From a virus: DNA of 64,000 bases. This document shows, piece after piece, positions 1 through 64,000 of this stretch. Positions within the stretch are counted from its first letter, which is position 1. Each line of letters begins with the position of its first letter. The notes beneath the pieces were generated by a model. The model was not told where the DNA came from, ran no database searches, and saw only the letters and a list, made by a program, of their open reading frames with translations. The stretch covers positions 1 through 64,000 of IMG/VR virus record IMGVR_UViG_3300044977_000094; one strand, given 5' to 3'. Position numbers and translations under genes: made by a program.

Positions 1-8
1 GGGCGTGT

Positions 9-98
9 TGATGTGGTGTGCGCTCCGCCGCGCTTGAGTGATATGGAGTGCGCTGCCTATTGCATGAGTGATGTGGTCGCCGTACCATATCGACATGG
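9..98. repeat. Tandem 30-bp repeats upstream of the antirepressor operon
   Basis: TGATRTGG begins at 9, 39 and 69, exactly 30 bp apart. The first two units also share GTGCGCT after the core and TGAG at the end (about 21 of 30 positions match); the third keeps mainly the core. The array may continue left of the window. It lies directly upstream of the first plus-strand gene, so an operator or activator-binding array is the simplest reading. A single TGATGTGGAG copy lies just before the immunity repressor near 28382. Confidence 0.55.
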
Positions 99-349
99 AA
101 TCGACAGCCGATCGGCTGCGAGCCCGTCTTCGTGTTGTCCAAGCCCTGCCCCCGGTCCAGGAGCGCGCCCCACTGCGCGAACGTGCCGGGCTGTCCCGAG
201 CAGACCTCGCCGCCGCCATCGGCGTCACGGCGGGCGCGGTCTGGCTCTGGGAGAAGGGCAAGCGACAGCCGTCCGGGACGCTGCTGGAGAAGTACCTGGA
301 GGCACTGCGCCTCCTTGAAGAGACCAACCCGGCCCAGGAGGCGTCATGA
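95..349 (+). CDS. XRE-type helix-turn-helix regulator
   Basis: Small (84 aa) DNA-binding protein. A helix-turn-helix runs from about residues 30 to 60 (LSRADLAAAIGVTAGAVWLWE, with the typical turn glycine and the conserved W-E-G exit). I prefer ATG 95; an in-frame ATG at 68 would add nine residues reading through the repeat region. Its stop overlaps the start of the antirepressor gene (ATGA), so the two are probably co-translated. Role as local transcription regulator is inferred from the fold and position; target sites may be the adjacent 30-bp repeats. Confidence 0.7.
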   Translation: MESTADRLRARLRVVQALPPVQERAPLRERAGLSRADLAAAIGVTAGAVWLWEKGKRQPSGTLLEKYLEALRLLEETNPAQEAS

Positions 350-1161
350 ACGACCTGCGCGAGATCATGCCCTTCGATGTCGAAGGCGCGCCGATGCGCT
401 TCGGCATGACCGAGGACGGCACCCCGTTCGTTGCGGCCACCGACTTCGCCAAGGCAATGGGCCACCGCGACGCGGAGAAGGCGACGCGACTACTCGACGA
501 GGTCGAGAAGGGTACCCAGATTGTGGGTACCCCCGGCGGACCCCAGAAGCTCAACGTCATCTACGAGGACGGCATCTGGGAGCTGATCTTCCGCAGCAGC
601 CTGCCCGGTGCCAAGGCGATCAAGGCCCGCGTGAAGGCCATCCTGCGGGAGATCCGCGAGACCGGCCGCTACGAGGCCCCGCTGGACGATCCGCTCGCGG
701 AGATTGAACGGCAGACCCAGCTCACCGTGAGGGCCGTCGAACTGGCCCGCAAGGAACGCGCTGGCCGTGAGATCGCCGAGCAGCAGGTCCGCGAGCTGGA
801 GCCGGCCGCGCACTCCTGGGAGGTGCTGGCGTCGGCCGACGGCGACTACGCAGTCGCGGACGCTGCGAAGATCCTTTCCCGGGATCCGGCGATCAAGCTC
901 GGCCGGGACCGGCTGTTCACGCTGCTACGGGAGTCCGGCTGGGCCTACCGGCAAGGCGTTGATCGCAAGCACCGCGCGAAGCAGTACGCCGTCGACCACG
1001 GATGGCTCTCGGAGATCCCGCAGTCCCACTACCACCCGCGCACCGGCCAGTTGGAGCTCGACGCCCCGCAGGTCCGGGTGACCGTGAAGGGGCTGCACGC
1101 GCTGCACAAGTGCCTCGGGGGAGTCGAGCAGCTTCGCATTCCGCTCGGCAACGCTGCCTGA
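346..1161 (+). CDS. Phage antirepressor, BRO-N plus KilAC
   Basis: 271 aa. The N-terminal ~110 residues match the BRO-N/AntA-like fold (FVAATDFAKAMGHRD, then VGTPGGPQKL and an ending like AILREIRETGRY). The C-terminal half (about 150-260) resembles the KilAC domain (LLRESGWAY...HPRTGQLEL...VTVKGLHAL). Such proteins counteract a prophage repressor or regulate early genes by DNA binding. It is the second gene of the left plus-strand operon. A second BRO-N protein is encoded at 23705-24427 and shares TPGGPQ, so the phage has two antirepressor-like genes. Family assignment is strong; the repressor it would target is not known. Confidence 0.85.
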   Translation: MNDLREIMPFDVEGAPMRFGMTEDGTPFVAATDFAKAMGHRDAEKATRLLDEVEKGTQIVGTPGGPQKLNVIYEDGIWELIFRSSLPGAKAIKARVKAILREIRETGRYEAPLDDPLAEIERQTQLTVRAVELARKERAGREIAEQQVRELEPAAHSWEVLASADGDYAVADAAKILSRDPAIKLGRDRLFTLLRESGWAYRQGVDRKHRAKQYAVDHGWLSEIPQSHYHPRTGQLELDAPQVRVTVKGLHALHKCLGGVEQLRIPLGNAA

Positions 1162-1200
1162 CTCCCACCCGCCCTCTGCTGATCGACGGAGACCGAGCAC

Positions 1201-2202
1201 GTGAGCTGGCAGGCAGTGGAGTGGGCGATGCGTGATGCTCCGATGCTCCTCACCGACAAAGGCAAGCCGGACACGACGGCCAGGCATGTCCTGGCGGCGC
1301 TTGCCGAGTTCGCTGAAACGGACGGCTCTGAGGCCAGGCCTGCGCTGATAACTCTCCAGCACCGTACCGGCTACGACCGGCGAACCATTCAGCGTGCCCT
1401 GCGGCGCTTGGAGGGCGGTGGCCTGGTCCGGGCTGAGGGGACGAAGTTCGACTGCACGATCTACCGGCTGGCGATGCACCTGATGCGGCCGGCCTCGGAC
1501 ATGGACGATCTGAAGGCGGAGGAGATGCGGCAGAAGGAGGGGGATGCCGAGCGTCAGCGTCGGTCGCGGGCGAAGCGTGTCACGCATGCAAACGACGTGA
1601 CTGTCACGGACGCAGAGTGCGTGACAGTACCGGATGTCACGGACGCAGACGACGTGAGTCACGCATTCTCCGTCCCGACGTCACGCACGCAGAATCCGGA
1701 TGTCACGGACGCAACGCCGCCCAATCCTTCCTTTGATCCCCCCAGGACCCTTCCTCTCTCTCCCGCCGCGGGTCGGGCAGCCGATGCGGCTCGCGCCGTC
1801 ACCGATGAGAGAGAGATCGATGCTTCGCCCGACAACAGCAACAACGACACGGCGAAGGTTGCCGAGGCGTGGTCGGCCGCACGCGGCCGGGGCCGTAACC
1901 CGGCAGCCGAGCAGCGGGTCCGGGAGTCGGCCGCCTTGTTGCTGTCGGTCGGCTGGTCGATCCCGGACGTGATCGCTCTCGCGGAGGACATGGGCGTGCG
2001 TCAGCCGTCTTTCACGGACCTGGCCAAGCACGAGCCGCACTGGCAGCGCCCGGTCGCCGGCGGCGTGGTGCCGCCGAGTCTGCCGCCGTGGTGCACCCGT
2101 TGCGGTGGCGGCTGGGACGCGGCCCGCACGAATCCTCGCTTCCGCAAGACCCCGGACGGGGCACCGTGCCCCGCCTGCCATCCCGACGCCATAGCCGCCT
2201 GA
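1201..2202 (+). CDS. Winged-helix replication initiator-like protein with internal iterons
   Basis: 333 aa, GTG start. Residues about 20-95 form a winged-helix/HTH_36-like domain (LITLQHRTGYDRRTIQRAL, LEGGGLVRAEG), as in phage O-type and plasmid initiators. A low-complexity linker with repeated V-T-D-A follows (about 120-185), then a helical region. The C-terminus carries a zinc-ribbon-like CxxC...CxxC (WCTRCGG, PCPACHPD). The repetitive linker is encoded by the iteron array at 1579-1713, recalling the lambda O gene, where the origin lies inside the initiator gene. Initiator function is inferred from domain type plus iterons; no helicase gene is adjacent. Confidence 0.65.
   Translation: MSWQAVEWAMRDAPMLLTDKGKPDTTARHVLAALAEFAETDGSEARPALITLQHRTGYDRRTIQRALRRLEGGGLVRAEGTKFDCTIYRLAMHLMRPASDMDDLKAEEMRQKEGDAERQRRSRAKRVTHANDVTVTDAECVTVPDVTDADDVSHAFSVPTSRTQNPDVTDATPPNPSFDPPRTLPLSPAAGRAADAARAVTDEREIDASPDNSNNDTAKVAEAWSAARGRGRNPAAEQRVRESAALLLSVGWSIPDVIALAEDMGVRQPSFTDLAKHEPHWQRPVAGGVVPPSLPPWCTRCGGGWDAARTNPRFRKTPDGAPCPACHPDAIAA
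1579..1713. repeat. Six iterons inside the initiator gene, probable replication origin
   Basis: Consensus GTCACGSAYGCA starts at 1579, 1603, 1636, 1658 (degenerate end), 1680 and 1702. The last four starts are 22 bp apart, about two helical turns. An inverted half copy TGCGTGAC lies at 1618-1625 and the palindrome GTGACTGTCAC at 1597-1607. A pyrimidine-rich stretch follows near 1720-1765. Phased repeats inside an initiator gene are the usual form of a theta origin recognised by the encoded protein. Binding and initiation are inferred. Confidence 0.6.
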
Positions 2203-2222
2203 CCCACACCCGAAGGAGCAGC

Positions 2223-2666
2223 ATGACCGCCGCCATCCGTTTCGCCACTACCTACGCTGTCCTGACCGCATCTCACGAGGTCGCGGACCACTGGGTCCAG
2301 GTCGACTCCCAGGCGACCGCCAAGGGCACACCGGGCCCGGTTGGGGCCAAGGCGTGCGCCAGGCACGTCGCCTCGTATAGCGCCACGCAAGGGCTCGCGC
2401 TGCTGGTCGCCGACCGGCTGCTCGGGTTGGGCCTGAGTCCGCGCCGGGCAGTTGCGGCGCTCGCCGTTTCCGCGGTCACGCACTACGTCGCCGACCGGCA
2501 GGGCGGTCACTGGCGCGACGAGCACCCCCGCGGGATCGTCCGGCTCGCTGCTGCGACCGGGCACGCGGGGTGGTTGAAGCGGGATCCGGGCAGCGGCTAT
2601 CTGATGGATCAGGCGTGGCACAAGGGGTGGATCGCCGTCGCCGCGATGGTGGCAGCCGGGGGCTGA
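2223..2666 (+). CDS. Conserved actinobacterial membrane-associated protein (DUF3307-like)
   Basis: 147 aa; start chosen at ATG 2223, preceded by GAAGGAGC. It has two or more hydrophobic helices (AVLTASHEVADHWVQ near the N-terminus, LALLVADRLLGL, IAVAAMVAA at the end) with conserved His/Asp positions (SHEVADHW, SAVTHYVADR, DQAWHKGW). This pattern resembles small membrane proteins common in Streptomyces phages and plasmids and the DUF3307 family. The biochemical role is unknown. It follows the initiator gene by 20 bases and is probably in the same transcript. Confidence 0.5.
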   Translation: MTAAIRFATTYAVLTASHEVADHWVQVDSQATAKGTPGPVGAKACARHVASYSATQGLALLVADRLLGLGLSPRRAVAALAVSAVTHYVADRQGGHWRDEHPRGIVRLAAATGHAGWLKRDPGSGYLMDQAWHKGWIAVAAMVAAGG

Positions 2667-2687
2667 TCCACCACCTGACCGCCCTCT

Positions 2688-2713
2688 GCTGCCCGGCCGG
2701 AAGGCCGGGCAGC
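2688..2713 (+). terminator. Intercistronic hairpin with GGAA loop
   Basis: An 11-bp perfect stem (GCTGCCCGGCC at 2688-2698, complement at 2703-2713) closes a GGAA tetraloop between genes ending at 2666 and starting at 2731. No U-run follows, so it may be an attenuator or RNA-stabilising hairpin rather than a full terminator. The bases leading into it, CCGCCCTCTGCTG, also occur at 1169-1181 before the initiator gene. Confidence 0.5.
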
Positions 2714-2730
2714 CCAACCGAAGGAGCAGC

Positions 2731-3240
2731 ATGACTCTCACTCTCGCCCAGGTCGACGCGATCGCCGCCGAGGCCCACGCCGGCCAGTTGGACAAGATCG
2801 GCGTCCCGTACATCGAACACCCGCGCGCTGTCGCCGCCGGGCTCGCCCCGTTCGGGGTGGGCATGCAGATGGCCGGGCTGCTGCACGACGTGCTGGAGGA
2901 CACGGAGGTGACGGCGGAGCAGCTGGTCCGTGCGGGCGTGCCCTGGACCGTCGTGACGATCGTTCGGCGGGTCACTAACCGTCCCGGCGCCTCGTATGCG
3001 GCGATGCTCGACGGGATCTCCATGGAGTACTGCGCCTGCCTGGTGAAGATCAGCGACAACGCGCACAACAGCCACCCCGACCGGAGCGCCCAGCTTCCTG
3101 AGGACAAGCGGGCTCGGCTTGCCGCGAAGTACTCGCACGCTCGCAGCATCCTGTGGGCCGCCGTGCCCCGCGAGGACGTCGCCACCGTCCTGCGGATCGT
3201 CAACCCGAGCCTGCTCGGTGAGCTGGAGAACCTGAAGTGA
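2731..3240 (+). CDS. HD-domain small alarmone hydrolase-like protein (MESH1/SpoT HD type)
   Basis: 169 aa, one HD domain. The metal ligands of the RelA/SpoT hydrolase family are visible: H30 (PYIEHP), H52-D53 (LLHDVLEDT) and D109 (VKISDNAHN). The AHAGQ and VTNRPG segments also sit where the family has conserved blocks. Known members cleave (p)ppGpp or NADPH. There is no synthetase or TGS domain, so it would act only as a hydrolase. In a phage it could blunt the host stringent response or alter nucleotide pools. ATG 2731 is preceded by GAAGGAGCAGC; the stop overlaps the next gene. Fold assignment is strong; substrate is inferred. Confidence 0.8.
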   Translation: MTLTLAQVDAIAAEAHAGQLDKIGVPYIEHPRAVAAGLAPFGVGMQMAGLLHDVLEDTEVTAEQLVRAGVPWTVVTIVRRVTNRPGASYAAMLDGISMEYCACLVKISDNAHNSHPDRSAQLPEDKRARLAAKYSHARSILWAAVPREDVATVLRIVNPSLLGELENLK

Positions 3241-3560
3241 GCATCCCCGAACCCACCCCCACCAACGACCGCGGCTTCCTGGCCTACGCGGGTGGCCCGA
3301 TCACCACCGACTACGGCCACGAGGTCAGCGTGTATGAGTCGTCGGCCGCCAGCGGGCCGCACGCCTGGCTGAAGATCAGCGACAGTCCCCGCGTCGACGG
3401 CCGCAACGCGCACCTGTCGCTGGCGCAGGCCATTACGATCCGCGCCGCCCTGGACCAGTTCATCGAGGGCGTGCCGGAGCGGTGGGATCGCGGTGCTGAG
3501 CTGCTGGACGAGGCCCGGCGTGAGGTCTTCGGCGATGCGGCTGCGAGCGAGGCCGACTGA
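3237..3560 (+). CDS. Hypothetical protein
   Basis: 107 aa, soluble, acidic C-terminus. Starts by GTGA overlap with the preceding HD gene and ends by overlap with the next HTH gene, so it is translated with them. Contains a short beta-rich N-terminal half (HEVSVYESSAASGPHAWLKI) and a helical C-terminus. I do not recognise a family. Confidence 0.6.
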   Translation: MSIPEPTPTNDRGFLAYAGGPITTDYGHEVSVYESSAASGPHAWLKISDSPRVDGRNAHLSLAQAITIRAALDQFIEGVPERWDRGAELLDEARREVFGDAAASEAD

Positions 3561-3829
3561 TGGTGATGCAGCCCCGCACCAGCCACCGCGTCTCTGGGCC
3601 CGTCCTGTGGGCGGCGCTGGACCGACGACGCACGGAGCTCGGCATCTCATGGCGTGAGGTTGCCCGGCAGACCGGCTGCACGACCGGGAGCCTGTTCACG
3701 CGCATGCAGCGCGACGACCTCGGTTTGCATGCCGACACCCTCGTGTCGCTGCTCGCGTGGATCGGCTATGGGGTGCCGCTGTACGGGCTGATCGAGAGGG
3801 TTGGGCGGGGCGACCGGGATACGGCCTGA
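3560..3829 (+). CDS. Small helix-turn-helix protein
   Basis: 89 aa. Residues about 28-70 give an XRE/Cro-like helix-turn-helix (LGISWREVARQTGCTTGSL, then ADTLVSLLAWIGY). Overlaps the preceding stop by one base (TGATG). Likely a DNA-binding regulator of the local operon; target unknown. A 113-base spacer with an imperfect inverted repeat (AGTCTCCAC near 3838, GTGGGAGACT near 3886) follows before the next gene. Confidence 0.6.
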   Translation: MVMQPRTSHRVSGPVLWAALDRRRTELGISWREVARQTGCTTGSLFTRMQRDDLGLHADTLVSLLAWIGYGVPLYGLIERVGRGDRDTA

Positions 3830-3942
3830 CCTGCGCAAAGTCTCCACGTCGGCTTATGCCGTACGGGCCCTGGCGGGGCGTTAGAAGTGGGAGACTGGGA
3901 ACCACCATATTTGCGGATCAACTACCGTGAAAGGTAACCCTC

Positions 3943-4137
3943 ATGAGCACTGAACTCACCCCGCAGGAACGAGTCGACGCCGAAGCCCTCCTCGACCTCA
4001 TCGGCGACGACGAGCCGTGCGGCGAGAACTCCTGCCACTGCCACTGCACCGGCGGCCACGTATGCGGCTGCGACTGCTGGCGATGCGACCAGTGCCAGCA
4101 GACCGCCGACCACTGCCAGTGCGACGAGGAGGACTGA
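3943..4137 (+). CDS. Small cysteine-rich protein
   Basis: 64 aa with twelve cysteines and four histidines concentrated in residues 26-60, arranged as CHCHC, CGCDCW, CDQC and CQC. The pattern suggests a metal-binding (zinc or iron) mini-protein. RBS-like AAGGTAACCCTC precedes ATG 3943. First gene of a chain of Cys-rich proteins that runs to 7552. Function unknown. Confidence 0.6.
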   Translation: MSTELTPQERVDAEALLDLIGDDEPCGENSCHCHCTGGHVCGCDCWRCDQCQQTADHCQCDEED

Positions 4138-4139
4138 CC

Positions 4140-4313
4140 ATGCTCAACCTCGACCCGATCGACCGCATGCTGCTGGTCGACAGCCTGGAGATCGCCCTCG
4201 ACGGCGGCTGCGGCTTGTGCGACACCGAGCGGCTGCACCTGTGCGCCGGCTGCGGACTGTGCCGCTGCTATGACCACGACACCTGCTCGCGGCCCACGGA
4301 GACCCCGTCATGA
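4140..4313 (+). CDS. Small cysteine-rich protein
   Basis: 57 aa. ATG 4140 lies two bases after the preceding stop and has GAGGAGGA upstream. Residues 24-50 carry CGLC, CAGCGLCRC and a final C, consistent with one or two zinc knuckles. Stop overlaps the HIT gene by ATGA. Function unknown. Confidence 0.55.
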   Translation: MLNLDPIDRMLLVDSLEIALDGGCGLCDTERLHLCAGCGLCRCYDHDTCSRPTETPS

Positions 4314-4792
4314 TCGGCTGTGCTGGTGACCCGCGCACCACCCTCACCCCCGGCGACCAGGCCGAGGTGGAACCCGAGTCGCTCGACGCCAAGGCTGAGC
4401 GTCAGTACCGCGTGCAGGCAGCCGAGCACGCCGACTGCCCGTTCTGCCAGATCGTTGCCGGGCTCGCGCCGGCGACGGTGGTCCGCGAGTGGCCGGACGC
4501 CTTGGCGTTCTTCCCGCTGCATCCGGTCGTTGACGGCCACACGCTGGTGATCCCCAAGCAGCACGTCGCCGACTTCGCGACAGATCCTGAGGCGTCGGCG
4601 GTGGCGAATCGCCGGATCGCCGAGCTGATGCGGTGGACCAATCGGCCCATGAACGTGATCACCTCGCGCGGCAGGGAAGCGACGCAGAGTGTGTTCCACG
4701 CCCACTGGCATTTGGTGCCCCGTGCGGAGAACGACGGGCTGGCGCTGCCCTGGTACAGCGGGAAGAGCAAGCGGAAGGATCACCATGCCTGA
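4310..4792 (+). CDS. HIT-family nucleotide hydrolase/transferase
   Basis: 160 aa, normal length for the histidine-triad family. The catalytic triad HxHxH is intact at H130, H132 and H134 (VFHAHWHLVPR). The N-terminal part carries the family's zinc-like CPFCQIVAG (C43, C46) and HTLVIPKQH (residues 77-85). HIT proteins hydrolyse AMP-lysine, dinucleoside polyphosphates or similar phosphoramidates. In a phage it may process nucleotide signals or adenylated intermediates. It lies 1.1 kb downstream of the alarmone-hydrolase-like gene in the same operon. Assignment is firm; substrate unknown. Confidence 0.88.
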   Translation: MIGCAGDPRTTLTPGDQAEVEPESLDAKAERQYRVQAAEHADCPFCQIVAGLAPATVVREWPDALAFFPLHPVVDGHTLVIPKQHVADFATDPEASAVANRRIAELMRWTNRPMNVITSRGREATQSVFHAHWHLVPRAENDGLALPWYSGKSKRKDHHA

Positions 4793-5219
4793 GTCGCCGG
4801 AGATCGCCGCGCTGGCCAAGCAGGCCCGCGACGGAATGGACGCCGACGAGCGGATCCTCATGGCCGTGTCCAACGGCCCGAACCGTCCCGAGAAGTGGAC
4901 TGCTGTCGAACGGTCGTACAGCGAGATCCGGCGCTGGCACGTGGATGGCCAGCCCTCCAACGTGGCGAGCGGGATGTTCGCTGGGGATGCCGCCCATATC
5001 GCCCGCCACGACCCGCACCGGATCCTGGCCGACGTGGCGGCGCGGCGGACCCTGCTGGACGATGCGCTCGCGTGGAGGCACGGCCTTGTCCGCTGGGACC
5101 ACGACCGTGTCCTTGCCTGCGATTCGGTGCTCGGCAAGCCCTGCGACTGCGGCCGTGACGCGCGTGTCCGGGCCGTGCTGACCGCACTCGCCACGCCCTA
5201 CCAGGAGGAAGCCTCATGA
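4785..5219 (+). CDS. DUF6221-like protein
   Basis: 144 aa; ATG 4785 overlaps the end of the HIT gene and follows GGAAGGATCACC. The middle (HIARHDPHRILADVAARRTLLD) and the late cysteines (GKPCDCGRDA) match the DUF6221 family of Streptomyces phages and hosts. A second copy is at 8181-8651 on the other strand. No activity is known. ATGA overlap with the next gene. Confidence 0.65.
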   Translation: MPESPEIAALAKQARDGMDADERILMAVSNGPNRPEKWTAVERSYSEIRRWHVDGQPSNVASGMFAGDAAHIARHDPHRILADVAARRTLLDDALAWRHGLVRWDHDRVLACDSVLGKPCDCGRDARVRAVLTALATPYQEEAS

Positions 5220-5530
5220 GCCACGTCACTGACCTCGTGTTCATCACCCCCAACGCCGACTGGGTCGACTGCGAGACCCGCTGCCTGCGATTCGAGGCCA
5301 GCTTCCTCGCCGCACACGGCCACGAGATCGTCGCGACCCAGGGCCAGGGGAAAGCCATGTCCACGGCGGTGTACGTCGCCGGCGTGAACTGGATCAACCA
5401 GGAGTGGATCGAGTCCGTCCTGGCCGACGACTGGCCCAAGGGCACCGTGCTGTGGCTCGACATCGAGGGCCTGATGGACCAGCCCAGCGAACGCGTCGTG
5501 CACCAGCTCGGCCCGAAGGGCCTGCGGTGA
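5216..5530 (+). CDS. Hypothetical protein
   Basis: 104 aa, soluble alpha/beta composition with no clear motif. Overlaps both neighbours by four bases (ATGA and GTGA). The segment VNWINQEWIESVLADDWPKG is hydrophobic and tryptophan-rich. No family recognised. Confidence 0.6.
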   Translation: MSHVTDLVFITPNADWVDCETRCLRFEASFLAAHGHEIVATQGQGKAMSTAVYVAGVNWINQEWIESVLADDWPKGTVLWLDIEGLMDQPSERVVHQLGPKGLR

Positions 5531-5673
5531 CTCACCACCGGGCCCTGTATCGCACTGGCCGTCACGGTTGCTGGGCGTCGTGCTGCTGCGGCTGGGTCGG
5601 CCAGCGGCGTTGGACCACGCCGGTCGGGGCGCACCTGGAGTTCGGGCGGCACCTGATCAAGGAGGCGCGATGA
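5527..5673 (+). CDS. Very small Cys-containing protein
   Basis: 48 aa starting at GTG 5527 inside the preceding stop (GTGA). Contains CWASCCCGW at about residues 15-23, then a hydrophilic tail ending EFGRHLIKEAR. Supported by overlap spacing on both sides and an RBS (AAGGAGGC) for the next gene near its end. Function unknown. Confidence 0.4.
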   Translation: MTHHRALYRTGRHGCWASCCCGWVGQRRWTTPVGAHLEFGRHLIKEAR

Positions 5674-5879
5674 CCCCGCTGTTGACTGCTGCTGCAACGC
5701 TGGCCGCCGTCCTGGTCGGCTACGGCCTGCTGGCCCTGCGGTTCTGGCTCGCCGAGCGTGCTGACGACCGCGCCTGGCAACAGGCATGGGACGCCGTCGC
5801 CCAGCGCTACGACCTGTGGACCGACACCGAAGGCCGCCAGTGGGCCACCGAGAAGCCCGGATGGAGGGCGACCCCGTGA
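5670..5879 (+). CDS. Small membrane protein
   Basis: 69 aa with one N-terminal transmembrane helix (about 4-27, LLTAAATLAAVLVGYGLLAL) and a charged, Trp-rich cytoplasmic tail. ATG 5670 overlaps the previous stop and follows AAGGAGGCGCG. Function unknown. Confidence 0.6.
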   Translation: MTPLLTAAATLAAVLVGYGLLALRFWLAERADDRAWQQAWDAVAQRYDLWTDTEGRQWATEKPGWRATP

Positions 5880-6046
5880 CCCCGTTCGAGCAGGCTGCCG
5901 CGGACATAGCCTCCCGCTTCGCGCACGGCCACGACGAGCTGGTTACCGGCTGCGCCCTGTGCAACGCCGAGTACGACGCCGTGGTGGCACTCAGCCACGA
6001 GCACTGCGAATGCCCCAGCTGCCCGGACAAGGAGGGGCCAGAGTGA
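5876..6046 (+). CDS. Small Cys/His protein
   Basis: 56 aa, GTG start inside the previous stop. CALC near residue 26 and CECPSCPDK near the C-terminus give a likely zinc-binding pair, with HGHDE and SHEHC nearby. Function unknown; part of the Cys-rich chain. Confidence 0.5.
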   Translation: MTPFEQAAADIASRFAHGHDELVTGCALCNAEYDAVVALSHEHCECPSCPDKEGPE

Positions 6047-6327
6047 CCGACGACGTGGAGATGAGGGGTGTTCCCGAGGGTTACTCGGAGATCCGCCTCG
6101 GGATGTCGAACTTCGATCACACGATCGACGACGGCTTCGAGGAGCGGCTGCGGGCCGAGCAGGTCTGGGGGCGTCATGCGGCGATGAACTTCAACGGCCG
6201 CGTGTGGTTCGAGGGCGGCATGTTCCACGAGCAGGTCTGGCGCTACGGCACGCCGAGGGCCAGCTACTCGGCATCGACCCTTGCGGGGCTCATGGAGATG
6301 GTCAGCGACAGATACGGATGGGAGTAG
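6043..6327 (+). CDS. Hypothetical protein
   Basis: 94 aa, GTG start overlapping the previous stop, RBS AAGGAGGGG just upstream. Acidic and aromatic-rich, with NFNGRVWFEGGMFHEQVWR in the centre. No family recognised. Confidence 0.55.
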   Translation: MTDDVEMRGVPEGYSEIRLGMSNFDHTIDDGFEERLRAEQVWGRHAAMNFNGRVWFEGGMFHEQVWRYGTPRASYSASTLAGLMEMVSDRYGWE

Positions 6328-6329
6328 CC

Positions 6330-6968
6330 GTGACCGACGACCCTGATGTGATCACCTGCGGTCCGATGCCGGGGCGCCCAGGCGAGGTGCTGCTGCACCT
6401 GCCGTACGTGGCCTACCTCGACACGCAGGCCGGACCGGTAGAGGTGGGACTGGACCGGGAGCAGCTGCCGGAACTCCTCGCCGCAGTCCGGGCCGCGCTC
6501 GGCGCGCCGGAGTTTCCGCTGCCGATCCGCCCGGACGGCACGCACGCCTACGTGTCCACGTACTGCGTGCACGGTGACCACGCGGCCTGCCGCAGAACGT
6601 GCAAGACCTGCGCCAGCAGCTGCCTCTGCCCCTGCGGCCACCCGAAGCCCGAACCGTACTGCGGCTACGACTACCACGACATGTCCGAAGAGGAGCGCTG
6701 CGGCATCGCCTGCATGTGCCAGCCCCATGCAGTCGGCGAAGCCTGCAACTGCCCCGAGGGCTGCCCGACGCACAACCACGGTGGCCCGGACGTCGTCAAA
6801 GGGTCGATCGGCGGACGAGCGACCGACCCGGAGGTGACCGACGACGACCGATGCCCGGTGTGCGGGTGCGTCGTCGGGCCGGACTGCGAGGCATGCGAAC
6901 GGGACTGCCGCGCTCCCGTGCCGGCGCCGGTTGCCGGGGTGGCAACGAGCGAGGAGCGGTCATGCTGA
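6330..6968 (+). CDS. Cysteine-rich protein with several zinc-ribbon-like segments
   Basis: 212 aa, GTG 6330 preceded by GGGAG. The N-terminal ~65 residues are Cys-free and alpha/beta. From about residue 77 onwards there are over twenty cysteines: CRRTCKTCASSCLCPCGH, CGYDYHDM, CGIACMC, CNCPEGCPTH and CPVCGCVVGPDCEAC. This looks like three or more metal-binding modules. Such composition is unusual for a bacterial cytoplasmic protein. Function unknown. Confidence 0.6.
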   Translation: MTDDPDVITCGPMPGRPGEVLLHLPYVAYLDTQAGPVEVGLDREQLPELLAAVRAALGAPEFPLPIRPDGTHAYVSTYCVHGDHAACRRTCKTCASSCLCPCGHPKPEPYCGYDYHDMSEEERCGIACMCQPHAVGEACNCPEGCPTHNHGGPDVVKGSIGGRATDPEVTDDDRCPVCGCVVGPDCEACERDCRAPVPAPVAGVATSEERSC

Positions 6969-7198
6969 GCCGACTGCGGAGCGAGTGGCAAGGCTGGCGG
7001 ATCCGCAAGCGCGGGGATATCGACCTTGACATGGATGATCCCTATGGGCGCATGTACATGACCCGGTCACAGGTTGCCGACCTGCGCGTAGCGGTGGCCC
7101 AGTCCGGCGTCGACACCCCTGGCTGCGACTGCGGCCACGACGGCATGGGCGTGTCCTGGCATGGCGGAGAGTGCACGTGGAAGGCGGGGCGGCGGTGA
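6962..7198 (+). CDS. Hypothetical protein with C-terminal CxC/His motif
   Basis: 78 aa; ATG 6962 overlaps the end of the Cys-rich gene. Basic N-terminus (SRLRSEWQGWRIRKRG), C-terminal CDCGHDGMGVSWHGGEC that may bind one metal. Function unknown. Confidence 0.5.
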   Translation: MLSRLRSEWQGWRIRKRGDIDLDMDDPYGRMYMTRSQVADLRVAVAQSGVDTPGCDCGHDGMGVSWHGGECTWKAGRR

Positions 7199-7383
7199 GC
7201 GGGCGGAGCATCGACGAGCCGCTGGAGACGGTGACGCTACCCACGACCGACCTAGATCACCTGCTGGCCGTGGCGACCCTGTACCTGGAGTCGTTCGGGC
7301 CGGAGGAGAAGTTCAGCCTGGGCGGCCTGATGTCCTTGCAGGAGATTGAGGCTGTGGTGGAGCGCTATGGGCGCCGCTACTGA
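7195..7383 (+). CDS. Small acidic protein
   Basis: 62 aa from GTG 7195, which sits inside the preceding stop. Mostly helical, with LDHLLAVATLYLESFG and MSLQEIEAVVERYGRRY. Overlaps the next ORF by 17 bases. Function unknown. Confidence 0.5.
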   Translation: MSGRSIDEPLETVTLPTTDLDHLLAVATLYLESFGPEEKFSLGGLMSLQEIEAVVERYGRRY

Positions 7384-7552
7384 CCCGCGGACGGCTCCGG
7401 CGGCCAAGCCTCGCCTGGTGCGCTGTCGCCGCTGTCACCGCCCGCTGACGGATCCTGACGCGCGTGCCCGTGAGATTGGCGACGAGTGCGCGGAGGCTGA
7501 GTTCCGGGCCCGCCTGGGTGGGATTGAGCAGGAGCCGCTACCGGGCCTGTGA
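7367..7552 (+). CDS. DUF6011-like zinc-ribbon protein
   Basis: 61 aa; ATG 7367 within the end of the previous gene. RCRRCHRPLTDPDARAREIG followed by a second Cys (DEC) matches the small DUF6011-type zinc finger common in actinophages. Probable single zinc site. Function unknown. Confidence 0.6.
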   Translation: MGAATDPRTAPAAKPRLVRCRRCHRPLTDPDARAREIGDECAEAEFRARLGGIEQEPLPGL

Positions 7553-7595
7553 CCTGCACTGGTACGGAGTCCTCCGTAGTGGCATCTTCGAACAC

Positions 7596-7970
7596 ATGTC
7601 CGAACCGCCCGAGAGCTGGCCCCCCGGTGTCCCCACCCCGGACACCCCCGGCTGGACCCGGCACGCCCTCGAATACATCGCCTCCACCCAGCCCCAGCAC
7701 ACGTGGCGCCACACGGTTCTCTCCCTACGGCCGTGGCTCCTCGCCGCGGACTCCTGCCTCACCCTGCGCCGCGACTTGGAAGACCTGCGCGCCTCCTACC
7801 GGCACGCCCGCACCCACTACGAGTCGTTCCTCGGGCCGGCTGGGCTAGCGGACTACCTAGCGCTGCACACCCAGCGGGCGGCGCGGCTGGAGCAGATCCT
7901 GAAGCACACGGTGGCGCTGGAGGAGGCGTTCGCGAAGGAAGCCAGCCGACGCGGGACGGACGGGGGCTGA
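7596..7970 (+). CDS. Hypothetical helical protein, last gene of the left plus-strand operon
   Basis: 124 aa; ATG 7596. Helical throughout (SYRHARTHYESFLGPAGLADY, TQRAARLEQILKHTVALEEAF) with a likely coiled coil near the C-terminus. Ends 169 bases before the strong hairpin at 8140. No family recognised. The 7971-8139 stretch shows no convincing gene. Confidence 0.5.
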   Translation: MSEPPESWPPGVPTPDTPGWTRHALEYIASTQPQHTWRHTVLSLRPWLLAADSCLTLRRDLEDLRASYRHARTHYESFLGPAGLADYLALHTQRAARLEQILKHTVALEEAFAKEASRRGTDGG

Positions 7971-8139
7971 CCTGCGGTGGCGCGGGACTGTCAGTGGCGG
8001 GTCGTAGCGTCAATGGTGCGCACCCCGGCCGACAGGCAGTCGACCCTGGAACCTGCGCGCAGGCGGCGGCCGGACCGATGCACGGGAACGGCCGCCGCTT
8101 CCCATTTCGTCGCTGAGCGTGACCGAGGAGCGGGGAAGT

Positions 8140-8176
8140 GCAGCGAAAGTTACACTCTGGATGTAACTTTCGCTGC
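8140..8176. terminator. 15-bp perfect inverted repeat between convergent operons
   Basis: Perfect 15-bp stem (8140-8154 with 8162-8176, core CGAAAGTTACA) and a 7-base loop. It lies between the plus-strand operon ending at 7970 and the minus-strand operon ending at 8181, where a bidirectional terminator is expected. There is no clear U-run, and the arms are AT-richer than the surroundings, so a protein-binding palindrome is the alternative. Confidence 0.65.
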
Positions 8177-8180
8177 AAGA

Positions 8181-8651
8181 TCACGAGATGGGCAGTAGCT
8201 CAGCGTCACCTTTCACCTCCCATCCCCATGCCTTGGCGAGCCCCAGCACCGTTCGGCATGGATGCTCGGCGGCCCACATCCCGGAGAACCCCAGTTGCGG
8301 CTCGGAGCACGTGCGGCACTCCGTCTCGTCGCGCTCGCGCGCCATATCGCCGGCAGCGTGCTCGGCCAGGATCTCCCGCTCCGCCGCAACCCGGCACAGG
8401 ACCGCGCGCGGGCTGTTCGACTGGATGAGCAGCGCCTCGGCCAGATGCGCCTCCGGCTCGTGCTCATCGACATCGATGTGGGTCACGGGGCCTCGCTCGC
8501 CCTCGATGACGTACTCGACGACGGAGCGATGGTCGGCCGCCCGTGGGCTGATCAGCCACCAGCCCTGCCCGTCGCTCGCGGTTGTGGCGCATCGCTCTGC
8601 CTCGGCGTGAGCTGCGAGCAGGAACGCCACCGCAGGATGCAGGTCACTCAT
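8181..8651 (-). CDS. DUF6221-family protein
   Basis: 156 aa, start at ATG 8651. The family layout is clear: N-terminal helix, a GERGPVTHIDVDEHEPEAHL segment, then ERDETECRTC and HPCRTVLGLAKAWG. It has the same fold family as the gene at 4785 but is closer to the typical form. Last gene of the minus-strand operon. Activity unknown. Confidence 0.75.
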   Translation of the reverse strand: MSDLHPAVAFLLAAHAEAERCATTASDGQGWWLISPRAADHRSVVEYVIEGERGPVTHIDVDEHEPEAHLAEALLIQSNSPRAVLCRVAAEREILAEHAAGDMARERDETECRTCSEPQLGFSGMWAAEHPCRTVLGLAKAWGWEVKGDAELLPIS

Positions 8652-8820
8652 CGTCGTCCTCCTGGTTCTCGGGGTCGCAGCAGCCGTCCAGGCTCCGGCA
8701 GTCGCCGTAGGTGTCCGCGCACGGGCCGATGCACGACTCCTCACCACACGGGCCGTAGATCCTCCCGTTCAGGCACGCGAGGTCCGGGCCGTGGCCACAC
8801 GGGCAGGGCAGGTCAGGCAT
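8644..8820 (-). CDS. Small cysteine-rich protein
   Basis: 58 aa, ATG 8820. Ten cysteines in CPCGHG, CGEESC, GPC, DCRSLDGCC, suggesting metal binding, and an acidic tail (NQEDDDE). Overlaps both neighbours by eight bases. Similar in style to the plus-strand Cys-rich set. Function unknown. Confidence 0.5.
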   Translation of the reverse strand: MPDLPCPCGHGPDLACLNGRIYGPCGEESCIGPCADTYGDCRSLDGCCDPENQEDDDE

Positions 8821-9346
8821 GCTGCTCCTCCAGGATTTCGCGGCCTTCGCAGCCGCAGGGCTCGAACCGCCAGTGCCGCTCGGTGCTCAACGTCGTCTCC
8901 TCGCCGTAGAAGCGGCCGACGACGCCCTCCAACTCAACGCGGTAGTCGAAGGTCCACCACGGCGGACCGGACCGTGCACCGCACAGCGGGCAGGCCATAT
9001 CTCGCCATGGCCACCGCGACAGGCGCAGCCGCAGCAGGTCCAGCGGGTGAATGATCGGCATCGCCATCGGCAGGTAGTCCCCGACCCGATCCGCCGTGTG
9101 GTCGCCGTCGTGGCAGCACCACAGCCCGCACTGCTCGTTGCCGACCACCCAGCAGCAGTAGTGCTGCTCGCCGTCGAACAGCCGCATGTGCTCGGCCTTC
9201 GCCGCCTGCGTCTTGGCCTGCCCCTCGGCCCGGACCGCTTCGGTGAACGCCCGCTCCTGCCGGATCATCCGGCGATGCTCGCGGACCAGCCATCCGCCGA
9301 GCAGGACGGCGTAGAGGATCAGGGCGATACCCACCACGGTGTTCAC
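8813..9346 (-). CDS. Membrane-anchored Cys-rich protein
   Basis: 177 aa, GTG 9346. One N-terminal transmembrane helix (about 3-22, VVGIALILYAVLLGGWLV), a charged helical linker, then a soluble domain with YCCWVVG, CGLWCCHDGDH, CPLCGA and CGCEG. Possible zinc-binding cytoplasmic domain tethered to the membrane. Overlaps the preceding gene by four bases. Function unknown. Confidence 0.55.
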   Translation of the reverse strand: MNTVVGIALILYAVLLGGWLVREHRRMIRQERAFTEAVRAEGQAKTQAAKAEHMRLFDGEQHYCCWVVGNEQCGLWCCHDGDHTADRVGDYLPMAMPIIHPLDLLRLRLSRWPWRDMACPLCGARSGPPWWTFDYRVELEGVVGRFYGEETTLSTERHWRFEPCGCEGREILEEQHA

Positions 9347-9570
9347 TGTGGCTCCTGGTAGTGGTCGATGTCGGGCAGGTCGGTCACGTGGTCCCAGCGG
9401 CTGGGTGTCCACTCGGGCTCGCAGTCCGGGATGGGCTGGTCGGCGGCGCACCAGCGGCACAGCTCCGTCGGCACGCCTTGGGCATCCCGGGCCAGGTACT
9501 CGCGCGGCGTGGGGGTCTGGCACGGCCAGCACAGGACCATGCTCGATATCGGCTGCTCAGTCACGGGCAC
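9343..9570 (-). CDS. Small Cys/Trp-containing protein
   Basis: 75 aa. CWPC near residue 14 and CRWC near residue 38 form a plausible zinc site. GTG starts exist at 9570 and 9564. Overlaps its neighbours at both ends. Function unknown. Confidence 0.5.
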   Translation of the reverse strand: MPVTEQPISSMVLCWPCQTPTPREYLARDAQGVPTELCRWCAADQPIPDCEPEWTPSRWDHVTDLPDIDHYQEPQ

Positions 9571-9856
9571 CCCGCAGGCTGGTCTCGTTCGCCGGGGTCC
9601 CGCACCCGTTCAGGATGCCCAGCCGACGGCAGCACGGCACGCACCTGCGCAGCCCGAGCCGGGAACCCATGCCGGGCATCACCCAGGCCCGGACCGTGCC
9701 ACACACGGCCTCCCGGGTAAGGGGTTCGGCGTAGTCGATCGCAGTACGCATGTCCTGCTGAGTGATGCTGTCCTCGCGGATGGCGTGGAGAACCCGCCAG
9801 CGGCCATGGACCAGCCACCAGGCGCCGTGGTTCTCGGGGATCGGGTGGCTGGTCAT
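9557..9856 (-). CDS. Hypothetical protein with C-terminal zinc-knuckle-like motif
   Basis: 99 aa from ATG 9856. N-terminal half is Trp/His-rich (HGAWWLVHGRWRVLHAI); C-terminal CVPCCRRLGILNGC could bind zinc. ATGA overlap with the upstream gene. Function unknown. Confidence 0.5.
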   Translation of the reverse strand: MTSHPIPENHGAWWLVHGRWRVLHAIREDSITQQDMRTAIDYAEPLTREAVCGTVRAWVMPGMGSRLGLRRCVPCCRRLGILNGCGTPANETSLRGARD

Positions 9857-10050
9857 GGGCACCCCGCGAGGTGCCACGCCCGGTGCTGCCACGCGGCGTC
9901 GAGACAGTCCTGCCACGCGTACACGTCCGCAGTAGCGGACTGCCACAACTCCCCATCGCACACGCGGCACGCGGCCACCCAGCACACCGCCGGGTCCAGG
10001 ACGGACCACGTGTCGGCGATGCGCTGGGCAATACGCAGAGGGGTCGTCAC
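9853..10050 (-). CDS. Small Cys-containing protein
   Basis: 65 aa, GTG 10050. Helical with CWVAACRVCDG in the middle and two tryptophans near the C-terminus. Shares one base with the upstream stop. Function unknown. Confidence 0.45.
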   Translation of the reverse strand: MTTPLRIAQRIADTWSVLDPAVCWVAACRVCDGELWQSATADVYAWQDCLDAAWQHRAWHLAGCP

Positions 10051-10223
10051 TAGACCGCGGCCTCGGGCTCGGGGGCCGGCTCGTGTGGCGCCAGGGCCTG
10101 GAAGCCGTCGACGAGCTCCGGGTGCTGTACCTCGTCGATGAGGTGGTCCTGCTCGGGGTCGCCGGTGGGGTGGAGGGACTCGACGGCGGGGGAGTGGGCT
10201 CGGGTGTACTGCTCGTCGGTCAT
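10050..10223 (-). CDS. Small acidic protein
   Basis: 57 aa, strongly acidic and proline-rich towards the C-terminus (HEPAPEPEAAV). ATG 10223 follows AGGAGACGAG. Overlaps the upstream gene by four bases. Function unknown. Confidence 0.5.
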   Translation of the reverse strand: MTDEQYTRAHSPAVESLHPTGDPEQDHLIDEVQHPELVDGFQALAPHEPAPEPEAAV

Positions 10224-10612
10224 GATCTCGTCTCCTCTGGGGTGGTGGCGACGACGACGCGCTCGGCGCCGAACATGTCGCACAGTTCCTCAATCGGGTT
10301 CCGCCGCTCCCAAGCGCCGGGCGCGAGCGGTTCAACGGGCAGTTCCTGGCCGAACTGGCGCTCGGCGTCCAGCAGCCATGCCATCAGGTCCGGGACGTCG
10401 ATGTCCTCGGGCGGCTCGACGCCGACGAGCTGCGGGTGCTGGGCGATGACCGACGGGCGGCAGGCGTCCATGGCGCGGGGGAGCTGGTGCGTGAACAGGT
10501 TGTCACCAGTCATGCCGTTGAGGATGTTGTAGATGCCGCCCATGCGCTCGCGGGACAGCAGGCGGCCGGTGGTGACGGACAGGATGTCGGCGAGCGGATA
10601 CGAGCGGGACAT
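10220..10612 (-). CDS. DUF7736-like phage protein
   Basis: 130 aa, ATG 10612. The N-terminal 60 residues (LADILSVTTGRLL, then LNGMTGDNLFTHQLPRA) match a small domain widespread in phages of Gram-positive and Gram-negative hosts (DUF7736). The rest is acidic. Role unknown; typically near regulators or replication genes. Confidence 0.65.
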   Translation of the reverse strand: MSRSYPLADILSVTTGRLLSRERMGGIYNILNGMTGDNLFTHQLPRAMDACRPSVIAQHPQLVGVEPPEDIDVPDLMAWLLDAERQFGQELPVEPLAPGAWERRNPIEELCDMFGAERVVVATTPEETRS

Positions 10613-11265
10613 CAGGACTCCTCGGTGGGGGTGGGGGTGCCGGGGCACCAGGCGGGTGTCATGCCCGGCTGCGGTGCCCAGGGGTGCGGGCGGTGCGGGA
10701 ACATTGGCGAGCCGCCGAACTGGCGCAGGACGGTCGTGCTGCACGGCACCTGCTCGGCACGGTCATAGGCGGCGTCCTCAGGGCTGTTCCAGTCCGTGTC
10801 GTCCGCGCGGGGCGCGCCGGGTGTGGGGCTGTCCCCGTCGAGCAGCCGGATCACGTCCTGCGCGGTCTCCCGCGCGGCGACCCGGCACGAGTCGGCGGCC
10901 AGGGCGCAGCAGTCCTGGGCGCGGGCGATCCCAGCCTCGGCCTGCTCGGCGCGCTGGCGCCAGCGGGCTACCGTCTCCTCCGACTCCCGCAAGCGGTCAC
11001 GCTGCCGGTCGATCTCCAGGCTGCGGGACTCGGCGGACCGCCGGGCATGGTCCCGCTCGGCGGCGAGCCGGTCCACGCGGGCCAGGAGCGGCTGCACGAC
11101 TGCTGTGATGATCGCGTCGGTGGCGTCCTGGTAGTCGTGCGGCTCCAACGCGGCGAGACCGTCAGTGAAGCCGTCGGCTCGGTGGAGTGCGAGGCGGATA
11201 TGGTCCCGGCTCTCGGCTAGCCGCGCACCGTCGACCTGCGGGGCGCGCAGCATCTCGTCAGGCAC
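10612..11265 (-). CDS. Coiled-coil protein
   Basis: 217 aa from GTG 11265. Residues about 45-130 are a long heptad-rich helix (AAERDHARRSAESRSLEID, ARWRQRAEQAEAGIARAQ). The C-terminal 70 residues are proline-rich and disordered. Overlaps the upstream HTH gene by eight bases. Function unknown. Confidence 0.55.
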   Translation of the reverse strand: MPDEMLRAPQVDGARLAESRDHIRLALHRADGFTDGLAALEPHDYQDATDAIITAVVQPLLARVDRLAAERDHARRSAESRSLEIDRQRDRLRESEETVARWRQRAEQAEAGIARAQDCCALAADSCRVAARETAQDVIRLLDGDSPTPGAPRADDTDWNSPEDAAYDRAEQVPCSTTVLRQFGGSPMFPHRPHPWAPQPGMTPAWCPGTPTPTEES

Positions 11266-11794
11266 CGGTGGCCTCCTTCGAGTCGATGGGCACGTCGCTG
11301 CCGAGGAGGCCGAGCAGCGCCTCCGGGTCGAGCGTGCGGCCGTCGTTCTTGGCTTCGCTGGCGTGTGCGCGCAGGTCGTGTAGCAAGCGGCCGTACTGCT
11401 CGTTGTAGAACTTGACCTCGTCCCGTTCGTCGCAGAGCCGCCCGATCTGGTCAAGGTCATCGAACCGTGCCCTGCGCCACCACTCCAACTGCTGCTGGAA
11501 CGCGGCCAGCTGTACCGTGTCCCGCTGCTCGTTGATCCACGTCTCGGTGTAGGCGCGCATCCACTCCGCCGCATCCACGCCCAGGACGAACTCCAGGCGC
11601 AGAGCCACGTCCACCGACATGCGGGCACGGCCCTGGCAGAGAAGGTTGATGTGCTTGGTGGACAGGTTCGTGCGGCGGGCCAGGTCGGCCTGGGCGACGC
11701 CTTGCTCGGCGAGGACGGTGGCGAGCAGTGTCGGGCCCGCATCGTCGGCCTGCGGGTCGCGGGGGTGATCTTCGGACAAGCGGCGATCCGTCAC
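11258..11794 (-). CDS. HigA-like XRE regulator with C-terminal extension
   Basis: 178 aa. Residues about 22-75 form an XRE helix-turn-helix of HigA type (LAEQGVAQADLARRTNLSTK, MSVDVALRLEFVLGVDAAEW). A charged helical extension follows. No toxin partner is adjacent, so a stand-alone regulator is more likely than an antitoxin. Overlaps neighbours by four to eight bases. Confidence 0.7.
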   Translation of the reverse strand: MTDRRLSEDHPRDPQADDAGPTLLATVLAEQGVAQADLARRTNLSTKHINLLCQGRARMSVDVALRLEFVLGVDAAEWMRAYTETWINEQRDTVQLAAFQQQLEWWRRARFDDLDQIGRLCDERDEVKFYNEQYGRLLHDLRAHASEAKNDGRTLDPEALLGLLGSDVPIDSKEATGA

Positions 11795-12183
11795 AGCGTC
11801 GGCTCCTCAGCGGGGGCGGCAGTGGGCGAGAACGGCTCCCAAGTCGCGGCCATGGTTCGCGCACACCGGGCCAGGTACTCCCGGACGCTCGGCTCGTCCT
11901 CGTCGGTCACGGCGATACCAACCGAGCACAGCCACGCCTTGCGCTGGAGCACGAAGAACAGCAGCAGCTCGTCCGGTTCGTCACCGCGCATCGACGGATC
12001 AGGGTGGCGCTTCCAGGAGTTCCAGTCCCAGCGGAACAGCAGGTTCTGGTCGCGGTCGCCGCTGAAGAACAGCGTCTCGGTGGCGAACTCGGACCAGGAC
12101 CCGAAGCGGGTGTGCTGGTCAACCTTGAAGTAGTTGCCCTCCGCGCAGTAGTACGGGTGGCCGTACTCCCACAGGTGCTTCAT
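11791..12183 (-). CDS. Hypothetical protein
   Basis: 130 aa; ATG 12183 chosen because GAGGAACGGATC precedes it. Aromatic-rich (YGHPYYC, FGSWSEF, LLFRWDWNSWKRH), probably a globular alpha/beta protein. No family recognised. Confidence 0.55.
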   Translation of the reverse strand: MKHLWEYGHPYYCAEGNYFKVDQHTRFGSWSEFATETLFFSGDRDQNLLFRWDWNSWKRHPDPSMRGDEPDELLLFFVLQRKAWLCSVGIAVTDEDEPSVREYLARCARTMAATWEPFSPTAAPAEEPTL

Positions 12184-12296
12184 GATCCGTTCCTCTTCCA
12201 TTCGGCGGCGAGCGCGAGCGCCTGCTCCACAGGCGACGTGAAGCGGTGCAGGTCGTAGCGCGTGGCCGTGGTCCCGGCCCACTCGCGGACGTCCAT
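12180..12296 (-). CDS. Very small protein in operon
   Basis: 38 aa (ATG 12296, ends EWKRNGS). Both ends overlap neighbouring genes by ATGA, which supports translation. Amphipathic helix at the C-terminus. Function unknown. Confidence 0.45.
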   Translation of the reverse strand: MDVREWAGTTATRYDLHRFTSPVEQALALAAEWKRNGS

Positions 12297-12562
12297 CACG
12301 CCTCCCCGCTGGTAGTGGTGTTCGGGTCGGTGAGGTACGTCATCGTCTGGCGGCCGCCCTCGACTCGCCCGGCGAGCCGCAGCACCTCCAGGGCGTCGGT
12401 GGCGAGACGCTGAGCCTCACTGACGACAAGGCGCTGCGGGTTCGCGACGTCGGCGGCGTAGCGGGTGTACGCCTCTGCGAGCTGAGTGGTCTGGCGGTGG
12501 AGCTGGGCTTCGTCGTGGGCGAGGTCAGAGGCGGCCAAGCGGCGGCCGAGCTGGCTGGACAT
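12296..12562 (-). CDS. Small helical protein
   Basis: 88 aa. Mostly one or two long helices (ASDLAHDEAQLHRQTTQLAE, EAQRLATDALEVLRLAGRV). Starts inside the stop of the upstream gene. Function unknown. Confidence 0.55.
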   Translation of the reverse strand: MSSQLGRRLAASDLAHDEAQLHRQTTQLAEAYTRYAADVANPQRLVVSEAQRLATDALEVLRLAGRVEGGRQTMTYLTDPNTTTSGEA

Positions 12563-13218
12563 CAGTTCCCCTTGCTGGTGGTGTCGTCGGCCTGGCGGGC
12601 GACGGCGGCGGCCCACTCGAAGTCGTTCATGAACTCGGCGGTGCCGACCTTCGGGCGCGGCAACAGTCCCTGCCGGTTGGCCTCGGCGGTCGTCTCGATC
12701 TCCGTGGCGACCTGCTCACGGATGTGCCGCTCGACCGCGTGCTCCAGCCGCGCGACCTTCTCTCGGACCTCATCAGCAGCCCACGCAGACAGGCCAGCCA
12801 GGGACTCGTGGACGTCACGGCGCGCCTCGGCCACGGTGATCGCGGCGGTGCGGGCCTGGGCCAGCTCGGCGCGCAGCCGCTCGACCGCGTCGATGTAGGG
12901 CGCGGTGACCCTCTCCGCGAGCTGGTCGGCCATGTTGCTGCCGGTCTCGCCGGGCATCAGTCCCGCGAACATGGCAGTGGTGATCCGGCGGGCGGTCGCG
13001 GCGAGCTGGGCGTCGGACAAGGGAACGGACACAGCTCCCCATTCCTCGGCCAGCCGGCGAGCCGCCGCCTCCGGGGACGCCAGGTCATGCCCGGGCACGT
13101 ACTTGGTGCAGGACTTCGAGTGCAGGCCCTGCGAGCGAGCACAGGTGCACGAGGCACGCCCGGCGGCAGCGATGCGTTCCTCGATGCTCGGGTGGGTGAC
13201 GGCGGGATCGGTGGTCAC
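12562..13218 (-). CDS. Coiled-coil protein with N-terminal Cys cluster
   Basis: 218 aa. CTCARSQGLHSKSC at about residues 24-37 could bind a metal. Residues about 90-180 are heptad-rich and probably coiled coil. The C-terminus is PRPKVGTAEFMNDFEWAAAV. No family recognised. Separated by 40 bases from the next upstream gene. Confidence 0.55.
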   Translation of the reverse strand: MTTDPAVTHPSIEERIAAAGRASCTCARSQGLHSKSCTKYVPGHDLASPEAAARRLAEEWGAVSVPLSDAQLAATARRITTAMFAGLMPGETGSNMADQLAERVTAPYIDAVERLRAELAQARTAAITVAEARRDVHESLAGLSAWAADEVREKVARLEHAVERHIREQVATEIETTAEANRQGLLPRPKVGTAEFMNDFEWAAAVARQADDTTSKGN

Positions 13219-13258
13219 GGTGCTGCTCCTGGGGACTGGTGGGGTGCGGAGAGACGGG

Positions 13259-13447
13259 TCAGTAGTCGAGGTCGCGAAGGGCTTCGCTGAGTGCCCGCTT
13301 GGCGTCGTCGACCTTCGCAGTGAGGAGCGCGTTCGTGTTGGCCAGGTCGTCGCGCTCGTCGGTCAGGGCGGCGACCTGGGCTTGGAGTTCGTCTCGCTGC
13401 TCTTCGAGGTCGGCGATCTGCTGCTCAAGGTCGGTGGTGCTGGTCAT
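13259..13447 (-). CDS. Small coiled-coil protein
   Basis: 62 aa, ATG 13447. One continuous heptad-repeat helix (LEQQIADLEEQRDELQAQV, LTDERDDLANTNALL). Likely a dimeric scaffold or adaptor; unknown partner. Confidence 0.6.
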   Translation of the reverse strand: MTSTTDLEQQIADLEEQRDELQAQVAALTDERDDLANTNALLTAKVDDAKRALSEALRDLDY

Positions 13448-13482
13448 GGGTGGTCTCCGGTGGATGTGGCGCGGGCAGACGG

Positions 13483-13707
13483 CTAGGCGGTGGGGGTGGG
13501 CAGGCCGAGTGCTTTCCGGCATCCGTCACATGCCTTGGGCTTCTGCCGGATGCCGTAGCTGTCGCCCTGGCGCCCGGTCTTGCCGCACGCGGCGTGCAGG
13601 GTCCCGCCCCAGTGGTGCTCGCCCGGGTCCGTGACCCAGTGCAGGGTTCGGCCGCCAGCGAAGCGGACAGCGGGAATCGGGTAGTCGGCGGGGTTCATGG
13701 CGATCAT
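13483..13707 (-). CDS. Small zinc-binding protein
   Basis: 74 aa; ATG 13707 with CAGGAGCCCGCC upstream, alternative ATG at 13698. HHWGGTLHAACGK near the centre and CDGCRKALG at the C-terminus form a CxnCxxC site seen in many small actinobacterial and phage proteins. Function unknown. Confidence 0.6.
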   Translation of the reverse strand: MIAMNPADYPIPAVRFAGGRTLHWVTDPGEHHWGGTLHAACGKTGRQGDSYGIRQKPKACDGCRKALGLPTPTA

Positions 13708-13775
13708 GGCGGGCTCCTGACGGTTGGCTGAGTGCCTCGCAGGCTGCCCGTGCGGGACGGGCAGCCGGGCGGCGA

Positions 13776-14057
13776 TCAGACACGGCGATTCAGAGCCGGG
13801 AACTTCCGTAGCGATAGGGAGCGGCACGGCTCGCGCAGGCAGGCGTCCACGAAGAGCGGCTGATCGGAGTGGGCCTGCTGGTGCAGCGCGTCGAGGGCGT
13901 TGTACAGGTCGGTGAAGTCTTCGTCGGCGACAGCGAGCGGGTCGGTGCGGCGCAGGCCCAGCTCGGCCAGTTCCTCGTCGTCGACCTCGGTGAGGTAGTC
14001 GGCGATGTCGACCTCCACCTCGGTGGTGATGTAGCGGCTCGGGCGGTGTTTCGGCAT
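13776..14057 (-). CDS. Small acidic protein
   Basis: 93 aa. Acidic N-terminal half (EVDIADYLTEVDDEELAELG), helical centre, then DACLREPCRS. ATG 14057 preceded by CAGGAGACCACCACC. Function unknown. Confidence 0.5.
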   Translation of the reverse strand: MPKHRPSRYITTEVEVDIADYLTEVDDEELAELGLRRTDPLAVADEDFTDLYNALDALHQQAHSDQPLFVDACLREPCRSLSLRKFPALNRRV

Positions 14058-14105
14058 GGTGGTGGTCTCCTGGGTCGGGGTGGTGCGCGGGCGGACGGAC
14101 GGCGG

Positions 14106-14300
14106 TCAGGAGGGGTCGATCCCGTTCTGGCGCATGAAGTAGTGAGCGACCTCCGTGAAATCCGGATCGCTCACGAGGCACGAGAACTGGTAGCCCTTCC
14201 CGTCAACGCATATGTGGGAGCGGTAGTGCAGCCGCACGAAGGCTGTGGAGAGGCCAAGGCGAGCTGCGCACTGCTCGGGCGTTTCGGGCGTGGTGGCCAT
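14106..14300 (-). CDS. Small HTH-like protein
   Basis: 64 aa, starts at ATG 14300 after TAGGAGCCCGCC. TPEQCAARLGLSTAFVRLHY resembles one HTH_17/excisionase-type helix-turn-helix, followed by a beta hairpin (CVDGKGYQFSC). A small DNA-binding protein is plausible. Confidence 0.5.
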   Translation of the reverse strand: MATTPETPEQCAARLGLSTAFVRLHYRSHICVDGKGYQFSCLVSDPDFTEVAHYFMRQNGIDPS

Positions 14301-14309
14301 GGCGGGCTC

Positions 14310-14498
14310 CTAGGCGGCGGGCTGGTTGGGTGGCTGGTCGGTGGCGAGATCGACTTGGCGGCCGTCGATCCAGTGACGCCACCAGCCCGGCCGCCCCGGG
14401 ATCGCGACCGGCGTCCACCCGGGGGTGGCCTGGATCTGGTCGCGGAGTGGGTCGTCGGCGGGGCGGCCGACGATGTCGCCGTAGGTGGGGTAGTCGGT
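14310..14498 (-). other. 62-codon open frame in frame after a UAG stop (readthrough or broken 3' end)
   Basis: Directly after the TAG at 14501-14499 the same frame stays open for 62 codons to a second TAG at 14312-14310. It reads like real protein: TDYPTYGDIVGRPADDPLRD, then TPGWTPVAIPGRPGWWRHW. There is no ATG, GTG, TTG or CTG codon in frame, so it cannot start conventionally. It fills the space to the next gene exactly, with the usual spacing. Stop-codon readthrough, a recent nonsense change, or ATC initiation are the options. Confidence 0.45.
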
Positions 14499-14846
14499 CT
14501 ATTCGACCTCCAGCACGCGGGCGGCCAGCTGGTGGTAGCAGGACCGCCCCTTGATGCCCGCCTCGCAGCTACAGGCGTGGGTGGTGGTGCGGTGCACCCG
14601 GCTGCCGTCGGTGGAGACGGTCAGCCAGATCCGGCCGCGCAGGAGGTGGATGCCGTTGTCCTCGATCAGTTCGGCGGCGGACGCGAGCTGCGCGGCGGTG
14701 AAGCCAGTGAGGGTTGCTCCGGCGCGGCGGATCAGGGTGGCGGCAGAGGTGGCGAGGGCGGCGGTGAGGAGCTGGCGCCCGGTGTGGGCGGCGCGGTGGA
14801 GGGCCTGGCGGAGACGGGCGACGGACTTGCGGGCGACAGCATTCAC
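14499..14846 (-). CDS. SWIM-like zinc-finger protein
   Basis: 115 aa from GTG 14846 (GGGGGTCCACC upstream). The C-terminal part has CSCEAGIKGRSCYHQLA, which fits the SWIM CxCxnCxH zinc motif. The N-terminal ~50 residues are basic and helical. SWIM domains bind DNA or proteins. First gene of the 8-15 kb minus operon, controlled from the divergent region at 14.85-14.99 kb. See the in-frame open region after its stop. Confidence 0.65.
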   Translation of the reverse strand: MNAVARKSVARLRQALHRAAHTGRQLLTAALATSAATLIRRAGATLTGFTAAQLASAAELIEDNGIHLLRGRIWLTVSTDGSRVHRTTTHACSCEAGIKGRSCYHQLAARVLEVE

Positions 14847-14867
14847 GGTGGACCCCCGGGGAATTGA

Positions 14868-14984
14868 GCGATCATTTTCATCGCTGCTTTGTGTCTCTAG
14901 TATGGATCCTGCCATCCCATGATCGCAAGTGTGTATCGATGATTCGTTGCGATGAAATCCATCGCTTGACTTCAGCGATACTCT
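14868..14984. promoter_or_regulatory. Divergent promoter region with two matched 17-bp operators
   Basis: Two 17-bp elements match at 13 positions and have palindromic ends GCGAT...ATCGC: 14868-14884 (in front of the minus-strand gene) and 14949-14965 (GCGATGAAATCCATCGC, in front of the plus-strand gene). The latter abuts a TTGACT -35-like hexamer at 14966. On the minus strand TTGCGA and CATACT are 18 bases apart near 14934-14905, a plausible promoter. The region is clearly AT-richer than its neighbours. Co-regulation of both directions by one repressor is inferred. Confidence 0.6.
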
Positions 14985-14990
14985 GAACCC

Positions 14991-15470
14991 ATGACCGACA
15001 AAGACGACCCGCACATCGCCGCCGTCAAAGCGGCCACCAAGCAGTTCGACAAGGCCCGCCACGCCGTCGAACAAGCGATCTTCGCCGCCTACCGCGCCCC
15101 CGGCGTCAAACGCACCGAGATCGCCGAAGCCTCCCCCTGGACCGCCGCCCACGTGCGGAAACTCGTCCGCGAAGAAGGCATCGGCCCCGACCCCGCCTAC
15201 CGCGACCGCGCCGAAGCCATCCGCAAGCGAGCAGGGGGCGCCCCGCCAGAAACAGCGGCAGTCACTCAAGCCCAGCCGGCGTGGCTGACCGAGTGGCCCG
15301 AGATCGCCGCACTGACCCGGAGCCAAGCCCGCGACCGCGTCGCCCAACTCGAAGCCCAGCGACCGGACTGGTTCGCCAAGAACCGCAGAGACTGCCTCGC
15401 CGAACCGCCCTGGGTGGACTACGCCATGCTCGCCGCCGACGCCAACGACCCAGCCCCGCCGGTCGAATAG
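14991..15470 (+). CDS. Helix-turn-helix protein, candidate regulator of the divergent operators
   Basis: 159 aa. Residues about 30-60 (GVKRTEIAEASPWTAAHVRK) form a helix-turn-helix like those of small actinophage regulators. The C-terminal half is helical with a Trp-rich segment (QAQPAWLTEWPEIAAL). Transcribed away from the SWIM gene from the shared operator region. The only plus-strand gene between 8 and 28 kb. Convergent with the operon ending at 15563; a short GCCGTC/GACGGC hairpin lies at 15487-15512. Confidence 0.6.
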   Translation: MTDKDDPHIAAVKAATKQFDKARHAVEQAIFAAYRAPGVKRTEIAEASPWTAAHVRKLVREEGIGPDPAYRDRAEAIRKRAGGAPPETAAVTQAQPAWLTEWPEIAALTRSQARDRVAQLEAQRPDWFAKNRRDCLAEPPWVDYAMLAADANDPAPPVE

Positions 15471-15562
15471 CCCCACCCGCCCCGCAGCCGTCCGGCCCCC
15501 GCGCCCGACGGCCCATCGTGCTGCCCGAACACGCGCGTGACCAGCCTGAACGTGTATGGCGA

Positions 15563-15889
15563 TCACCGTGACCCCTCCCGCCCGCAGGTCATGCACTTGA
15601 GCCCGCGCTGTGGCCGGTCGCGGCACACGGCGCACTGCTCGGTACTGGCCAGGAGTTCGGCGGCCGGCGTGCGCAGTACCGTCGCCAAGGCGAGGAGCAG
15701 GCTCACCGTGATGTCGTGGCGTCGGCCGGTCTCCAGTTCGGCGATGGTTTCGCGTTTGGTGGGGCGCCCGGCGAGCTGGAGGGCGCGGGCGAGCTGCTCC
15801 TGGGACCATCCGTTGGCACGCCGGGCTTCGCGGACGCGTTCGGCGATGCGGGCGGTGGCGGGGGCGGATCGTTTGCGAGGCTCGGTCAC
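15563..15889 (-). CDS. XRE regulator with C-terminal zinc ribbon (copy A)
   Basis: 108 aa, GTG 15889. XRE helix-turn-helix at about residues 16-75 (ANGWSQEQLARALQL, TIAELETGRRHDITVSLLLA). The C-terminus carries CAVC and CMTC, forming a zinc ribbon. Its start overlaps the stop of a similar gene, so the two are a tandem regulator pair at the end of the replication operon. Regulatory role inferred. Confidence 0.7.
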   Translation of the reverse strand: MTEPRKRSAPATARIAERVREARRANGWSQEQLARALQLAGRPTKRETIAELETGRRHDITVSLLLALATVLRTPAAELLASTEQCAVCRDRPQRGLKCMTCGREGSR

Positions 15890-16224
15890 GGCTGCGCCTC
15901 CGCTCCGCACGCCAGGCATGCGGTCATTGGCTTGGGTGCGCCATGGCAGTGCGGGCACGCTTCGGCGGCCATCAGTGTCTGCACCGTCACGGTCAGGGCG
16001 GCGGCGAGTGCCTGGAGGTCGTCCGCGTCCACGCGTCGGGTTTGCTTTGAGGTGTCGACGTCGCGCCCGTTCTCGATCTTGTTGATGGCGTCAGCGCTGA
16101 GCGCTCCACCGCAGTGTTCAACGGCTTGAGCGAGGGCACGGAGACTCAGCCCGCGTGCTACCCGGAGCTGGCGGATGTTCCTGGCTACGGTGCGGCCGAC
16201 CGGGCCGATGCTGGCGCTGCTCAT
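15886..16224 (-). CDS. XRE regulator with C-terminal zinc ribbon (copy B)
   Basis: 112 aa. Helix-turn-helix at about residues 15-80 (ARGLSLRALAQAVEH, INKIENGRDV, DDLQALAAALTVTVQTL), then CPHC and CLAC near the C-terminus. Same architecture as the next gene downstream, though the sequences differ clearly. Overlaps the 92-aa gene upstream by four bases. Confidence 0.7.
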   Translation of the reverse strand: MSSASIGPVGRTVARNIRQLRVARGLSLRALAQAVEHCGGALSADAINKIENGRDVDTSKQTRRVDADDLQALAAALTVTVQTLMAAEACPHCHGAPKPMTACLACGAEAQP

Positions 16225-16499
16225 GACTGGACCGCCTGTGCGGCCCTGTGCGGCCCGATCTCAGTCCCGGACGACCCGATGGGCACCGAAGGGGTGTTCG
16301 GGCCCGCAGGCGCCCGCACAGCGCTCTCCTTGGGTGCGGCATCCGCTGACGCCGCCTCGGAGCTCTTAGCGATCCGCGCCGCAGCCCGGGCGAAGAGCTT
16401 GACGTGGGTGTGGTTCAAGGGGATGTCGAGTTCGTCCGCGATTGCGCAGAACCGCTCGTAGTACGGCTTCTCAACGGCGGACAGGATGATCTTTGCCAT
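16221..16499 (-). CDS. Hypothetical protein
   Basis: 92 aa, ATG 16499. N-terminal 45 residues look like a short folded domain (KIILSAVEKPYYERFCAIAD, HTHVKLFARAAARIA), perhaps a ribbon-helix-helix-type or small HTH. The rest is Ala/Pro-rich and disordered. Function unknown. Confidence 0.5.
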   Translation of the reverse strand: MAKIILSAVEKPYYERFCAIADELDIPLNHTHVKLFARAAARIAKSSEAASADAAPKESAVRAPAGPNTPSVPIGSSGTEIGPHRAAQAVQS

Positions 16500-16576
16500 G
16501 GAGGGCTCCAGGCTGGTGCGGTGGGGTGGGCTGGTGCGGCCGACCTCGTAGGGCGGCGAACTTACTAGTCGGTCAG

Positions 16577-16762
16577 TTAGGCGGCGGCTGACGTCCCCTG
16601 CGGTCCCGGCGGCGGGTACGCGCTGTTCAGCCGGCTGGTCGTCCACACGTGGCGGCAGCGCGGGCAGCGGTAGCCGGTGACGGTCTCGCCGTCGACCACG
16701 TAGCCGAAGGCAGGCTTCACGCCGCGGCGGCAGCAGTCGGGGCACGAGTCGGTGCCTGTCAC
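16577..16762 (-). CDS. Small zinc-ribbon protein
   Basis: 61 aa, GTG 16762. CPDCCRRG and CPRCRHVW, about 19 residues apart, form a classic zinc ribbon. Overlaps the end of the ATPase gene by four bases, suggesting a helper of the replication ATPase or a regulator. Function unknown. Confidence 0.55.
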   Translation of the reverse strand: MTGTDSCPDCCRRGVKPAFGYVVDGETVTGYRCPRCRHVWTTSRLNSAYPPPGPQGTSAAA

Positions 16763-18069
16763 CACGCCACCCCCGTCGCGGAGTTGCCGTTGTCGTCGGC
16801 GTCGGAGGGCCGGTAGGCGATCCAGGGCCAGTCGCCGGGGTCGCCCTGGCGGACGAATTTCGGGAAGGCGCGTTCGTCGCGCAGGCCGCGCCAGGGGACG
16901 ACGCGCCGGGCGCGGTCCTGGTCGGCGGAGCGTTCGTCTTCGACGGGGCGTAGGCCGAAGCCGAACTCGGGCCAGCGCAGCCACAGGCTGCTGCCGACGG
17001 GGGCGAGGCTGCGGGGTCCGAAGCCGCTGGCTTTGGCGGCGTGGGCTTCCATGAGCATGGCGCAGCCGCGGCCGGCGAGGCGGGCTTCGGTGAGCGCGAC
17101 GGTGATCTTGCGGGCTTGTTCTTCGCTGTTGGGGTCTCCGGCGTGGAGCTGGTAGACGGGTCCGATGATCAGCAGGTCGGGCTGGGCTGCTTCGACGCGG
17201 CGCATGAGCCAGGCGCGGCCGTCAGCGCGGGTGAGGTCGACGCCTTCGGGGCGGCAGTCGATGTGGAGGTGGCCGCGTTTGACGGGCTGCTGGAGGCGTT
17301 CGGCGGTGTTCATCAGGGCGCGGTAGCGGCGCCGGGACTGGGGGGCGCTGTTCTCGCAGTCCAGGACGAGGACGTTTTGGGGGCCGAGGTGGTTGGGCTG
17401 GTTGCCGAAGGGCATGGCTCCGGCAGCGGCGGTGATGGCGAACTGCCGTAGGAGTGTGGATTTCCCGCCGCCTTCGCCGCTGGTGAGCATGAGCCGGTCG
17501 CCGCGTTCGATGAGGCCGGGTAGGACCCAGTCGTAGGTGTCTTCGATGGCGAGGAAGTCGTGGATGTCGGTGATGGGGGTGTCGTCGGCTGCGCGTCCGG
17601 CGTCGCGTACTTGGCGGGTGAGGTTGACGGCGGTTTCGGCGAGGTCGCCGGATTCGCCGCTGCGCGGGTCGGCTGCCATCTGTGTGATCTTCATGCCGGT
17701 TTCCATGAGGGCGCGGCGTTGGGCGAGGGAGCGGATGCGGTGGGCGTACCAGTCGGCGCTGGTGGGTGTGGCGGCGAGGTCGAGGCAGGTGTTGAGGTAG
17801 TCGGGTCCGCCGGCGCGCATGGTCTGGCCGGTGGCCTGGAGTTGGGCGGCGACGGTGATGGGGTTGGCGGGTTCGCCGCGGTCGAGGAGGGTGGTGGCGG
17901 CGGCGTGGATGAGGGCGTGTGCGGGGCGGTAGTAGTCGGCGGGGGCGACGAGTTGGAGGATCCTGCCGGCGTGTTTCTGGTTGGCGAGGACGGTGCCGAG
18001 GTGGGCTTGTTCGGCGGCGAGGTCGTGGGGTTCGACGCGTTCGAGGGGGTCGGTGTCGGTGATGGTCAC
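16759..18069 (-). CDS. Replicative ATPase: DnaB N-terminal domain plus RepA-like (AAA_25) core
   Basis: 436 aa, GTG start. Residues about 10-135 match the DnaB N-terminal helical domain (HDLAAEQAHLGTVLANQKHA, YRPAHALIHAAA). Residues about 165-380 form a RecA-type ATPase: Walker A TSGEGGGKST, LVLDCENS, Walker B-like PDLLIIGPVYQL. The core resembles RepA-like hexameric helicases more than canonical DnaB. Likely unwinds the origin with the initiator encoded just upstream. Strong as an ATPase, moderate as the replicative helicase. Confidence 0.75.
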   Translation of the reverse strand: MTITDTDPLERVEPHDLAAEQAHLGTVLANQKHAGRILQLVAPADYYRPAHALIHAAATTLLDRGEPANPITVAAQLQATGQTMRAGGPDYLNTCLDLAATPTSADWYAHRIRSLAQRRALMETGMKITQMAADPRSGESGDLAETAVNLTRQVRDAGRAADDTPITDIHDFLAIEDTYDWVLPGLIERGDRLMLTSGEGGGKSTLLRQFAITAAAGAMPFGNQPNHLGPQNVLVLDCENSAPQSRRRYRALMNTAERLQQPVKRGHLHIDCRPEGVDLTRADGRAWLMRRVEAAQPDLLIIGPVYQLHAGDPNSEEQARKITVALTEARLAGRGCAMLMEAHAAKASGFGPRSLAPVGSSLWLRWPEFGFGLRPVEDERSADQDRARRVVPWRGLRDERAFPKFVRQGDPGDWPWIAYRPSDADDNGNSATGVAW

Positions 18070-18941
18070 TAGAAGATCCCCCGCTCGGCGTAGGTCTGGC
18101 TGGTGTCGCGCTGCTGGTTCTGGCGTTTGGCTTGCTGCTGTTCGGCGATGGCTTGGCGGCGCAGGGTGTCGTACTTTTCGCGGAGCTTGACGGGCGACAG
18201 GATGTGGGCCTGCCAGAAGGGGTTGGCCTGGGCCCAGTCGAAGGCTGCGCAGGCTTTGTCGGGGGTGATGTCGTCGTCGTCGATGAGGAGCCGGGCGGCG
18301 GTGCGCCAGCGCTGGGTGATGTTGGGGCGCTTGCTGCCGCTGGCGACGAGGGCGGCGATGATGTGGCGGCAGATGCGGTCGGCGTCGTCGCGGCCGGCGT
18401 TGAGCTCGGCTTCGGTTCGGCGGGAAGATTTCCGCTTCTCTTTTACTTCTGTCTCTGTCTCTGTCTCTGCTTCGTTTTTGCTTCGCGTTTGCTTGAGCAA
18501 ATCCGAAGCACTTGCTTCGTCGTGATCTTGGGCTTCGGAGGCTGCCCGACGGGCCTCGCCGGAGCGCTTGCCACCCATCTGACCTGCGGCGGCGCGCTTG
18601 GCGCGGAGGTCGCGGACTTCGGTGGCCGACCGTTGGTGATCAAGGTAATCGTGTATGACGTACTGGTCGGCCTGTCCCCCCGGGCAGTGGTGGCAGTCGT
18701 GATTTCCTTCGTGGAACAAACCTGCGCGAACAAGCGCCGAAGCACTTGCTTCCCAGTTGCTTGAATCCGTCAGCCGGGGGACAAGCCGACGGGGGACCAG
18801 CCCGTCAGTGAGATGACGGGAGGCATAGCACAGCGCGCTCACGTACAGCCACGCCGCCTCACCACCCACCTCAATGATCTTCGGATGGTCCGGCAGCCCG
18901 TCATGCAGACGGACGTACGTGCGCTTGTCCTTCTCGGCCAT
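18069..18941 (-). CDS. Winged-helix replication initiator-like protein (second)
   Basis: 290 aa; ATG 18941 preferred (GAGAGAAG upstream), TTG 18965 possible. The N-terminal ~110 residues (TYVRLHDGLPDHPKIIEVGG, ALCYASRHLTDGLVPRRLV) are a winged-helix domain found in phage and mobile-element replication proteins. A low-complexity linker follows (about 125-175), then a helical domain (CAAFDWAQANPFWQAHILSP), as in DnaD-like initiators. One base overlap with the ATPase gene fits a helicase loader/initiator. The gene contains a palindromic repeat set (see 18477-18766). Confidence 0.65.
   Translation of the reverse strand: MAEKDKRTYVRLHDGLPDHPKIIEVGGEAAWLYVSALCYASRHLTDGLVPRRLVPRLTDSSNWEASASALVRAGLFHEGNHDCHHCPGGQADQYVIHDYLDHQRSATEVRDLRAKRAAAGQMGGKRSGEARRAASEAQDHDEASASDLLKQTRSKNEAETETETEVKEKRKSSRRTEAELNAGRDDADRICRHIIAALVASGSKRPNITQRWRTAARLLIDDDDITPDKACAAFDWAQANPFWQAHILSPVKLREKYDTLRRQAIAEQQQAKRQNQQRDTSQTYAERGIF
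18477..18766. repeat. Palindromic repeats inside the second initiator gene, candidate origin
   Basis: CGAAGCACTTGCTTC occurs twice, at 18504-18518 (extended to a 16-bp palindrome ending 18519) and 18738-18752. Related TTTGCTT elements lie at 18477-18485 (TTTGCTTCG), 18488-18501 (TTTGCTTGAGCAAA, palindromic ends) and 18757-18763. An unusually AT-rich tract (18430-18480) is adjacent. Repeats plus an AT-rich tract inside an initiator-like gene suggest a second origin or an autoregulatory site. Confidence 0.5.
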
Positions 18942-18991
18942 ATAAGGCTTCTCTCGGAGACTCAAAAACGAACGCGGGATAGTGGAGAGAG

Positions 18992-19024
18992 CCGGCCCGG
19001 GGCGTTACGGTCGCCCCGGGCCGG
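18992..19024 (-). terminator. 13-bp GC hairpin after the SSB gene
   Basis: Perfect 13-bp stem (18992-19004 with 19012-19024, core GGCCCGGGGC) and a 7-base loop, just downstream of the SSB stop and upstream of the initiator gene. No U-run, so partial termination or attenuation is likely. Confidence 0.55.
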
Positions 19025-19030
19025 TCCTGA

Positions 19031-19540
19031 TCAGAACGGGGGCTCGTCCGAGGTGCCGCCCTGGCGCCCCTGCGGCGCACCCCAACCCCCGCCGGACTGC
19101 TGGCCGCCACTCGCCCACGGATCGGCCTGCGGCCCCTGCTGGCCGACGCCCTGCCGCTGCTGGCCCTGGCCGCCCGACCGGTCAGCCCTCGTGACCTTGG
19201 CCGTAGCGAACTTGAGGCTGACCGCGACGTCCTCGGCTTCGATCTCGAAGACGGTGCGCTTTTGCCCGTCCTTCTCGTAGCTGCGGGACTTGAGCGCACC
19301 GGTCACGACGAGCCGCATCCCCTTCAGGACACTCTCGGCGACCTGCTCTGCCTGCTGCCGCCACACGTTGACGGTCAGGTAGAGGGGCTCGGCGTCCTTC
19401 CAGGTGCTGGTGGTCTTGTCGTAGGTCCGTGCCGTGGAGGCCATGCGGAAGTTCGCGACCGCAGCGCCCGACGGCGTGAACCGCAACTGGGGATCTTCGA
19501 CGGCATTGCCGACAAGGGTGATCAAGGTTTCGCCTGCCAT
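19031..19540 (-). CDS. ssb: Single-stranded DNA-binding protein
   Basis: 169 aa. N-terminal OB-fold (about 1-110): [80 protein letters not shown] Gly/Gln-rich linker leads to the acidic tip DEPPF, which recruits partner proteins in bacterial SSBs. Works with the ERF and exonuclease proteins of the same operon. Confidence 0.95.
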
Positions 19541-19549
19541 GACGGGCTC

Positions 19550-20296
19550 CTATGCGGTGAGTTCGAGGTACAGATGCGGGAAGAGCGTGCTGAGCCGGTT
19601 GCGGACCTGGTTGGCGCTCATGCCGAGCCGCCGGGCGATCTGCTCGGGCTGCTGGCCGGCGGAGGCGAGGAGCCACATCTCGGTGACCCGCTCGGCGGCG
19701 AGCTCGTCGCGGTTCAGTTCGGCCTCCGTGACGTCCGTCTCCGGGACTGCGGCGGGGTCGTCGATGTCGTCACCCCAGGCCAGTGGGCCGTGGAAGCCGC
19801 GCTGCGCGGCGGTGGTGCGGGATCGCTTCGACGGTCCGGGGATGGTCGACCACTGCCGGTACAGCTCAGCGACTGCTGTGGCGTAGCGGCGCCGGATCGT
19901 GGGGTAGCGGCCTGCCAGCAAGTTGGAGACGAACTCCCGCGACACCCTGAGTTCCCGGGCGATCGCGATGGCGGTGTGGCCGATGGCAATGAGCGCCTGC
20001 ATCCGTCGGCGGCTTCCGGTGGCGTCGATCGTGAGGTAGTCCGGGATCAGACCCGGGTGCATGCGTGTCGCCGCGAGCTTCGCCGCACTGTCGGGCCTGA
20101 TCTGGGCCCGCTTGCCGTGGAGGAGCTGGCCGACTCCTTCTTCGCTGTAGCCGGATGCGGCCGCGATCTGCCCGCAGGTGTAGCCGTCGGCAACCCACTG
20201 GGCGACGAGCTGCCGGAACGGTTCGGCGTCGACCAGGAGGAGGCCTTCGCGGGCTGTGCGGAGCCGCCATTCCTTCATGTACCGGGGGGTGCTCAC
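19550..20296 (-). CDS. Multi-HTH DNA-binding protein
   Basis: 248 aa, GTG 20296. Three helix-turn-helix-like segments are visible: YTCGQIAAASGYSEEGVGQL (about 40-60), ALIAIGHTAIAIARELRVSR (about 105-125) and QQPEQIARRLGMSANQVRNR at the C-terminus. Such multi-HTH proteins are common in actinophage early regions. Likely regulator or DNA-architecture protein; nine bases upstream of ssb. Confidence 0.65.
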   Translation of the reverse strand: MSTPRYMKEWRLRTAREGLLLVDAEPFRQLVAQWVADGYTCGQIAAASGYSEEGVGQLLHGKRAQIRPDSAAKLAATRMHPGLIPDYLTIDATGSRRRMQALIAIGHTAIAIARELRVSREFVSNLLAGRYPTIRRRYATAVAELYRQWSTIPGPSKRSRTTAAQRGFHGPLAWGDDIDDPAAVPETDVTEAELNRDELAAERVTEMWLLASAGQQPEQIARRLGMSANQVRNRLSTLFPHLYLELTA

Positions 20297-20475
20297 CGCT
20301 CCTCCCCGCAGTGCTGGGTGGTGCGGTGAGCGTTCATGCGGGCTCGGCGCTGGCGGGCGTCGCGTCGGACTTCGACGGCGTGGCGCCAGGACACCCAGCA
20401 GCCGGCGCAGGCGAGGACGAGGACGATGCTGGCGAGGATGGTGACGGTCAGGACCATGTCGAACCAGGGGTGCAT
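20293..20475 (-). CDS. Small membrane protein
   Basis: 60 aa, ATG 20475. One transmembrane helix (about 6-30, MVLTVTILASIVLVLACAGC) followed by a very basic tail. Overlaps the next gene by four bases. Function unknown. Confidence 0.55.
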   Translation of the reverse strand: MHPWFDMVLTVTILASIVLVLACAGCWVSWRHAVEVRRDARQRRARMNAHRTTQHCGEER

Positions 20476-20503
20476 CGGGGCCTCCGTTCGGTGGTTGGTG
20501 GTG

Positions 20504-20574
20504 GGGCGGCGCGGTCGCTGGTCGCGCCGCCCGGGGTGGCTGCCGCCGGGGAGGGGAGGACCGCGGCGGCAGCC
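20504..20574 (-). terminator. Double hairpin
   Basis: Two GC hairpins in tandem: GGGCGGCGCG at 20504-20513 with 20523-20532, and GGCTGCCGCC beginning 20538 pairing with the arm ending about 20574. They follow the gene ending at 20577 on the minus strand. No U-run; likely transcript attenuation. Confidence 0.5.
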
Positions 20575-20576
20575 GG

Positions 20577-21209
20577 TCAGGTGGTCTGGGGGATCTGCGG
20601 CAGCAGCTCGGTGGGCTCGTCGTCGGGCTCGGGCGGCAGGTCGTAGGCGGCAGTGGGCTCGCCGTCGACTGTCGGAATCTGCACCGTGTCGTCGATCGGC
20701 TCCGAAGCCTCTTCCGGGCCTGTGTCGGGCTCGGCCGTCGCCCTGGGGACGGTCTCCGGCGCGAGAGGCTGGACGGAGGCGACCGGCTGCCGGGTGGCAT
20801 GCAGGTCGTCGAGCATGTCCTTGACCTCCTGGATGGCCAGCTCGCCGTGCCCGGCAAGCCAGTGCAGGAAAGCCCGGCGCTCGGCGGTCTCGGCCTTCTG
20901 GTAGATCACGCCCGCCTGCTGGGCGTAGTGCCGGGCCCACGCCTCGGCATCGCTGCGGTTCCAGCGGTGCGCGACCGGGGCGGACTGCGGGGTGAGCGGC
21001 AGCCACTCCTTGCCGTTCCAGTAGTCGGGGGGTCTGGTGCCGGCGTTGGAGTCGTAGACCGCCCAGTCCCCGGCGGCGTCGACGGCGATTCCGATGTACG
21101 CCTTGGGGCCTGCCCAGTGGCCGGTGATCGGGTAGCGGGCGGCGGTGGACAGTTCGGCGCGGGTGGCGGTCGCGGTGGCGGTGGCGCGGCGGCGGGTGCG
21201 GGTGCTCAT
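20577..21209 (-). CDS. Hypothetical protein
   Basis: 210 aa, ATG 21209. Basic N-terminus, then a folded part with YIGIAVDAAGDWAVYDSN and YWNGKEWLPLTPQS, then a helical stretch and a long acidic, proline-rich tail (about 150-210). Overlaps the upstream gene. No family recognised. Confidence 0.5.
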   Translation of the reverse strand: MSTRTRRRATATATATRAELSTAARYPITGHWAGPKAYIGIAVDAAGDWAVYDSNAGTRPPDYWNGKEWLPLTPQSAPVAHRWNRSDAEAWARHYAQQAGVIYQKAETAERRAFLHWLAGHGELAIQEVKDMLDDLHATRQPVASVQPLAPETVPRATAEPDTGPEEASEPIDDTVQIPTVDGEPTAAYDLPPEPDDEPTELLPQIPQTT

Positions 21210-21415
21210 CGGGCGTCTCCGGCTCGGGCGGTGTTGGAGTGGGCGTCGTTGATGGCCTGCTGCCACTGGGCGCGCTCGGTCTCGTGCCGTTCGGCCAGGT
21301 GCAGGCTGGCCCGGACGGATGGGACACGCAGGAGCTGGGTGAGGCGGCGGATGTGCCGCTCCGCGACCGCTTCTGTGGCAGCGTCGGTCACGCGGAACGT
21401 GGTCGCGGGGCTCAT
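21206..21415 (-). CDS. Small helical protein
   Basis: 69 aa, alpha-helical and charged (ATEAVAERHIRRLTQLLRV). ATGA overlaps at both ends. Function unknown. Confidence 0.5.
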   Translation of the reverse strand: MSPATTFRVTDAATEAVAERHIRRLTQLLRVPSVRASLHLAERHETERAQWQQAINDAHSNTARAGDAR

Positions 21416-21702
21416 CGGGGACCTGCCTTCGCGGCCTCATAGCAGCCGTAGCAGTCGTCGACGCTGCCGTTCTCGCAGCAGTGCTGGTCGAGGGGCGTGC
21501 CGGTGTCGGCGTGGAGCCGGTAGTCGTCGAGGAGGTTGTCGATGACGTCCCACTGCGTGTCGTGGTGCTCGCTGAACCGGTCGCGGCGACTCTTGAGCCA
21601 CTGCTCAACCAGGTCGCCGCGCTGAGGGCGCGCCGCCGGGTGGTACGACGGCCCGGAGTGCGTCAGGGCGTCGAGGAACAGGCTCCAGCGGCTGGTGGTC
21701 AT
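21412..21702 (-). CDS. Hypothetical protein with C-terminal Cys cluster
   Basis: 96 aa, ATG 21702. Charged helical body (WLKSRRDRFSEHHDTQWDV) and C-terminal CCENGSVDDCYGCYE, a possible metal site. Shares one base with the end of the HU gene. Function unknown. Confidence 0.5.
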   Translation of the reverse strand: MTTSRWSLFLDALTHSGPSYHPAARPQRGDLVEQWLKSRRDRFSEHHDTQWDVIDNLLDDYRLHADTGTPLDQHCCENGSVDDCYGCYEAAKAGPR

Positions 21703-22100
21703 CACGCGACCTGCTTCCGCGTGGCGATGTCCTTGGCGGCAGCGGCACGCAGTGCCTCTACACCGCCTGGTCGCAGGCTGCCCTTGGGCGCCTTCCGCAC
21801 CGACGGCCCAGTCTTCGGCAGCTTCTTCGAGCCGCTGACCAGGTCCTTGAAGCCCTGCCCGGGACGGAACCGCGGCACAGTGGTCTTCTTGACCTTGACG
21901 CGCTCGCCGGTCTGCGGGTTGCGGGCGAACCGGGCCGGGCGGTCGACCTTCTCGAACGTCCCGAAGCCGGTGACGGAGACGCGCTCCCCGGCGGTGACGG
22001 CGCGGACGATGCTGTCGAGGACGGCGTCCACGGCCTCGGCGGCGACGCGGCGGGAGCCGAGCTGCCCGGCGACGGCGTCGACCAGTTGGGCCTTGTTCAC
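21702..22100 (-). CDS. HU-family DNA-binding protein with basic tail
   Basis: 132 aa, GTG start. Residues 1-90 are a standard HU/IHF fold (MNKAQLVDAVAGQLG, VSVTGFGTFEKVDRPARFAR, NPQTGERVKVKKTTVPRFRP). A ~40-residue Lys-rich extension (KKLPKTGPSVRKAPKGSLRP) recalls the tailed HU proteins of actinobacteria. Likely bends DNA for replication, recombination or integrase complexes. Confidence 0.92.
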   Translation of the reverse strand: MNKAQLVDAVAGQLGSRRVAAEAVDAVLDSIVRAVTAGERVSVTGFGTFEKVDRPARFARNPQTGERVKVKKTTVPRFRPGQGFKDLVSGSKKLPKTGPSVRKAPKGSLRPGGVEALRAAAAKDIATRKQVA

Positions 22101-22753
22101 AGTTGCACTCCATCGGTGTCGTTACTGGCAATGGGGCTGAAGCGGGCGACCAGGGCCTTGTAGCGGGCGCGCTGGGCCTGGTGCTTGGCGATCTTGCGTT
22201 CGCCGAACCCGTCCTCGTCGTACGGGGGCTTGCTGTACATCTCGATGTACTTGTCGCACTGCTCGATCGCGTCCTGGGCCGCGCGGGTGATGGCCTCCGG
22301 CGTCGCCCACTGCTCGTCGGAGTGGATCTCCGTTCCGTCGTAGCCGTGCTGCTGGACGTACGAGGAGACGGACTCGGTCCACATGTGGGCGCTGCGGTCG
22401 TAGAACGCGGCCTTGTAGAACACGGCGACCCGACGGCGCCCCAGGATGTCGACGACGTACGACCACATGTCGTGGTCCGATGCCTGCTTGGTCCAGCCCT
22501 CGGGCAGCGTCGCGGGGCGGAAGATCGGGTCGGCCGGGTCCGGGGCGCCGAACGTGAACCCGAGCGCGAGGAAGTCAGCCTCGGTGCAGTGGAGGATCTT
22601 GGTCGGCAGTCGGTCGGAGTGGACCAGCTGGGACTGTCCGGCCTTCTCCTGGGCCTCGATCGCGCCGCTCGGGCCACCGGGGCCCATGGCCTCAGCGAGC
22701 ATCAGCATGGCTTCGAGCGGGTCGTTCATGTCGGCGCTCGTGTTGCGGATCAT
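22097..22753 (-). CDS. Hypothetical protein
   Basis: 218 aa, ATG 22753. An alpha/beta protein with ILHCTEADFLALGFTFG, HDMWSYVVDILGRRRVAVFY and a C-terminal charged helix. No catalytic motif found. Overlaps neighbours by four bases. Confidence 0.55.
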   Translation of the reverse strand: MIRNTSADMNDPLEAMLMLAEAMGPGGPSGAIEAQEKAGQSQLVHSDRLPTKILHCTEADFLALGFTFGAPDPADPIFRPATLPEGWTKQASDHDMWSYVVDILGRRRVAVFYKAAFYDRSAHMWTESVSSYVQQHGYDGTEIHSDEQWATPEAITRAAQDAIEQCDKYIEMYSKPPYDEDGFGERKIAKHQAQRARYKALVARFSPIASNDTDGVQL

Positions 22754-23022
22754 GCGCGTTCTCCCAGGGTTGTGAGGGTGAGGTGCTGGGGTTCGGCGGG
22801 TGCGGTCGCACCGCAGTTCAGGCACTTGAAGCCGCCAGGAACTTCGACCGCGGCACGTACCGAGTGGCATGGCGTGCAGTCCCAGCGGGGCTCGACCGCT
22901 TGCCAGTCGGCGGGGACAGGCTCGGGGTCGAACCCGGCGTAAGCGATCTCCGGGCGGCGCCGGGTGAACGGCAGCAGGGCGGCGGCGAGGTCGAAGGCGA
23001 CCAACCAGCGCAGGCCGCTCAC
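22750..23022 (-). CDS. Small zinc-ribbon-like protein
   Basis: 90 aa, GTG 23022. Hydrophobic N-terminus (LRWLVAFDLAAALLPF) that may be membrane-associated, then CTPC and CLNC about 20 residues apart (zinc ribbon). Function unknown. Confidence 0.5.
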   Translation of the reverse strand: MSGLRWLVAFDLAAALLPFTRRRPEIAYAGFDPEPVPADWQAVEPRWDCTPCHSVRAAVEVPGGFKCLNCGATAPAEPQHLTLTTLGERA

Positions 23023-23489
23023 GGCGCACTCTCCTGCGCTGCATCCAGCAAGGCTTTGACGTCGGCGTCCACCGACACATTGGCCAGCCACAGTTCGGAC
23101 TGCAACGAGCGCACCTGGTCGGCAGCGGCAGCCGATCCCGACCGCAGCCCGTCGACGATGTGCTGGACCACGACCCGCCGCAGCACATCCGCATCCCCGT
23201 CGGTGGCCAGGACCCCCACGGCTTCCAGCGCCGCGCCCCGCTCCTCGGCCGCACCGCGGATGGTCAGGTCCCGGGCGGCCACGTCCCGCGCCAACGGGGC
23301 GATCCGGGCGTGGGCTTCGCGCAGCTTCATCTCGCTGTCGCGCTGCTGCTGATCGGCCGTGGCCTTTGCCCCGGCGAGGGCGTCGGAGCAGGAGACCAGT
23401 GCGCCGTGGTGCTCCTCCAGGCGGGCGCCGTAGACCTGCTTGTAGCCCACCAGCTCGGCCAGGTACGACTTCGAGACCCAGGCCATCAC
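23019..23489 (-). CDS. Coiled-coil protein
   Basis: 156 aa, starts GTG 23489 or ATG 23486. N-terminal WVSKSYLAELVGYKQVY, then a long helical/coiled-coil region to the C-terminus. Overlaps the 36-aa gene upstream. Function unknown. Confidence 0.5.
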   Translation of the reverse strand: MMAWVSKSYLAELVGYKQVYGARLEEHHGALVSCSDALAGAKATADQQQRDSEMKLREAHARIAPLARDVAARDLTIRGAAEERGAALEAVGVLATDGDADVLRRVVVQHIVDGLRSGSAAAADQVRSLQSELWLANVSVDADVKALLDAAQESAP

Positions 23490-23596
23490 CGGCCGCCCTT
23501 CCGGCCGCTGAGCAGCCGGTCGACCAGGCGCTCGGCGAGCCGCACCAGCAGACCCGGCTGCGGGTCACGGGCCGCACCGGTCTTGATCTCATTCAT
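23486..23596 (-). CDS. Very small basic protein
   Basis: 36 aa (ATG 23596, ends SGRKGGR). Amphipathic helix LLVRLAERLVDRLLS. Overlaps both neighbours, which supports translation. Function unknown. Confidence 0.4.
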   Translation of the reverse strand: MNEIKTGAARDPQPGLLVRLAERLVDRLLSGRKGGR

Positions 23597-23708
23597 GACG
23601 ATCACCCCTCGGGGGCTGGGAGTTGTGGGAGGCATAGACGGAGAAGCCGATCAAGGCGGCCGCGAAGAGCGCGAGCGTGGCCAGCGCGAAGACCTCGGTG
23701 AGAGTCAC
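23589..23708 (-). CDS. Very small membrane protein
   Basis: 39 aa, GTG 23708. One transmembrane helix (about 5-26, VFALATLALFAAALIGFSVY) with a short charged tail. Starts by overlap with the BRO gene stop. Function unknown. Confidence 0.45.
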   Translation of the reverse strand: MTLTEVFALATLALFAAALIGFSVYASHNSQPPRGDRHE

Positions 23709-24427
23709 GAAGCATCGCCCCGTCGGGTCCGCGGCAGCCGCAGGATGTCCGCGCCGGGCGTTGGCGGCCGCGACAGTGCCGGCTCCTCCGTGAACATCGC
23801 CGAGATCGGCAATGGCAGGGACATCTGCAAGTCCTGCTCGGCGGCCGCCAACTGGCGCCTGACCGTCACCGCGAACTTGATCAGCTGCGGGAGTACTGCG
23901 GCGTGGATCTCCCAGCGGTTGGCCAAAGGCCAGAACAGGTGCTCCCACTTGCGATGCGGCCGCAGCTCCTTCGTGAGGATGCCGCCCTTCGACAGCAGCT
24001 CCCGGAGCCCCGCCGTGTCCACGTCCAGGCCGTACTGAAGCCGGGCGATAGCCGCAGCCTGGTCCCATGAGACAGTGGTGGGTGGCTCGGCGGTGTACGT
24101 GCCGGTCTTCCGCAGTGCGGGCAGCACGGTGTGTGTCACCCACCGCTTGAAGTCCTTGGCCTGCCGCTTGCGGGAGCGGAACGTCAGGGCGTACAGGCCG
24201 GGCTCGTTGATGGTGGTCATCTGCTGGGGGCCGCCGGGGGTGTCGGTAGTAGCGACCCCCTTCTCGTCGTCGTCGAGCGCGGCGAGGGCGTCGGCGACGT
24301 TGCTGATGCCGAGTACGGCGCACACGTCGCGGGCGATCCACCAGGGCTCGCCGTCGATGGTGAGGGCCCGAACAGCGGTGTCGTTGAACGCGAACACCTG
24401 CACGTTCGGTCCGGTTGTGAGAGGCAT
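23705..24427 (-). CDS. BRO-N family antirepressor-like protein
   Basis: 240 aa. BRO-N domain at about residues 8-110 (IDGEPWWIARDVCAVLGISN, KGVATTDTPGGPQQMTTINE, VTHTVLPALRKTGTYTAE). The C-terminal half is helical and lacks KilAC; it may mediate oligomerisation. Differs from the left-arm BRO/KilAC protein outside the N-terminal domain. Probably acts against a repressor or as an early regulator. Confidence 0.8.
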   Translation of the reverse strand: MPLTTGPNVQVFAFNDTAVRALTIDGEPWWIARDVCAVLGISNVADALAALDDDEKGVATTDTPGGPQQMTTINEPGLYALTFRSRKRQAKDFKRWVTHTVLPALRKTGTYTAEPPTTVSWDQAAAIARLQYGLDVDTAGLRELLSKGGILTKELRPHRKWEHLFWPLANRWEIHAAVLPQLIKFAVTVRRQLAAAEQDLQMSLPLPISAMFTEEPALSRPPTPGADILRLPRTRRGDAS

Positions 24428-24472
24428 GGGTTCCCCCTTCGCGGGGAGGTGCTGGGTTGGTGGTGGATCTGC

Positions 24473-24502
24473 GGGGCCGCTCCCGGGTGGGGGAGCGGCC
24501 CC
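24473..24502 (-). terminator. 12-bp hairpin between ERF and BRO genes
   Basis: GGGGCCGCTCCC at 24473-24484 pairs perfectly with 24491-24502 across a 6-base loop, in the gap after the ERF gene on the minus strand. No U-run; it would reduce read-through from the recombination genes into the BRO gene. Confidence 0.55.
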
Positions 24503-24510
24503 AGGGGGCG

Positions 24511-25272
24511 TCAGGTGCCCGACTGCTGGGCGGCGGCGCGTTCCTTGCCGATCCGCACGACCATCGCGCCGATCTGCTCCTCGTCCCCGGTCTCATTGGT
24601 CACCAAAGCGGCCACCTGCCGGGTCTGCTGGAGCTCGTGATGGATCTGGCGCAGACGACCCACACTCGTACGCGGATTCGTGATCTCGTCCAGATAGCTC
24701 GCCGCCGCCCGGACCGGAGCCTCACCCCGCTCCAGGCGCTGGGAATCCGGATCGGGATCACTTGTCGGGGTCAGCCCCAAAGTCAGCAAGAGCGTTCGCA
24801 GCGCCACCGACTGCGCCTTCGTCGTGCTCTTATCCGCCGTATCCAGCGCCTCACCGCGGGTCTGTACCGTGAGCTTGTCGCCCTTCGGGCCGAGGATCTC
24901 CCACGTCGTCAAGACAGTGCACTCGCGCATCTTGCTGCCCGACTTGGTGGTCTTCTCGCCGTACTCCGCCTCCACCTTCACCGGCAGCACCGACACACCG
25001 TGCTTGATCGTCACCGGCCCGAAGACGTTGACGACAGTGTCGACGCCGCGGAAGTTGAAGCGCGTCCCGGACTGGTTGTACAGCTCGCCCTTGCCGATCG
25101 CCCGAATGTCGCGACGCACCCGCAGCCAAGCGAGGTGCACCGGCACCATGTCCGGGTCGCCATCCCCCGTCTCGTAGTTACTCAGGTCAATGCCGACCGC
25201 AGCCGGCTCCTCATACAGCGGCTCGCCCTGGTCACGCCCGGCCAGTGCAGCGGCTGTCTCAGCCAGTCCCAT
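24511..25272 (-). CDS. ERF-family single-strand annealing protein
   Basis: 253 aa. ERF core at about residues 45-175: AIGKGELYNQSGTRFNFRGV, VNVFGPVTIKHGVSVLP, TVLTTWEILGPKGDKLTVQT, STTKAQSVALRTLLLTLGL. The family anneals complementary strands and circularises or recombines phage DNA. Shares one base with the exonuclease gene upstream, the usual pairing of annealase and 5'-3' exonuclease. Confidence 0.88.
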   Translation of the reverse strand: MGLAETAAALAGRDQGEPLYEEPAAVGIDLSNYETGDGDPDMVPVHLAWLRVRRDIRAIGKGELYNQSGTRFNFRGVDTVVNVFGPVTIKHGVSVLPVKVEAEYGEKTTKSGSKMRECTVLTTWEILGPKGDKLTVQTRGEALDTADKSTTKAQSVALRTLLLTLGLTPTSDPDPDSQRLERGEAPVRAAASYLDEITNPRTSVGRLRQIHHELQQTRQVAALVTNETGDEEQIGAMVVRIGKERAAAQQSGT

Positions 25273-26318
25273 CAGGACTCCTCCCTCGTCGGCTTCAGCC
25301 GGTACGCCTTGTCGATGGACAGCTGCTCGAACGGCTTACGGGTGACGCACTCGCGGTACGCCTCCGGCCACCGCTCGGCCAACCGTTCGTAGTCCGTCGT
25401 CGCCCGCCCCGGCCGCGCCTCCAGCGAGTACGCCGGGTCGTTGTTCAGGAAGCAGTGCCGTGCTGTGCCCAGCAGGCGAAGCAGCTCGGCTTGGGCCAGC
25501 TCCTTCTTCTTGCGGGCCGCAGCCTCGGCGAGCCGGTTCTCCTCGTAGTTGAAGAGCGCCGCCAGAACGTCGTCGTTGTCGTCCAGGTGCACCACGCCCT
25601 CGGGTTCCGGGTTGAGGCGCCGGTACAGCGAGATCTCACGTGCACCATGCTCGGACGGCGGTGGCACAACTCGGGGAATGACGTAGGTGTCCCAGAAGCG
25701 GCGGCAGGCGGCCACGATGTCCCGCATCGTCGTCTCGTAATCCGCGCGGCGGATCACGCCCTGCCGGTACTCGTTGCCGCCGATCAGGACCGCGTAGTGG
25801 ACGTGGTCGTAGCCGGTGACGGCGAGCTGGAACAGGATCTGCGCGAGCACGTCGTCCGGGGCCCCGCCGTGCCACCGGCCACCCTTGAACGCCGACCGGC
25901 ACTTGATTTCCAGGGCGCACGTCTCGCACCTGGTTTCGGGCAGCGGGCACTCGGTGATGCGCCGGTCGAGCGTGGTCATCAGCACCGGGTCGTCCATGTG
26001 TGCGACCAGGCCAACCCGCTGGACGACGGACCGGTTCCGGCGCGCCCATTCGCGGGCGATGGGTTCCTCCAGCAGGGTGCCCCAGTGGGCGGCGTCGCCG
26101 GCCTGGTCATCGAGTTGGCCTGTTTTGTCGTAGTAGACGTGCCGCGGGCTGCCGAAGTCTTCGACGCCGAGGATCGCGGGCGCGTCGGATGCCCCGATGC
26201 CGCGCTTGCGGGCGGCGAGCCATGCGGAGCGCTCGGCGGAGGCAGGGAGGACGAGTCGGGCGGTCGGGGTGACGCGGCGGCCGGGGGAGGACGGCAGGGG
26301 AGGGGCGATCGTCGTCAC
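25272..26318 (-). CDS. YqaJ-type phage exonuclease
   Basis: 348 aa, GTG 26318. YqaJ/lambda-Exo fold: ARKRGIGASDAPAILGVEDF near the N-terminus, WGTLLEEPIAREWARRN, catalytic CALEIKCRSAF with ExK, and QILFQLAVTGYDHVHYAVLI. Contains a Cys pair (CETC) just before the ExK motif. Likely resects DNA ends for the ERF annealase. Confidence 0.88.
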   Translation of the reverse strand: MTTIAPPLPSSPGRRVTPTARLVLPASAERSAWLAARKRGIGASDAPAILGVEDFGSPRHVYYDKTGQLDDQAGDAAHWGTLLEEPIAREWARRNRSVVQRVGLVAHMDDPVLMTTLDRRITECPLPETRCETCALEIKCRSAFKGGRWHGGAPDDVLAQILFQLAVTGYDHVHYAVLIGGNEYRQGVIRRADYETTMRDIVAACRRFWDTYVIPRVVPPPSEHGAREISLYRRLNPEPEGVVHLDDNDDVLAALFNYEENRLAEAAARKKKELAQAELLRLLGTARHCFLNNDPAYSLEARPGRATTDYERLAERWPEAYRECVTRKPFEQLSIDKAYRLKPTREES

Positions 26319-26758
26319 CGGGCACCGCCTGCCTGCTGTGCCTTGCGCTCGATCCAGGCGCGCGCCGCGTCCTCGGTCTCGAACTGCGAGGACGACCTGC
26401 GACGGCCGTCGTGCCGGTACCGGACCCGCCACGTGCCTGCCTTCGTCGGCAGCGCCCGGACCTGGGTGATCCCGTCCTCCGGGCCGACCAGGGCCTTCAG
26501 CCGGGCGACCTCGGCCAGGAGCTGCGGCACTGCTGTGCGGGCGTCGAGGATGAACTCCAGGTCCGCCTCAGCCTGCTCGCCGACACCCGTGTCGAACGTG
26601 CCGACGCCCTGCATGTGCTCGCCGACCCAGTTGGCGACGAAGTCCGGCGGGTACGAGCTCGTCCCAGCCTCGCGAGCCGTATGCCACGGACCTGCGGTCG
26701 CCGCAGCCTCCAGGGCCGTGATCTCGGCGAGGCGGTCCTCGCTCAGCGGGGCCGTCAT
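26315..26758 (-). CDS. Conserved phage hypothetical protein
   Basis: 147 aa, ATG 26758. N-terminal AEITALEAAATAGPWHT and ADLEFILDARTAVPQLLAEV are typical of a small family in actinophages placed next to recombination genes. The C-terminal ~45 residues (GTWRVRYRHDGRRRSSSQFE) resemble the Arm DNA-binding fold of integrases. Function unknown. Confidence 0.55.
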   Translation of the reverse strand: MTAPLSEDRLAEITALEAAATAGPWHTAREAGTSSYPPDFVANWVGEHMQGVGTFDTGVGEQAEADLEFILDARTAVPQLLAEVARLKALVGPEDGITQVRALPTKAGTWRVRYRHDGRRRSSSQFETEDAARAWIERKAQQAGGAR

Positions 26759-26988
26759 TCGGCACCGCCGATCACGTCGACGTGCGTCAGGCTGATGCCG
26801 CCCGCGTAGCCCTCGACCGAGACCACCACGGCCCCATGGCCGAGCGTCCACGCCTCGGTGCGCGTCACCGTCACCAGCGCCCGGCCGAGACGACTGTCCG
26901 GGTAAGCGACCACCCGCGTGCCGACGGGGTACAGCGCGTTGAACTCCTTGGCCGTCACCGGCCGCCCATCACCGGTAGCAATAGTCAC
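26755..26988 (-). CDS. Small beta-rich protein
   Basis: 77 aa, ATGA overlap with the next gene. Beta-strand-rich (YPVGTRVVAYPDSRLGRALV), perhaps a small barrel. No family recognised. Confidence 0.5.
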   Translation of the reverse strand: MTIATGDGRPVTAKEFNALYPVGTRVVAYPDSRLGRALVTVTRTEAWTLGHGAVVVSVEGYAGGISLTHVDVIGGAE

Positions 26989-27202
26989 GGCGGTCCTTCC
27001 TCTCCTGCGCCCACAGCTCGACCGCAGCCACGCAGTCCAGGCACAGCCACATCTCGGACGGCTCGTGGAACTCGGTTTCGCACTCGTCGAAGACCTCCCG
27101 GCACTCGTCGCACTCGCGACGGAGGCAGGCGGCGTGCCGGGTCTGGACAGCGACGGCGTCGGCGCTCGGGGCCGGTGGGGCGAGCAGCAGGTCGGCGGTC
27201 AC
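26969..27202 (-). CDS. Small Cys-rich zinc-finger-like protein
   Basis: 77 aa. CLRRECDECREVFDEC and CLDC suggest a zinc finger. Overlaps the next gene by 20 bases. Function unknown. Confidence 0.5.
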   Translation of the reverse strand: MTADLLLAPPAPSADAVAVQTRHAACLRRECDECREVFDECETEFHEPSEMWLCLDCVAAVELWAQERKDRRDYCYR

Positions 27203-27639
27203 GACGCGACCGCCATCTGAGCCTCAACCGCCAGCCGCACCAGGCACGCCGACACCTCCAGGGCAGTCCGCGACGACACGTCGGTGAAGTCCGCCAAGTG
27301 CTCGATGTAGTCCGGGCGGCCGTCCGTCCACGGGGCCAGACCCCGCATGTGCAGCGACGCGAACTCCAGCGCCGCAGCCACCACCGGCACGTCCGGCACA
27401 TCCTCCGGCCGCTCGGGGTCCTCGCCGCACGCGATCCGAATCGCCCCGACCATGTCCACCGGCCGGAACTGCGGGTCACTCGCATGCAGGACACCGTGCG
27501 CGTCCGGGACCGCCGGCGGCGCCACGAACTGGCCCTTCGCCAGGCCGTTCCGCTCGATCACATCCGCGGCGACACGGAAGACCGTCGCCAGGTCGATGGT
27601 GGTTCTCGGTTCAGGTGCCAAGATGGTCACGTCGACCAC
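27199..27639 (-). CDS. Hypothetical protein
   Basis: 146 aa, helical, with ATVFRVAADVIERNGLAKG and VVAAALEFASLHMRGLAPW. Similar proteins (a six-helix body with W-T-D/G turn) occur beside recombination genes in actinophages. Function unknown. 81 bases separate it from the excisionase-like gene. Confidence 0.5.
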   Translation of the reverse strand: MVDVTILAPEPRTTIDLATVFRVAADVIERNGLAKGQFVAPPAVPDAHGVLHASDPQFRPVDMVGAIRIACGEDPERPEDVPDVPVVAAALEFASLHMRGLAPWTDGRPDYIEHLADFTDVSSRTALEVSACLVRLAVEAQMAVAS

Positions 27640-27720
27640 CCTTCTCTTGAGATGAATTGGTGCGGGTGGGAGGCAGGCCGTCGGTTCGGGGGTGCGACCC
27701 CGGGCTGGCGGCCGTTGTTT

Positions 27721-27966
27721 TCAGGCCGCGACGCGCTTTGCCTTGACCTCGCACCGCTCGCTGTACTCGCGGATGTGGCGCGGCAGGAACTTGTACGAGC
27801 CGGCGATGACCGTGTAGCCGATCTCGTTGCGCTTGACGAGGCCGAACAGGTAGTTCGGGGAGACGCCCAGCAGCTTGGCGGTCTGTGCGCGGCTGAAGTG
27901 TTGGAGCTCGGCGGCGCTCTCCGCGTCCGGGCCCGGGGGGCTCTTCTTCGTGCGAGGCGCGGTCAC
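27721..27966 (-). CDS. Excisionase-like HTH_17 protein
   Basis: 81 aa, GTG 27966. Winged helix of the MerR/Xis type: FSRAQTAKLLGVSPNYLFGL, then VIAGSYKFLPRHIREY. The size and fold fit recombination directionality factors, and it lies 1.3 kb from integrase behind the Cro-like gene. A plain regulator is the alternative. Confidence 0.65.
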   Translation of the reverse strand: MTAPRTKKSPPGPDAESAAELQHFSRAQTAKLLGVSPNYLFGLVKRNEIGYTVIAGSYKFLPRHIREYSERCEVKAKRVAA

Positions 27967-28169
27967 GACTGTTCCTCTCGATTGATGGCGGCGACGGGCA
28001 CATCCATGGCCCTGGCTATGGCGCGGAGCTGGTCTTCCGTCGCCCCGCGCTCTCCGCGTTCGAGGCGGGAGAGGAAGCTCCGGTCTAGTCCGGTGCGCTG
28101 TTCTACCACGCGAATGCCTAGTTTCAGTGCCGTTCGCAGGGCCCTGATGGCCGTTCCGTTCGGTGTCAC
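27963..28169 (-). CDS. Cro-like XRE regulator
   Basis: 68 aa; almost entirely an XRE helix-turn-helix (LRTALKLGIRVVEQRTGLDR, SFLSRLERGERGATEDQLRA). Divergent from the larger repressor at 28395, the arrangement of a cro/cI switch. First gene of the replication/recombination operon, GTGA overlap with the Xis-like gene. Confidence 0.75.
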   Translation of the reverse strand: MTPNGTAIRALRTALKLGIRVVEQRTGLDRSFLSRLERGERGATEDQLRAIARAMDVPVAAINREEQS

Positions 28170-28394
28170 AGAGCAAATGTAGGCTCACGCGATGCCGCGC
28201 GCAAGGCTTCTCGCGACATGGGTGCACTGTTTCAGTGCATCTGATGCATACCGCATGGTCATGACATACGTGTAGGTGCTCCCAATGACCCCTGTTCTGC
28301 CACCACGGGGCCCTCTAAGAGAGCATTAGGGGCTGGTCAAAAGGCTCAAAGGGGCTCTTCTTGGTTGCGCTGTCATGAGGCATGATGTGGAGCC
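28170..28394. promoter_or_regulatory. Immunity control region between Cro-like gene and repressor
   Basis: 225 bases between divergent regulator genes and noticeably AT-richer. Contains the 17-bp palindrome TGCACTGTTTCAGTGCA (28223-28239), GTCATGAC at 28258-28265, and a copy of the left-edge motif TGATGTGGAG near 28383. No single -10/-35 pair stands out. Likely holds both early promoters and operators. Confidence 0.65.
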
Positions 28395-28898
28395 ATGGAA
28401 CAAGACTGGGGACGTCTGGGTGCGGCGCTGTCCGCCGCCCGGAAGAGCCTGGGCGTCACGCAGGTCGCGATGGCCGAGAAGATCGGCATCACGCGCGGAC
28501 CCCTCCAGGCCATCGAGCGCGGCGAATCCAAGCGCCTCACAAACACGATCGCCGCATACGCCCGGGCGGTCGGCTGGGCCGACGGGTCCGCCGAAGCAGT
28601 ACTCGCCGGCGGTGACCCCGCGCGAGAGCCGGAGGCATTGCCCGCCAGTCCGACCGAAAACGCCGCACCCGCGTACGCCAAAGGAATGCCCCAGCGCGTT
28701 GTCATGGAACTGACCGACGGCGCCGTGCTCGATACAGACGTAATTGACCTGACCTCATCAGGCTCAAGCACCCCGCTGGTACTCGTCGCCAAGGCCCTCC
28801 CTGACGATGCCTCCGACCAGGACAAGCGCGAGATTCTACTGCGCTGGGCCCGCATTCAGAGGCGGGTCCGGGAAATCGTCAACGAGGAACTTCAGTGA
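28395..28898 (+). CDS. Probable immunity repressor, XRE family
   Basis: 167 aa. N-terminal XRE helix-turn-helix at about 8-62 (LGVTQVAMAEKIGITRGPLQ, AIERGESKRLTNTIAAYARA). A variable linker leads to a C-terminal helical part (QDKREILLRWARIQRRVREI). No peptidase S24 domain, so cleavage by RecA-type induction is not expected. Release by antirepressor would fit the two BRO proteins. Confidence 0.7.
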   Translation: MEQDWGRLGAALSAARKSLGVTQVAMAEKIGITRGPLQAIERGESKRLTNTIAAYARAVGWADGSAEAVLAGGDPAREPEALPASPTENAAPAYAKGMPQRVVMELTDGAVLDTDVIDLTSSGSSTPLVLVAKALPDDASDQDKREILLRWARIQRRVREIVNEELQ

Positions 28899-29026
28899 CT
28901 GACTGCCTCGATCGCCGCTTGCTAACCTTTGCTTGAACCCTCTACACAACCTGCACACGGGTGTGGTTCTATCTTCTCCTACCTGCGAGGGTGGCAGCTC
29001 TGCCAGGTAAGGGGGTGTGTGCGTTG

Positions 29027-29245
29027 ATGCGCGCACACGTGGAGGTCGTCCCGTCACTTCCCTGTGGCGGCGAGGTTCTGCACGACGAGGAGAGTGGTCT
29101 CGGGTTGGTCGTCTGGGTGACCGACAGTCACATCACAGCACCACAAGCCGCTGTACTCGAAGACGAGATCAACCGCAAGGCACAGGATCGTGGGCGCCAG
29201 TTGACGGTTGCTGAGGTACTTGAGCTCCTGCCGTTCGTGGCCTGA
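29027..29245 (+). CDS. Small hypothetical protein between repressor and integrase
   Basis: 72 aa from ATG 29027, with AAGGGGG about 11 bases upstream (a TTG at 29024 gives better spacing). N-terminus VEVVPSLPCGGEVLHDEESG, C-terminal helix AQDRGRQLTVAEVLELLPFV. No family recognised. Confidence 0.5.
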   Translation: MRAHVEVVPSLPCGGEVLHDEESGLGLVVWVTDSHITAPQAAVLEDEINRKAQDRGRQLTVAEVLELLPFVA

Positions 29246-29259
29246 CCTAGAACCGCCCG

Positions 29260-29285
29260 GGGCGCGGCGCGGCCGCGCCGCGCCC
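29260..29285. terminator. 26-bp perfect palindrome before integrase
   Basis: A gapless self-complementary GC sequence centred on GCGGCCGC, 15 bases after the small gene and 27 before the integrase start. As RNA it would form a strong hairpin that limits transcription from the repressor side into integrase, or hides the integrase ribosome site. Confidence 0.55.
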
Positions 29286-29311
29286 ACCCGGGGCGTCCAA
29301 AGGAGAGACCG

Positions 29312-30550
29312 TTGGCGTCAGCCCACAAGCGCGACAACTACTGGCGCGGCAAGTACAAGAACGACAAGGGCGTCTGGGACTGGGTCAGCCGGAACGAGGC
29401 CGGCGAGCGCTTCCGCACCAAGACGGCAGCCAAGGCGTACGCCACGAGCCTCGAAGAGAAAGCCAAGAACGGCCACTTCGTCAACCCCAAGAAGGGGCGC
29501 ACGACGTTCGCCGAATGGACAGAGACGTGGCTCGACGCCCTGGACGTAGACGAGGGAAGCGAGCGCAGCTACCGCAGCCGCCTGAACTCCGTGATCACTC
29601 CGGAGTGGGGCAACGTCGAACTCGCCCAGATCACCAACGTCGCCTACAGGGCCTGGGAGAAGAGACTCAACCAGACCTACAAACCCAACACCGTCTCGGG
29701 CTTGGTCAGCCTCTTCCGTACCATCCTCGATGATGCCGTTGTATCCAAGCTGCTCGCCGAGAACCCCGTCCCCACGCGCAAAGCCGCACGACGCGGCCGC
29801 TTCCGCGGGAACCAGAAGCAAGAGGACAAGGTCATTGCCACGCCACGGCAGGCCCTGCTGGTAGCCCAGAACGCCCTCCAGTTGCGCGGGCTCAGCTTCT
29901 ATGTCCAGGTGCTCACGCACGCCTACGCCGGCATGCGGATCGGAGAGGTGGCCGGCCTCCGGCGCGGGGACCTGATCCTCGACGACGCGCCCCAGGGCAA
30001 CAGGATCCTGCTCAGGACGCAGAGCCAGTACCGGGGAGGCAGGCCCACTCTTCTGGCCCCCAAGTACATGAGCACCCGGGATCTGATCCTGCCGCCGTTC
30101 CTGACCGTCCTGTTTCGCCAGCTCCTCGCCTCACACGGCCAGGATCTCGTCTTCACCGCGCCGAAGGGCGGCAGAGTCCTTACAGGGGGCGAGTTCTACA
30201 GCGAGTCCTGGGATCCGATCGTCAACGGAACTCCCCCGCGCCCCAGCAGTCGCGGTCATGCCGCACGCGCCGGCCTGCGACCGGTGATCGGCGTCGAGAA
30301 CATGGTGCCGCACGGGCTCCGCCACTCGATGAAGGTGTGGCTGGACGAGCTCGGGATGCCGCGGATCGTGGTGGAGGAGCGGATGGGTCACGTTATCCAG
30401 GGCAGCGAGGGGGCGTACTCGCACACTACGCTGAAGATGGAGTTGGCCCTCGCGGACGCACTTCAGCGATTGTGGGAAGAGGCTCACGAGGAGGTCGGCG
30501 GAGACTGGGAGTATGGGCCCATCCCAGAGCCGGATGTCCCCGCAGTGTGA
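29312..30550 (+). CDS. int: Tyrosine site-specific integrase
   Basis: 412 aa; TTG start with AAAGGAGAGACCG upstream. N-terminal AP2-like arm-binding part (about 5-60, DNYWRGKYKNDKGVWDWVSR), core-binding SAM-like domain (about 65-155), catalytic domain (about 175-390). Catalytic residues visible: R209 (YAGMRIGEVAG), K251 (APKYMSTRD), H334-x-x-R337 (HGLRH), H360 (MGH) and nucleophile Y369 (GAYSH). Catalyses integration at the attP that follows directly. Confidence 0.95.
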   Translation: MASAHKRDNYWRGKYKNDKGVWDWVSRNEAGERFRTKTAAKAYATSLEEKAKNGHFVNPKKGRTTFAEWTETWLDALDVDEGSERSYRSRLNSVITPEWGNVELAQITNVAYRAWEKRLNQTYKPNTVSGLVSLFRTILDDAVVSKLLAENPVPTRKAARRGRFRGNQKQEDKVIATPRQALLVAQNALQLRGLSFYVQVLTHAYAGMRIGEVAGLRRGDLILDDAPQGNRILLRTQSQYRGGRPTLLAPKYMSTRDLILPPFLTVLFRQLLASHGQDLVFTAPKGGRVLTGGEFYSESWDPIVNGTPPRPSSRGHAARAGLRPVIGVENMVPHGLRHSMKVWLDELGMPRIVVEERMGHVIQGSEGAYSHTTLKMELALADALQRLWEEAHEEVGGDWEYGPIPEPDVPAV

Positions 30551-30564
30551 CCTGTCTTCTTGAT

Positions 30565-30881
30565 TGTCCCTCACATGTCCCAGTTGATCTTCGTTTGAGC
30601 GCATCTGCCGTCGGCCGCCCGGGTGAAAGTCTGGAGCCCCCAGGGTCTGGACCTGCGGGTTTGGCCTTGGGGGGAGTTGCCCCTGGAGCGCTCTGGCGCC
30701 TTGCTAGGGTGAGAAGCCACGTACATCATGCAGATCTTCGAAGGCACCAACCAGATCCAGCGCATGGTGATTTCGCGTGGCCTAAGCCGCAGGTGAGGCG
30801 GGTACCCGAAGCATTTTTCGTACCGCCGGGGACATGTTTCGTACCACTGCGTGAACCATGATCATGTCCCCTCCATGTCCC
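30565..30881. other. attP: Predicted attP: host-gene core with flanking arm-type repeats
   Basis: Core: the 3' end of an acyl-CoA dehydrogenase gene (30722-30796). Left arm: TGTCCC at 30565 and 30576. Right arm: TGTCCC at 30865 and 30876, the same 11-bp spacing and exactly 300 bp from the left pair. Additional TTTCGTACC direct repeats lie at 30816 and 30837, and an inverted GGGACATG at 30829. Position right after int, homology to a host 3' end, and paired arm repeats are the hallmarks of a lambda-type attP. Confidence 0.75.
30722..30796 (+). pseudogene. 3' end of an acyl-CoA dehydrogenase gene (attachment core)
   Basis: The frame reads YIMQIFEGTNQIQRMVISRG and then LSRR plus a stop at 30796. 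This is the signature C-terminus of acyl-CoA dehydrogenases (xQIFEGTxQIQRxVIAR). No start or upstream domain exists, so it is not a gene here. Integration into the host gene would swap this tail in and keep the host protein intact. Confidence 0.8.
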
Positions 30882-30923
30882 GCAATCCGCACCTCGTCAC
30901 TGGTTGCTCCTGCGCGATAACAG

Positions 30924-30957
30924 TCAGCCCCCCTCTGGCGTCCCAAAGGGGGGCTGA
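30924..30957. terminator. Hairpin downstream of attP
   Basis: TCAGCCCCCCT (30924-30934) pairs with AGGGGGGCTGA (30947-30957), 11 bp with a 12-base loop. It would stop transcription out of the attachment region, and in a lysogen transcription from the host dehydrogenase gene. Confidence 0.6.
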
Positions 30958-31343
30958 TGCGTGTCAGGCCCCCTGCGAAGGTGGCATACCGGAAAGCCCG
31001 ACACGATCAAGGCCGCCACCGCAGGGGGGTGGCGGGGCTACCCGGCCGCCACGGGTGAGGGTTAAGACGGCGTCAAATTTTGGCATATGCCAAGGGCGGG
31101 AACATGGGGCCGCCATCCCCTGGGGTGGGGTGCGCGGCGGTCTGGAGGTGCCGGGTTGCGCGGCATGGAGGCGAGGAGGTCAGCGGCCGTGAACTGCGGT
31201 TAACCCGGTCATGCGTTCGAACCTATCGGTGGCGGAGACATCTATCAAGGCAGTGATCACAGCGGACCCCTTCCACTCTCGCGCGCACATTTGTACCACC
31301 GGGTGGTACGGACATTTGATCTTGTAGGTTCGAGCGTTATGCC
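30958..31343. promoter_or_regulatory. Gene-free region with two perfect palindromes
   Basis: No convincing coding frame. Two sites stand out: TTGGCATATGCCAA at 31080-31093 and GTACCACCGGGTGGTAC at 31293-31309. The second is flanked by ACATTTG direct copies at 31288 and 31312 and lies 35 bases before the XRE gene at 31344, so it is the best candidate operator for that regulator. The first has no neighbouring start and may serve another regulator. Confidence 0.55.
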
Positions 31344-31637
31344 ATGTCAGCCGCCGACCCCGCCGACCCCTGGGTCATACGCACCCGCGAGCAGATCGGC
31401 GACAGGATCCGAAGCTTCCGCCGCAGCTCCCGCATCACCCAAGACGAACTCTGCGAAGCCGTCGGCGTCGACCGCAAAACCATCTCGCGCTGGGAGAACG
31501 GCCACCATCCGATGAACGTGGACGACGCCGCCCGCATCGCCCGGGCCCTCGCCGTACCACTCGCATGGCTCTTCGGCGACGACTGGGCGCAACCCAGTAT
31601 CGATGCCACTCCACCTGCCCCACCTGATGCCCCGTAA
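31344..31637 (+). CDS. XRE-family regulator
   Basis: 97 aa. Helix-turn-helix at about 17-75 (IGDRIRSFRRSSRITQDELC, VGVDRKTISRWENGHHPMNV), C-terminus Pro-rich. Typical short phage/chromosomal XRE protein, likely autoregulated through the palindrome upstream. Lies in the accessory island between attP and lysis genes. Confidence 0.75.
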   Translation: MSAADPADPWVIRTREQIGDRIRSFRRSSRITQDELCEAVGVDRKTISRWENGHHPMNVDDAARIARALAVPLAWLFGDDWAQPSIDATPPAPPDAP

Positions 31638-31708
31638 CCACTGTGGCCCTGGCGGGTCGCCGCCCTGGCGCACATTGAGGGCGCGCACGCGCCCCCCGCG
31701 CGCCCCTC

Positions 31709-32131
31709 TCAACTCTCCGGCCGGCTCGCGTGGTGGGTGACTCCGGTCGTTTCGCCCTGCACGTCCTGGTACGACACGGTGAGCGTCGCCTGATACTGCC
31801 ACGGACCATCTACGGGCCCGAGTGGGACGCGGGCCCAGGCGACATTGTGGATCTCGGCGCGAGGCGAGCGCATGACGAACTCCGCGACCGCCTGCACCGC
31901 CTCCAGCTGGTCCCGGCCGACGCAGACGATCGTGGTCTGGAGGAGGGCGGTGATGTCGTGCTCGCCGCCGGGGATCCGGGCGATAGCCCGCGACGCCAAC
32001 TGGAGGTCGCCCGCGGCCTCGGTGAACGCCGGCGGGAGTACCGGTGCGGTCTCGGCCGCGAGGTGCACGACGGCGCTGGAGGACGAGGACTTGGTCATGG
32101 TGACTCCGGTGTACTCGAGGTGGTAGGTCAT
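31709..32131 (-). CDS. Hypothetical protein
   Basis: 140 aa, ATG 32131 (ATGA overlap), alternative ATG at 32098 before a Ser-rich run. Contains CVGRDQLEAVQAVAEFVMR and a beta-rich C-terminus (QYQATLTVSYQDVQGETTGV). No family recognised. Second gene transcribed after the 164-aa gene. Confidence 0.45.
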   Translation of the reverse strand: MTYHLEYTGVTMTKSSSSSAVVHLAAETAPVLPPAFTEAAGDLQLASRAIARIPGGEHDITALLQTTIVCVGRDQLEAVQAVAEFVMRSPRAEIHNVAWARVPLGPVDGPWQYQATLTVSYQDVQGETTGVTHHASRPES

Positions 32132-32622
32132 CGGGCGCCCTCGTGGCGGTATCCGAGGGGCCGGTCAAGGGTTAACTGGTAGCAGGCGTCGTGGGTGACA
32201 TCGACTATCCCGGCGCTCGGATCGCGCGAGTCCAGGGCGGTCGGGACACCGGTGACGGGGACTCCGCAGACGCAGACCGGGGCCTGGGCGAGGGCCCTGG
32301 TGAGCCATACGGCGGCGGTGAGCTGGTCGGGCCGGTGGAGCCAGCGGGCGCCGCGGGGGCCGGGGGAGTCCTCGGGTAGGACGATCCACGTGCCGGTGGA
32401 CAGCAGGCGGCACGGCTCCGGCCAGTCCGCCGGGCGGGTGCCGGTGGGGATGAGCCAGTAGGTGGCCTCCGATAGCTCGGACAGGACGACCGGGCCCAGG
32501 CGCGGGAGCCAGTCGGGGTTGCCGGTCAGGCGCTTGCACAGGGCCACGCCGAAAGCTTGGGGGATCCTGACGGCATCCCAGTTCTGCCCGGCGGGCGTCG
32601 TTGTGACGTCCCAGATGCTCAC
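32128..32622 (-). CDS. Conserved Streptomyces hypothetical protein
   Basis: 164 aa, GTG 32622. Contains LPRLGPVVLSELSEATYWLI and STGTWIVLPEDSPGPRGARW. The style matches chromosomal Streptomyces proteins found near XRE/DUF397 clusters. Biochemical role unknown. Part of a three-gene minus-strand unit (32804 to 31709). Confidence 0.55.
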   Translation of the reverse strand: MSIWDVTTTPAGQNWDAVRIPQAFGVALCKRLTGNPDWLPRLGPVVLSELSEATYWLIPTGTRPADWPEPCRLLSTGTWIVLPEDSPGPRGARWLHRPDQLTAAVWLTRALAQAPVCVCGVPVTGVPTALDSRDPSAGIVDVTHDACYQLTLDRPLGYRHEGAR

Positions 32623-32804
32623 GACCCGCCCCCCGTGCGATGCTCGGGGCAGGCGACGACCGCCCAGGGCAGGAACTCGCCCGGGTGATTCTCGGTGCGG
32701 ACGTAGCCGGCACGCACCAGCTCGCCGTCCGAGCGGCCGCAGTGGATGCAGGCGCGGGAGTGGAGCTGGTCGTTCGTGTAGGGCGTTAAGGCGTTTTCGG
32801 GCAT
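32619..32804 (-). CDS. Small zinc-finger-like protein
   Basis: 61 aa, ATG 32804 with CGGGGAGTGCC upstream. CIHCGR and CPEHR form a CxxC...CxxH site. First gene of the small minus-strand unit, divergent from the DUF5753 regulator. Function unknown. Confidence 0.55.
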   Translation of the reverse strand: MPENALTPYTNDQLHSRACIHCGRSDGELVRAGYVRTENHPGEFLPWAVVACPEHRTGGGS

Positions 32805-33002
32805 GGGGCACTCCCCGGGCACGACGATATGATCACTCGCCGTGGCTGATTCCCGCACTGACGGTGAGCGTGGGACTAAGGTCCCGCAGGCTCATGGGAT
32901 TGCGCAAGAACCCAAGACCGGAAATTTTCGGTTTCGGGAGTAGCGCCACCCGGAAGAGTGCAGCATGCTTCTGCCAGAACCCCTCACCCAGAGGAGATAC
33001 CG

Positions 33003-33866
33003 ATGGCCGGCTACAACGGCGTTCCCACCATCCGCAAGCGGCTCATCGGAAGCCAGCTGCGGCGCCTGCGCGAAGAACGCGAGCTCAGCGTCGAATCCGT
33101 CGCCGAGCAACTGGCCATCGGCCCCTCATCCCTGCGCCGCCAGGAATACGGGCAGACCGCAGTCAGCGTCGCCGACGTCATCGCCTACGCCAGGATCTAC
33201 AAGCTGGACGAGGACGGCCCGGTCGTCCAGCGGCTCCTGGACCTCGCCAAGCACGGCCGCACGCGCGGCTGGTGGACCGCCTACGACACCACGGTCGGGC
33301 CGTCCGCAGCCGACATCGCAGACGCCGAAGACCTCGCCACCAGCATCAAGACGTGGCAACCCAACATCATCCCCGGGCTGCTCCAGACCCGCGAATACAG
33401 CGCCACCATCATCGGGACCAGGCAAGTCCTCAAGCCGGGCCCCGTCGACCAGGTCATCGAACTGCGCGAGCGCCGCAAGGAAGTACTGGCCCGGACCCCC
33501 AACCCGCCGCAGCTGTGGGCGATCATCGGCGAGGGCGCGATCCTCGCCGAGATCGGCGGCCGCGCCCTGATGAACGAGCAGCTCCAGCACCTCCTCAACC
33601 AGTCGCAGCGCCCGCACGTCGCCATCCAGATAATGCCGTTCAAAGCCGGAGCCCACCTGGGCCTCGACGGCGGCTTCATGGTCATGGGCTTCGACGCGAC
33701 GCTGGACGGCGGCATCGCCTACATGGAGAACGGCGGCAGCGGAGTCTTCAGCGACGACCCCGCCGAGGTCCGGTCCCACGCCGACCGATTCAGTCACATG
33801 CAGGCGCAGGCTCTCACAACTGCGGACACACGGACATACTTGCTGTCAGCCATCTCCGCAAAGTGA
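33003..33866 (+). CDS. XRE-DUF5753 regulator (WhiJ type)
   Basis: 287 aa; ATG 33003 after GAGGAGATACCG. N-terminal XRE helix-turn-helix (about 15-75, LRRLREERELSVESVAEQLA). The C-terminal DUF5753 domain carries its signatures: WQPNIIPGLLQTREYSATII, RKEVLARTPNPPQLWAIIGE and HVAIQIMPFKAGAHLGLDGG. The family is hugely expanded in Streptomyces, where WhiJ-like members control development together with small DUF397 proteins. Its partner follows directly. Confidence 0.9.
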   Translation: MAGYNGVPTIRKRLIGSQLRRLREERELSVESVAEQLAIGPSSLRRQEYGQTAVSVADVIAYARIYKLDEDGPVVQRLLDLAKHGRTRGWWTAYDTTVGPSAADIADAEDLATSIKTWQPNIIPGLLQTREYSATIIGTRQVLKPGPVDQVIELRERRKEVLARTPNPPQLWAIIGEGAILAEIGGRALMNEQLQHLLNQSQRPHVAIQIMPFKAGAHLGLDGGFMVMGFDATLDGGIAYMENGGSGVFSDDPAEVRSHADRFSHMQAQALTTADTRTYLLSAISAK

Positions 33867-33894
33867 GTTGGCTCGGCACACAGAAAGGCAACTC

Positions 33895-34107
33895 ATGGCA
33901 CCACTTCTCGACCAGGGGGCCTCTGGCTGGCGCAAGTCAACCGCCAGCGGAAGCCAGAACGAGTGCGTCGAGGTTGGCGAGCTCCCGGCCGGCGACATCG
34001 CGGTCCGCGACACCAAGGCGGACGGCTCCGGCCCGGTGCTCGGCTTCACGGCTGACGCATGGTCGGCATTCATCACCGATGTGAAGGGCGGCCGCTTCGC
34101 GGTCTGA
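33895..34107 (+). CDS. DUF397 protein, partner of the DUF5753 regulator
   Basis: 70 aa; ATG 33895 after GAAAGGCAACTC. Family signature: WRKSTASGSQNECVEVGEL, IAVRDTKADGSGPVLGFTAD, AWSAFITDVKGGRF. Pairs of XRE-DUF5753 and DUF397 act as regulator and antagonist in Streptomyces. Here the pair is probably phage cargo that could influence host regulation. Confidence 0.9.
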   Translation: MAPLLDQGASGWRKSTASGSQNECVEVGELPAGDIAVRDTKADGSGPVLGFTADAWSAFITDVKGGRFAV

Positions 34108-34253
34108 GGTGTCACCTGTAGGTCCGTGGTCCCCGGCGCGTGAATCGCCGGGGGCCACGTTTGTGCCTGGGGTCCACGCTAACCGCTGTGGCCGACAGGG
34201 GCGCAACGACCGGCGCGTCGTGGTGCTGCCACTGCGCCTGCGACACTGATCCA

Positions 34254-34469
34254 GTGACCCCAGCCCCCGCCCCGGACCCGCAGTGTGCGATAGACCGCGC
34301 CAACGGGGCGATCAGGGCGTACCTGCGGGGCCTGCCGGGGCGGTCGCCGGTCACGGTCGAGCAGCGGGCCGAGTACCACCGGCTCGTCGACGTCTACATG
34401 GCCGCCGTCGCCGAGCGGGACGGGCGGGCGCGCGAGGGTGAGGACGAGCCCGAGCCCGTCGCGGCGTGA
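34254..34469 (+). CDS. Small conserved actinobacterial protein
   Basis: 71 aa from GTG 34254. AIDRANGAIRAYLRGLPGRS and EQRAEYHRLVDVYMAAVAER resemble a small helical family common in Streptomyces chromosomes. An earlier GTG at 34140 would add a 38-residue Cys-rich head. Function unknown. Confidence 0.5.
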   Translation: MTPAPAPDPQCAIDRANGAIRAYLRGLPGRSPVTVEQRAEYHRLVDVYMAAVAERDGRAREGEDEPEPVAA

Positions 34470-34594
34470 CACCAGAGCGCGCCTCTCGCACACCTGTCGG
34501 ACCGGTGCCCTATGCTCGCCCGCGTGCCCGATGAAGTGGCAGGCGCTACGGAAAGCCGCCGGGGCACCAGAGGACCGGCCCAAGCCGGAATGAC

Positions 34595-34633
34595 AAAAAG
34601 CCCCCGCCGCCTGCCGAAGCAGACGACGGGGGC
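34595..34633 (-). terminator. Rho-independent terminator of the late operon
   Basis: Stem of 34600-34609 with 34624-34633 (GCCCCCG core, one mismatch), 14-base loop. On the minus strand it is followed by TTTTT. It lies directly after the lysin gene stop and ends the late transcript. Confidence 0.85.
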
Positions 34634-34650
34634 AACAAGCCGTGGCGGCC

Positions 34651-35373
34651 CTACGCGGGAGGCGCGAGCTTGGCGACGGCCGCCTGAAGCGCGGTCACCT
34701 GCTCCGACAACGACTTCACCGCAGCGTTGGCCTCAGCCACAGCCGAGGCCAGGGCGCCGTAGTGCTCATCCATGAACGCCATCACCTGGAGGAACGTCCG
34801 CGTCGCCGACTGGGCGTCGCCCACCTCCGTCACCTTCGTGCCCATCAGGGTCTCGACGAACAGCTGTGCATCAGCAAGAGTCACGGCATCCTCCGGGGGA
34901 GTCGGCGGGGTCGGGGGAACGGGGTCGACACCGGGCCAGTAGTCGGCCACGACGGAGGTGTCGTAGGCGTCCGTCGATGCGTACTGGTGGGCAATCGCGC
35001 CCGTTGGGATCGTCGGGCTGTTGTCGTACGCGGCGATCCAGTACTGCGGCTCCGACACCCCAGCCGCCTGGAACGCAGCCCGAACCGCAGGCCAGTTCGC
35101 CGCATCGCAGTACACCGTCAGCAGCGAGTTCGGGACGTCCTTCATCGTCTGCGTACACCAGGTCACCGCCTGCTCGGGCGTGGCGTCGCCCGACTCGACG
35201 TCGAGCACCTGGGCCCGATCCGACCACGCGACCGCGATCGAGACCTCGATGGCGTTCGGGAACTCCGACCGGATCGCAGCCAGGTTGGCGTAGATCCCGT
35301 CCACGTAGCCGGCCACCATCACGGCCGACCGCGGCAGCGCCGACGGCGTCACCGCATCGAACATCGTGCGCAT
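34651..35373 (-). CDS. Putative endolysin, GH25-like glycoside hydrolase fold
   Basis: 240 aa. The N-terminal ~150 residues form a short TIM-barrel-like domain: MVAGYVDGIYANLAAIRSEF, AQVLDVESGDATPEQAVTWC, YWIAAYDN, IAHQYAS. The DVE (D58-E60) matches the acidic pair of GH25-type muramidases and related glycosidase-like domains. A Pro-rich linker and a coiled-coil C-terminus (about 200-238) follow. Next to the holin at the end of the late operon, so peptidoglycan cleavage is likely. No signal peptide. Confidence 0.75.
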   Translation of the reverse strand: MRTMFDAVTPSALPRSAVMVAGYVDGIYANLAAIRSEFPNAIEVSIAVAWSDRAQVLDVESGDATPEQAVTWCTQTMKDVPNSLLTVYCDAANWPAVRAAFQAAGVSEPQYWIAAYDNSPTIPTGAIAHQYASTDAYDTSVVADYWPGVDPVPPTPPTPPEDAVTLADAQLFVETLMGTKVTEVGDAQSATRTFLQVMAFMDEHYGALASAVAEANAAVKSLSEQVTALQAAVAKLAPPA

Positions 35374-35382
35374 GGCGCCCCC

Positions 35383-35769
35383 TCAGCCAGCAGCCGGGGA
35401 CGGGCTCGGCGCCGGGGCGGGCTTCGGCAGCGACGCGACCGGGGTGACGTGGCCGCGCAGCACGAGAGCCATCAGCGAGACGATCACGGCGTTCAGAGAA
35501 GACACGGCGCCCGAGGACACATGAGGCACCCCGAACGCGACCAGGACGGTCGCGATCGCGGTCACGGCACCGGTCAGCGCCGCCACCGGGAACGGACGCA
35601 CCGACACGGCAGCGACCAGCGCCAGGACCGCCGTGGTCGCCGCCTCCAGGGCACCGGTCTGGCCGCCGGTCAGGCTGAGGCCGAGACCCACGGCCAGGGC
35701 CAGCAGGGACTGCACGAGCCCGGTCAGCATGACGGGCTCGGTCTTGATGACGTTCAGGATCTTGTTCAT
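35383..35769 (-). CDS. Holin
   Basis: 128 aa. Three to four hydrophobic helices (about 15-35, 43-60, 62-82, 86-105) in a protein starting MNKILNVIKTEPVMLTG and ending in a Pro-rich cytoplasmic tail. The pattern is that of actinophage holins encoded next to lysin. It would permeabilise the membrane and release the lysin. Confidence 0.8.
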   Translation of the reverse strand: MNKILNVIKTEPVMLTGLVQSLLALAVGLGLSLTGGQTGALEAATTAVLALVAAVSVRPFPVAALTGAVTAIATVLVAFGVPHVSSGAVSSLNAVIVSLMALVLRGHVTPVASLPKPAPAPSPSPAAG

Positions 35770-35781
35770 GGGTAGCCCCTT

Positions 35782-36624
35782 TCAGGCCGCGATGACGAAC
35801 TGCTTGAAGTCCGCGTAGCTGCCGAGCAGCGCCAGCGTGGACAGGTGGATCCGGTAGGAGCCGTTGTCGCCCCACGACGACGACCAGCTGTTCCGGACCC
35901 GGACGTGGGACTTGTCGCCGTCGATCCGGCCGATCAGGTCGAACTTCAAGGCCTCAACTGCGGTGATGCAGGTCTCGTGGCCGCCCGCGACCCCGGAGGA
36001 GATGGCGCGCTCCAGTGCCAGCATTCCGCCGTCGCCGTCGACGAAGCCGAGGTTGTCGGGCTCCATCCATGCCTCGAACCAGGGCAGTCCGACAATGACG
36101 CTGCCGCCCTGGAGCAGGGAGACCAGGTTGCGGGTCCCGGAGGCGGTCTTGTGGCCCTGGATGAGTCCCTGGCTTTCCAGCTCCGTGCAGACGTACAGGC
36201 CGGTCGACCCGCAGTCCGTGGGCGGCCACTCCTGGGCCGGGTCGCCGGTCTGGTCGGTCACCGCGTGGTACAGCTTGATCGCGAACTCCTCGTCCGCGAC
36301 CGCGTCTCCAGACAGTCCTATCTGCGACAGGGTCGACGCCCCATGCACGGCGGCGTACCGCTCACCCAAAGACGCAGTGCCCGCGTTGCAGGTGCACGAC
36401 CCGAGCGCGTCGACCTTCGCGGCACCGGGCACGAGCTGGGAGGTGTCGATGCCCTGCTCGATGAGGTCTTCCTGGTCCAACACGGGTATCGGCGACTCGT
36501 GGTCGACGGTGGTGAGCTTCTCGCCGCGGTGTAGGTGCATGCGGTCCAGGCGCATCGGCTCCGGGGTCGCGTGCCGGCCGAACTTGGTGGGGGTGGTGCC
36601 TGCGTACATGGGCCCTCCGGGCAT
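35782..36624 (-). CDS. Papain-like (C1 family) cysteine protease
   Basis: 280 aa; ATG 36624 or 36609 (GGAGGG upstream of the second). Catalytic residues of the papain fold are visible: C77 in ALGSCTCNAGT, H216 in AGGHETCIT and N245 in VRNSWSSSWGDNGSYRI, which copies the NSWGxxWGxxGY signature. No propeptide and no signal peptide. Known phage relatives are rare. Between holin and two iron-transporter-like genes. Roles could be maturation, wall-associated proteolysis or attack on host surface proteins. Confidence 0.82.
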   Translation of the reverse strand: MPGGPMYAGTTPTKFGRHATPEPMRLDRMHLHRGEKLTTVDHESPIPVLDQEDLIEQGIDTSQLVPGAAKVDALGSCTCNAGTASLGERYAAVHGASTLSQIGLSGDAVADEEFAIKLYHAVTDQTGDPAQEWPPTDCGSTGLYVCTELESQGLIQGHKTASGTRNLVSLLQGGSVIVGLPWFEAWMEPDNLGFVDGDGGMLALERAISSGVAGGHETCITAVEALKFDLIGRIDGDKSHVRVRNSWSSSWGDNGSYRIHLSTLALLGSYADFKQFVIAA

Positions 36625-36629
36625 GGGAA

Positions 36630-36651
36630 AGTCCCCGCCGCGGCGGGGACT
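36630..36651 (-). terminator. 22-bp perfect palindrome
   Basis: Gapless 11-bp inverted repeat (AGTCCCCGCCG and complement) between the permease-like gene and the protease gene, followed on the minus strand by CTTTCCC. Could attenuate late transcription between the membrane-gene cassette and the lysis genes. Confidence 0.55.
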
Positions 36652-36668
36652 GAGGGTTTGAGGAAGGG

Positions 36669-37091
36669 TCAGGCTCCTGGGGTGTCGCCCTGGATGGAGG
36701 CCGCGGGAGCTGTGTTCTGCTCGACGGCGGCCAGCCGGTCGGTGAGGGCGGCAAGCAGGGCGAGGACCTGGCGGTCGTCGGTCAGGGTCTCGTCGGTGCT
36801 GGCGCCGATGTGGTTGAGCAGGGCCTCAAGTGCCCGCTCCTGCCTGTTGTTACTCGCAGCGATCAGGTAGCCGATGAACAGCTCCAAGATCGTTGTCACC
36901 GTGTTGAGCGGGAAGTTCCAGCTGTTTGAGGTGAACCAGCTCGGCAGGAAGGGGTCGTGGGCGATCTCCGGGCCCAGGAGCGTCCACACCATGAGCGCCA
37001 CGAACCAGAAAGCGATGTTGAGAGGGGTGCCGATCGCGTAGCTGACCTTGTCGGCAGCATCGACGAAGCGGTCATTCAGGCGGCGGCTCAT
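36669..37091 (-). CDS. Low-affinity iron permease-like membrane protein
   Basis: 140 aa; ATG 37091 overlaps the upstream stop. Two transmembrane helices (about 22-40 and 62-80). The family signature of PF04120 is recognisable: TPLNIAFWFVALMVWTLLGP, SNSWNFPLNTVTTILELFIG, ASNNRQERALEALLNHI. Members are linked to iron uptake, but transport is poorly proven. In phage context it may instead be a membrane effector. Directly downstream of a VIT-like gene. Confidence 0.75.
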   Translation of the reverse strand: MSRRLNDRFVDAADKVSYAIGTPLNIAFWFVALMVWTLLGPEIAHDPFLPSWFTSNSWNFPLNTVTTILELFIGYLIAASNNRQERALEALLNHIGASTDETLTDDRQVLALLAALTDRLAAVEQNTAPAASIQGDTPGA

Positions 37092-37525
37092 GCGGCACTC
37101 CCAGGCAGGAACAGGCCGCACACCAGCACGGCGACGAAGATCAGGCCGAGGACCGCGCCGGTCTCGGCGAGCGCCCGGACCGGATGGCGGTCAGGGCGCA
37201 TCAGGGCCACCGCCACACCGATCCCCAGGCAGATGACGACGGAGCACACCAGCGCGACCACGCCGGACGTGAGTGCATACGGGATGGCTGGCAGTACTGC
37301 GCCGGCGCCGGTGGCCGCGCCCATGACGCAGGAGGCTCCCAAGCCGCTGTCGGAGTCCGACAGCCACTCGCCACCGGCCATGCTGAGCGCGGAGGAGATT
37401 CCGCCCGACAGTGCGGCCGGGAAGATCAGCGACTGGTGGCCCAGCAGGAACAGGACCACGCCGATCAGCGACATCATGCCGTCGCTCAGCCCGAACACGG
37501 CCGGGCGCAGGAGTTGGCGATTCAC
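37088..37525 (-). CDS. VIT1/CCC1-like integral membrane protein
   Basis: 145 aa, GTG start. About four transmembrane helices. The VIT family start is clear (AVFGLSDGMMSLIGVVLFLL, then SGGISSALSMAGGEWLSDSD), where known members bind iron or manganese. Shorter than typical family members (about 170-230 aa) and lacks the long cytoplasmic metal-binding loop. GTGA overlap with the PLD gene. Confidence 0.75.
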   Translation of the reverse strand: MNRQLLRPAVFGLSDGMMSLIGVVLFLLGHQSLIFPAALSGGISSALSMAGGEWLSDSDSGLGASCVMGAATGAGAVLPAIPYALTSGVVALVCSVVICLGIGVAVALMRPDRHPVRALAETGAVLGLIFVAVLVCGLFLPGSAA

Positions 37526-38088
37526 CGACCACCCGCCGCGCGCCGGGCCTTCAGCATGTGGGTGTGGATGGCGTCGATTCGCGCGCGAGCCTCAACGGCC
37601 ATGGTCAGGTTCCGGGTGACGGTCATCTCGTTGTCCTGGAGGGACTCTCCAGACGACGAGAGATTCGTGGAGCCGTCGACGACATCCATTCCGTCCACGA
37701 TGATGAGCTTCATGTGCATGATCGCGCCGCGTTCGGAGCGGCCAGCGACGATGGAATTCGCGGGGAAGTCCGCCTTCGCGAGTAGCGCCCGCTCGTGCAC
37801 GCCACCCGCCTGGCTGGAGTCGAGCGTCAACTGCACGAAGCAGGAGCCGCTGTCGAGCTTGCCGTGGAGGGCCGCAGCGACCTCGTCGTCGTCGAACCCG
37901 TACATCGCGACCACCAGCGAATGGCGGGCGGAGGCGATCAGGTCGACCAGCACGCCGTGCACGTCATCCACGGGTGCGAAGAATCGTCGCGCGTCGCTCG
38001 GGTATCCAGGAAGGAACCCTCCCGCCTTGTGGTGGTCGAGCTCAGATAGATCAGCCAGGGCCACTGGTACCCCCTCTCTCGTCCGCAT
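37522..38088 (-). CDS. Phospholipase D-fold protein with one HKD motif
   Basis: 188 aa. One complete HKD motif: H125-M-K127, D132, then G139-S140-T-N142 (IMHMKLIIVDGMDVVDGSTN), plus the upstream strand IASARHSLVVAMYGFDDDE. Single-HKD proteins of the Nuc/Zuc type dimerise and cleave phosphodiester bonds in DNA or lipids. No signal peptide. Translationally coupled to the VIT-like gene, so action at the membrane is plausible. Substrate unknown. Confidence 0.82.
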   Translation of the reverse strand: MRTREGVPVALADLSELDHHKAGGFLPGYPSDARRFFAPVDDVHGVLVDLIASARHSLVVAMYGFDDDEVAAALHGKLDSGSCFVQLTLDSSQAGGVHERALLAKADFPANSIVAGRSERGAIMHMKLIIVDGMDVVDGSTNLSSSGESLQDNEMTVTRNLTMAVEARARIDAIHTHMLKARRAAGGR

Positions 38089-38452
38089 CTGGCGGATCGT
38101 TCTCGTGCTGGAGCTGGACGCGGAGGATGAGTACGACGCGCCAGACGATGACGACCGGCACGAGCGCGAACGCCAGGACGGTGAACCACGCGAACAGCGG
38201 CGTGTCCGCTGAGCTGACGCCGAGGGCGTGGTGGACGACCGAGGGCAGTAGGGTCAGGGCCAGGGCGCTGTCCATCGCCAGGACATTGCGCCCGATCGCG
38301 GAGCGCCACCACGGGGCGACCGCCCAGAAGATCAAGATGGATGCGATGGCGGCGCAGAACGTGACGATGACCTCGATGGTCGTCGCATGGACGATGACGT
38401 CCAGGGTTCCCGGGCTCACGGATACCCCCTCGAAATGGTGAAGAGCGGTCAA
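38051..38452 (-). CDS. Small multi-span membrane protein (holin-like)
   Basis: 133 aa with three transmembrane helices (about 25-48, 60-78, 85-112). WAVAPWWRSAIGRNVLAMDS followed by the next helix is the pattern of a membrane protein family seen in actinophage lysis cassettes. May assist the holin. Overlaps the PLD gene by 38 bases. Confidence 0.65.
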   Translation of the reverse strand: MTALHHFEGVSVSPGTLDVIVHATTIEVIVTFCAAIASILIFWAVAPWWRSAIGRNVLAMDSALALTLLPSVVHHALGVSSADTPLFAWFTVLAFALVPVVIVWRVVLILRVQLQHENDPPDADERGGTSGPG

Positions 38453-38694
38453 TGCGGCGGCATCCCGAAGAGCTCGCCGATGGACTCGCTGAAGTGGTTA
38501 CGGCGCCGAATCCGGCGCAGGTGCTCGGCGGTCGTGGAGGCCTGGGCCTTGAGGCCCTCAGCCACGGGTGTCGCCGACGATGCCCGCGCCATTGCTGCGG
38601 CAGCTTCCCGCTGGCCCGGCGTCACGGTGCGCTCCAGCGACACACAGGATCGTCTACGGAGCGGGTGGCGGAGGTAGTGGACCCAGCGGGGCAC
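38449..38694 (-). CDS. Conserved small actinophage protein (DUF7620-like)
   Basis: 81 aa, basic, helical. The ending (AEHLRRIRRRNHFSESIGEL) matches a small family found next to membrane proteins in actinophage lysis regions. ATGA overlap with the holin-like gene. Function unknown. Confidence 0.6.
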   Translation of the reverse strand: MPRWVHYLRHPLRRRSCVSLERTVTPGQREAAAAMARASSATPVAEGLKAQASTTAEHLRRIRRRNHFSESIGELFGMPPH

Positions 38695-39004
38695 CGGCCT
38701 TCACCTCCCGCCCGGGCGGCGTAGGGAGCGCAGAGAGCAGATGGACAGCCGTGCGGGACAGCTCCTGGAGCTCCAGCGTCGACTCCTGCAACTGCGCACG
38801 GGCGGCAGCCTCGCGTTCGGCTACGAGGCGCCAGGTATCCCGCTCGGATGAGATCTCCCGGATTCTGCGGTCACGGTCCTCACGGAGATCCTCGACCTGG
38901 CGACGCGGCACCAGACGCCCAGTGAGGACGAGCAGGATGACGATCGCCAGGATGGTGGCGGCGCTGAGCTGGAGAACGCCCGCCTGGTCCCAGAGTTCTT
39001 CCAC
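38654..39004 (-). CDS. Single-span membrane protein with coiled coil
   Basis: 116 aa. One N-terminal transmembrane helix (about 12-30, LSAATILAIVILLVLTGRLV), then a long charged coiled coil (VEDLREDRDRRIREISSERD) and a Pro-rich end. Common in actinophage lysis cassettes; could link membrane and tail or act like a spanin. Overlaps the next gene by 41 bases. Confidence 0.65.
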   Translation of the reverse strand: MEELWDQAGVLQLSAATILAIVILLVLTGRLVPRRQVEDLREDRDRRIREISSERDTWRLVAEREAAARAQLQESTLELQELSRTAVHLLSALPTPPGREVKAGAPLGPLPPPPAP

Positions 39005-39057
39005 GGGCGGTCCCTCTCATGATGGTCAATCCGCAGCAGCCGCCCCAGGGGCGACGG

Positions 39058-40992
39058 CTACGACAGGTAGCCGTACGGCACCGCCACGCCCGTGGTGGAG
39101 ATCGCCGCATAGGTGGTGGAGCCCACCGTCCCCGGTGTCGTCAGGCCAGTGGTTGAGGTGCCGGACGGGGGAAGGGCCGTCAGGATCGCCGTTCCCAAGG
39201 CAGTCGCCGATGCCGCGCTCGTCGGCGGCGTCCCAGCCGCCACCATCAGGCCCCAGTAGTAGACGCCGCTGGTCGGCGGCGTATACGTGGCGGTGAGGGC
39301 GACTGTCGCCAGGGACGAGGCGGTGATCGTCGCAGTCAACTGGTCTGCTGTGACGGCCCGCAGGATCCGCGAGGAGTCCAGGACGCATCCCCACCAGTGC
39401 GTCGCGGTGGTGGATCCGGTCGTGCCGCACACCCAGTTCCAGTGCCCGACGGGGATGCCGGCCTGGAGCCATACCTCGGCCAGGTACAGCGTTCCCGAGG
39501 TCAGTGTCATCGTCGAGCTGGTGCACAGGATCCGCGGCACCGTCTCGGCGAGAGCGGCCGACGGTGGCGAGGACGAGGACACCTGCCCCGCGGGCTTCTT
39601 CCACGTGCCGTTGCCGGAGCCGTCGGACGTGAGGACGTAGCCGGAGGTGCCGCCGGTGGTGACCTGGAGGGTGTCGACGGTGACGCCGCCGTAGAACGTC
39701 TGCGCGCCGTAGGTGGTCTGGCCGACGCCGCCGACATTCGCGACGGTGACGGAGTTCAGCTCCAGATTTCCTGCGGTCGTGTCACTGCTGAACAGCGTCG
39801 ACATGTAGCTGTTCGACAGCCACGTCAGCTCCAGCACGACCCCGCCCGGGGCGGCGGACGGGTTGAACCGGACAGCGGAAGCCTGGTGCAGGGGGTTCGC
39901 GCCGCGGTCCCAGGTGTGACCGGAGACCAGGACGGGCCCGGCGTAGTTCGCGAACTCGAAGCCCGCGAAGGACAGTGAGCTGGAATTGTTGTTGTTCGAG
40001 TCGGCAATGCAGCCGACCGCCGAAACGTTCGCGGTGCCGTCGAAGAAGAAGCCGTTCCGCCCGTTGTCCTGCGCGTAGCAGCCGGTGAGGGTGCCGCCGG
40101 ACGTCGAGGTGATATGGAAGCCGCTGCCGGTGGTCGTGCCGGACGAGGTCACCGTCGAGGTGGAGGCGTTCCAGCCGGAGAACCAGGCCTTGCAGTTGCT
40201 GACCAGGCAGTTCCCGGCGACCAGGAACCCGTCGAGGCCGCAGTTCGCGGCGTCGCAGTTCGACACGTAGTCGTCATTCGTCAGATTGAAGCCGTTGCCC
40301 TGGCAGTTCCAGACCTGGATGTTGTTGAAGATGCTGTCGTGCTTGTACGTCGACTGGACGCCGTCGCCGTTGAAGTACTCGATGTGCAGGTTGATAGCCC
40401 GGCAGCGGATGTCGTTGTACTCGTCGGTGCCGCTGGAGTACGTCCAGTTCCCCTGGAACAGCAGCCCGTTGATCGTATGGGTCTGGGCGCCGGCATTGCC
40501 CTGCAATCGCAGGTCCATGACGCACACCATCTCCGCGTGCGTCGCATTGGTGATCAGCGGGCCTGCGGTCATGCCGGCCTTCGCGATCAGCGTGGTCGCC
40601 CGCGGGCCTGCCCCCCGCAAGGTCACGCCGTGCGGGATCACCAGCGGACCCGTGACGTAGAAGCCCGGGCCGAGGTACACGGTCGTGGACTGGGCGAGCG
40701 GGCTGCTAGGGGCAGCCGCGGCCAAAGCGGCTGTCAGGGCTGCGGTGTTGTCGGTCGAGCCGTCGCCCTTCGCGCCATAGAGCGGGGCGTTGGCGTTCAC
40801 CCAGCCCAGGGCAGACGCGTCCACCCCGGGCTGCCAGCTGACGTTGCCGGAGCCGTCCGAGGTCAGGACATCGCCGAGACTGGCCCCAGAGGGGATCTGC
40901 ATCGCCGGGGAGCCGGTCAGGACCAGCGGCCCGGTCAGGGTGCCGCCGGCGAGAGGAAGGCGGTCGGCGGCGCCGTAGACAGTCGCGGTCAT
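39058..40992 (-). CDS. Tail spike/fibre with pectate-lyase-like beta helix
   Basis: 644 aa. Residues about 70-110 (LYGAKGDGSTDNTAALTAAL, VYLGPGFYVTGPLVIPHGVT) are the pectate-lyase superfamily start of a right-handed beta helix, which continues to about 400. Short collagen-free linkers with VLTSDGSGN repeats occur near residues 40 and 455. The C-terminal ~150 residues form a separate receptor-type domain. Likely binds or cleaves host surface glycan. Confidence 0.82.
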   Translation of the reverse strand: MTATVYGAADRLPLAGGTLTGPLVLTGSPAMQIPSGASLGDVLTSDGSGNVSWQPGVDASALGWVNANAPLYGAKGDGSTDNTAALTAALAAAAPSSPLAQSTTVYLGPGFYVTGPLVIPHGVTLRGAGPRATTLIAKAGMTAGPLITNATHAEMVCVMDLRLQGNAGAQTHTINGLLFQGNWTYSSGTDEYNDIRCRAINLHIEYFNGDGVQSTYKHDSIFNNIQVWNCQGNGFNLTNDDYVSNCDAANCGLDGFLVAGNCLVSNCKAWFSGWNASTSTVTSSGTTTGSGFHITSTSGGTLTGCYAQDNGRNGFFFDGTANVSAVGCIADSNNNNSSSLSFAGFEFANYAGPVLVSGHTWDRGANPLHQASAVRFNPSAAPGGVVLELTWLSNSYMSTLFSSDTTAGNLELNSVTVANVGGVGQTTYGAQTFYGGVTVDTLQVTTGGTSGYVLTSDGSGNGTWKKPAGQVSSSSPPSAALAETVPRILCTSSTMTLTSGTLYLAEVWLQAGIPVGHWNWVCGTTGSTTATHWWGCVLDSSRILRAVTADQLTATITASSLATVALTATYTPPTSGVYYWGLMVAAGTPPTSAASATALGTAILTALPPSGTSTTGLTTPGTVGSTTYAAISTTGVAVPYGYLS

Positions 40993-41303
40993 GCAGTCGC
41001 CCCCAGGATGATGTAGGTCTGCTGGGCGCCCACGGGAAGCACGTATACCGCCGCGCCTGCGGTGGGCGTATACGGGGACAGGTAGGCGTAAGGGCCGGTC
41101 AGGTTGGGCGAGCCGTTGATATAGACCTGCGGGTTGCCGCTGGTGTAGCTGCCGGAGATGACGGCGGGCAGGCAGGCCAGCGGGTATCCGGAGTCGATTC
41201 CGGCGGTTCGGGACTCCAGCTTGGCGACCCGGGCCAGGAGCTGCTTCAGCGTCGCCGCGAACCTGTCGTTCAGCGCCTTCGGGTACATCGTCACGGCGCC
41301 CAC
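40989..41303 (-). CDS. Small tail-associated protein
   Basis: 104 aa. Helical N-terminus (LNDRFAATLKQLLARVAKLE, trimeric-coil-like), then a beta-rich head (YTSGNPQVYINGSPN). Small fibre-base or tail-tip protein is plausible from position. Overlaps the spike gene by four bases. Confidence 0.55.
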   Translation of the reverse strand: MGAVTMYPKALNDRFAATLKQLLARVAKLESRTAGIDSGYPLACLPAVISGSYTSGNPQVYINGSPNLTGPYAYLSPYTPTAGAAVYVLPVGAQQTYIILGATA

Positions 41304-41310
41304 CCCCCGC

Positions 41311-42519
41311 CTACTCGCCGACGATCACCGCTGAGGTCTGGAGCTGCAATGTCTCGTCCTGCTGCGGGCCGGGTGGCTGGAGGGTCCAGCCGGTGATCCT
41401 TAGCTGCTGCTGCAAGCCGGGGGCTCCGCCTGCCTGTGGCGGGTGCAGCGGTGACGTTGCGGCGAATGTGGTGGTGTCGCCCAGGACGATGTCCCGCAGC
41501 GTCGGGTATGCGCCCCCGCCGACGGTGAGGGTGGGCAGTGTCATGCCCTGCGTCACGAGGGCCACCTGGCCTGTCGCGAAGGCGTTCACCTGGGCCTGCG
41601 TGGTGACCACGGAGCCCTGCCAGCTGACGGTCGACTCCATCACCGGGTATCCGGCGTCGAGGTCGGCCAGGTCAGCGCCGTATGGGTACTGGGACTGCCA
41701 TTGGAGCTCGCTGCCGTTCGGTGGCGCGGTCGCCCAGATGTAGTTGGAGGACTGTGAGCCGGTGATCTGGTAGCCGTAGTCGATCACGTTGCCGGGGTAG
41801 GTGAGGGTGTACCCGCAGCTCCCGAGGGGGCGCCCGAGCTGCTCGTAGGCCAGCTGCACGAACGTGGCGAGGTTGCCGCTGGAGTCCAGCCCGGCCGAGA
41901 AGACGTACTCCAAATTCCCCGAGGCGGTCATGTCGGACCAAGCGCTGCTGATCTGCGTGAGGTCACTATAGGTGTAGCTGGCGGTCCACGGGACGCCGGA
42001 GATTGCCGAGGATCCGGTCGGTACCACGAGGCGGGCGACGCGGCCGTTGCTGGCCATCAGCTCCAGGTAGCCAGCGGGCCGGGTCGCTGCGGGGGAGACG
42101 CTGGAGATGTACGAGCTCTGCTTGGACAGGCCGTAGTTGAGCAGGTCGAGGAACGCCGCGTAGAGGTCGACGGCGGCGTACTCGATCGTGTCGGTGACGA
42201 GCCGGTGTGACCAGACGGAGTCGAGAGTCTGGGCGGCGATCGGCAGGGTTCCTGCCTGGCGGGACATGTCCGGCCAGTCCCAGACGACGCCGGACCACAC
42301 CGGATACCCGTCCATGATCACCCAGAGGAGGGCGCGGCGGCAGGCCAGGGCCGTGACCGCGGGCGCGTTGACGGAGTACAGCTCGTTGAGGTTGAGCGTC
42401 CCCGTCAGGGAACCGCCGCCGTTCAGCTGCTGCGAGAAGGACTGGACGTTGAGCGGCAGGTTGTCCGCAAGCAGCTTTCCGCTGATCAAGTCAGTGGCGG
42501 CATAGACATAGGTGCTCAC
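41311..42519 (-). CDS. Minor tail protein (Gp37-like)
   Basis: 402 aa. LPLNVQSFSQQLNGGGSLTG and GYPVWSGVVWDWPDMSRQAG fit the tail-hub/baseplate family that follows Dit in actinophages (siphovirus Gp37-like). The protein ends with LRITGWTLQPPGPQQDETLQ. Part of the tail tip. Confidence 0.75.
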   Translation of the reverse strand: MSTYVYAATDLISGKLLADNLPLNVQSFSQQLNGGGSLTGTLNLNELYSVNAPAVTALACRRALLWVIMDGYPVWSGVVWDWPDMSRQAGTLPIAAQTLDSVWSHRLVTDTIEYAAVDLYAAFLDLLNYGLSKQSSYISSVSPAATRPAGYLELMASNGRVARLVVPTGSSAISGVPWTASYTYSDLTQISSAWSDMTASGNLEYVFSAGLDSSGNLATFVQLAYEQLGRPLGSCGYTLTYPGNVIDYGYQITGSQSSNYIWATAPPNGSELQWQSQYPYGADLADLDAGYPVMESTVSWQGSVVTTQAQVNAFATGQVALVTQGMTLPTLTVGGGAYPTLRDIVLGDTTTFAATSPLHPPQAGGAPGLQQQLRITGWTLQPPGPQQDETLQLQTSAVIVGE

Positions 42520-43598
42520 TTCGCGACCGGCTCGATCCGCAGGATGATCTTCGTGTTGGCGGCCGCGTACATACCCGTCTGGTACGCGCCCGAGTGGTTG
42601 GTCGCCGTCACCTTGACCGTGTGCGTGCCCGCCGACGGCGTGTCACCCGTCGCACTCGACGTGTAGTAGCTCCACGACCCACCACTGCGTGTCGTCGTGT
42701 CGGCGATGTTGTAGCCGGTCAGGAGCGTGTCCACCACAGTCGAGTCGATGTACATCTGGAGCAGAACGTTGAAGCCGTAGCTACTGCCCCGAGTGGAGCT
42801 GGTGCCCGCCCACTTGAAGAAGATCTCCACGTCGGTGTAGCCGTCAGTCGTGATCGTGGTGGTCAGGACCGTCTGCTCCGTGCCACCCCAGGACGGCCCG
42901 CTGGACGTGGTGACGATCACCGGCTCCCAGGGGAGCACGTGGATCTGCGTCGCGTTGCTCGTGTTGTTGTTGTGGTAAAAGCGACCCGATGGCTTGTCAA
43001 AAGCGAGCTGGCCGGTGTAACCGGTCACGCTGCCGACGGGCGCCACCAGGATCCCGCCAGTCGTGGTGGTGAAGGTCCGCTGATCAGTGATCATGCCGCT
43101 GGTGATCGACGTCGTGGTCGCCGGGATCGTCAACTGCCCCAGGGTGGTGCTGTTCGCAGGCGTGGACGGGGCCGATGGGGATGGCGCCGCGGTGCCCGTG
43201 ATGATCTCTATCGCGCCGTACGAGCTCGACGACCCGGCATCATCGACATAGGCCACAACCAGGTCAATCCGCGGATTGGTCGGGTCCGCCGTCTGGACGG
43301 TCAGCGTCGCCTGCGACGCCAGCGTCGACACGTAGCCGCCCGCCGTCGGAGTCGCCGTCGCGGGGACCACGTAGCTTCCCGGTTGCACAGTCACCGCCAT
43401 GCCGGTACCAGCGGACACAACCAGGCCCGAACCGCCGACGACGCCGCCCAGAACGCCGATCGTGCCTCCACCGCTGACGATGCCCTCGTCGTAGAACGTC
43501 GCCGTCACAAACGAGTTCCGCAGGTCATTGCCGCTGTCGGCGTCGTACGTGCACCCGCTCAACCACATAGGCAGGGAGGTGGTCACCTGGGTCGCCAT
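42516..43598 (-). CDS. Minor tail protein, fibre-like
   Basis: 360 aa, beta-rich and Thr/Gly/Ser-rich. N-terminus TSLPMWLSGCTYDADSGNDL, middle TADPTNPRIDLVVAYVDDAG, then ITSGMITDQRTFTTTTGGIL, a pattern common to actinophage tail proteins. The C-terminal ~130 residues form a beta-sandwich head. Likely in the tail tip or side fibres. Confidence 0.72.
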   Translation of the reverse strand: MATQVTTSLPMWLSGCTYDADSGNDLRNSFVTATFYDEGIVSGGGTIGVLGGVVGGSGLVVSAGTGMAVTVQPGSYVVPATATPTAGGYVSTLASQATLTVQTADPTNPRIDLVVAYVDDAGSSSSYGAIEIITGTAAPSPSAPSTPANSTTLGQLTIPATTTSITSGMITDQRTFTTTTGGILVAPVGSVTGYTGQLAFDKPSGRFYHNNNTSNATQIHVLPWEPVIVTTSSGPSWGGTEQTVLTTTITTDGYTDVEIFFKWAGTSSTRGSSYGFNVLLQMYIDSTVVDTLLTGYNIADTTTRSGGSWSYYTSSATGDTPSAGTHTVKVTATNHSGAYQTGMYAAANTKIILRIEPVAK

Positions 43599-43607
43599 GC
43601 CTGCCTC

Positions 43608-44870
43608 CTAGATGTAGGTGTCCGACCAGTAGAAAGTCGCTGTCGCGCCCGAGCCGGCCGTGCCGCCGAACTGGAGCTGGTTGTCGCCCGGGGCGATTTC
43701 CCACCAGGCCGATGAGACATCCGCCGGCCAGTACGTGCCGCCCGTGCTCGGGATCCCCGGGTACATCGACAGCGTCGTGGGGTTGATGAAGGCCTGCCGG
43801 TTGAGGAAGTCCACGACCATGGTGTCGCCAGTCCCCAGGCTCACCGTGCTCCACGAGACGGTGCTGCCGCTGGTCAAGTTGGACAGGGTTACGCCGCTGA
43901 CTGGGCCAGTGACGACCACGACTGATGGGGTCTCAAAGCTGCCGCCATTGATCGCCACGCTCGATCCTGGCGGCGGCGCTGCGGCGAGACTGAAGGGCAC
44001 GGTGAACGGGACGACCATGTCGCCGCCGACGCCCGCGGAGAGCAGCCCGATCTGGATCGAGCGCTGCACGTTGGCGTACTTGCGGGGGTCGGGTGCGACG
44101 AGGCCGATCGCGAAAGTGACATCACTCAAGGTCGGATACGACTCGGTGATCTTCCCGGAGCGGCGCACCCAGGCGTACTTCGACACCGGCTCGTCGTAGC
44201 GCAGCTGCGCCAAGTCGCTGATCGGCACGGCCTGCTGTAGGAGTGCCCGGGCGGTGTCCCGCAGGGCCTGGGTCGGGGCGGAGGCCGTGACGGTCAGCGT
44301 CATCGTCCGGGCCGCGAAGTACTGCGGCGACGCCCATGCGCCGTGGTCACCGGATCGGGCGATGACCCCGGCGCCCTGCACGTCCGGGCCATCCCAGCCC
44401 TCCAGCTTCTGCCACAGCCAGCAGATGCCGTTGCCGTCCACGGCGCCGAACTCGATGTCCAGGTCAGCCGCGCTGTAGATCAGGCCGCCGGTCCAGAACC
44501 CGGTGTCGCCGGCCGGGACCGGCGGCGTGTAGCCACCCGGGATGCCACTGACGTTGAAGTTCTCGACGCCGAGGAACTCATCCGAGCCGTAGGTGCAGGT
44601 CCAGTTCGCGGTGTACACACCGGACTTGGTCATCGGTGGGATGTTCCAGGTGAAGGCGTACTGGCCAGCAGCGATGCGCCATACCTGCCCCGGAACAGAC
44701 GAGCTCGCGCCCTGGTAGGTGAACGGGCCCGCGACGTCCGAGACCGAGCCAACGGGCCCCCCGTACGTGATGTCCAACTGCACAGCGGACGGATCCGTCA
44801 GGACACCGCTGACCTCGTCGTAGAAGTTCAGGTCCAGCACCCACGGCTGGCCGGCCATCGCGCCAGTCAT
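43608..44870 (-). CDS. Distal tail (Dit-like) protein
   Basis: 420 aa. N-terminal Ig-like domain (about 1-110), then a Dit-like domain: NGICWLWQKLEGWDGPDVQG, RTMTLTVTASAPTQALRDTA and a galectin-like C-terminal sandwich (about 310-420, ending GSGATATFYWSDTYI). Position downstream of tape measure supports tail-tip hub. Confidence 0.75.
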   Translation of the reverse strand: MTGAMAGQPWVLDLNFYDEVSGVLTDPSAVQLDITYGGPVGSVSDVAGPFTYQGASSSVPGQVWRIAAGQYAFTWNIPPMTKSGVYTANWTCTYGSDEFLGVENFNVSGIPGGYTPPVPAGDTGFWTGGLIYSAADLDIEFGAVDGNGICWLWQKLEGWDGPDVQGAGVIARSGDHGAWASPQYFAARTMTLTVTASAPTQALRDTARALLQQAVPISDLAQLRYDEPVSKYAWVRRSGKITESYPTLSDVTFAIGLVAPDPRKYANVQRSIQIGLLSAGVGGDMVVPFTVPFSLAAAPPPGSSVAINGGSFETPSVVVVTGPVSGVTLSNLTSGSTVSWSTVSLGTGDTMVVDFLNRQAFINPTTLSMYPGIPSTGGTYWPADVSSAWWEIAPGDNQLQFGGTAGSGATATFYWSDTYI

Positions 44871-44918
44871 TCAGCCCCCTCACTGCTGCGTCACGGTCCT
44901 GCAACAGAGGGCAGTCAG

Positions 44919-44940
44919 CAGTGTGCCCCCTGGCACACTG
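44919..44940. promoter_or_regulatory. 22-bp palindrome upstream of the lipoprotein gene
   Basis: CAGTGTGCC (44919-44927) and GGCACACTG (44932-44940) are perfectly inverted around CCCT. It lies 33 bases before the lipoprotein start, on the only plus-strand gene in the structural region, so it is probably its operator. A hairpin role is the alternative. Confidence 0.6.
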
Positions 44941-44972
44941 ACCGCACCCAAAACAGGACATCAGGGGGGAAC

Positions 44973-45608
44973 ATGCGTCGCGCCATCCCAGCCATCGCCG
45001 CCGTTCTGCTAGCGGCCGGCTGCGCAAGCGGCAGCCACGGCAGCACCGCGCCGGAGCAGCCGAGCACAACATCAAGCAGCGCCGCGCCCGCATCCAGTGG
45101 CGCCCCGAAACCGAGCCCCACACCGACCGCCACGGCCCTCCCAGCGCTGGCCGTCGGGCAGACCGTCACCGTCCACACCAGTGGCGACGGCGTGGTCATC
45201 AAGACGCCCGGGGTCTACGAGGTGACCCTGCTCGCCTTCAAGACGGCGACCCACACGACGGATCCCGGCTCGGACTACACGGCCACGGCCCAGGCCGGAG
45301 ACGTCATCGGCTGCATCGCCTTCAAGGTAAAGAACGAGGGCGCATCCCAGTCGGACCTGTATCCCTTCATGAACCCCGAATGGAGCGGGGCTAGCGGCCA
45401 GGTCAGCGACTCCGAACTGGCCACAGGCGCAGACTGCGCACCGCTCGACGGTCAGACGGACGAGCTCAGCGGCGACCCGAATCCGGCGATCGGCCAGTAT
45501 GTCACCGGCGATGATGCCCTGGAGTTCCCAGCTGGTGCTGGGCGTCTCCTCTTCCAAGATCGGAGCGGCGCCAGCCTGTTCACCATCGCCGTCCCGCCGA
45601 CAAGCTGA
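44973..45608 (+). CDS. Phage-encoded lipoprotein (moron, DUF4352-like)
   Basis: 211 aa; ATG 44973 after CAGGGGGGAAC. Signal peptide with lipobox LAAGC (Cys17). A Ser/Thr/Pro-rich linker (about 18-50) leads to a beta-sandwich domain like DUF4352 (VGQTVTVHTSGDGVVIKTPG, GDVIGCIAFKVKNEGASQSD, ADCAPLDG). Opposite strand to all neighbours, own palindrome upstream and own hairpin downstream, so it is an independently expressed cargo gene. Surface lipoproteins of other prophages exclude superinfecting phage by blocking DNA entry; this role is inferred. Confidence 0.8.
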   Translation: MRRAIPAIAAVLLAAGCASGSHGSTAPEQPSTTSSSAAPASSGAPKPSPTPTATALPALAVGQTVTVHTSGDGVVIKTPGVYEVTLLAFKTATHTTDPGSDYTATAQAGDVIGCIAFKVKNEGASQSDLYPFMNPEWSGASGQVSDSELATGADCAPLDGQTDELSGDPNPAIGQYVTGDDALEFPAGAGRLLFQDRSGASLFTIAVPPTS

Positions 45609-45614
45609 GGCTGC

Positions 45615-45643
45615 GCTGCCCGCACTGGGGGTGTGCGGGCAGC
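45615..45643. terminator. 11-bp hairpin after the lipoprotein gene
   Basis: GCTGCCCGCAC (45615-45625) pairs with 45633-45643 over a 7-base loop, six bases after the lipoprotein stop and at the end of the tape measure gene. No long U-run; probably a terminator for the plus-strand gene and weakly bidirectional. Confidence 0.65.
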
Positions 45644-48600
45644 TATACCCCACTGAGGGCGAGCCCCATCTCCCGCTGGATCGCAGCCATCTGCTCGGTG
45701 TTCGGATACTGCGTGCCATAGAAGTTGATCACTGCCTGCTTGGCGCCCAGACCGGCCGGGCCCGTGCCGCCCTGGGCGGTGATCTGCTTGGCCAGCGCGA
45801 CGAAGGCCGCCGACTCCTCGGGGGTAAGTACGGCCTCCGGCTTCCCGAGACCATTGACTGGCATGTTCCCGGGCATCAGCCAGCCACCGGAGTCGTAGCC
45901 CCAACCCATGGCCTTGTATACGGCGTTCGCCGAGGCCATGCGCTGCGGAAGCGACGCCGTCAGGCTCGCCGGCCGCTCGTAGTAGTCCTGGTAGATCTCG
46001 GCCGCGTTCGACGCGCTCGTCGCACGGTTGACCATCCCCGGACCGCCACCCCACGACAGGATCGCGTTGAGCTGCGTCATCAGGTCCGCCTGGGCGTTCC
46101 CGGTGATGTAGCCAGGCGGGTACGGAGTCCACTGGATCAGACCACCACCCCCACCGCCGCCGATCTCCAGAATCTCCGGGTTACCGCCCGATTCGGCGTC
46201 GATGTTGCCCGCGACGCCCGCCGCAGCGAACCGGGAGAACCCGTGCGCCGCCAGGAAGGACGCGATGGCCTTCCAGTTCGCAGGCAGCGAGCCCACAGCA
46301 CCCGAGCTACCACCGGGCAACTGCCCGGAGCCGAGGCCGAGCATCGACAGCGCCTGATTGACGGCATCCCCGACTAGCGTCTTGGGGACAGCCAGCATCA
46401 TCTGTGCCAGATCCCCAGTAGCGCCCTTGGTGCCGACGAACGAGTTCAGCGCATTGGTCAGCGCTGTCCCGTTGCCCGTCGCCAGCGCCGCCACGATCTT
46501 GCCGACGTCCATGGCCTTCCCCACAGCGCCGGTGATGCCGCCCCAGATGTCCGACGCCACACCCGCGATCCCACCACCGCTGAAGCCCATCGCATGCTCG
46601 GCGCCATGCTCAACGGGCCGGTCGACGGTGCGCTTCCGCGCCTCCTTCTTCAGCAGCTTCCCGAGCTCACTCTTGTGCTCATCGTCATCGCCAGCCACAC
46701 CACCACCGGCGAATCGAGTCGGACCGGAGACCCGGCCTCCCCCGTACTGCGCGTTGAGTGCGTGCACCGTGCCCGGGCCGATCGCACGGACCGCCTCCGG
46801 CACCAGCACGCCTTCCCCCGGGCTGAGCATCGCCGGGATAGTGTCGTGCCCCGGCGAGTAGCCGGCCAGTACGCCGCCCGCCGCGAGTTGGGGGATATCC
46901 GGCAGCTTGAGGCTTCCCAGGCCGACGGCTTTGACGACGCTGTTCCACAGGTTTTCAATGCCGTCCTTGTACACGTCCGTGATCAGGAAGTTCACGGGAA
47001 TCTTGAAGGCTGTTTCGAGGCCGGACCAGGTCGCACTCAGATCATGGACGAAGTCACGCGCCCCGGTCGATATCCCGGACCAAACGTCCTCGGCGACGGA
47101 CTTAATGCCACCCCAAATCGATGACCAATTTCGGGCCAATTCGATCGCCCCGAGGGCGATGAGGCCGACCGGACCAAGGAGCGGGAGCAGCCATTTTCCG
47201 AATCCGTTGTAGACAAAATTCCAGGCATCCTCGGCCCAGTGCTTGATGTCCCCCCAGACCTGCGACCAGTGCGTGGCCAAATACGTGATCGCAAGCACCA
47301 GGAGGCCGATCCCGGCGATTATGCCGCCTGAGGAGGCGTCCTCGACGGCTGCGGCCTCTTCCGAGGAGATCTCCGCCGCTTCGTTCTGTGCCTCGAACAT
47401 GGCAGTCGCCTCGCCGTGCTCGGCAGCCCATTCATCCGAGGCGGTCTCGGCTTCCTGCATATTCGTGCCGAAGCCGGAAACGAACTGCACGATGGAATTC
47501 TTCGCGCTGCTCATCATCCCGGAGATCTTGCTGCCGATCCCCTCGAAAGGAGACGTCAAGAATCCGACGACTTTCGCGCCGTTATCCTTCGCGGACTGCC
47601 ACAGAAGCTGCCCGTCCAGGCTCGTCGGCATCGCGCCCTTCACCGCATCGGCGAGCGAGGATCCCCAGCCGCCGACGGTCTTGGCGAGCTTCGGGAGGAG
47701 CCCCTCGACGGCGGGAATGACGTCGCCCTCGGCGCCGGTGATCTCCTCCGAGCCGAACAGCTTCGTCCACACGCCCTTGCCGGCCGCCTGCGCCGCACTG
47801 CCGAGCTGCTTGCCCCAGCCGCGCACGGCGCTCGCGAGCTTGCCGCCCCAAACCTGGGCGGCGGTGGTCGTGTTGACCCAGGCCTTCCCCAAGCCCTCGG
47901 TGATCTTCTGACCCCAGACCTGCGCCGCCGTAGTGACGTTCACCCACGCCCTGCCAGCCCCCTGGGCAGCCTTGGTTGCGGCGCCCGACACCCCGCTCCA
48001 CGCCTTGCCGATGGTCTGCGCCATCTTGGACATGCGCCCAGGGATCCCGGAGATCAGCTTGTAGCCGTCAGCGATCGCCTTGAACGGCATCGACACGTAC
48101 TTGTTCGCGAGCTTCATCGCCAGCATCCCGGCGACGATGTCCGCGATGACCTTGACGACGGTGCCGTTCGGGTGCGCGTTCAGATACCGCGTCAGCGGCC
48201 CGAGAGCCGTGGCCACCAGGCCGACGATCGCACCCAGCGGCGGACCGACGTGGGCAATGATGTTGCCCGCAGCCTCAAGGAAGGCGTTGATCGGCCCCGT
48301 CTTCTGGCCGACCGCCGCCGCCAACCCGGTTGCCGCGTGGGCGATCCCGGCGAGCACAGCAGCGATCCCGTCGACCGCGCCCTTCTTCGACCCGATCAGG
48401 GCCAGCTCCTGGATGAACTGGGCGAACGCGGGCAGCACTATGTCCGCGAAGCGGATCCCGTTGCTGATCAGACCGTTGAGGACCTGGACGAACTGCGGGG
48501 TCTGCATCTGCTTGCCGAACTGACCGAACGCGTTGCCCATCGCCGAGCCCATGCGGCCGACACCGCTGGTCACATCCGGCATCAGCTTCGAGATCCCGGT

Positions 48601-50271
48601 CAGCCAGATCGACATGCCCGGCAGCACCGAGTCCTGCGCCGCCGCCTCAAGGCCCTTGAAAGCGCCCTTCATCCCGAGGACCTGGTCGACGAACGCGCGA
48701 CCCTCCGGAGTCAGCCGCGACATGTCCTTCTGGAACTGGTTCGCCGCCTCGTTCTCCGTGGACGCGGTCGCAGCCCACTGGAGCTGCTGCTCCTTGATCG
48801 TGTTCGTGAGGTTCCGCTCGGCGACCGCGACCTGCTGCGAGTCCATCCGCTGCTGGTACGCCGCCTGCTCCTGCGCCTGCGACACCTGGAGTTGCGCCTG
48901 CTTGACCTGCGCCGCGTTGTTCAGCTCAGTGTCAGTCAGGTTCCGCTGAGCGTCAGCAGCCTGCATCTGCGCATCGGTCAGCTGGTACTGGGCGGCGGTC
49001 ACGCCCTGCTTGGCCTGGATGACCAGCTGGCTGCCTGACACGCCCTGCTTGTTCGCCAGGTTCGCGGCGGTCTGCGCGTCCGTCTCCTGGTCGGTGGCGT
49101 CCTTGAGCTGCTGCTTGGCCTGGGCAACAGCCAGCGCCGCCTGCTCGCGGTTGAGGTCCGTGCTGTAGGCGTTCTGGTCGGTGAGAACCTGCTGGTACTC
49201 GGCCTGCTGTACCGCCAGGCTCGCCGCCGCGACGTTCAACTTCGAGTCGGCGAGCTGGTCATCAAGCTGCGTGATCTGCTCACGCGCCTGCACCCACGCC
49301 TGCGTCAGGTTGTACTGCGCCTCAGTGAGGCCGTAGTTCGCCTGCTCCAGACCCTGCTGGGCCTGCTCCACGCTCTGGATCGCCTGCACCTGACTGGCCG
49401 CGGCGTTCCGCTGCACCGACGCCAGGTTCATCTCAGCCGACTCAATCGCCTGCGCGCTGGTCACCGCATCCTGCGCCGCCTGCTCCCGCGCCTGCGTCAC
49501 CGACTGCTGCGCCTGCTGCTGCTGAACCGCATTCGAGAAACTCGTGCTGGCCAGCTGTGCCGGCGTCAGCCCAACATTCAGCGACGCCTGGTGCGCCGCC
49601 GACAACGCCGAGGCCACCGGCCCCAAAGCCAGACCACCGGTCAGACCCAGCAGCCCCATGCCGGTCGCGGCACCGCCGATCCCCGGCGCCAGCAGACTGC
49701 CGCCGAGCAACAGGTTCTGAAAGAAGCCTCCGCTCTCACCACCACCCCCACCCCCGCCACCACCGCCACCCCCGGAGGAGCCCCCGAGGCTCGGGCCGCC
49801 GGCCTGGTCCTTGAAGGCGTCGAGCTGGGCCTGTGCCTCAGCCAGCTTCGCGTCGAAGTCGCTAGTGTCCAGGCCCAGAGTCGGGTCGGCATGCTTGGTG
49901 TCGAGATCGTCCAGCTTTGCGCGGGCGTCGTCGACCTTCGCATCCAGGTCGGCAGACTCCAGGCCAACCTGCGGCCGGGCCTCCTTGACGTCGAGCTCGT
50001 CAAGCTTCGCCTTTGCGTCGTCGGCCTTCGTGTCCAGTTCGGTGTCGTCCAGCGTTACCTGCGGCTGCGCGACCGCCCCGTCGAGCTCCTCGACGGTCGC
50101 CCGCGCCTCGTCCGCCTTCGCGTCGAGCTCGGAGGTGTCCAGGGTGACCCGCACCGAGGCGCTGACGCCTGCGGTCGCCTCCTCAACGGCAGCCTCAACC
50201 TCTTCCTTGAGACCCTCAGAATCGGCGCTGACCTGCACAAACGCTGTGGCGATCCGGAAACCCTCAGCCAT
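45643..50271 (-). CDS. Tail tape measure protein with tail-lysozyme domain
   Basis: 1542 aa, the largest gene of the window. N-terminal region has four imperfect ~30-residue repeats (T/S-x-L-D-A-K-x-D-x-A-x-A, residues about 42-170), followed by a poly-Gly stretch and long coiled coil (about 240-480). Several hydrophobic segments (about 620-720, 1000-1075). An SPGE motif (HDTIPAMLSPGEGVLV) lies near residue 1140. Near residues 1335-1465 a tail-lysozyme domain is visible (FAAAGVAGNIDAESGGNPEI, GLIQWTP, YYERP). Sets tail length and opens the cell wall. Confidence 0.93.
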   Translation of the reverse strand: MAEGFRIATAFVQVSADSEGLKEEVEAAVEEATAGVSASVRVTLDTSELDAKADEARATVEELDGAVAQPQVTLDDTELDTKADDAKAKLDELDVKEARPQVGLESADLDAKVDDARAKLDDLDTKHADPTLGLDTSDFDAKLAEAQAQLDAFKDQAGGPSLGGSSGGGGGGGGGGGGESGGFFQNLLLGGSLLAPGIGGAATGMGLLGLTGGLALGPVASALSAAHQASLNVGLTPAQLASTSFSNAVQQQQAQQSVTQAREQAAQDAVTSAQAIESAEMNLASVQRNAAASQVQAIQSVEQAQQGLEQANYGLTEAQYNLTQAWVQAREQITQLDDQLADSKLNVAAASLAVQQAEYQQVLTDQNAYSTDLNREQAALAVAQAKQQLKDATDQETDAQTAANLANKQGVSGSQLVIQAKQGVTAAQYQLTDAQMQAADAQRNLTDTELNNAAQVKQAQLQVSQAQEQAAYQQRMDSQQVAVAERNLTNTIKEQQLQWAATASTENEAANQFQKDMSRLTPEGRAFVDQVLGMKGAFKGLEAAAQDSVLPGMSIWLTGISKLMPDVTSGVGRMGSAMGNAFGQFGKQMQTPQFVQVLNGLISNGIRFADIVLPAFAQFIQELALIGSKKGAVDGIAAVLAGIAHAATGLAAAVGQKTGPINAFLEAAGNIIAHVGPPLGAIVGLVATALGPLTRYLNAHPNGTVVKVIADIVAGMLAMKLANKYVSMPFKAIADGYKLISGIPGRMSKMAQTIGKAWSGVSGAATKAAQGAGRAWVNVTTAAQVWGQKITEGLGKAWVNTTTAAQVWGGKLASAVRGWGKQLGSAAQAAGKGVWTKLFGSEEITGAEGDVIPAVEGLLPKLAKTVGGWGSSLADAVKGAMPTSLDGQLLWQSAKDNGAKVVGFLTSPFEGIGSKISGMMSSAKNSIVQFVSGFGTNMQEAETASDEWAAEHGEATAMFEAQNEAAEISSEEAAAVEDASSGGIIAGIGLLVLAITYLATHWSQVWGDIKHWAEDAWNFVYNGFGKWLLPLLGPVGLIALGAIELARNWSSIWGGIKSVAEDVWSGISTGARDFVHDLSATWSGLETAFKIPVNFLITDVYKDGIENLWNSVVKAVGLGSLKLPDIPQLAAGGVLAGYSPGHDTIPAMLSPGEGVLVPEAVRAIGPGTVHALNAQYGGGRVSGPTRFAGGGVAGDDDEHKSELGKLLKKEARKRTVDRPVEHGAEHAMGFSGGGIAGVASDIWGGITGAVGKAMDVGKIVAALATGNGTALTNALNSFVGTKGATGDLAQMMLAVPKTLVGDAVNQALSMLGLGSGQLPGGSSGAVGSLPANWKAIASFLAAHGFSRFAAAGVAGNIDAESGGNPEILEIGGGGGGGLIQWTPYPPGYITGNAQADLMTQLNAILSWGGGPGMVNRATSASNAAEIYQDYYERPASLTASLPQRMASANAVYKAMGWGYDSGGWLMPGNMPVNGLGKPEAVLTPEESAAFVALAKQITAQGGTGPAGLGAKQAVINFYGTQYPNTEQMAAIQREMGLALSGV

Positions 50272-50291
50272 GGCAGGTCACCCCCCTGCCG

Positions 50292-50612
50292 TCATCCGAA
50301 GCTGAAGATCCCCTGGAAAGCCGGGTCCGCCCGAAGCGTGGTCTGCGTGCCGGGGTTGATCTGCTGACGCCCCGGCGAGTAGGCAGGACTCTGGGCGCTG
50401 GCCGGCGCCGCCGACTCCTCGTGTGAAGCAGCGATCGCACGCGACTGCATCACCCCGGCATACGCCGGGAGCCGCCACGCCAGCTTGAAGAACACGGGAC
50501 CCGAGAGTTCCATGACGTCGTCGACGCGGTGGAACGCCGACATGTCCGACGCGATGTCGTCGAGGTAGTCCAGCATCCAAGCAAGCTGGAGAAAACGCTC
50601 TTCTACTACGCT
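50292..50612 (-). CDS. Tail assembly chaperone, frameshifted C-terminal part (T)
   Basis: This frame is entered by -1 slippage at 50618-50612. After CCC-AAA it reads SVVEERFLQLAWMLDYLDDI and continues through MSAFHRVDDVMELSGPVFFK to a stop at 50292. The fused G-T product would be about 241 aa, the short G protein 136 aa. An internal ATG at 50576 could also start a 94-aa form. The T part binds tape measure in related phages. Confidence 0.85.
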   Translation of the reverse strand, partial: SVVEERFLQLAWMLDYLDDIASDMSAFHRVDDVMELSGPVFFKLAWRLPAYAGVMQSRAIAASHEESAAPASAQSPAYSPGRQQINPGTQTTLRADPAFQGIFSFG

Positions 50613-51016
50613 TTTGGGAACTCCATGGCCCCCATCACCAGCTCATTCACGACCTGGAGAATCTGCATGAGGTCCCCGGGCTCCAGCTCGTCGTACTCCC
50701 GCAGCGCCCGGTAGCCCTCCGCACCCAGGACCTTCTCCAGCATGTAGTCCACCGCAGCGTCCTCGCCCTGGGTGCGCCGCACATGGAGGGCCTGGAGCGC
50801 AATGTTCAGACCGGGCTTCGCCGGGATGCAGTACTCGCGGTCGTCGATGTAGAACAGCGGCACCATAGCGCCCTTGCTGCCACTGGTCTTCAGCCGCAGA
50901 ACCTGGAGACCACCCGGTGACTCGGCGGCCGGCTCCGGCTTCGGGCGCCGGACGGGAGCCCGCTTCGCCACCGCCTTCACCGGAGCCGCCTTCTTGCCCT
51001 GCACGGTTGCTGCCAT
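50606..51016 (-). CDS. Tail assembly chaperone G
   Basis: 136 aa. Basic, Ala/Pro-rich N-terminus (about 1-40), then the folded chaperone part: GSKGAMVPLFYIDDREYCIP, ALQALHVRRTQGEDAAVDYM, LGAEGYRALREYDELEPGDL. Ends at TAG right after the slippery site CCCAAAA. Lies between tail tube and tape measure, the normal place for this pair. Confidence 0.88.
   Translation of the reverse strand: MAATVQGKKAAPVKAVAKRAPVRRPKPEPAAESPGGLQVLRLKTSGSKGAMVPLFYIDDREYCIPAKPGLNIALQALHVRRTQGEDAAVDYMLEKVLGAEGYRALREYDELEPGDLMQILQVVNELVMGAMEFPKA
50612..50618 (-). other. -1 ribosomal frameshift site
   Basis: Minus strand reads C CCA AAA (heptamer X XXY YYZ) in the G frame, four bases before the G stop. Slipping by -1 gives CCC AAA and opens the T frame, which has no stop until 50292. 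The canonical site of the G/GT pair in long-tailed phages. Confidence 0.88.
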
Positions 51017-51069
51017 GGATCTTCCTAGGGTGAGGGTTGGCTATACGCGTCAAGCGACAGGACCGCAGG

Positions 51070-51660
51070 TCACGCCTGCTGGTCCACGATGTGAATTGGA
51101 TTGATGCCCGAGCTGACGTAGTACGCGGTGAACGTGACATCCAACGCCTGCTGCGTCTTCTTGTCGTACGACAAGGTCGCCTTGACCTGCGACAGGACCT
51201 TGCGGACGATGACGCGCCGCAGAGCAGCGGCACCCGTGCTCAGGGTCGGCGCCCACCCGTCGATGATCAGCCCGGCGTAGGTGGGCTGGGTCGCGCTGGA
51301 GGTGACGGGGATCTCCAGCGTCTCGTAGCCGGAGCCGGACGAGGTGATGCCGATGTTGTTCAGTGCGGTCTGGAGGTTGTTCAGCGTCATCTCGGACAGC
51401 TTGGCGGTGACCGTCATCTTCATCTCGGTCAGCCGGGCGCCCACGTTCATCGTGAGCTGGTCGACCGCGAGGTCGGTGTAGGTGTTGTCGACCTCCAGGT
51501 TCACCCCGCCGTCGGTGCCGCCGACGTCGGTCCACGGCGAAGACGGCGGACTGGAGGGTCCGTTCGGTGTGACGCTGGCGTCGGTCGGCTCAGTGCTGCC
51601 GAAGGGCGCGACGTACAGCCGCGCCGGTCCGAGCACCAGGTTTGCGGCATTCACAGCCAC
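51070..51660 (-). CDS. Major tail tube protein
   Basis: 196 aa. NLVLGPARLYVAPFGSTEPT, VDNTYTDLAVDQLTMNVGAR, MTVTAKLSEMTLNNLQTALN and a C-terminal beta strand AYYVSSGINPIH fit the phage tail tube family. Directly upstream of the chaperones in transcription. Confidence 0.85.
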   Translation of the reverse strand: MAVNAANLVLGPARLYVAPFGSTEPTDASVTPNGPSSPPSSPWTDVGGTDGGVNLEVDNTYTDLAVDQLTMNVGARLTEMKMTVTAKLSEMTLNNLQTALNNIGITSSGSGYETLEIPVTSSATQPTYAGLIIDGWAPTLSTGAAALRRVIVRKVLSQVKATLSYDKKTQQALDVTFTAYYVSSGINPIHIVDQQA

Positions 51661-51710
51661 AAGATCATCCCCTTAGGGTTCGGCGCCACGGCCGGGCGCG
51701 GGCATGCAAA

Positions 51711-51731
51711 AGGCCCGCACAAGGCGGGCCT
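51711..51731 (-). terminator. Hairpin with U-run before the tail tube gene
   Basis: AGGCCCGC (51711-51718) pairs with 51724-51731 over 5 bases; on the minus strand it is followed by TTTT. It would partly terminate the head transcript, or mark a boundary where the tail genes get their own promoter. Confidence 0.75.
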
Positions 51732-51753
51732 GGGAAGCTGGATCTGTGGAGCG

Positions 51754-52116
51754 TCAGAGAACGCCGACGTACTGCACGAGTGCGACCGTGACGTTTGCGG
51801 CCGTCCCGAAGTTCACGGTGACCATGCCGCTGGCGGCGATGTCGCTGGCGAACGGCCCGAGCATCTGCGTCGCGGACGCGGTCAGTGTCGGCGTCAGCGA
51901 ATTCACCGCCTGGCCCTCCACGGTGGTCCCGATCGGGATCGTGCACGTCGAACCGCCCGACGCGACCGTCACGAGCAGCACCTCACGGCCCGTGTTCTGC
52001 CACGTCACACCGCTGTTGCTGCCGAGCGTCCCGGCCGCGATCAGGGTCGTGAGGTTCAGCGGCGCGGCCGACCCGGTCTTCGGCATCTGCGTCGGGGTCA
52101 GAGTCAGCAGGCTCAT
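51754..52116 (-). CDS. Small structural protein, Ig-like
   Basis: 120 aa, beta-rich and Thr/Gly-rich: LTPTQMPKTGSAAPLNLTTL, GREVLLVTVASGGSTCTIPI, MVTVNFGTAANVTVALVQYV. Probably a virion decoration or tail protein. Overlaps the upstream 56-aa gene by four bases. Confidence 0.6.
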   Translation of the reverse strand: MSLLTLTPTQMPKTGSAAPLNLTTLIAAGTLGSNSGVTWQNTGREVLLVTVASGGSTCTIPIGTTVEGQAVNSLTPTLTASATQMLGPFASDIAASGMVTVNFGTAANVTVALVQYVGVL

Positions 52117-52283
52117 GCCGAGCCCTCCTTCTTCGCGGCCTTGGTGGTCGCCGCAGCCCCCGCGGGCTGGGCGTCGTCGGTCTCCACGAGAAGCCCCTGC
52201 GCACGCAGCACCGGGATCTCGTCCTCCGGGACCTGGATCGGGTCGCGGAGCATCGTCACGCGCACAGTGCGCAGGTCAGGCAT
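52113..52283 (-). CDS. Small protein between connectors and tail
   Basis: 56 aa (ATG 52283, CACGTGAGAGGAC upstream). VTMLRDPIQVPEDEIPVLRA, then a Lys/Ala-rich tail. Resembles small head-tail accessory proteins of actinophages with an N-terminal strand and disordered C-terminus. Function unknown. Confidence 0.55.
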   Translation of the reverse strand: MPDLRTVRVTMLRDPIQVPEDEIPVLRAQGLLVETDDAQPAGAAATTKAAKKEGSA

Positions 52284-52294
52284 GAGGTGTCCTC

Positions 52295-52792
52295 TCACGT
52301 GAGGCGGTCGTTGGCGGTGACCCACGTCAGCGCCAAGTCGCCCTGGTAGCGGGCGTAGTCGCTCTGGTCGTCGTAGATGCGGCGGAACCCGGTCGCCATG
52401 TACGCCGACAGGACCATGGCGGACGGGTAGGCGACGCTGGTTGCGCCGAGTGTCAGGAGCCGGGAGATGTGCAGTCGGTCCCAGGTCGCGCGCAGGACGG
52501 CCGTCGCGAGGGCGTTCGCCATCATCCACGGGGGTTTGTTCGAGCCGGGGTTGGTGGCCCAGCAGTCGACCTGGACCACCGGCCGGTTCACCGGCAGCAG
52601 GTCATCCGGTGTGCCGCCGGCGACGCTGACGGTCACGAATCCGGTCGCGACCCATGCGGCGGTGATGCCGGTCGCGTCAACGTCGGGCGGCAGCTGCGTG
52701 CCCACCATTGCGGGCGCAAAGCCCGGGATGCCGCCAAGCCATGCGATCGCGACGAGCTCGTCGGTGGCGTTCAGTGGCAGGGGAGCCGACAC
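52295..52792 (-). CDS. Tail terminator-like protein
   Basis: 165 aa. VQVDCWATNPGSNKPPWMMA and the C-terminal RIYDDQSDYARYQGDLALTW are typical of tail completion/terminator proteins. Position between gp10-like connector and tail tube supports this. Confidence 0.75.
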   Translation of the reverse strand: MSAPLPLNATDELVAIAWLGGIPGFAPAMVGTQLPPDVDATGITAAWVATGFVTVSVAGGTPDDLLPVNRPVVQVDCWATNPGSNKPPWMMANALATAVLRATWDRLHISRLLTLGATSVAYPSAMVLSAYMATGFRRIYDDQSDYARYQGDLALTWVTANDRLT

Positions 52793-52802
52793 GGCGCCTC
52801 CT

Positions 52803-53135
52803 CTACTCGCTGCGCTCCTGATAGAGCGCCGGGCGCAGGAACGGTTGCGGCGGTACGACCTCGGGACCAGTGATGCCCGTCGAGGGGTGGTAGACGCGGT
52901 GCCCGAGCTCGACGTACGCGGCGTAGGTGCGGCCCTGGGCGCCGCCGGTCGCGGACACGATCAAGTCGGGTCCTTCGAGGTGGTGCTCGATGCTGTCCTG
53001 GAGCGCCCCGGTGCGCTCCGGGCAGTAGCGCCGGGCATCGCCCGCAATGTCGGGGCCGAGGCGATCCTCGAAGAACGCCTCGACCGCGCTGTCGACTTCG
53101 GCCTGCCAGCCGTCGTCCATCTGCACCCTGGCCAC
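52803..53135 (-). CDS. Head-tail connector, HK97 gp10-like
   Basis: 110 aa. GDARRYCPERTGALQDSIEH and RTYAAYVELGHRVY, then PPQPFLRPALY are the hallmark of the HK97 gp10 family. Links connector ring to tail. Confidence 0.85.
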   Translation of the reverse strand: MARVQMDDGWQAEVDSAVEAFFEDRLGPDIAGDARRYCPERTGALQDSIEHHLEGPDLIVSATGGAQGRTYAAYVELGHRVYHPSTGITGPEVVPPQPFLRPALYQERSE

Positions 53136-53145
53136 GGCTTCCTCC

Positions 53146-53502
53146 TCAGTCGGAGGTGACGCCGACGCCGGACCGCCACCGCAACGTCAAGATCTTCTCG
53201 GGGGTGATGCCGGTCGGGCCGGTGGGCTGCAACTGGATGTCCTGGATCATGTAGTAGTTCCCTGATCCCTCATCAAGGAGCGTGTCGCTCGACAGGATGT
53301 CCACCCACGAGGCCACCACGCACTTGGAGGTGCGTACCGTCCTCGGCTGCTGGGTGGCCGGGTCCCAGACCTGCTTGCTGGACTCGGTGACGAACGCGGG
53401 GATCCCCGAGGAGATCGGGCTGCCGACGTCGGACACGTCCCCGTAGGCATTGGCCTCGGTCCCGCGCATGATCGTGATCCGGGTGTTCGCCAGCTCCATC
53501 AT
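53146..53502 (-). CDS. Head closure protein (head-tail adaptor)
   Basis: 118 aa. Beta-barrel pattern: NTRITIMRGTEANAYGDVSD, GIPAFVTESSKQVWDPATQQ, SWVDILSSDTLLDEGSGNYY, KILTLRWRSG. Matches phage head closure (SPP1 gp16-like) proteins by position and layout. Confidence 0.75.
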   Translation of the reverse strand: MMELANTRITIMRGTEANAYGDVSDVGSPISSGIPAFVTESSKQVWDPATQQPRTVRTSKCVVASWVDILSSDTLLDEGSGNYYMIQDIQLQPTGPTGITPEKILTLRWRSGVGVTSD

Positions 53503-53508
53503 CAGCGC

Positions 53509-54267
53509 CTACCAGTTGATCAGAGCAGCGGAGCCGAGGACGCCGGCCGTGTGCAGGATCGCTGCGGCCTGGGGAGCCAGTGGCGGGAATGGCATCGCCG
53601 TCATCGCACCGACCCGGGTCGTCGCCACGCCACCCATGCTCGTCATCGAGTACTGGCGTTTCACGCCGGTCGGATCGTTGTCGGCCAGCATGAACTGGCA
53701 CTGTGCACTGGTCGCCCGGACCAGCACGTCAAGCAGCATCGGATCAGTCGGCATGCCGACGGCGTTGGTCGCATACACCGCCCCGATCAGGTAGTGGTCC
53801 ATCGCCTCGCTCGCGCGCTGCAACATGACCGACACCAGGTCGTCAGGAGTGAACTGGTCACCCGACCAGGCCCGGTACTGCGACACAGACGCGTACACGC
53901 CCGGCGCGGGTGTGCCCGTCGGCACCGCGGCGACCGTCACCGCGAGGACGTACGCCTCGGGCTGGCCGTTCACGATGCCCGACCACGTCACCAGGTAGTC
54001 CCCGACCGCCTGGGCGGCCGGGCACGTCCACACGTACTGGTACAGACTCGTGCTCAGCCCCACCACCCCGGTCGAGGTGGTGGGGACCGGGGTGCCGGTG
54101 CCCGCGCCTGGTGTCGGCGCCGCGGCGATGCCGATGGTCACATCCGACGCCGACGCGCCCTGCCCGGAACCCGGGTAGGTCTCGAACAGCTGCGTCAGGG
54201 TGATCTGCGCGCCTTGGAGCACATCGGACTGCTGATTGCCGAGGATCGTGAACGACACAGCCGCCAC
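53509..54267 (-). CDS. Head-tail adaptor with N-terminal Ig-like extension
   Basis: 252 aa. Residues about 1-125 are beta-rich (FTILGNQQSDVLQGAQITLT ... WSGIVNGQPEAYVLAVTVAA), an Ig-like extension. The C-terminal half is helical (ASVSQYRAWSGDQFTPDDLV, MLQRASEAMDHYLIGAVYAT, VRATSAQCQFML), the gp6/gp15-type adaptor fold. The fused sandwich probably decorates the connector. Confidence 0.7.
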   Translation of the reverse strand: MAAVSFTILGNQQSDVLQGAQITLTQLFETYPGSGQGASASDVTIGIAAAPTPGAGTGTPVPTTSTGVVGLSTSLYQYVWTCPAAQAVGDYLVTWSGIVNGQPEAYVLAVTVAAVPTGTPAPGVYASVSQYRAWSGDQFTPDDLVSVMLQRASEAMDHYLIGAVYATNAVGMPTDPMLLDVLVRATSAQCQFMLADNDPTGVKRQYSMTSMGGVATTRVGAMTAMPFPPLAPQAAAILHTAGVLGSAALINW

Positions 54268-54270
54268 CTC

Positions 54271-54591
54271 CTACTCGGTGGTGCCACCCGTGAGCAGCGC
54301 GATCAGCTCGGCCTTCGTCGCCGTCGCCGCCTCGGCGCGGTCCATGCCCTGCGAGACCGCGAACTGCGCCCACACCGCGCGGGACTCGGCCCGCTTGGGC
54401 AGCGGCGGCGCGTCCGGCACCTGCACCACTTCGGCTGGCTCGGGCTCGTCGCGTTCCACCCACGGACTGCCGTCCGCCTCGACACGCGCCAGGTCGCCCC
54501 GTTCGAGGCGCTTGGCGATGCCGAGGGGCAGCGGCAGGTCGAAGAGGTGGACGGCGCCGTTCTCGCCCCGGATCCACATGGTGTCGGCCAT
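54271..54591 (-). CDS. Small head-region protein
   Basis: 106 aa. N-terminal MWIRGENGAVHLFDLPLPLG, acidic centre, C-terminal TKAELIALLTGGTTE like a small SAP/Rho-N-type helical end, often seen in phage head proteins downstream of capsid. Role unknown. Confidence 0.55.
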   Translation of the reverse strand: MADTMWIRGENGAVHLFDLPLPLGIAKRLERGDLARVEADGSPWVERDEPEPAEVVQVPDAPPLPKRAESRAVWAQFAVSQGMDRAEAATATKAELIALLTGGTTE

Positions 54592-54594
54592 GGG

Positions 54595-55047
54595 TCAGAC
54601 CAGGTTGAACGGCAGCTCGTAGGCCAGCACTGTGACGCTGGTGATCTGCGAGAAGTCGATGAACAGGTAGGTGTTGCCGCTGGAGTCGGTCTGGATGAAC
54701 CGGTCCGACGTGAGGGGGCCCACGTCCAGCGTTGCCGAGGTGGTCGACGCCGACACCAGGTCCCCGACAGAGCCCTGCGTGAACACGGCGTTCGACGGGT
54801 ACGGGCTGGTCTGCGCGCTCCCGGAGACGTTGACGCCGTTGCCGTTCGCCCGGATCGTGACGACGGTCGCCGTCGAGCCGATGATGAAGCGCAGCAGCAG
54901 CTTCCGCAGGTCGATCGTGGACCCCGGGGAGGCCGCGTTGACGCCCTGGATGTACATGGTCGCGGCGGCGCTGGTCGCGGCCGCCTCGGTGACGCTGATG
55001 CTGTCCCGGACGAGCTGGACCGGGGTGAGCTGGGTACGTGCGGTCAT
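54595..55047 (-). CDS. Small capsid-associated protein
   Basis: 150 aa; ATG 55047 with GAGGAGATCCGACC upstream. Beta-rich (AAATSAAATMYIQGVNAASP, SDRFIQTDSSGNTYLFIDFS). Directly after the major capsid gene, so a decoration protein is likely. Confidence 0.65.
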   Translation of the reverse strand: MTARTQLTPVQLVRDSISVTEAAATSAAATMYIQGVNAASPGSTIDLRKLLLRFIIGSTATVVTIRANGNGVNVSGSAQTSPYPSNAVFTQGSVGDLVSASTTSATLDVGPLTSDRFIQTDSSGNTYLFIDFSQITSVTVLAYELPFNLV

Positions 55048-55066
55048 GGTCGGATCTCCTCTCGGG

Positions 55067-55951
55067 TCAGATGCCGGTCGGGCGCTGGACGTAGGCGACG
55101 GCGATGGCGTCCGGGCGCACGAGCTTCGCGCCGAAGACGTGCAGGCCACGGACGCCGTCGGCGAAGGTCGACTGGAGGCGCAGGGCCTCGGTCTGGACGA
55201 TCTGCTCCGCGTAGGTGATCGCCATCGGGTGCCCGGCCTGGACGATCCAGTCGCTGCCCGAGTAGTTGATCGCGTTGTTCGACACGTAGATGTCGAAGCC
55301 GGCCGCGCGGCCGATCATGCCGGTCTGGAACACCTCGGAGGGCTGGCCGGTCATGTCGGTGATCGCGATGAAAGCCTGGGTCTGCTCCAGCAGGCCCTCG
55401 GCCCACGGCGGCACGACCACGTACCGGCCCTGCATCGGGATGTTCGCTTCGGTGAGCTGCACCTTCAGCGGCAGCAACACCTTCTGGTAGAAGTCCGCCG
55501 GGGTGCTGGAGGCGTACAGCGCGGGTGTGACCGGCGATCCGGACGAGCCGACGGTGTTCTGGGCGGAGACGCCGGTGTACAGGCCGGCGATGTACTGGTC
55601 TGCGGTGTCCGCCAGCTTGTAGCTCGCGCGCTCTTCCAGGTAGGACTGCATGTCCCCGGCGGCCTGGCGCCGGTCGACGTCGTCCACGGAGAAGCTGAAG
55701 CTGTAGGCCTGGTCGATGTTGAGGTCGAGGCCGGCGTCGTTCAGGGTCTGGTAGGTCAGGGTGCTGTTCGGCGTGTAGCTGGTGATCACCGGGTCGCCGA
55801 ACTGCGTGATGTGCACGACGTTGCCGGGGCCGCTGATCTCGCCCTCGTAGTCGTTGTTGACGATGCCCGCGCCGCCGAACACGAGGTTTTTCTGGAGGGC
55901 CGCGAGGATGACCTTCGACCAAATTTCCGGCTTGAATGCCAGTACAGACAT
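55067..55951 (-). CDS. Major capsid protein
   Basis: 294 aa, HK97 fold of the P22-like/actinophage type: FKPEIWSKVILAALQKNLVF, GDPVITSYTPNSTLTYQTLN, QAYSFSFSVDDVDRRQAAGD, VVVPPWAEGLLEQTQAFIAI, GFDIYVSNNAINYSG. Size and place downstream of a scaffold gene fit. No delta-domain protease is encoded nearby. Confidence 0.9.
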   Translation of the reverse strand: MSVLAFKPEIWSKVILAALQKNLVFGGAGIVNNDYEGEISGPGNVVHITQFGDPVITSYTPNSTLTYQTLNDAGLDLNIDQAYSFSFSVDDVDRRQAAGDMQSYLEERASYKLADTADQYIAGLYTGVSAQNTVGSSGSPVTPALYASSTPADFYQKVLLPLKVQLTEANIPMQGRYVVVPPWAEGLLEQTQAFIAITDMTGQPSEVFQTGMIGRAAGFDIYVSNNAINYSGSDWIVQAGHPMAITYAEQIVQTEALRLQSTFADGVRGLHVFGAKLVRPDAIAVAYVQRPTGI

Positions 55952-56030
55952 GTTTCACCCCATTAAGTAGGTGGGTTGAGTGGCTGGTGGTGTCCGGCCA
56001 CCCCGCCCGGGGGTGCATGCCGTGGTACGT

Positions 56031-56057
56031 GCCGCCCGCGCTCCAGGCGCGAGCGGC
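56031..56057 (-). terminator. Hairpin between scaffold and capsid genes
   Basis: 11-bp stem with one mismatch (56031-56041 with 56047-56057), 5-base loop, within the 112-base gap. Possibly an mRNA processing or attenuation element that sets capsid versus scaffold levels. Confidence 0.4.
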
Positions 56058-56063
56058 GTGGTG

Positions 56064-56846
56064 CTAGCCGCGGCGTGAACGCCGCTTGGGGCCGAAGCCC
56101 ATGTCTTCCAGCAGGCCCTGGTTGATGGCCTTCTGGAGTTCGTCGGGCGTCGCGTGCTGGACGTCCGCCTCCGTCCACTGACGGGGCCCGTTGTTCGCGC
56201 CGGAGAACTCCCCGCCCGACCTGGGAATGGCGGGCGGCTCAGGCGCCGACGTCGGCGCGGGCTCGGATGCCGCAGCCGGCTTGTACCGCGGGTCGGCGGC
56301 GGCCTTGGCAACGGTCTCGGCGACCCGCTGCTGGAAGTCCCCAGCGGTCGGGTCGAGTTCCGCGAGTTCGGCAGCAACGGCGCGGGAGTCGAGCAGCGCG
56401 TTGCCGTCGACCTGTTCCGCTGCCGCAGCGCGGAAGACGGCCAGTTCAACGGCGGCCTGCCGAGCCCGCTGGCGATCGGAATCGCGTGCGGCCTTCTCGG
56501 CGGCCAGCTGCTCAGCGAGCTGCTCGGCGGTCGGCGGCTCGTCGGGCGCCAGGCCCAATGCCTTCGCGAACGCCTCACGCTGCTGGGCCTGCTGCTGTGC
56601 CTGCTCCGCCTTGAACTTGTCCAGCGCTTCGGCGGTCTCCTTGGCCTTGACGCGGTTCGCGGCGGCCTCGGAGCGCAGCTCGGCGAGGTTCTTCTGCGCC
56701 CAGGCGGGCAGCTCGTCGACACTCACAGCGGGTGTGGGTGTCGACGCAGCAGCGGGCTCGGGCGTTGACGGCGGCGTCGCGGGCGGTGCCGGGACGGGTG
56801 CGGGGGGTGTGACCGGGGCGGGCGCCTCGGGGGTGGATTCGGACAT
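56064..56846 (-). CDS. Scaffolding protein
   Basis: 260 aa. Pro/Ala-rich N-terminus (about 1-45), long charged helix (about 50-140, ELRSEAAANRVKAKETAEAL), then an acidic/Pro-rich linker and a short basic C-terminus (FGPKRRSRRG) that would bind the capsid. Typical scaffold layout directly upstream of the capsid gene. Confidence 0.85.
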   Translation of the reverse strand: MSESTPEAPAPVTPPAPVPAPPATPPSTPEPAAASTPTPAVSVDELPAWAQKNLAELRSEAAANRVKAKETAEALDKFKAEQAQQQAQQREAFAKALGLAPDEPPTAEQLAEQLAAEKAARDSDRQRARQAAVELAVFRAAAAEQVDGNALLDSRAVAAELAELDPTAGDFQQRVAETVAKAAADPRYKPAAASEPAPTSAPEPPAIPRSGGEFSGANNGPRQWTEADVQHATPDELQKAINQGLLEDMGFGPKRRSRRG

Positions 56847-56930
56847 GCGTGGCCCTCCTGGGGCGTCAGCTGGAGCCTGGCACCTGGCCGGGCGTGGTGA
56901 AACCCGCCAATGAGGGACGGGGAGTCGAGG

Positions 56931-58025
56931 TCAGTGCGCGCCGAAGGGGTGCTCTCGGCGAGCAACAGTGGCTTTGGTCATGCGCAGGCCCTCGTGCCGC
57001 CGGTGCGTCTCGGAGGCGGCTCGGGCTGCGGCGAGGTCTCGGCGTGCCTTGGCGCGCGCCTGCGGTGTGATCGCGGCATGCGCCCGGCGACCGGCAGCAC
57101 GGACTCGGCGCTCCAGAGCACGCTGGCGCTGGCTGGCCCTATACACCGCCGCAGCCTGGTCCAGCGCAACGGGATTGGCGACCTCGGCCGCGACACCGAC
57201 ATCAACTGCGGCCCACGAGCAGCGGCAGTTCGGGTGCCGGAACCCGGCAGCCTTGGCCTCGGCCAGCGTCGGATGGTCGGCAGTGGCGCCGGTGAGCGAC
57301 AGGACGCGGCCGAGCCACGGCAGGCAGTGCGGACATGAGCCTTCAAGACTGTGCGTGTAGACGCGGGCCAGGTCCAGGCCGGAGCGGATCATCGCCGTAG
57401 CCTGCATGTCGTCCCATGCCTGCGAGACGGTCGTGCGGGTGGCCATCTCGACGTAGGAGGTGAGGTTCCAGCGGCGCCCGGCACGGTCGGTGTAGCCGGT
57501 GATGCCCTGCTGGCCAAGGGTGTCGAGTGCCTTCTGCGCTGCCTGGATTCGCGACAGCGACAGGGAACTGCCAGGCAGGCCCCCGCGCATGGAGGCGACC
57601 GCCGTCTGGACGGCTTGCGCTGCCCGCGCCGCTTCAGTCAGGGCCTCCTGTGCCGAGGCGGCGGCGTTGTCGCCCGCAGTGTCGAGCGCTTGAGCAAGCA
57701 CAGTGGTATCGGCCGTCGGGAGTTGGAGCGCGGTTCGGATGTCGACCTGGGCGCCCGCGATGGTTCGGGCGTCCGTCATGCCGGTGGTGATCGCGGCCCG
57801 GACGCGGGGCGCGGTGGCGTTGAGGACAGCGGTGGTGGCGCGGGCGAGCTGGCGACGGGCGGTGAACAGGGTCATGGTGCCCGTCGCGGTCTTGCGGGCG
57901 AGCGCTGTGATCGTGGCGACAAGCAGCAGTTCGACCTGCTCGTAGATCGCGGCGACCGTGTCGCCTACGTGCTGGGCGTGGTCTTCACGGCGGTCACCCG
58001 GGGTGCTCGGCAGCGGTGTCGTCAT
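56931..58025 (-). CDS. MuF-like minor head protein (minor capsid protein 2 type)
   Basis: 364 aa from ATG 58025 (GTG at 58037 possible). Helical N-terminal half (EQVELLLVATITALARKTAT), then SYVEMATRTTVSQAWDDMQA and the Cys/His ending (GSCPHCLPWLG ... RHPNCRCSWAAVD) of MuF/gp7-type proteins. A basic helical tail follows. Packed inside the head near the portal. Confidence 0.82.
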   Translation of the reverse strand: MTTPLPSTPGDRREDHAQHVGDTVAAIYEQVELLLVATITALARKTATGTMTLFTARRQLARATTAVLNATAPRVRAAITTGMTDARTIAGAQVDIRTALQLPTADTTVLAQALDTAGDNAAASAQEALTEAARAAQAVQTAVASMRGGLPGSSLSLSRIQAAQKALDTLGQQGITGYTDRAGRRWNLTSYVEMATRTTVSQAWDDMQATAMIRSGLDLARVYTHSLEGSCPHCLPWLGRVLSLTGATADHPTLAEAKAAGFRHPNCRCSWAAVDVGVAAEVANPVALDQAAAVYRASQRQRALERRVRAAGRRAHAAITPQARAKARRDLAAARAASETHRRHEGLRMTKATVARREHPFGAH

Positions 58026-58188
58026 CGTCCACCCCACCGCCGAGAAGCCTACGGACAGCGCTGCCGGTCAGCCCCAGGGCCAGAGCTTGATCCAGGTCGA
58101 TGATTTCTCCGCCCGGTGAGATGAATGCCGGGATGCTGTCACTTGTCGATGACGGCCCAGGGATGTGGCCGCCGCTGGCGTACTTCAT
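57994..58188 (-). CDS. Small protein with tape-measure-like SPGG motif
   Basis: 64 aa, ATG 58188. GGHIPGPSSTSDSIPAFISP and then GGEIID resemble the motif G-x-D-x-I-P-A-x-L-S-P-G-E found in the tape measure C-terminal region (about residue 1140). Rest is helical and acidic. Overlaps neighbours on both sides. Function unknown. Confidence 0.55.
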   Translation of the reverse strand: MKYASGGHIPGPSSTSDSIPAFISPGGEIIDLDQALALGLTGSAVRRLLGGGVDDDDTAAEHPG

Positions 58189-58523
58189 GGGCGGAAAGTC
58201 CCCTCTAGCGACGGCGCGTTGACGCGGTCGTTGAGGATCTTCGTGGACAGCTCCCGCAGCCCCGCCATGGCCTTGGTGACCGCCTGCTCGACCTGCTCTG
58301 CGGACGGGTCCGGGGACGGGATCTGCGTGATATTGACCAGTGGCCCCTGCCCGAGGAGCGGGGACCGCATCGTGACGATCAGCGTGTAGACGACCATCAC
58401 GCCACCCGGGCCCTGGCCGAGCGAAGCGCTGGCGTCGATGCCGAAGTCCTCACCGAAGCACTGCCGCTCGGCAGCGGACAGGGCTGCCGAGCGGACCTTC
58501 GCGGCGGTGTCGATCGCGGCCAT
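58185..58523 (-). CDS. Hypothetical virion-region protein
   Basis: 112 aa. GVMVVYTLIVTMRSPLLGQG in the centre, C-terminal helical part (AEQVEQAVTKAMAGLRELST). A small conserved neighbour in actinophage head operons. Function unknown. Confidence 0.55.
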   Translation of the reverse strand: MAAIDTAAKVRSAALSAAERQCFGEDFGIDASASLGQGPGGVMVVYTLIVTMRSPLLGQGPLVNITQIPSPDPSAEQVEQAVTKAMAGLRELSTKILNDRVNAPSLEGTFRP

Positions 58524-58831
58524 CAGGTGCGATTCCTCTTGCCGAGCTTGCGGTTGCCCGCATCGGCCCGGTCGAAGATGGACGACCCAGTGGCGGCGCT
58601 CGACTTGTCCTGCACCCCACGCCCCGGACGCGGCCGCACCATCGACTCCGTCCCGCGCCCAGCAGACGCAGCAGCAGGACCCGGCTTGGACACGCCCTCG
58701 GCCTGCTGGCCCGGCTTGGCCTTGGTCTGCGCCGCAACCTGCGCCCGGCCCGGCTTCAGCCCAGGGTCGATGCCTTCCGGGGCTGCCTCCCCGGCGCGTG
58801 TCACCCGGCTGCTGTTCCGCTTGCCTGCCAT
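58523..58831 (-). CDS. Small basic protein
   Basis: 102 aa; ATG 58831 preferred because GGGAGG lies six bases upstream. Highly basic, Pro/Gly/Ala-rich and probably disordered; ends RKLGKRNRT. May be an internal virion or DNA-associated protein. Function unknown. Confidence 0.5.
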   Translation of the reverse strand: MAGKRNSSRVTRAGEAAPEGIDPGLKPGRAQVAAQTKAKPGQQAEGVSKPGPAAASAGRGTESMVRPRPGRGVQDKSSAATGSSIFDRADAGNRKLGKRNRT

Positions 58832-58844
58832 CACTGACCTCCCG

Positions 58845-59132
58845 TCAGTAGTTGGCGCCCCCGCCGACCCACTTCGTGGCCTGCGAGTACGGTCCCGGAG
58901 CGGCCACCGACACGCCGGTGTACTCCTCGTCAGACACCTGCCGGTCGGCAGGCGGATTCGGGTTCGAGCCGACCGTCTCCGGATAGCCGCCCGGCGGACA
59001 GGTGACGATCGCGTCGTTCTGCTCGCGGTGGCGCTGGAGGTCGCCGGACAGGTCCCGTAGCCCGGAGTCGGGGGCGCTCGACTGAACCTGCTTGCCGGGC
59101 GGATTCGGCAGTGCCTGGTCCGGGCCGTTCAT
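58845..59132 (-). CDS. Small hydrophilic protein
   Basis: 95 aa, ATG 59132 overlapping the upstream stop. Pro/Gly/Gln-rich, ends QATKWVGGGANY. Probably disordered. Function unknown; located in the head operon. Confidence 0.5.
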   Translation of the reverse strand: MNGPDQALPNPPGKQVQSSAPDSGLRDLSGDLQRHREQNDAIVTCPPGGYPETVGSNPNPPADRQVSDEEYTGVSVAAPGPYSQATKWVGGGANY

Positions 59133-59332
59133 CACATGCCGTCGTTGTCGGCGTCGCCAGGGGTGGCCCGCTTGTTGGCCTGGGGGGTCTCGCCCGCGGT
59201 CGAGCCGGTTCCCGGCATCGCACCGGAGCCGCGAACGTGACGCCCGACCCGGTCCGCCGCCTCCTTGGGGCCCTGGCCGGGGATGGTGTTCTTGACTGCC
59301 TTGCCGCTGTCGCCGATCGCCATGATCGTCAC
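59132..59332 (-). CDS. Small hydrophilic protein
   Basis: 66 aa, GTG 59332. Begins TIMAIGDSGKAVKNTIPGQG and has an acidic end. Overlaps both neighbours, so translation is coupled. Function unknown. Confidence 0.5.
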   Translation of the reverse strand: MTIMAIGDSGKAVKNTIPGQGPKEAADRVGRHVRGSGAMPGTGSTAGETPQANKRATPGDADNDGM

Positions 59333-59583
59333 TTTCCCTTCGGGGTGGTCTTGCCGCTGGAGCGGCCCTTCGCTGCGGTCTTGCGGCCGGTCGCCAGCAC
59401 GTTCTTGGCGAAGTTGGCCTGCTTCTCGGCCTTCGACCCGTACTCGCCGCGCGCGGCGGCGGCCATCTTCTTCGGCGGAATGGGCTTGTCGGCGGCCACA
59501 CCGAGGGACTCGTGCAGTCCGCCGCGCTGGAAGGTGATCGGCTTCTTGCCGGTCGCCTTGATCGTTTCCTTCTTGCCTGCCAT
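59329..59583 (-). CDS. Small conserved basic virion-region protein
   Basis: 84 aa, Lys-rich. PITFQRGGLHESLGVAADKP and KQANFAKNVLATGR are typical of a short actinophage family placed after the portal. Function unknown. Confidence 0.6.
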   Translation of the reverse strand: MAGKKETIKATGKKPITFQRGGLHESLGVAADKPIPPKKMAAAARGEYGSKAEKQANFAKNVLATGRKTAAKGRSSGKTTPKGK

Positions 59584-59584
59584 G

Positions 59585-61303
59585 TCAGTCCTCCGGGTCG
59601 CCCGTCTCCGGGCGCTCTGCGATGGCCGGCGTCTGGGAGGCGTCGGCGAGCTGCTGCACTTCCTCGGCGATGGTCGTGTCCGAGTTCAGCGGCGGAGCGA
59701 TGGTGATGCGGGCACGGCCGGCAATGTCGAGACCGGTCTCGGCGTAGATCATCTGGACTTCGTCGCGGACCTGCTCGTCAGACCAGTCCGGGTGCACCAT
59801 GCGCACCAGCGTCTCCTTGGACACGGCGTCGGCCTGCGAGAGTGCCGCGGCGGACTGGGCCAGCTCCAGGATGTCCGGAACCACCGTCTCCGGGAACTCG
59901 ATCTCGGGGCGCTCCGGGGTCACCGTCCGGTCGTTGAAGATCTGCTGCTTCACGGCAAGCCACCCGTACAGCAGATCCCGCACACCCGGCCGCCAGTACA
60001 GGCGCTTCTTGCTCGCGGTGATCAGGGTCTTCCGCTCACGCGCCCGGATCTCAGTCGCGGTCATCGCCGAGCCCTGGCCGTCGTACTCACCGAACGTCTG
60101 GCCGCTGTAGCCGGCGCCCTGAACGATGCGGTTCATGTAGTCAGTGCAGGTCTGCTGATGCTCCTGCACCCGGATCTGGAACTGGTTCGCGAGGATGTCG
60201 CTCGTGCCGCCGCCGCTGGTCATCATCGACACCGGCGAGTACACCTGCCGGTCCGGGTCAAAGACCGCGCCTTTACCCCTGCCCAGGTTGTCGAGGTACT
60301 GCTGCGGCACGATCAGCCGGGCCTTGGCCAGGCGCAGGTCCCGCTGCCAGGAGCTGTATGCCTCATCCAATGCGTCCATCAGGGACTCGACGCCGGAGAA
60401 GTCCGAGCGACCGAGTGGCGCCACCTGCGGCCCCAGGTCCCGCCAGATCTTATTGGGGAGCATGTTCGGGATGTAGACGACCGTGCTGGCGTCGTCGGGC
60501 ATGTCCGGGAACCTGATCGCATTGCCCTCGGACAGGTACTGGGCGAAGCTCGCGGTCTCCGGGAAATCGGTCAGCGGATAGATCCGGCCGAGGTCGGTCT
60601 GGTCGCCCACATACACCGAGTGGAAGATCGCGTTCTGGCCCGGCGCATGGGTCTCCAGGTGGCGCACCACCTCGGCACCGTCGTCCGAGAGGATCCGCCA
60701 GAATGTCACCCCGAGGAGCTTGCCGTGACTGAACAGCGGCACGGCCGCGTCCGCCGGGACGACGTCGATCATCGGCTCGTCGGACACCTCGGTGTCCCAC
60801 ACCACCCGCAGGAATACCCCACCGAGCGCCGAGCAGGTCTCCGCCGCCTCCAGGAGCTTGGCGTGCGTGCCATCGCCCATCAGGTCATCCAGCGCGGCCT
60901 GATTCCCAGGCGTGGACGCGGTGACGACCGGTGCCTTCGAGAACAGCAGGTCAGCGCTGGTCGAGGCAATGTCGCCGGCGATCGGAACGTGCAGCTTCGA
61001 GCGCTTTTCGCCGGGCGGAACCGGCGCACCCCAGAACGTGTACGACACGCTCCCGAGGAGCCCGCCACGGAATTGGCCCGGCTTCGGGATGGGCAACCCG
61101 GCCTCGCCCGTCGTGCTGAAGTAGCTCCGGCCGACGGGGCTGTTGGCGCCCAGGTTGTAGTACGTCCACATCAGCTTGTCCGGGTCACCGGACCACCAGG
61201 CGTCCCAGATCCGCCACTGGTACGTGATCGGGTTCATCTCCGGCGGCGGCCAGGGGCGCGACGTCGTCGGCATGAGCATGCGCATGCGGTCGTCGACGGC
61301 CAC
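59585..61303 (-). CDS. Portal protein
   Basis: 572 aa. SPP1 gp6-like portal family features: VGRSYFSTTGEAGLPIPKPG, LLFSKAPVVTASTPGNQAAL, MIDVVPADAAVPLFSHGKLL, QRDLRLAKARLIVPQQYLDN and the C-terminal channel helix region (LIDSQ-type IFNDRTVTPERPEIEFPETV). Size and place after the terminase fit. Twelve-fold head entry. Confidence 0.92.
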   Translation of the reverse strand: MAVDDRMRMLMPTTSRPWPPPEMNPITYQWRIWDAWWSGDPDKLMWTYYNLGANSPVGRSYFSTTGEAGLPIPKPGQFRGGLLGSVSYTFWGAPVPPGEKRSKLHVPIAGDIASTSADLLFSKAPVVTASTPGNQAALDDLMGDGTHAKLLEAAETCSALGGVFLRVVWDTEVSDEPMIDVVPADAAVPLFSHGKLLGVTFWRILSDDGAEVVRHLETHAPGQNAIFHSVYVGDQTDLGRIYPLTDFPETASFAQYLSEGNAIRFPDMPDDASTVVYIPNMLPNKIWRDLGPQVAPLGRSDFSGVESLMDALDEAYSSWQRDLRLAKARLIVPQQYLDNLGRGKGAVFDPDRQVYSPVSMMTSGGGTSDILANQFQIRVQEHQQTCTDYMNRIVQGAGYSGQTFGEYDGQGSAMTATEIRARERKTLITASKKRLYWRPGVRDLLYGWLAVKQQIFNDRTVTPERPEIEFPETVVPDILELAQSAAALSQADAVSKETLVRMVHPDWSDEQVRDEVQMIYAETGLDIAGRARITIAPPLNSDTTIAEEVQQLADASQTPAIAERPETGDPED

Positions 61304-61334
61304 GCCACCACCCCCGATCAGCTTGTGGTGACGC

Positions 61335-61754
61335 TCAGGTCAGCCGGATGCGGTGCTCGGCGGCCCAGGCGCGCCGGTGCCGGTCGGTGCAGAACAGGTA
61401 GCGCCAGGTGCCGTCTTCGCCCGCGATCTCGTACTCGTGCCGGTACCGTCCGGGCCAGCGGCAGTCCCCGTGCGCGCAGTCGAGCGGCCGCACTCCGCGC
61501 CGGCCGCAGATCCATCGGTGCACGCCCCAGACCAGCCGGACCAGCGGACGCCAGGGCCGCGGCTCCCGTTCGGGTCGTGTCATGGTGACGGAGGGCCTGT
61601 CGTGGCCGGTGCCGCAGCCGGGGCAGATCTCCAGGACTCCGGCGACGGGTGCCTGGCGGTCCCCGATATGCAGGGTCACCCGCACCCGCGACGGCAACCG
61701 GCACACCGGACACCACTGGTGCAGCTCGGGCTCCCCGGCGACCACGCACTTCAC
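61335..61754 (-). CDS. Small zinc-ribbon protein between terminase and portal
   Basis: 139 aa, GTG 61754. CPVC and CPGC form a zinc ribbon in the first 60 residues; a second site is suggested by CAHGDC and FCTDRHRRAW. Could be a packaging accessory from its position. Function unknown. Confidence 0.55.
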   Translation of the reverse strand: MKCVVAGEPELHQWCPVCRLPSRVRVTLHIGDRQAPVAGVLEICPGCGTGHDRPSVTMTRPEREPRPWRPLVRLVWGVHRWICGRRGVRPLDCAHGDCRWPGRYRHEYEIAGEDGTWRYLFCTDRHRRAWAAEHRIRLT

Positions 61755-61764
61755 GGAACCCCCA

Positions 61765-63045
61765 TCACGCGGCGAGCGGGATCCGGTTGAACCACAGGCC
61801 CTGCGACGACTTGACCGCGTAGCGGCCGCCGTCCAGGGAGTGGTCGTCGGCCTTGACCGGCTTGTCGACACCCAGAAGTGCCGCCCGGTCGTCCCAGGAG
61901 TAGCCGCCGATCTCGTCGATCCAGCCCTGGCAGCCCCGCGCCGCCTTCAGCCGCTTGCGGGCCAGGAGCGAGGACACCAGGCGGATGCCGTCGAGGACGC
62001 TGTTGTCAGCATCCGCGACCGGCCAGCCGTCCTGGAAGCACTGGACCTTGAGGGACGCCGCGGACGGGTCGACGAACAGGTGCTGCACGGTGGGGCCGCG
62101 CAGGTGCGTTCCCGGGAACCGCACGTTGTTGATCCAGTCGCGGAGCTTCCCGGACAACTCGACGTCGGTGAGCTGCCGGTGCCGCTGGCGTGAGTCCCAC
62201 CGGAACTCGTCCACGAGGAACAGGCACGGCTCCTGCCCGCTGTCGCCGCCACCACGGTTGCTCATGCCCAGCAGCAGCGCCGCGGTCGGCGCGGTCGTGC
62301 CGTAGTCCAGGCCGATGCCAAGCCAGGTGTGGATGGGCGGGACGAGGTCGACGACGTGGACCGACGGATCCCACATGTCGTAGATCGCGCCCTCGGCGGC
62401 GCACCACTCGCCGAGGACCCGGCGCCGGTACCACAGGCCGACGTTCTCGGCCTTGACGGAGGCCTTGTACTCCTCGTCGAGGGACGGGTTGTCGTCGAGG
62501 AGGAAGTGCCAGGAGGCCAGGTCGAGTTCGTGGCCGCGCAGCAGGTAGTTCTTGCGCAGCCAGTGCGCCGGGTTGTCGGGGTTGGTGGTCGCGAACAGCT
62601 TTGCGCCGGGTACCGACATGCGGCCCAGGAGCTGTGAGAAGAACTCCTCGGACACCAGCGTCGCCTCGTCGACGTAGGCGCCGGCTGCGGTGAGACCGCG
62701 CAGCCGGGTCTCGGCCCGGGTGTCGTTCGCGCCGATGACCCACACGCGCCGGCCCAGGATGGTGCCGGAGGGCGCGCCGGGGGTGTAGCGGGTCTGGGTG
62801 GCGAGGTCCCCGAACACGGCGTAATCCTGGAGCGGGGAGAACACGTTCCGCATCGCGGTCTGCGACGTCTTCGCCACCACGACCAGCTCACCGCGCGGCG
62901 CGTTCGCCACGTAGATCAGCCAGCGGAGCAGTGAGGAGATCGTCTTTCCGGAGCGGATCGCGCCCGTCCAGATGTTGATCCGCGCGTCGGCCTCGGCCAC
63001 CGATCTGATCTGCTTCGGCGACAGGGGCAGGGCGTTGAGCTGCAC
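61765..63045 (-). CDS. terL: Terminase large subunit
   Basis: 426 aa, GTG with GGGAGGGGCC upstream. ATPase: Walker A GAIRSGKT (28-35), Walker B AYVDEA (123-128), motif TTNP (153-156). RNase-H-like nuclease: D247 in GIGLDYGT, D279 in LVDEF, D326 in HLFVDPSAAS. Standard length. Cuts and packages DNA with the small subunit encoded next to it. Confidence 0.95.
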   Translation of the reverse strand: MQLNALPLSPKQIRSVAEADARINIWTGAIRSGKTISSLLRWLIYVANAPRGELVVVAKTSQTAMRNVFSPLQDYAVFGDLATQTRYTPGAPSGTILGRRVWVIGANDTRAETRLRGLTAAGAYVDEATLVSEEFFSQLLGRMSVPGAKLFATTNPDNPAHWLRKNYLLRGHELDLASWHFLLDDNPSLDEEYKASVKAENVGLWYRRRVLGEWCAAEGAIYDMWDPSVHVVDLVPPIHTWLGIGLDYGTTAPTAALLLGMSNRGGGDSGQEPCLFLVDEFRWDSRQRHRQLTDVELSGKLRDWINNVRFPGTHLRGPTVQHLFVDPSAASLKVQCFQDGWPVADADNSVLDGIRLVSSLLARKRLKAARGCQGWIDEIGGYSWDDRAALLGVDKPVKADDHSLDGGRYAVKSSQGLWFNRIPLAA

Positions 63046-63060
63046 GGCCCCTCCCGGGGG

Positions 63061-63588
63061 CTATTCGGTGCTCGTCTCGGGGTCGGGCAGGCTCTCGGCC
63101 GCGACCTTGAGTGCCTCGCTGAGGCTGCCGAGCATGCTCTTTGCCGCGTCGGCGTTGTCGCTGGTGTCGTACTGCTCCAAGCGCACCGACTTGTCGAGCG
63201 CGATGCCGATGGCCGCGTAGGCGGCTCTCACGTCGGCGAGTGGTGGCAGCTTGAGGGACACGGTCTCGGCGCCGCGGGGGGTGCCGATGACGGATTCGTA
63301 GCGTGACCAGGCGCGGTCGCGGAGCTTCTGGGCGTCGGCGAGCAGGTCTTCCTTGAGTTTCTCGCGTGCGGCCCGGCAGTCGATGGAGCGGGCGGCGGTG
63401 GCGGCGGCTGTCTGACTGCGGTCGAAGGCGCCTTCCAGGCCTGCGGCCTTGGCGATATTACGGACCGTTCCCGGGGAGACGCCGTGCTTCTCGGCGATGG
63501 ACCGGAGTGAGGCTCCGGTCGTGGGGGCGGCCTTGATGGCGGCGAGGACGGCGGCGCGCTTCTGAGGCGGCAGTTGTCCGGTGGGCAT
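63061..63588 (-). CDS. terS: Terminase small subunit
   Basis: 175 aa; ATG 63588 chosen because GGGAGG lies eight bases upstream (GTG 63597 is too close). N-terminal helix-turn-helix at about 20-55 (TGASLRSIAEKHGVSPGTVR), then a helical oligomerisation region (about 75-165). Binds the packaging site, which would normally lie near the right edge of the window. Confidence 0.82.
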   Translation of the reverse strand: MPTGQLPPQKRAAVLAAIKAAPTTGASLRSIAEKHGVSPGTVRNIAKAAGLEGAFDRSQTAAATAARSIDCRAAREKLKEDLLADAQKLRDRAWSRYESVIGTPRGAETVSLKLPPLADVRAAYAAIGIALDKSVRLEQYDTSDNADAAKSMLGSLSEALKVAAESLPDPETSTE

Positions 63589-63601
63589 GGCGCTCACCTC
63601 C

Positions 63602-64000
63602 CTATGAGAGTGCGGCCCAGAAGGCGTTGCTGGAGCCGGCGAGGGTGCCGTAGGTGCCGGGCATGGCGGTCGTCAGGCTGCCGGTGCTGGTGGCGTAGCG
63701 GCTGTTCGTGGCAGTCAGGCCGGTGTTGACGATGCTGAACCCGGAGACGGCCTTCGCGAAGGTCGGCAGCGTCGAGCCGTTCGCGAAGAAGGCGATGTAG
63801 TAGTCGCCTGCGGCGAGGTTGGTCTGCGTCGTGGTCAGCGCCATGACCTTGGTGCCGGTGCTGGTCCAGGCCGTGGACTGGTCTGCTGTGCCGGACAGCA
63901 GGGTGCCGCCGGAGGTGTAGAGCCCGGCGAAGCACTCGTTTGTGGTGAGGCTGACGCCGGTCACGGACTGGACGAACACGACGACGTTGGTGACGGTCGC
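63602..64000 (-). CDS. Partial tail/fibre-like protein at the right edge
   Basis: The frame is open from the window edge to the stop at 63602 (about 132 residues visible), so the start is missing. Beta-rich and Thr/Ser/Gly-rich: TTNECFAGLYTSGGTLLSGT, TNLAAGDYYIAFFANGSTLP, SIVNTGLTATNSRYATSTGS. It looks like the C-terminal domain of a fibre or spike. It lies just upstream of terS, an unusual place for a tail gene. Confidence 0.65.
   Translation of the reverse strand, partial: ATVTNVVVFVQSVTGVSLTTNECFAGLYTSGGTLLSGTADQSTAWTSTGTKVMALTTTQTNLAAGDYYIAFFANGSTLPTFAKAVSGFSIVNTGLTATNSRYATSTGSLTTAMPGTYGTLAGSSNAFWAALS

What the first reader, a model, noticed from the sequence alone, without database searches (positions are those of the whole stretch)
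30565..30881. attP embedded in an acyl-CoA dehydrogenase 3' end with mirrored arm repeats
Seen: right after the integrase gene the sequence encodes the C-terminal ~24 residues of an acyl-CoA dehydrogenase with its stop. Two TGTCCC pairs with identical 11-bp spacing flank it, exactly 300 bp apart, plus TTTCGTACC copies at 30816 and 30837. Known: tyrosine integrases often use 3' ends of host genes and restore them; protein-coding genes are used less often than tRNA genes. Inference: attB lies in a fatty-acid-oxidation gene, and integration rewrites its 3' end.
Basis: partly seen in the sequence, partly recalled or inferred. Interest (0 to 1): 0.75.

Follow-up and report, generated by a model that had tools for sequence, protein, structure and literature searches.

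The report
Phage attachment site in acyl-CoA dehydrogenase end
This is the spot where a virus of Streptomyces-type bacteria inserts itself into the tail end of a fat-burning enzyme gene while carrying a replacement tail so the gene still works; related viruses support the arrangement, use several other target genes, and insert in either direction.

Summary
At 30722-30796 the window encodes the last 24 codons plus stop of an acyl-CoA dehydrogenase (ACAD), 171 bp after a tyrosine integrase. The two TGTCCC pairs (11-bp period, 300 bp apart) are the only such pairs in the 175-kb record. Related integrases (32-56% identity) in Streptomycetaceae genomes and IMG/VR carry the equivalent ATCTCCC x2, 11-bp-period pair right after int and, where the other side is readable, usually a matching pair beyond the core, so these are integrase arm sites. 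Genome G045 holds a lysogen of a relative in the same kind of ACAD gene (86-bp core, attL/attR recovered); others sit in two further ACAD paralogues, in sodN, or upstream of a TetR gene. The ACAD and sodN targets share a dyad, GATC-N5-(G/C)ATCTWC, at the 5' edge of the gene fragment; this is the likely crossover zone (window about 30725-30749), and the rest is the phage-borne replacement 3' end. The window is the unintegrated form (attP). Its core points the same way as int; most ACAD relatives point the other way, but sodN relatives show both polarities. The exact host was not found. Classical lambda-type integration at a target not found in the papers searched.

The parts
27721..28227 (-). 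HTH_17-like protein, candidate excisionase/directionality factor; relatives near int in G464, G577, G508, G054 and L096
   Evidence: Pfam HTH_17 E=1e-3, below cut-off; tblastn synteny. Function inferred.
28395..28898 (+). XRE-type regulator, conserved neighbour upstream of int in relatives
   Evidence: HTH_3; homologues next to int in G045, G100, G054, G464, G508, G577, L096
29312..30550 (+). tyrosine integrase, 412 aa, TTG start; R209, K251, H334, R337, H360, Y369
   Evidence: Phage_integrase PF00589 E=1e-6, phrog_1 E=1e-39; catalytic residues conserved in the 23 aligned sequences (H334 in 22)
30534..30540 (+). single extra ATGTCCC inside int 3' end, possible additional arm site
30565..30581 (+). 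P arm: TGTCCC-N5-TGTCCC, two integrase arm-type sites 11 bp apart
   Evidence: with the right pair, unique in 175 kb; equivalent pair after int in most of 22 relatives (null)
30718..30743 (+). core-type site CACGTACATC-ATGCA-GATCTTCGAAG; predicted crossover about 30725-30749, spacer 30728-30732
   Evidence: 5' boundary of host identity in G045; 25-bp minimum shared core in G577 and common dyad in targets
30722..30796 (+). phage-borne replacement 3' end of an acyl-CoA dehydrogenase gene (24 codons + TGA)
30816..30824 (+). TTTCGTACC copy 1, possible Xis/RDF site
   Evidence: only two copies in 175 kb, 21 bp apart; relatives carry other phased repeats at the same place. Function inferred.
30829..30835 (-). 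inverted ATGTCCC, possible extra arm site
30837..30845 (+). TTTCGTACC copy 2
30858..30881 (+). P' arm: ATGATCATGTCCC-N5-TGTCCC
   Evidence: same motif in the G064 phage and G045 attR; scan with it recovers integrase loci
30924..30957 (+). terminator-like hairpin (15-bp arms) downstream of the replacement gene end
   Evidence: inverted repeat I2
31344..31637 (+). small XRE-type protein just right of attP; its homologues lie near the far att site of prophages
   Evidence: HTH_3; positions in G464, G508, G577, L092, L098, L100

Best explanation
30534-30881 is the intact attP of a temperate phage. The 412-aa lambda-type tyrosine integrase binds two pairs of arm sites (TGTCCC x2, 11-bp period, one pair each side) with its N-terminal domain, and a core dyad at about 30718-30743 with its catalytic domain. 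It recombines that core with the matching dyad (GATC-N5-GATCTTC) near the 3' end of a host acyl-CoA dehydrogenase gene. The phage then supplies the last ~20 codons (MQIFEGTNQIQRMVISRGLSRR-stop), so the host gene keeps a complete, slightly altered C-terminus, and the displaced host 3' end lies next to int at the other junction. Shown: anatomy, conservation, and att junctions of relatives in host genomes. Inferred: binding, strand exchange, and the identity of this phage's own host (Streptomycetaceae likely).
For: ACAD 3' end once in the record. G045 lysogen: full 389-aa ACAD (PF00441, PF02770, PF02771) whose 3' end lies within about 130 bp of a 49%-identical integrase, plus a truncated second copy; 86-bp exact core starting at ATC-ATGCA. 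Same-polarity lysogen G464: truncated SodN end beside int, complete sodN (TIGR02753) 39.2 kb away, 40-bp core. G508 (76-bp core, 35.9 kb) and G577 (25-bp core, 35.7 kb). Arm pairs: most of 22 relatives have ATCTCCC x2 with 11-bp period by the int end, 19 of them matching at 12-14 of 14 positions, against a maximum of 12/14, seen once, in 4000 random 200-nt windows; blind scan with the P' motif gave 9 IMG/VR contigs, 5 with an int homologue by the site. Arm letters agree on the two sides of one element: TGTCCC in the window, TCTCCC in G045 and G064, TCGCGC-like in G508. Catalytic residues intact. Phage genes lie on both sides of the core, so attP, not attL/attR; homologues of flanking gene 31344-31637 lie near the far att in prophages.
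Against: No host genome or lysogen of this phage itself was found: best host matches are 89-98% over 46-64 bp, largely expected from the conserved ACAD motif. The 3' half of the fragment (30772-30796) matches no host closely. L102 shows no arm pair and L101 a diverged one; L219, the other sense-polarity ACAD element, shows no TSTCCC pair. No biochemical data.
Confidence: 0.93

Rival explanations
1. The segment is a lysogen junction (attR) with real host sequence, i.e. the record is an integrated prophage.
For: In sense-polarity lysogens (G464, G577) a truncated gene end also lies beside int.
Against: In the window the right side of the core carries the P' arm and phage genes collinear with the related phage B; no other ACAD copy in the record.
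Confidence: 0.03
2. The ACAD fragment is a chance or decayed host gene piece unrelated to integration, and the repeats are regulatory operators.
For: XRE regulators flank the region and could bind repeats.
Against: Most relatives with the same integrase have the same arm pairs, and many have a target-gene 3' end at the same place, with attL/attR in host genomes.
Confidence: 0.03
3. A sub-question: the TTTCGTACC repeats are further integrase arm sites rather than excisionase/RDF sites.
For: They lie on the P' side of the core with a 21-bp (two-turn) spacing.
Against: They do not resemble TSTCCC; relatives have different phased repeats at the same place, more like sites of an element-specific accessory factor.
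Confidence: 0.25

Closest known systems
Mycobacteriophage cluster K1 attP (CrimD, Adephagia; PMC3203893)
   Same: Tyrosine integrase; pairs of arm-type repeats on both sides of the core; arm sequence differs between phages with changes in the integrase N-terminus
   Different: K1 core lies in the tmRNA gene on the 5' side of int, and its two pairs are inverted to each other; here the core is an ACAD 3' end on the 3' side of int and the pairs are direct
PAISt / IntSt of Streptomyces turgidiscabies (PMC4057263)
   Same: Tyrosine recombinase, site at the 3' end of a protein-coding gene (bacA) in Streptomyces, att just downstream of int, palindromic crossover
   Different: 674-kb conjugative island; target bacA; homology of IntSt to this integrase not tested here
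M. abscessus prophiT49-3 attB-21 in FadE (PMC9934374)
   Same: Prophage attB in an acyl-CoA dehydrogenase gene
   Different: Serine integrase, inside the gene (around position 280 of 1140), said likely to inactivate it; no 3' end replacement
icd/tRNA-type sites with replacement sequence in attP (discussed in PMC10111431)
   Same: attP carries a replacement gene end so the target gene survives
   Different: Target gene and integrase family differ; that paper calls shared attB the unifying principle of integrase clades, whereas this family switches targets and polarity

Membership tests
Tyrosine (lambda-type) integrase | Catalytic R-K-H-R-H-Y | tested here: met
   R209, K251, H334, R337, H360, Y369; conserved across the 23 aligned sequences, H334 in 22; PF00589, phrog_1
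Tyrosine (lambda-type) integrase | Arm-type sites flanking the attP core | tested here: met
   Paired sites on both sides, conserved in relatives
Tyrosine (lambda-type) integrase | N-terminal domain binds the arm sites | not testable with these tools
   Only the agreement of arm letters on the two sides of each element was seen
attP with target-gene replacement | Core identical to a host gene 3' end and regenerating it | tested here: inconclusive
   Met in relatives G045, G464, G508, G577; own host not found
attP (not attL/attR) | Phage sequence with arm sites on both sides of the core | tested here: met
Excision module | Xis/RDF gene | tested here: inconclusive
   HTH_17-like gene 27721-28227 below Pfam cut-off, conserved near int
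Strand exchange at the ATGCA spacer | Cleavage positions and overlap length | not testable with these tools
   Only bounded to about 25 bp by G577

The most novel reading that the evidence does not exclude
One integrase family reads a nearly symmetric dyad (GATC-N5-(G/C)ATCTWC) that ACAD paralogues and sodN encode as I-x-x-I-(F/Y) in their last ~25 codons. That shared motif lets the family hop between these genes, and near-symmetry lets attP polarity flip relative to int and the arms: sodN is used in both polarities, ACAD genes in both (window and L219 sense; the rest antisense). ACAD 3' ends are also used by other tyrosine integrase clades, making them an overlooked actinobacterial integration hotspot.
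Probability: 0.6. Interest if true: 0.55.

Novelty: new member of a known kind. Interest (0 to 1): 0.42.

Why it matters
ACAD and sodN 3' ends as tyrosine-integrase attB sites were not found in the papers searched; they are conserved, multi-paralogue sites in Streptomyces and could serve integration vectors that keep the target gene intact. The set of related integrases with known targets, arms and polarity is a ready natural experiment on how integrases change attB, how arm sequences covary with the N-terminal domain, and what fixes integration polarity.

Tried and rejected
The search for related loci with the integrase in genome contigs found nothing (peptide seeds too specific); INPHARED and plasmid hits were only distantly related, about 22-38% identical; blastn of the att region and megablast of 20 kb against phages: no match. 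A degenerate ACAD pattern ending in RMV/ATGGT found nothing in viral contigs, because the IMG/VR attP cores use other ACAD paralogues; a dyad-based pattern then found 19 stretches. 151 genomes of the family of Actinomadura sp. KC345 gave no close integrase. Exact host gene: sought in two draws of about 390 Streptomyces/Streptomycetaceae genomes; best 93% over 54 bp or 98% over 46 bp. attR rather than attP was considered and rejected (P' arm and collinear phage genes on the right). The sodN-type dyad pattern in viral contigs mostly hit unrelated sequences. Polarity could not be rooted on the tree.

Full report
OBSERVATION. The window is bases 1-64000 of a 175,260-bp virus record. The integrase ORF ends at 30550. 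From 30722 the plus strand reads YIMQIFEGTNQIQRMVISRGLSRR followed by TGA at 30794-30796, the C-terminus of an acyl-CoA dehydrogenase. TGTCCC-N5-TGTCCC lies at 30565-30581 and 30865-30881. In the full record, both strands, these are the only such pairs, and TGTCCC pairs exist at no other spacing from 6 to 21 bp; simulated sequence gives 0.005 pairs per 64 kb. TTTCGTACC occurs only at 30816 and 30837. The pairs are direct repeats, not mirrored.

RELATIVES IN HOST GENOMES. Searches in two draws of about 390 Streptomyces/Streptomycetaceae genomes found integrases 40-56% identical. In G045 a 49%-identical integrase (C224:62287-63492) converges on a full ACAD gene, 389 aa with all three ACAD domains. 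The gene's 3' end is repeated exactly for 86 bp on contig C236, behind unrelated upstream sequence: a lysogen with attL and attR. Identity starts at ATC-ATGCA-GATC, as the window's fragment does. G179 and G506 sit in a second ACAD (IYTIFEGTSEIQR), G508 in a third (KITQIYEGTNQVQR; 76-bp core, 35.9 kb prophage), G284, G010 and G189 at sodN (antisense), and G577, G439 and G464 at sodN (sense). Five (G054, G554, G591, G412, G498) lie upstream of a TetR-type gene (TetR_N in G054). In G464 the truncated SodN end is beside int and a complete sodN lies 39.2 kb away, sharing a 40-bp core. That is the outcome predicted for the window phage, whose core has the same polarity.

ARMS. Most relatives have two ATCTCCC-like words 11 bp apart at the int end: 19 of 22 match at 12-14 of 14 positions, while in 4000 random 200-nt windows 12 of 14 was reached once and more never. 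The window itself scores 11 because all its words read TGTCCC. L101 (G508) has TCGCGC-like words on both sides, so the two arms of one element agree with each other. On the far side the word is joined to ATGATCAT in the window, G045 attR and the G064 phage. An IMG/VR scan for ATGATCATSTCCCNNNNNTSTCCC gave nine contigs, five with an integrase homologue next to it. These are therefore integrase arm sites by conservation; binding is untested. Between core and P' arm, relatives carry element-specific phased repeats; TTTCGTACC holds that place in the window, so an excisionase/RDF role is plausible but inferred.

CORE AND CROSSOVER. The ACAD and sodN targets share, in gene sense, GATC-N5-GATC or a close variant: ACAD1 AAGATC-ATGCA-GATCTTCG, ACAD2 GCGATC-TACAC-GATCTTCG, ACAD3 AAGATC-ACCCA-GATCTACG, sodN AGATC-GACAA-GATCTTCT. 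G577 shares only 25 bp between its junctions, AGATCGACGCCATCTTCTGGGAGAC, so strand exchange is within that stretch, equivalent to about 30725-30749 here. Everything from there to 30796 is then the replacement 3' end. In the window the left half-site is phage-specific (CACGTACATC).

ATTACHMENT STATE AND MODULE. Genes on both sides of the core are collinear with a second phage in the same record, the P' arm is present, and there is no host gene: this is attP. Homologues of 31344-31637 lie about 2 kb inside the far att of prophages G464, G508 and G577, and homologues of 27721-28227 and 28395-28898 lie next to int. The integrase has the full catalytic set.

POLARITY AND TARGET SWITCHING. A dyad scan of IMG/VR found further ACAD-core integrase loci: L217, L220, L223, L224 and L229 antisense, L219 sense. 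On the integrase tree the window pairs with L101 (support 90/88) and lies near L219 and L102 within the ACAD group (92/96, order there open); sodN-sense and sodN-antisense form separate groups. Both polarities therefore occur for both target kinds. Other tyrosine integrases, poorly or not matched by this one, lie near ACAD 3' ends too (L215, L221/L231, L225/L227, L222); their type was judged by eye from the protein sequence, not by a profile search.

LITERATURE. Paired arm sites with specificity varying with the integrase N-terminus are known in mycobacteriophages (PMC3203893). A tyrosine recombinase using a palindrome at a Streptomyces gene 3' end is known (PAISt at bacA, PMC4057263). The only ACAD attB found is serine-type and mid-gene (PMC9934374). 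No paper found in the held open-access library describes ACAD or sodN 3' ends as tyrosine-integrase sites; subscription papers were not searchable.

LIMITS. The phage's own host was not identified (best host matches 98% over 46 bp, 93% over 54 bp), and no bench data exist.

Noticed in passing
whole record G000 (window 1-64000 plus L003-L008): The 175-kb record holds two collinear related phages (A about 1-87.7 kb, B about 87.7-175.2 kb; roughly 36-95% protein identity), each with its own terminase, portal and tape measure genes: a heterodimer, a tandem or an assembly chimera.
   Followed up: partly
window 27639-31344 versus L005 (record 118988-122568): At the same place phage A has the tyrosine integrase/ACAD attP cassette and phage B a 489-aa large serine integrase (phrog_95, E=2e-74): an integration-cassette swap between otherwise similar phages.
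   Followed up: partly
window 65-95 and record 175230-175260 (L008): A 31-bp exact direct repeat near both ends of the record; the first 95 bp are 82% identical to the last 97 bp.
   Followed up: no
L089, L090, L091 integrases: sodN-targeting integrases carry an inserted LysM-like domain (PF01476, E=5e-8 and 3e-5 for the two tested) inside the catalytic domain, an odd place for a cell-wall-binding fold.
   Followed up: partly
L215, L221, L231, L225, L227, L222: Other tyrosine integrase clades also lie beside ACAD 3'-end cores; L225/L227 (one contig) hold a full ACAD gene and a truncated copy.
   Followed up: partly
L087, L103-L106: A sister clade integrates upstream of a conserved TetR-family gene, close to a CGATCCCCCGYRTCGCC-like sequence.
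   Followed up: no
G064 C24 / IMGVR_UViG_2867332405_000001 (L088, L093): A 56-kb contig carrying a complete sodN-type attP with both arm pairs.
   Followed up: partly
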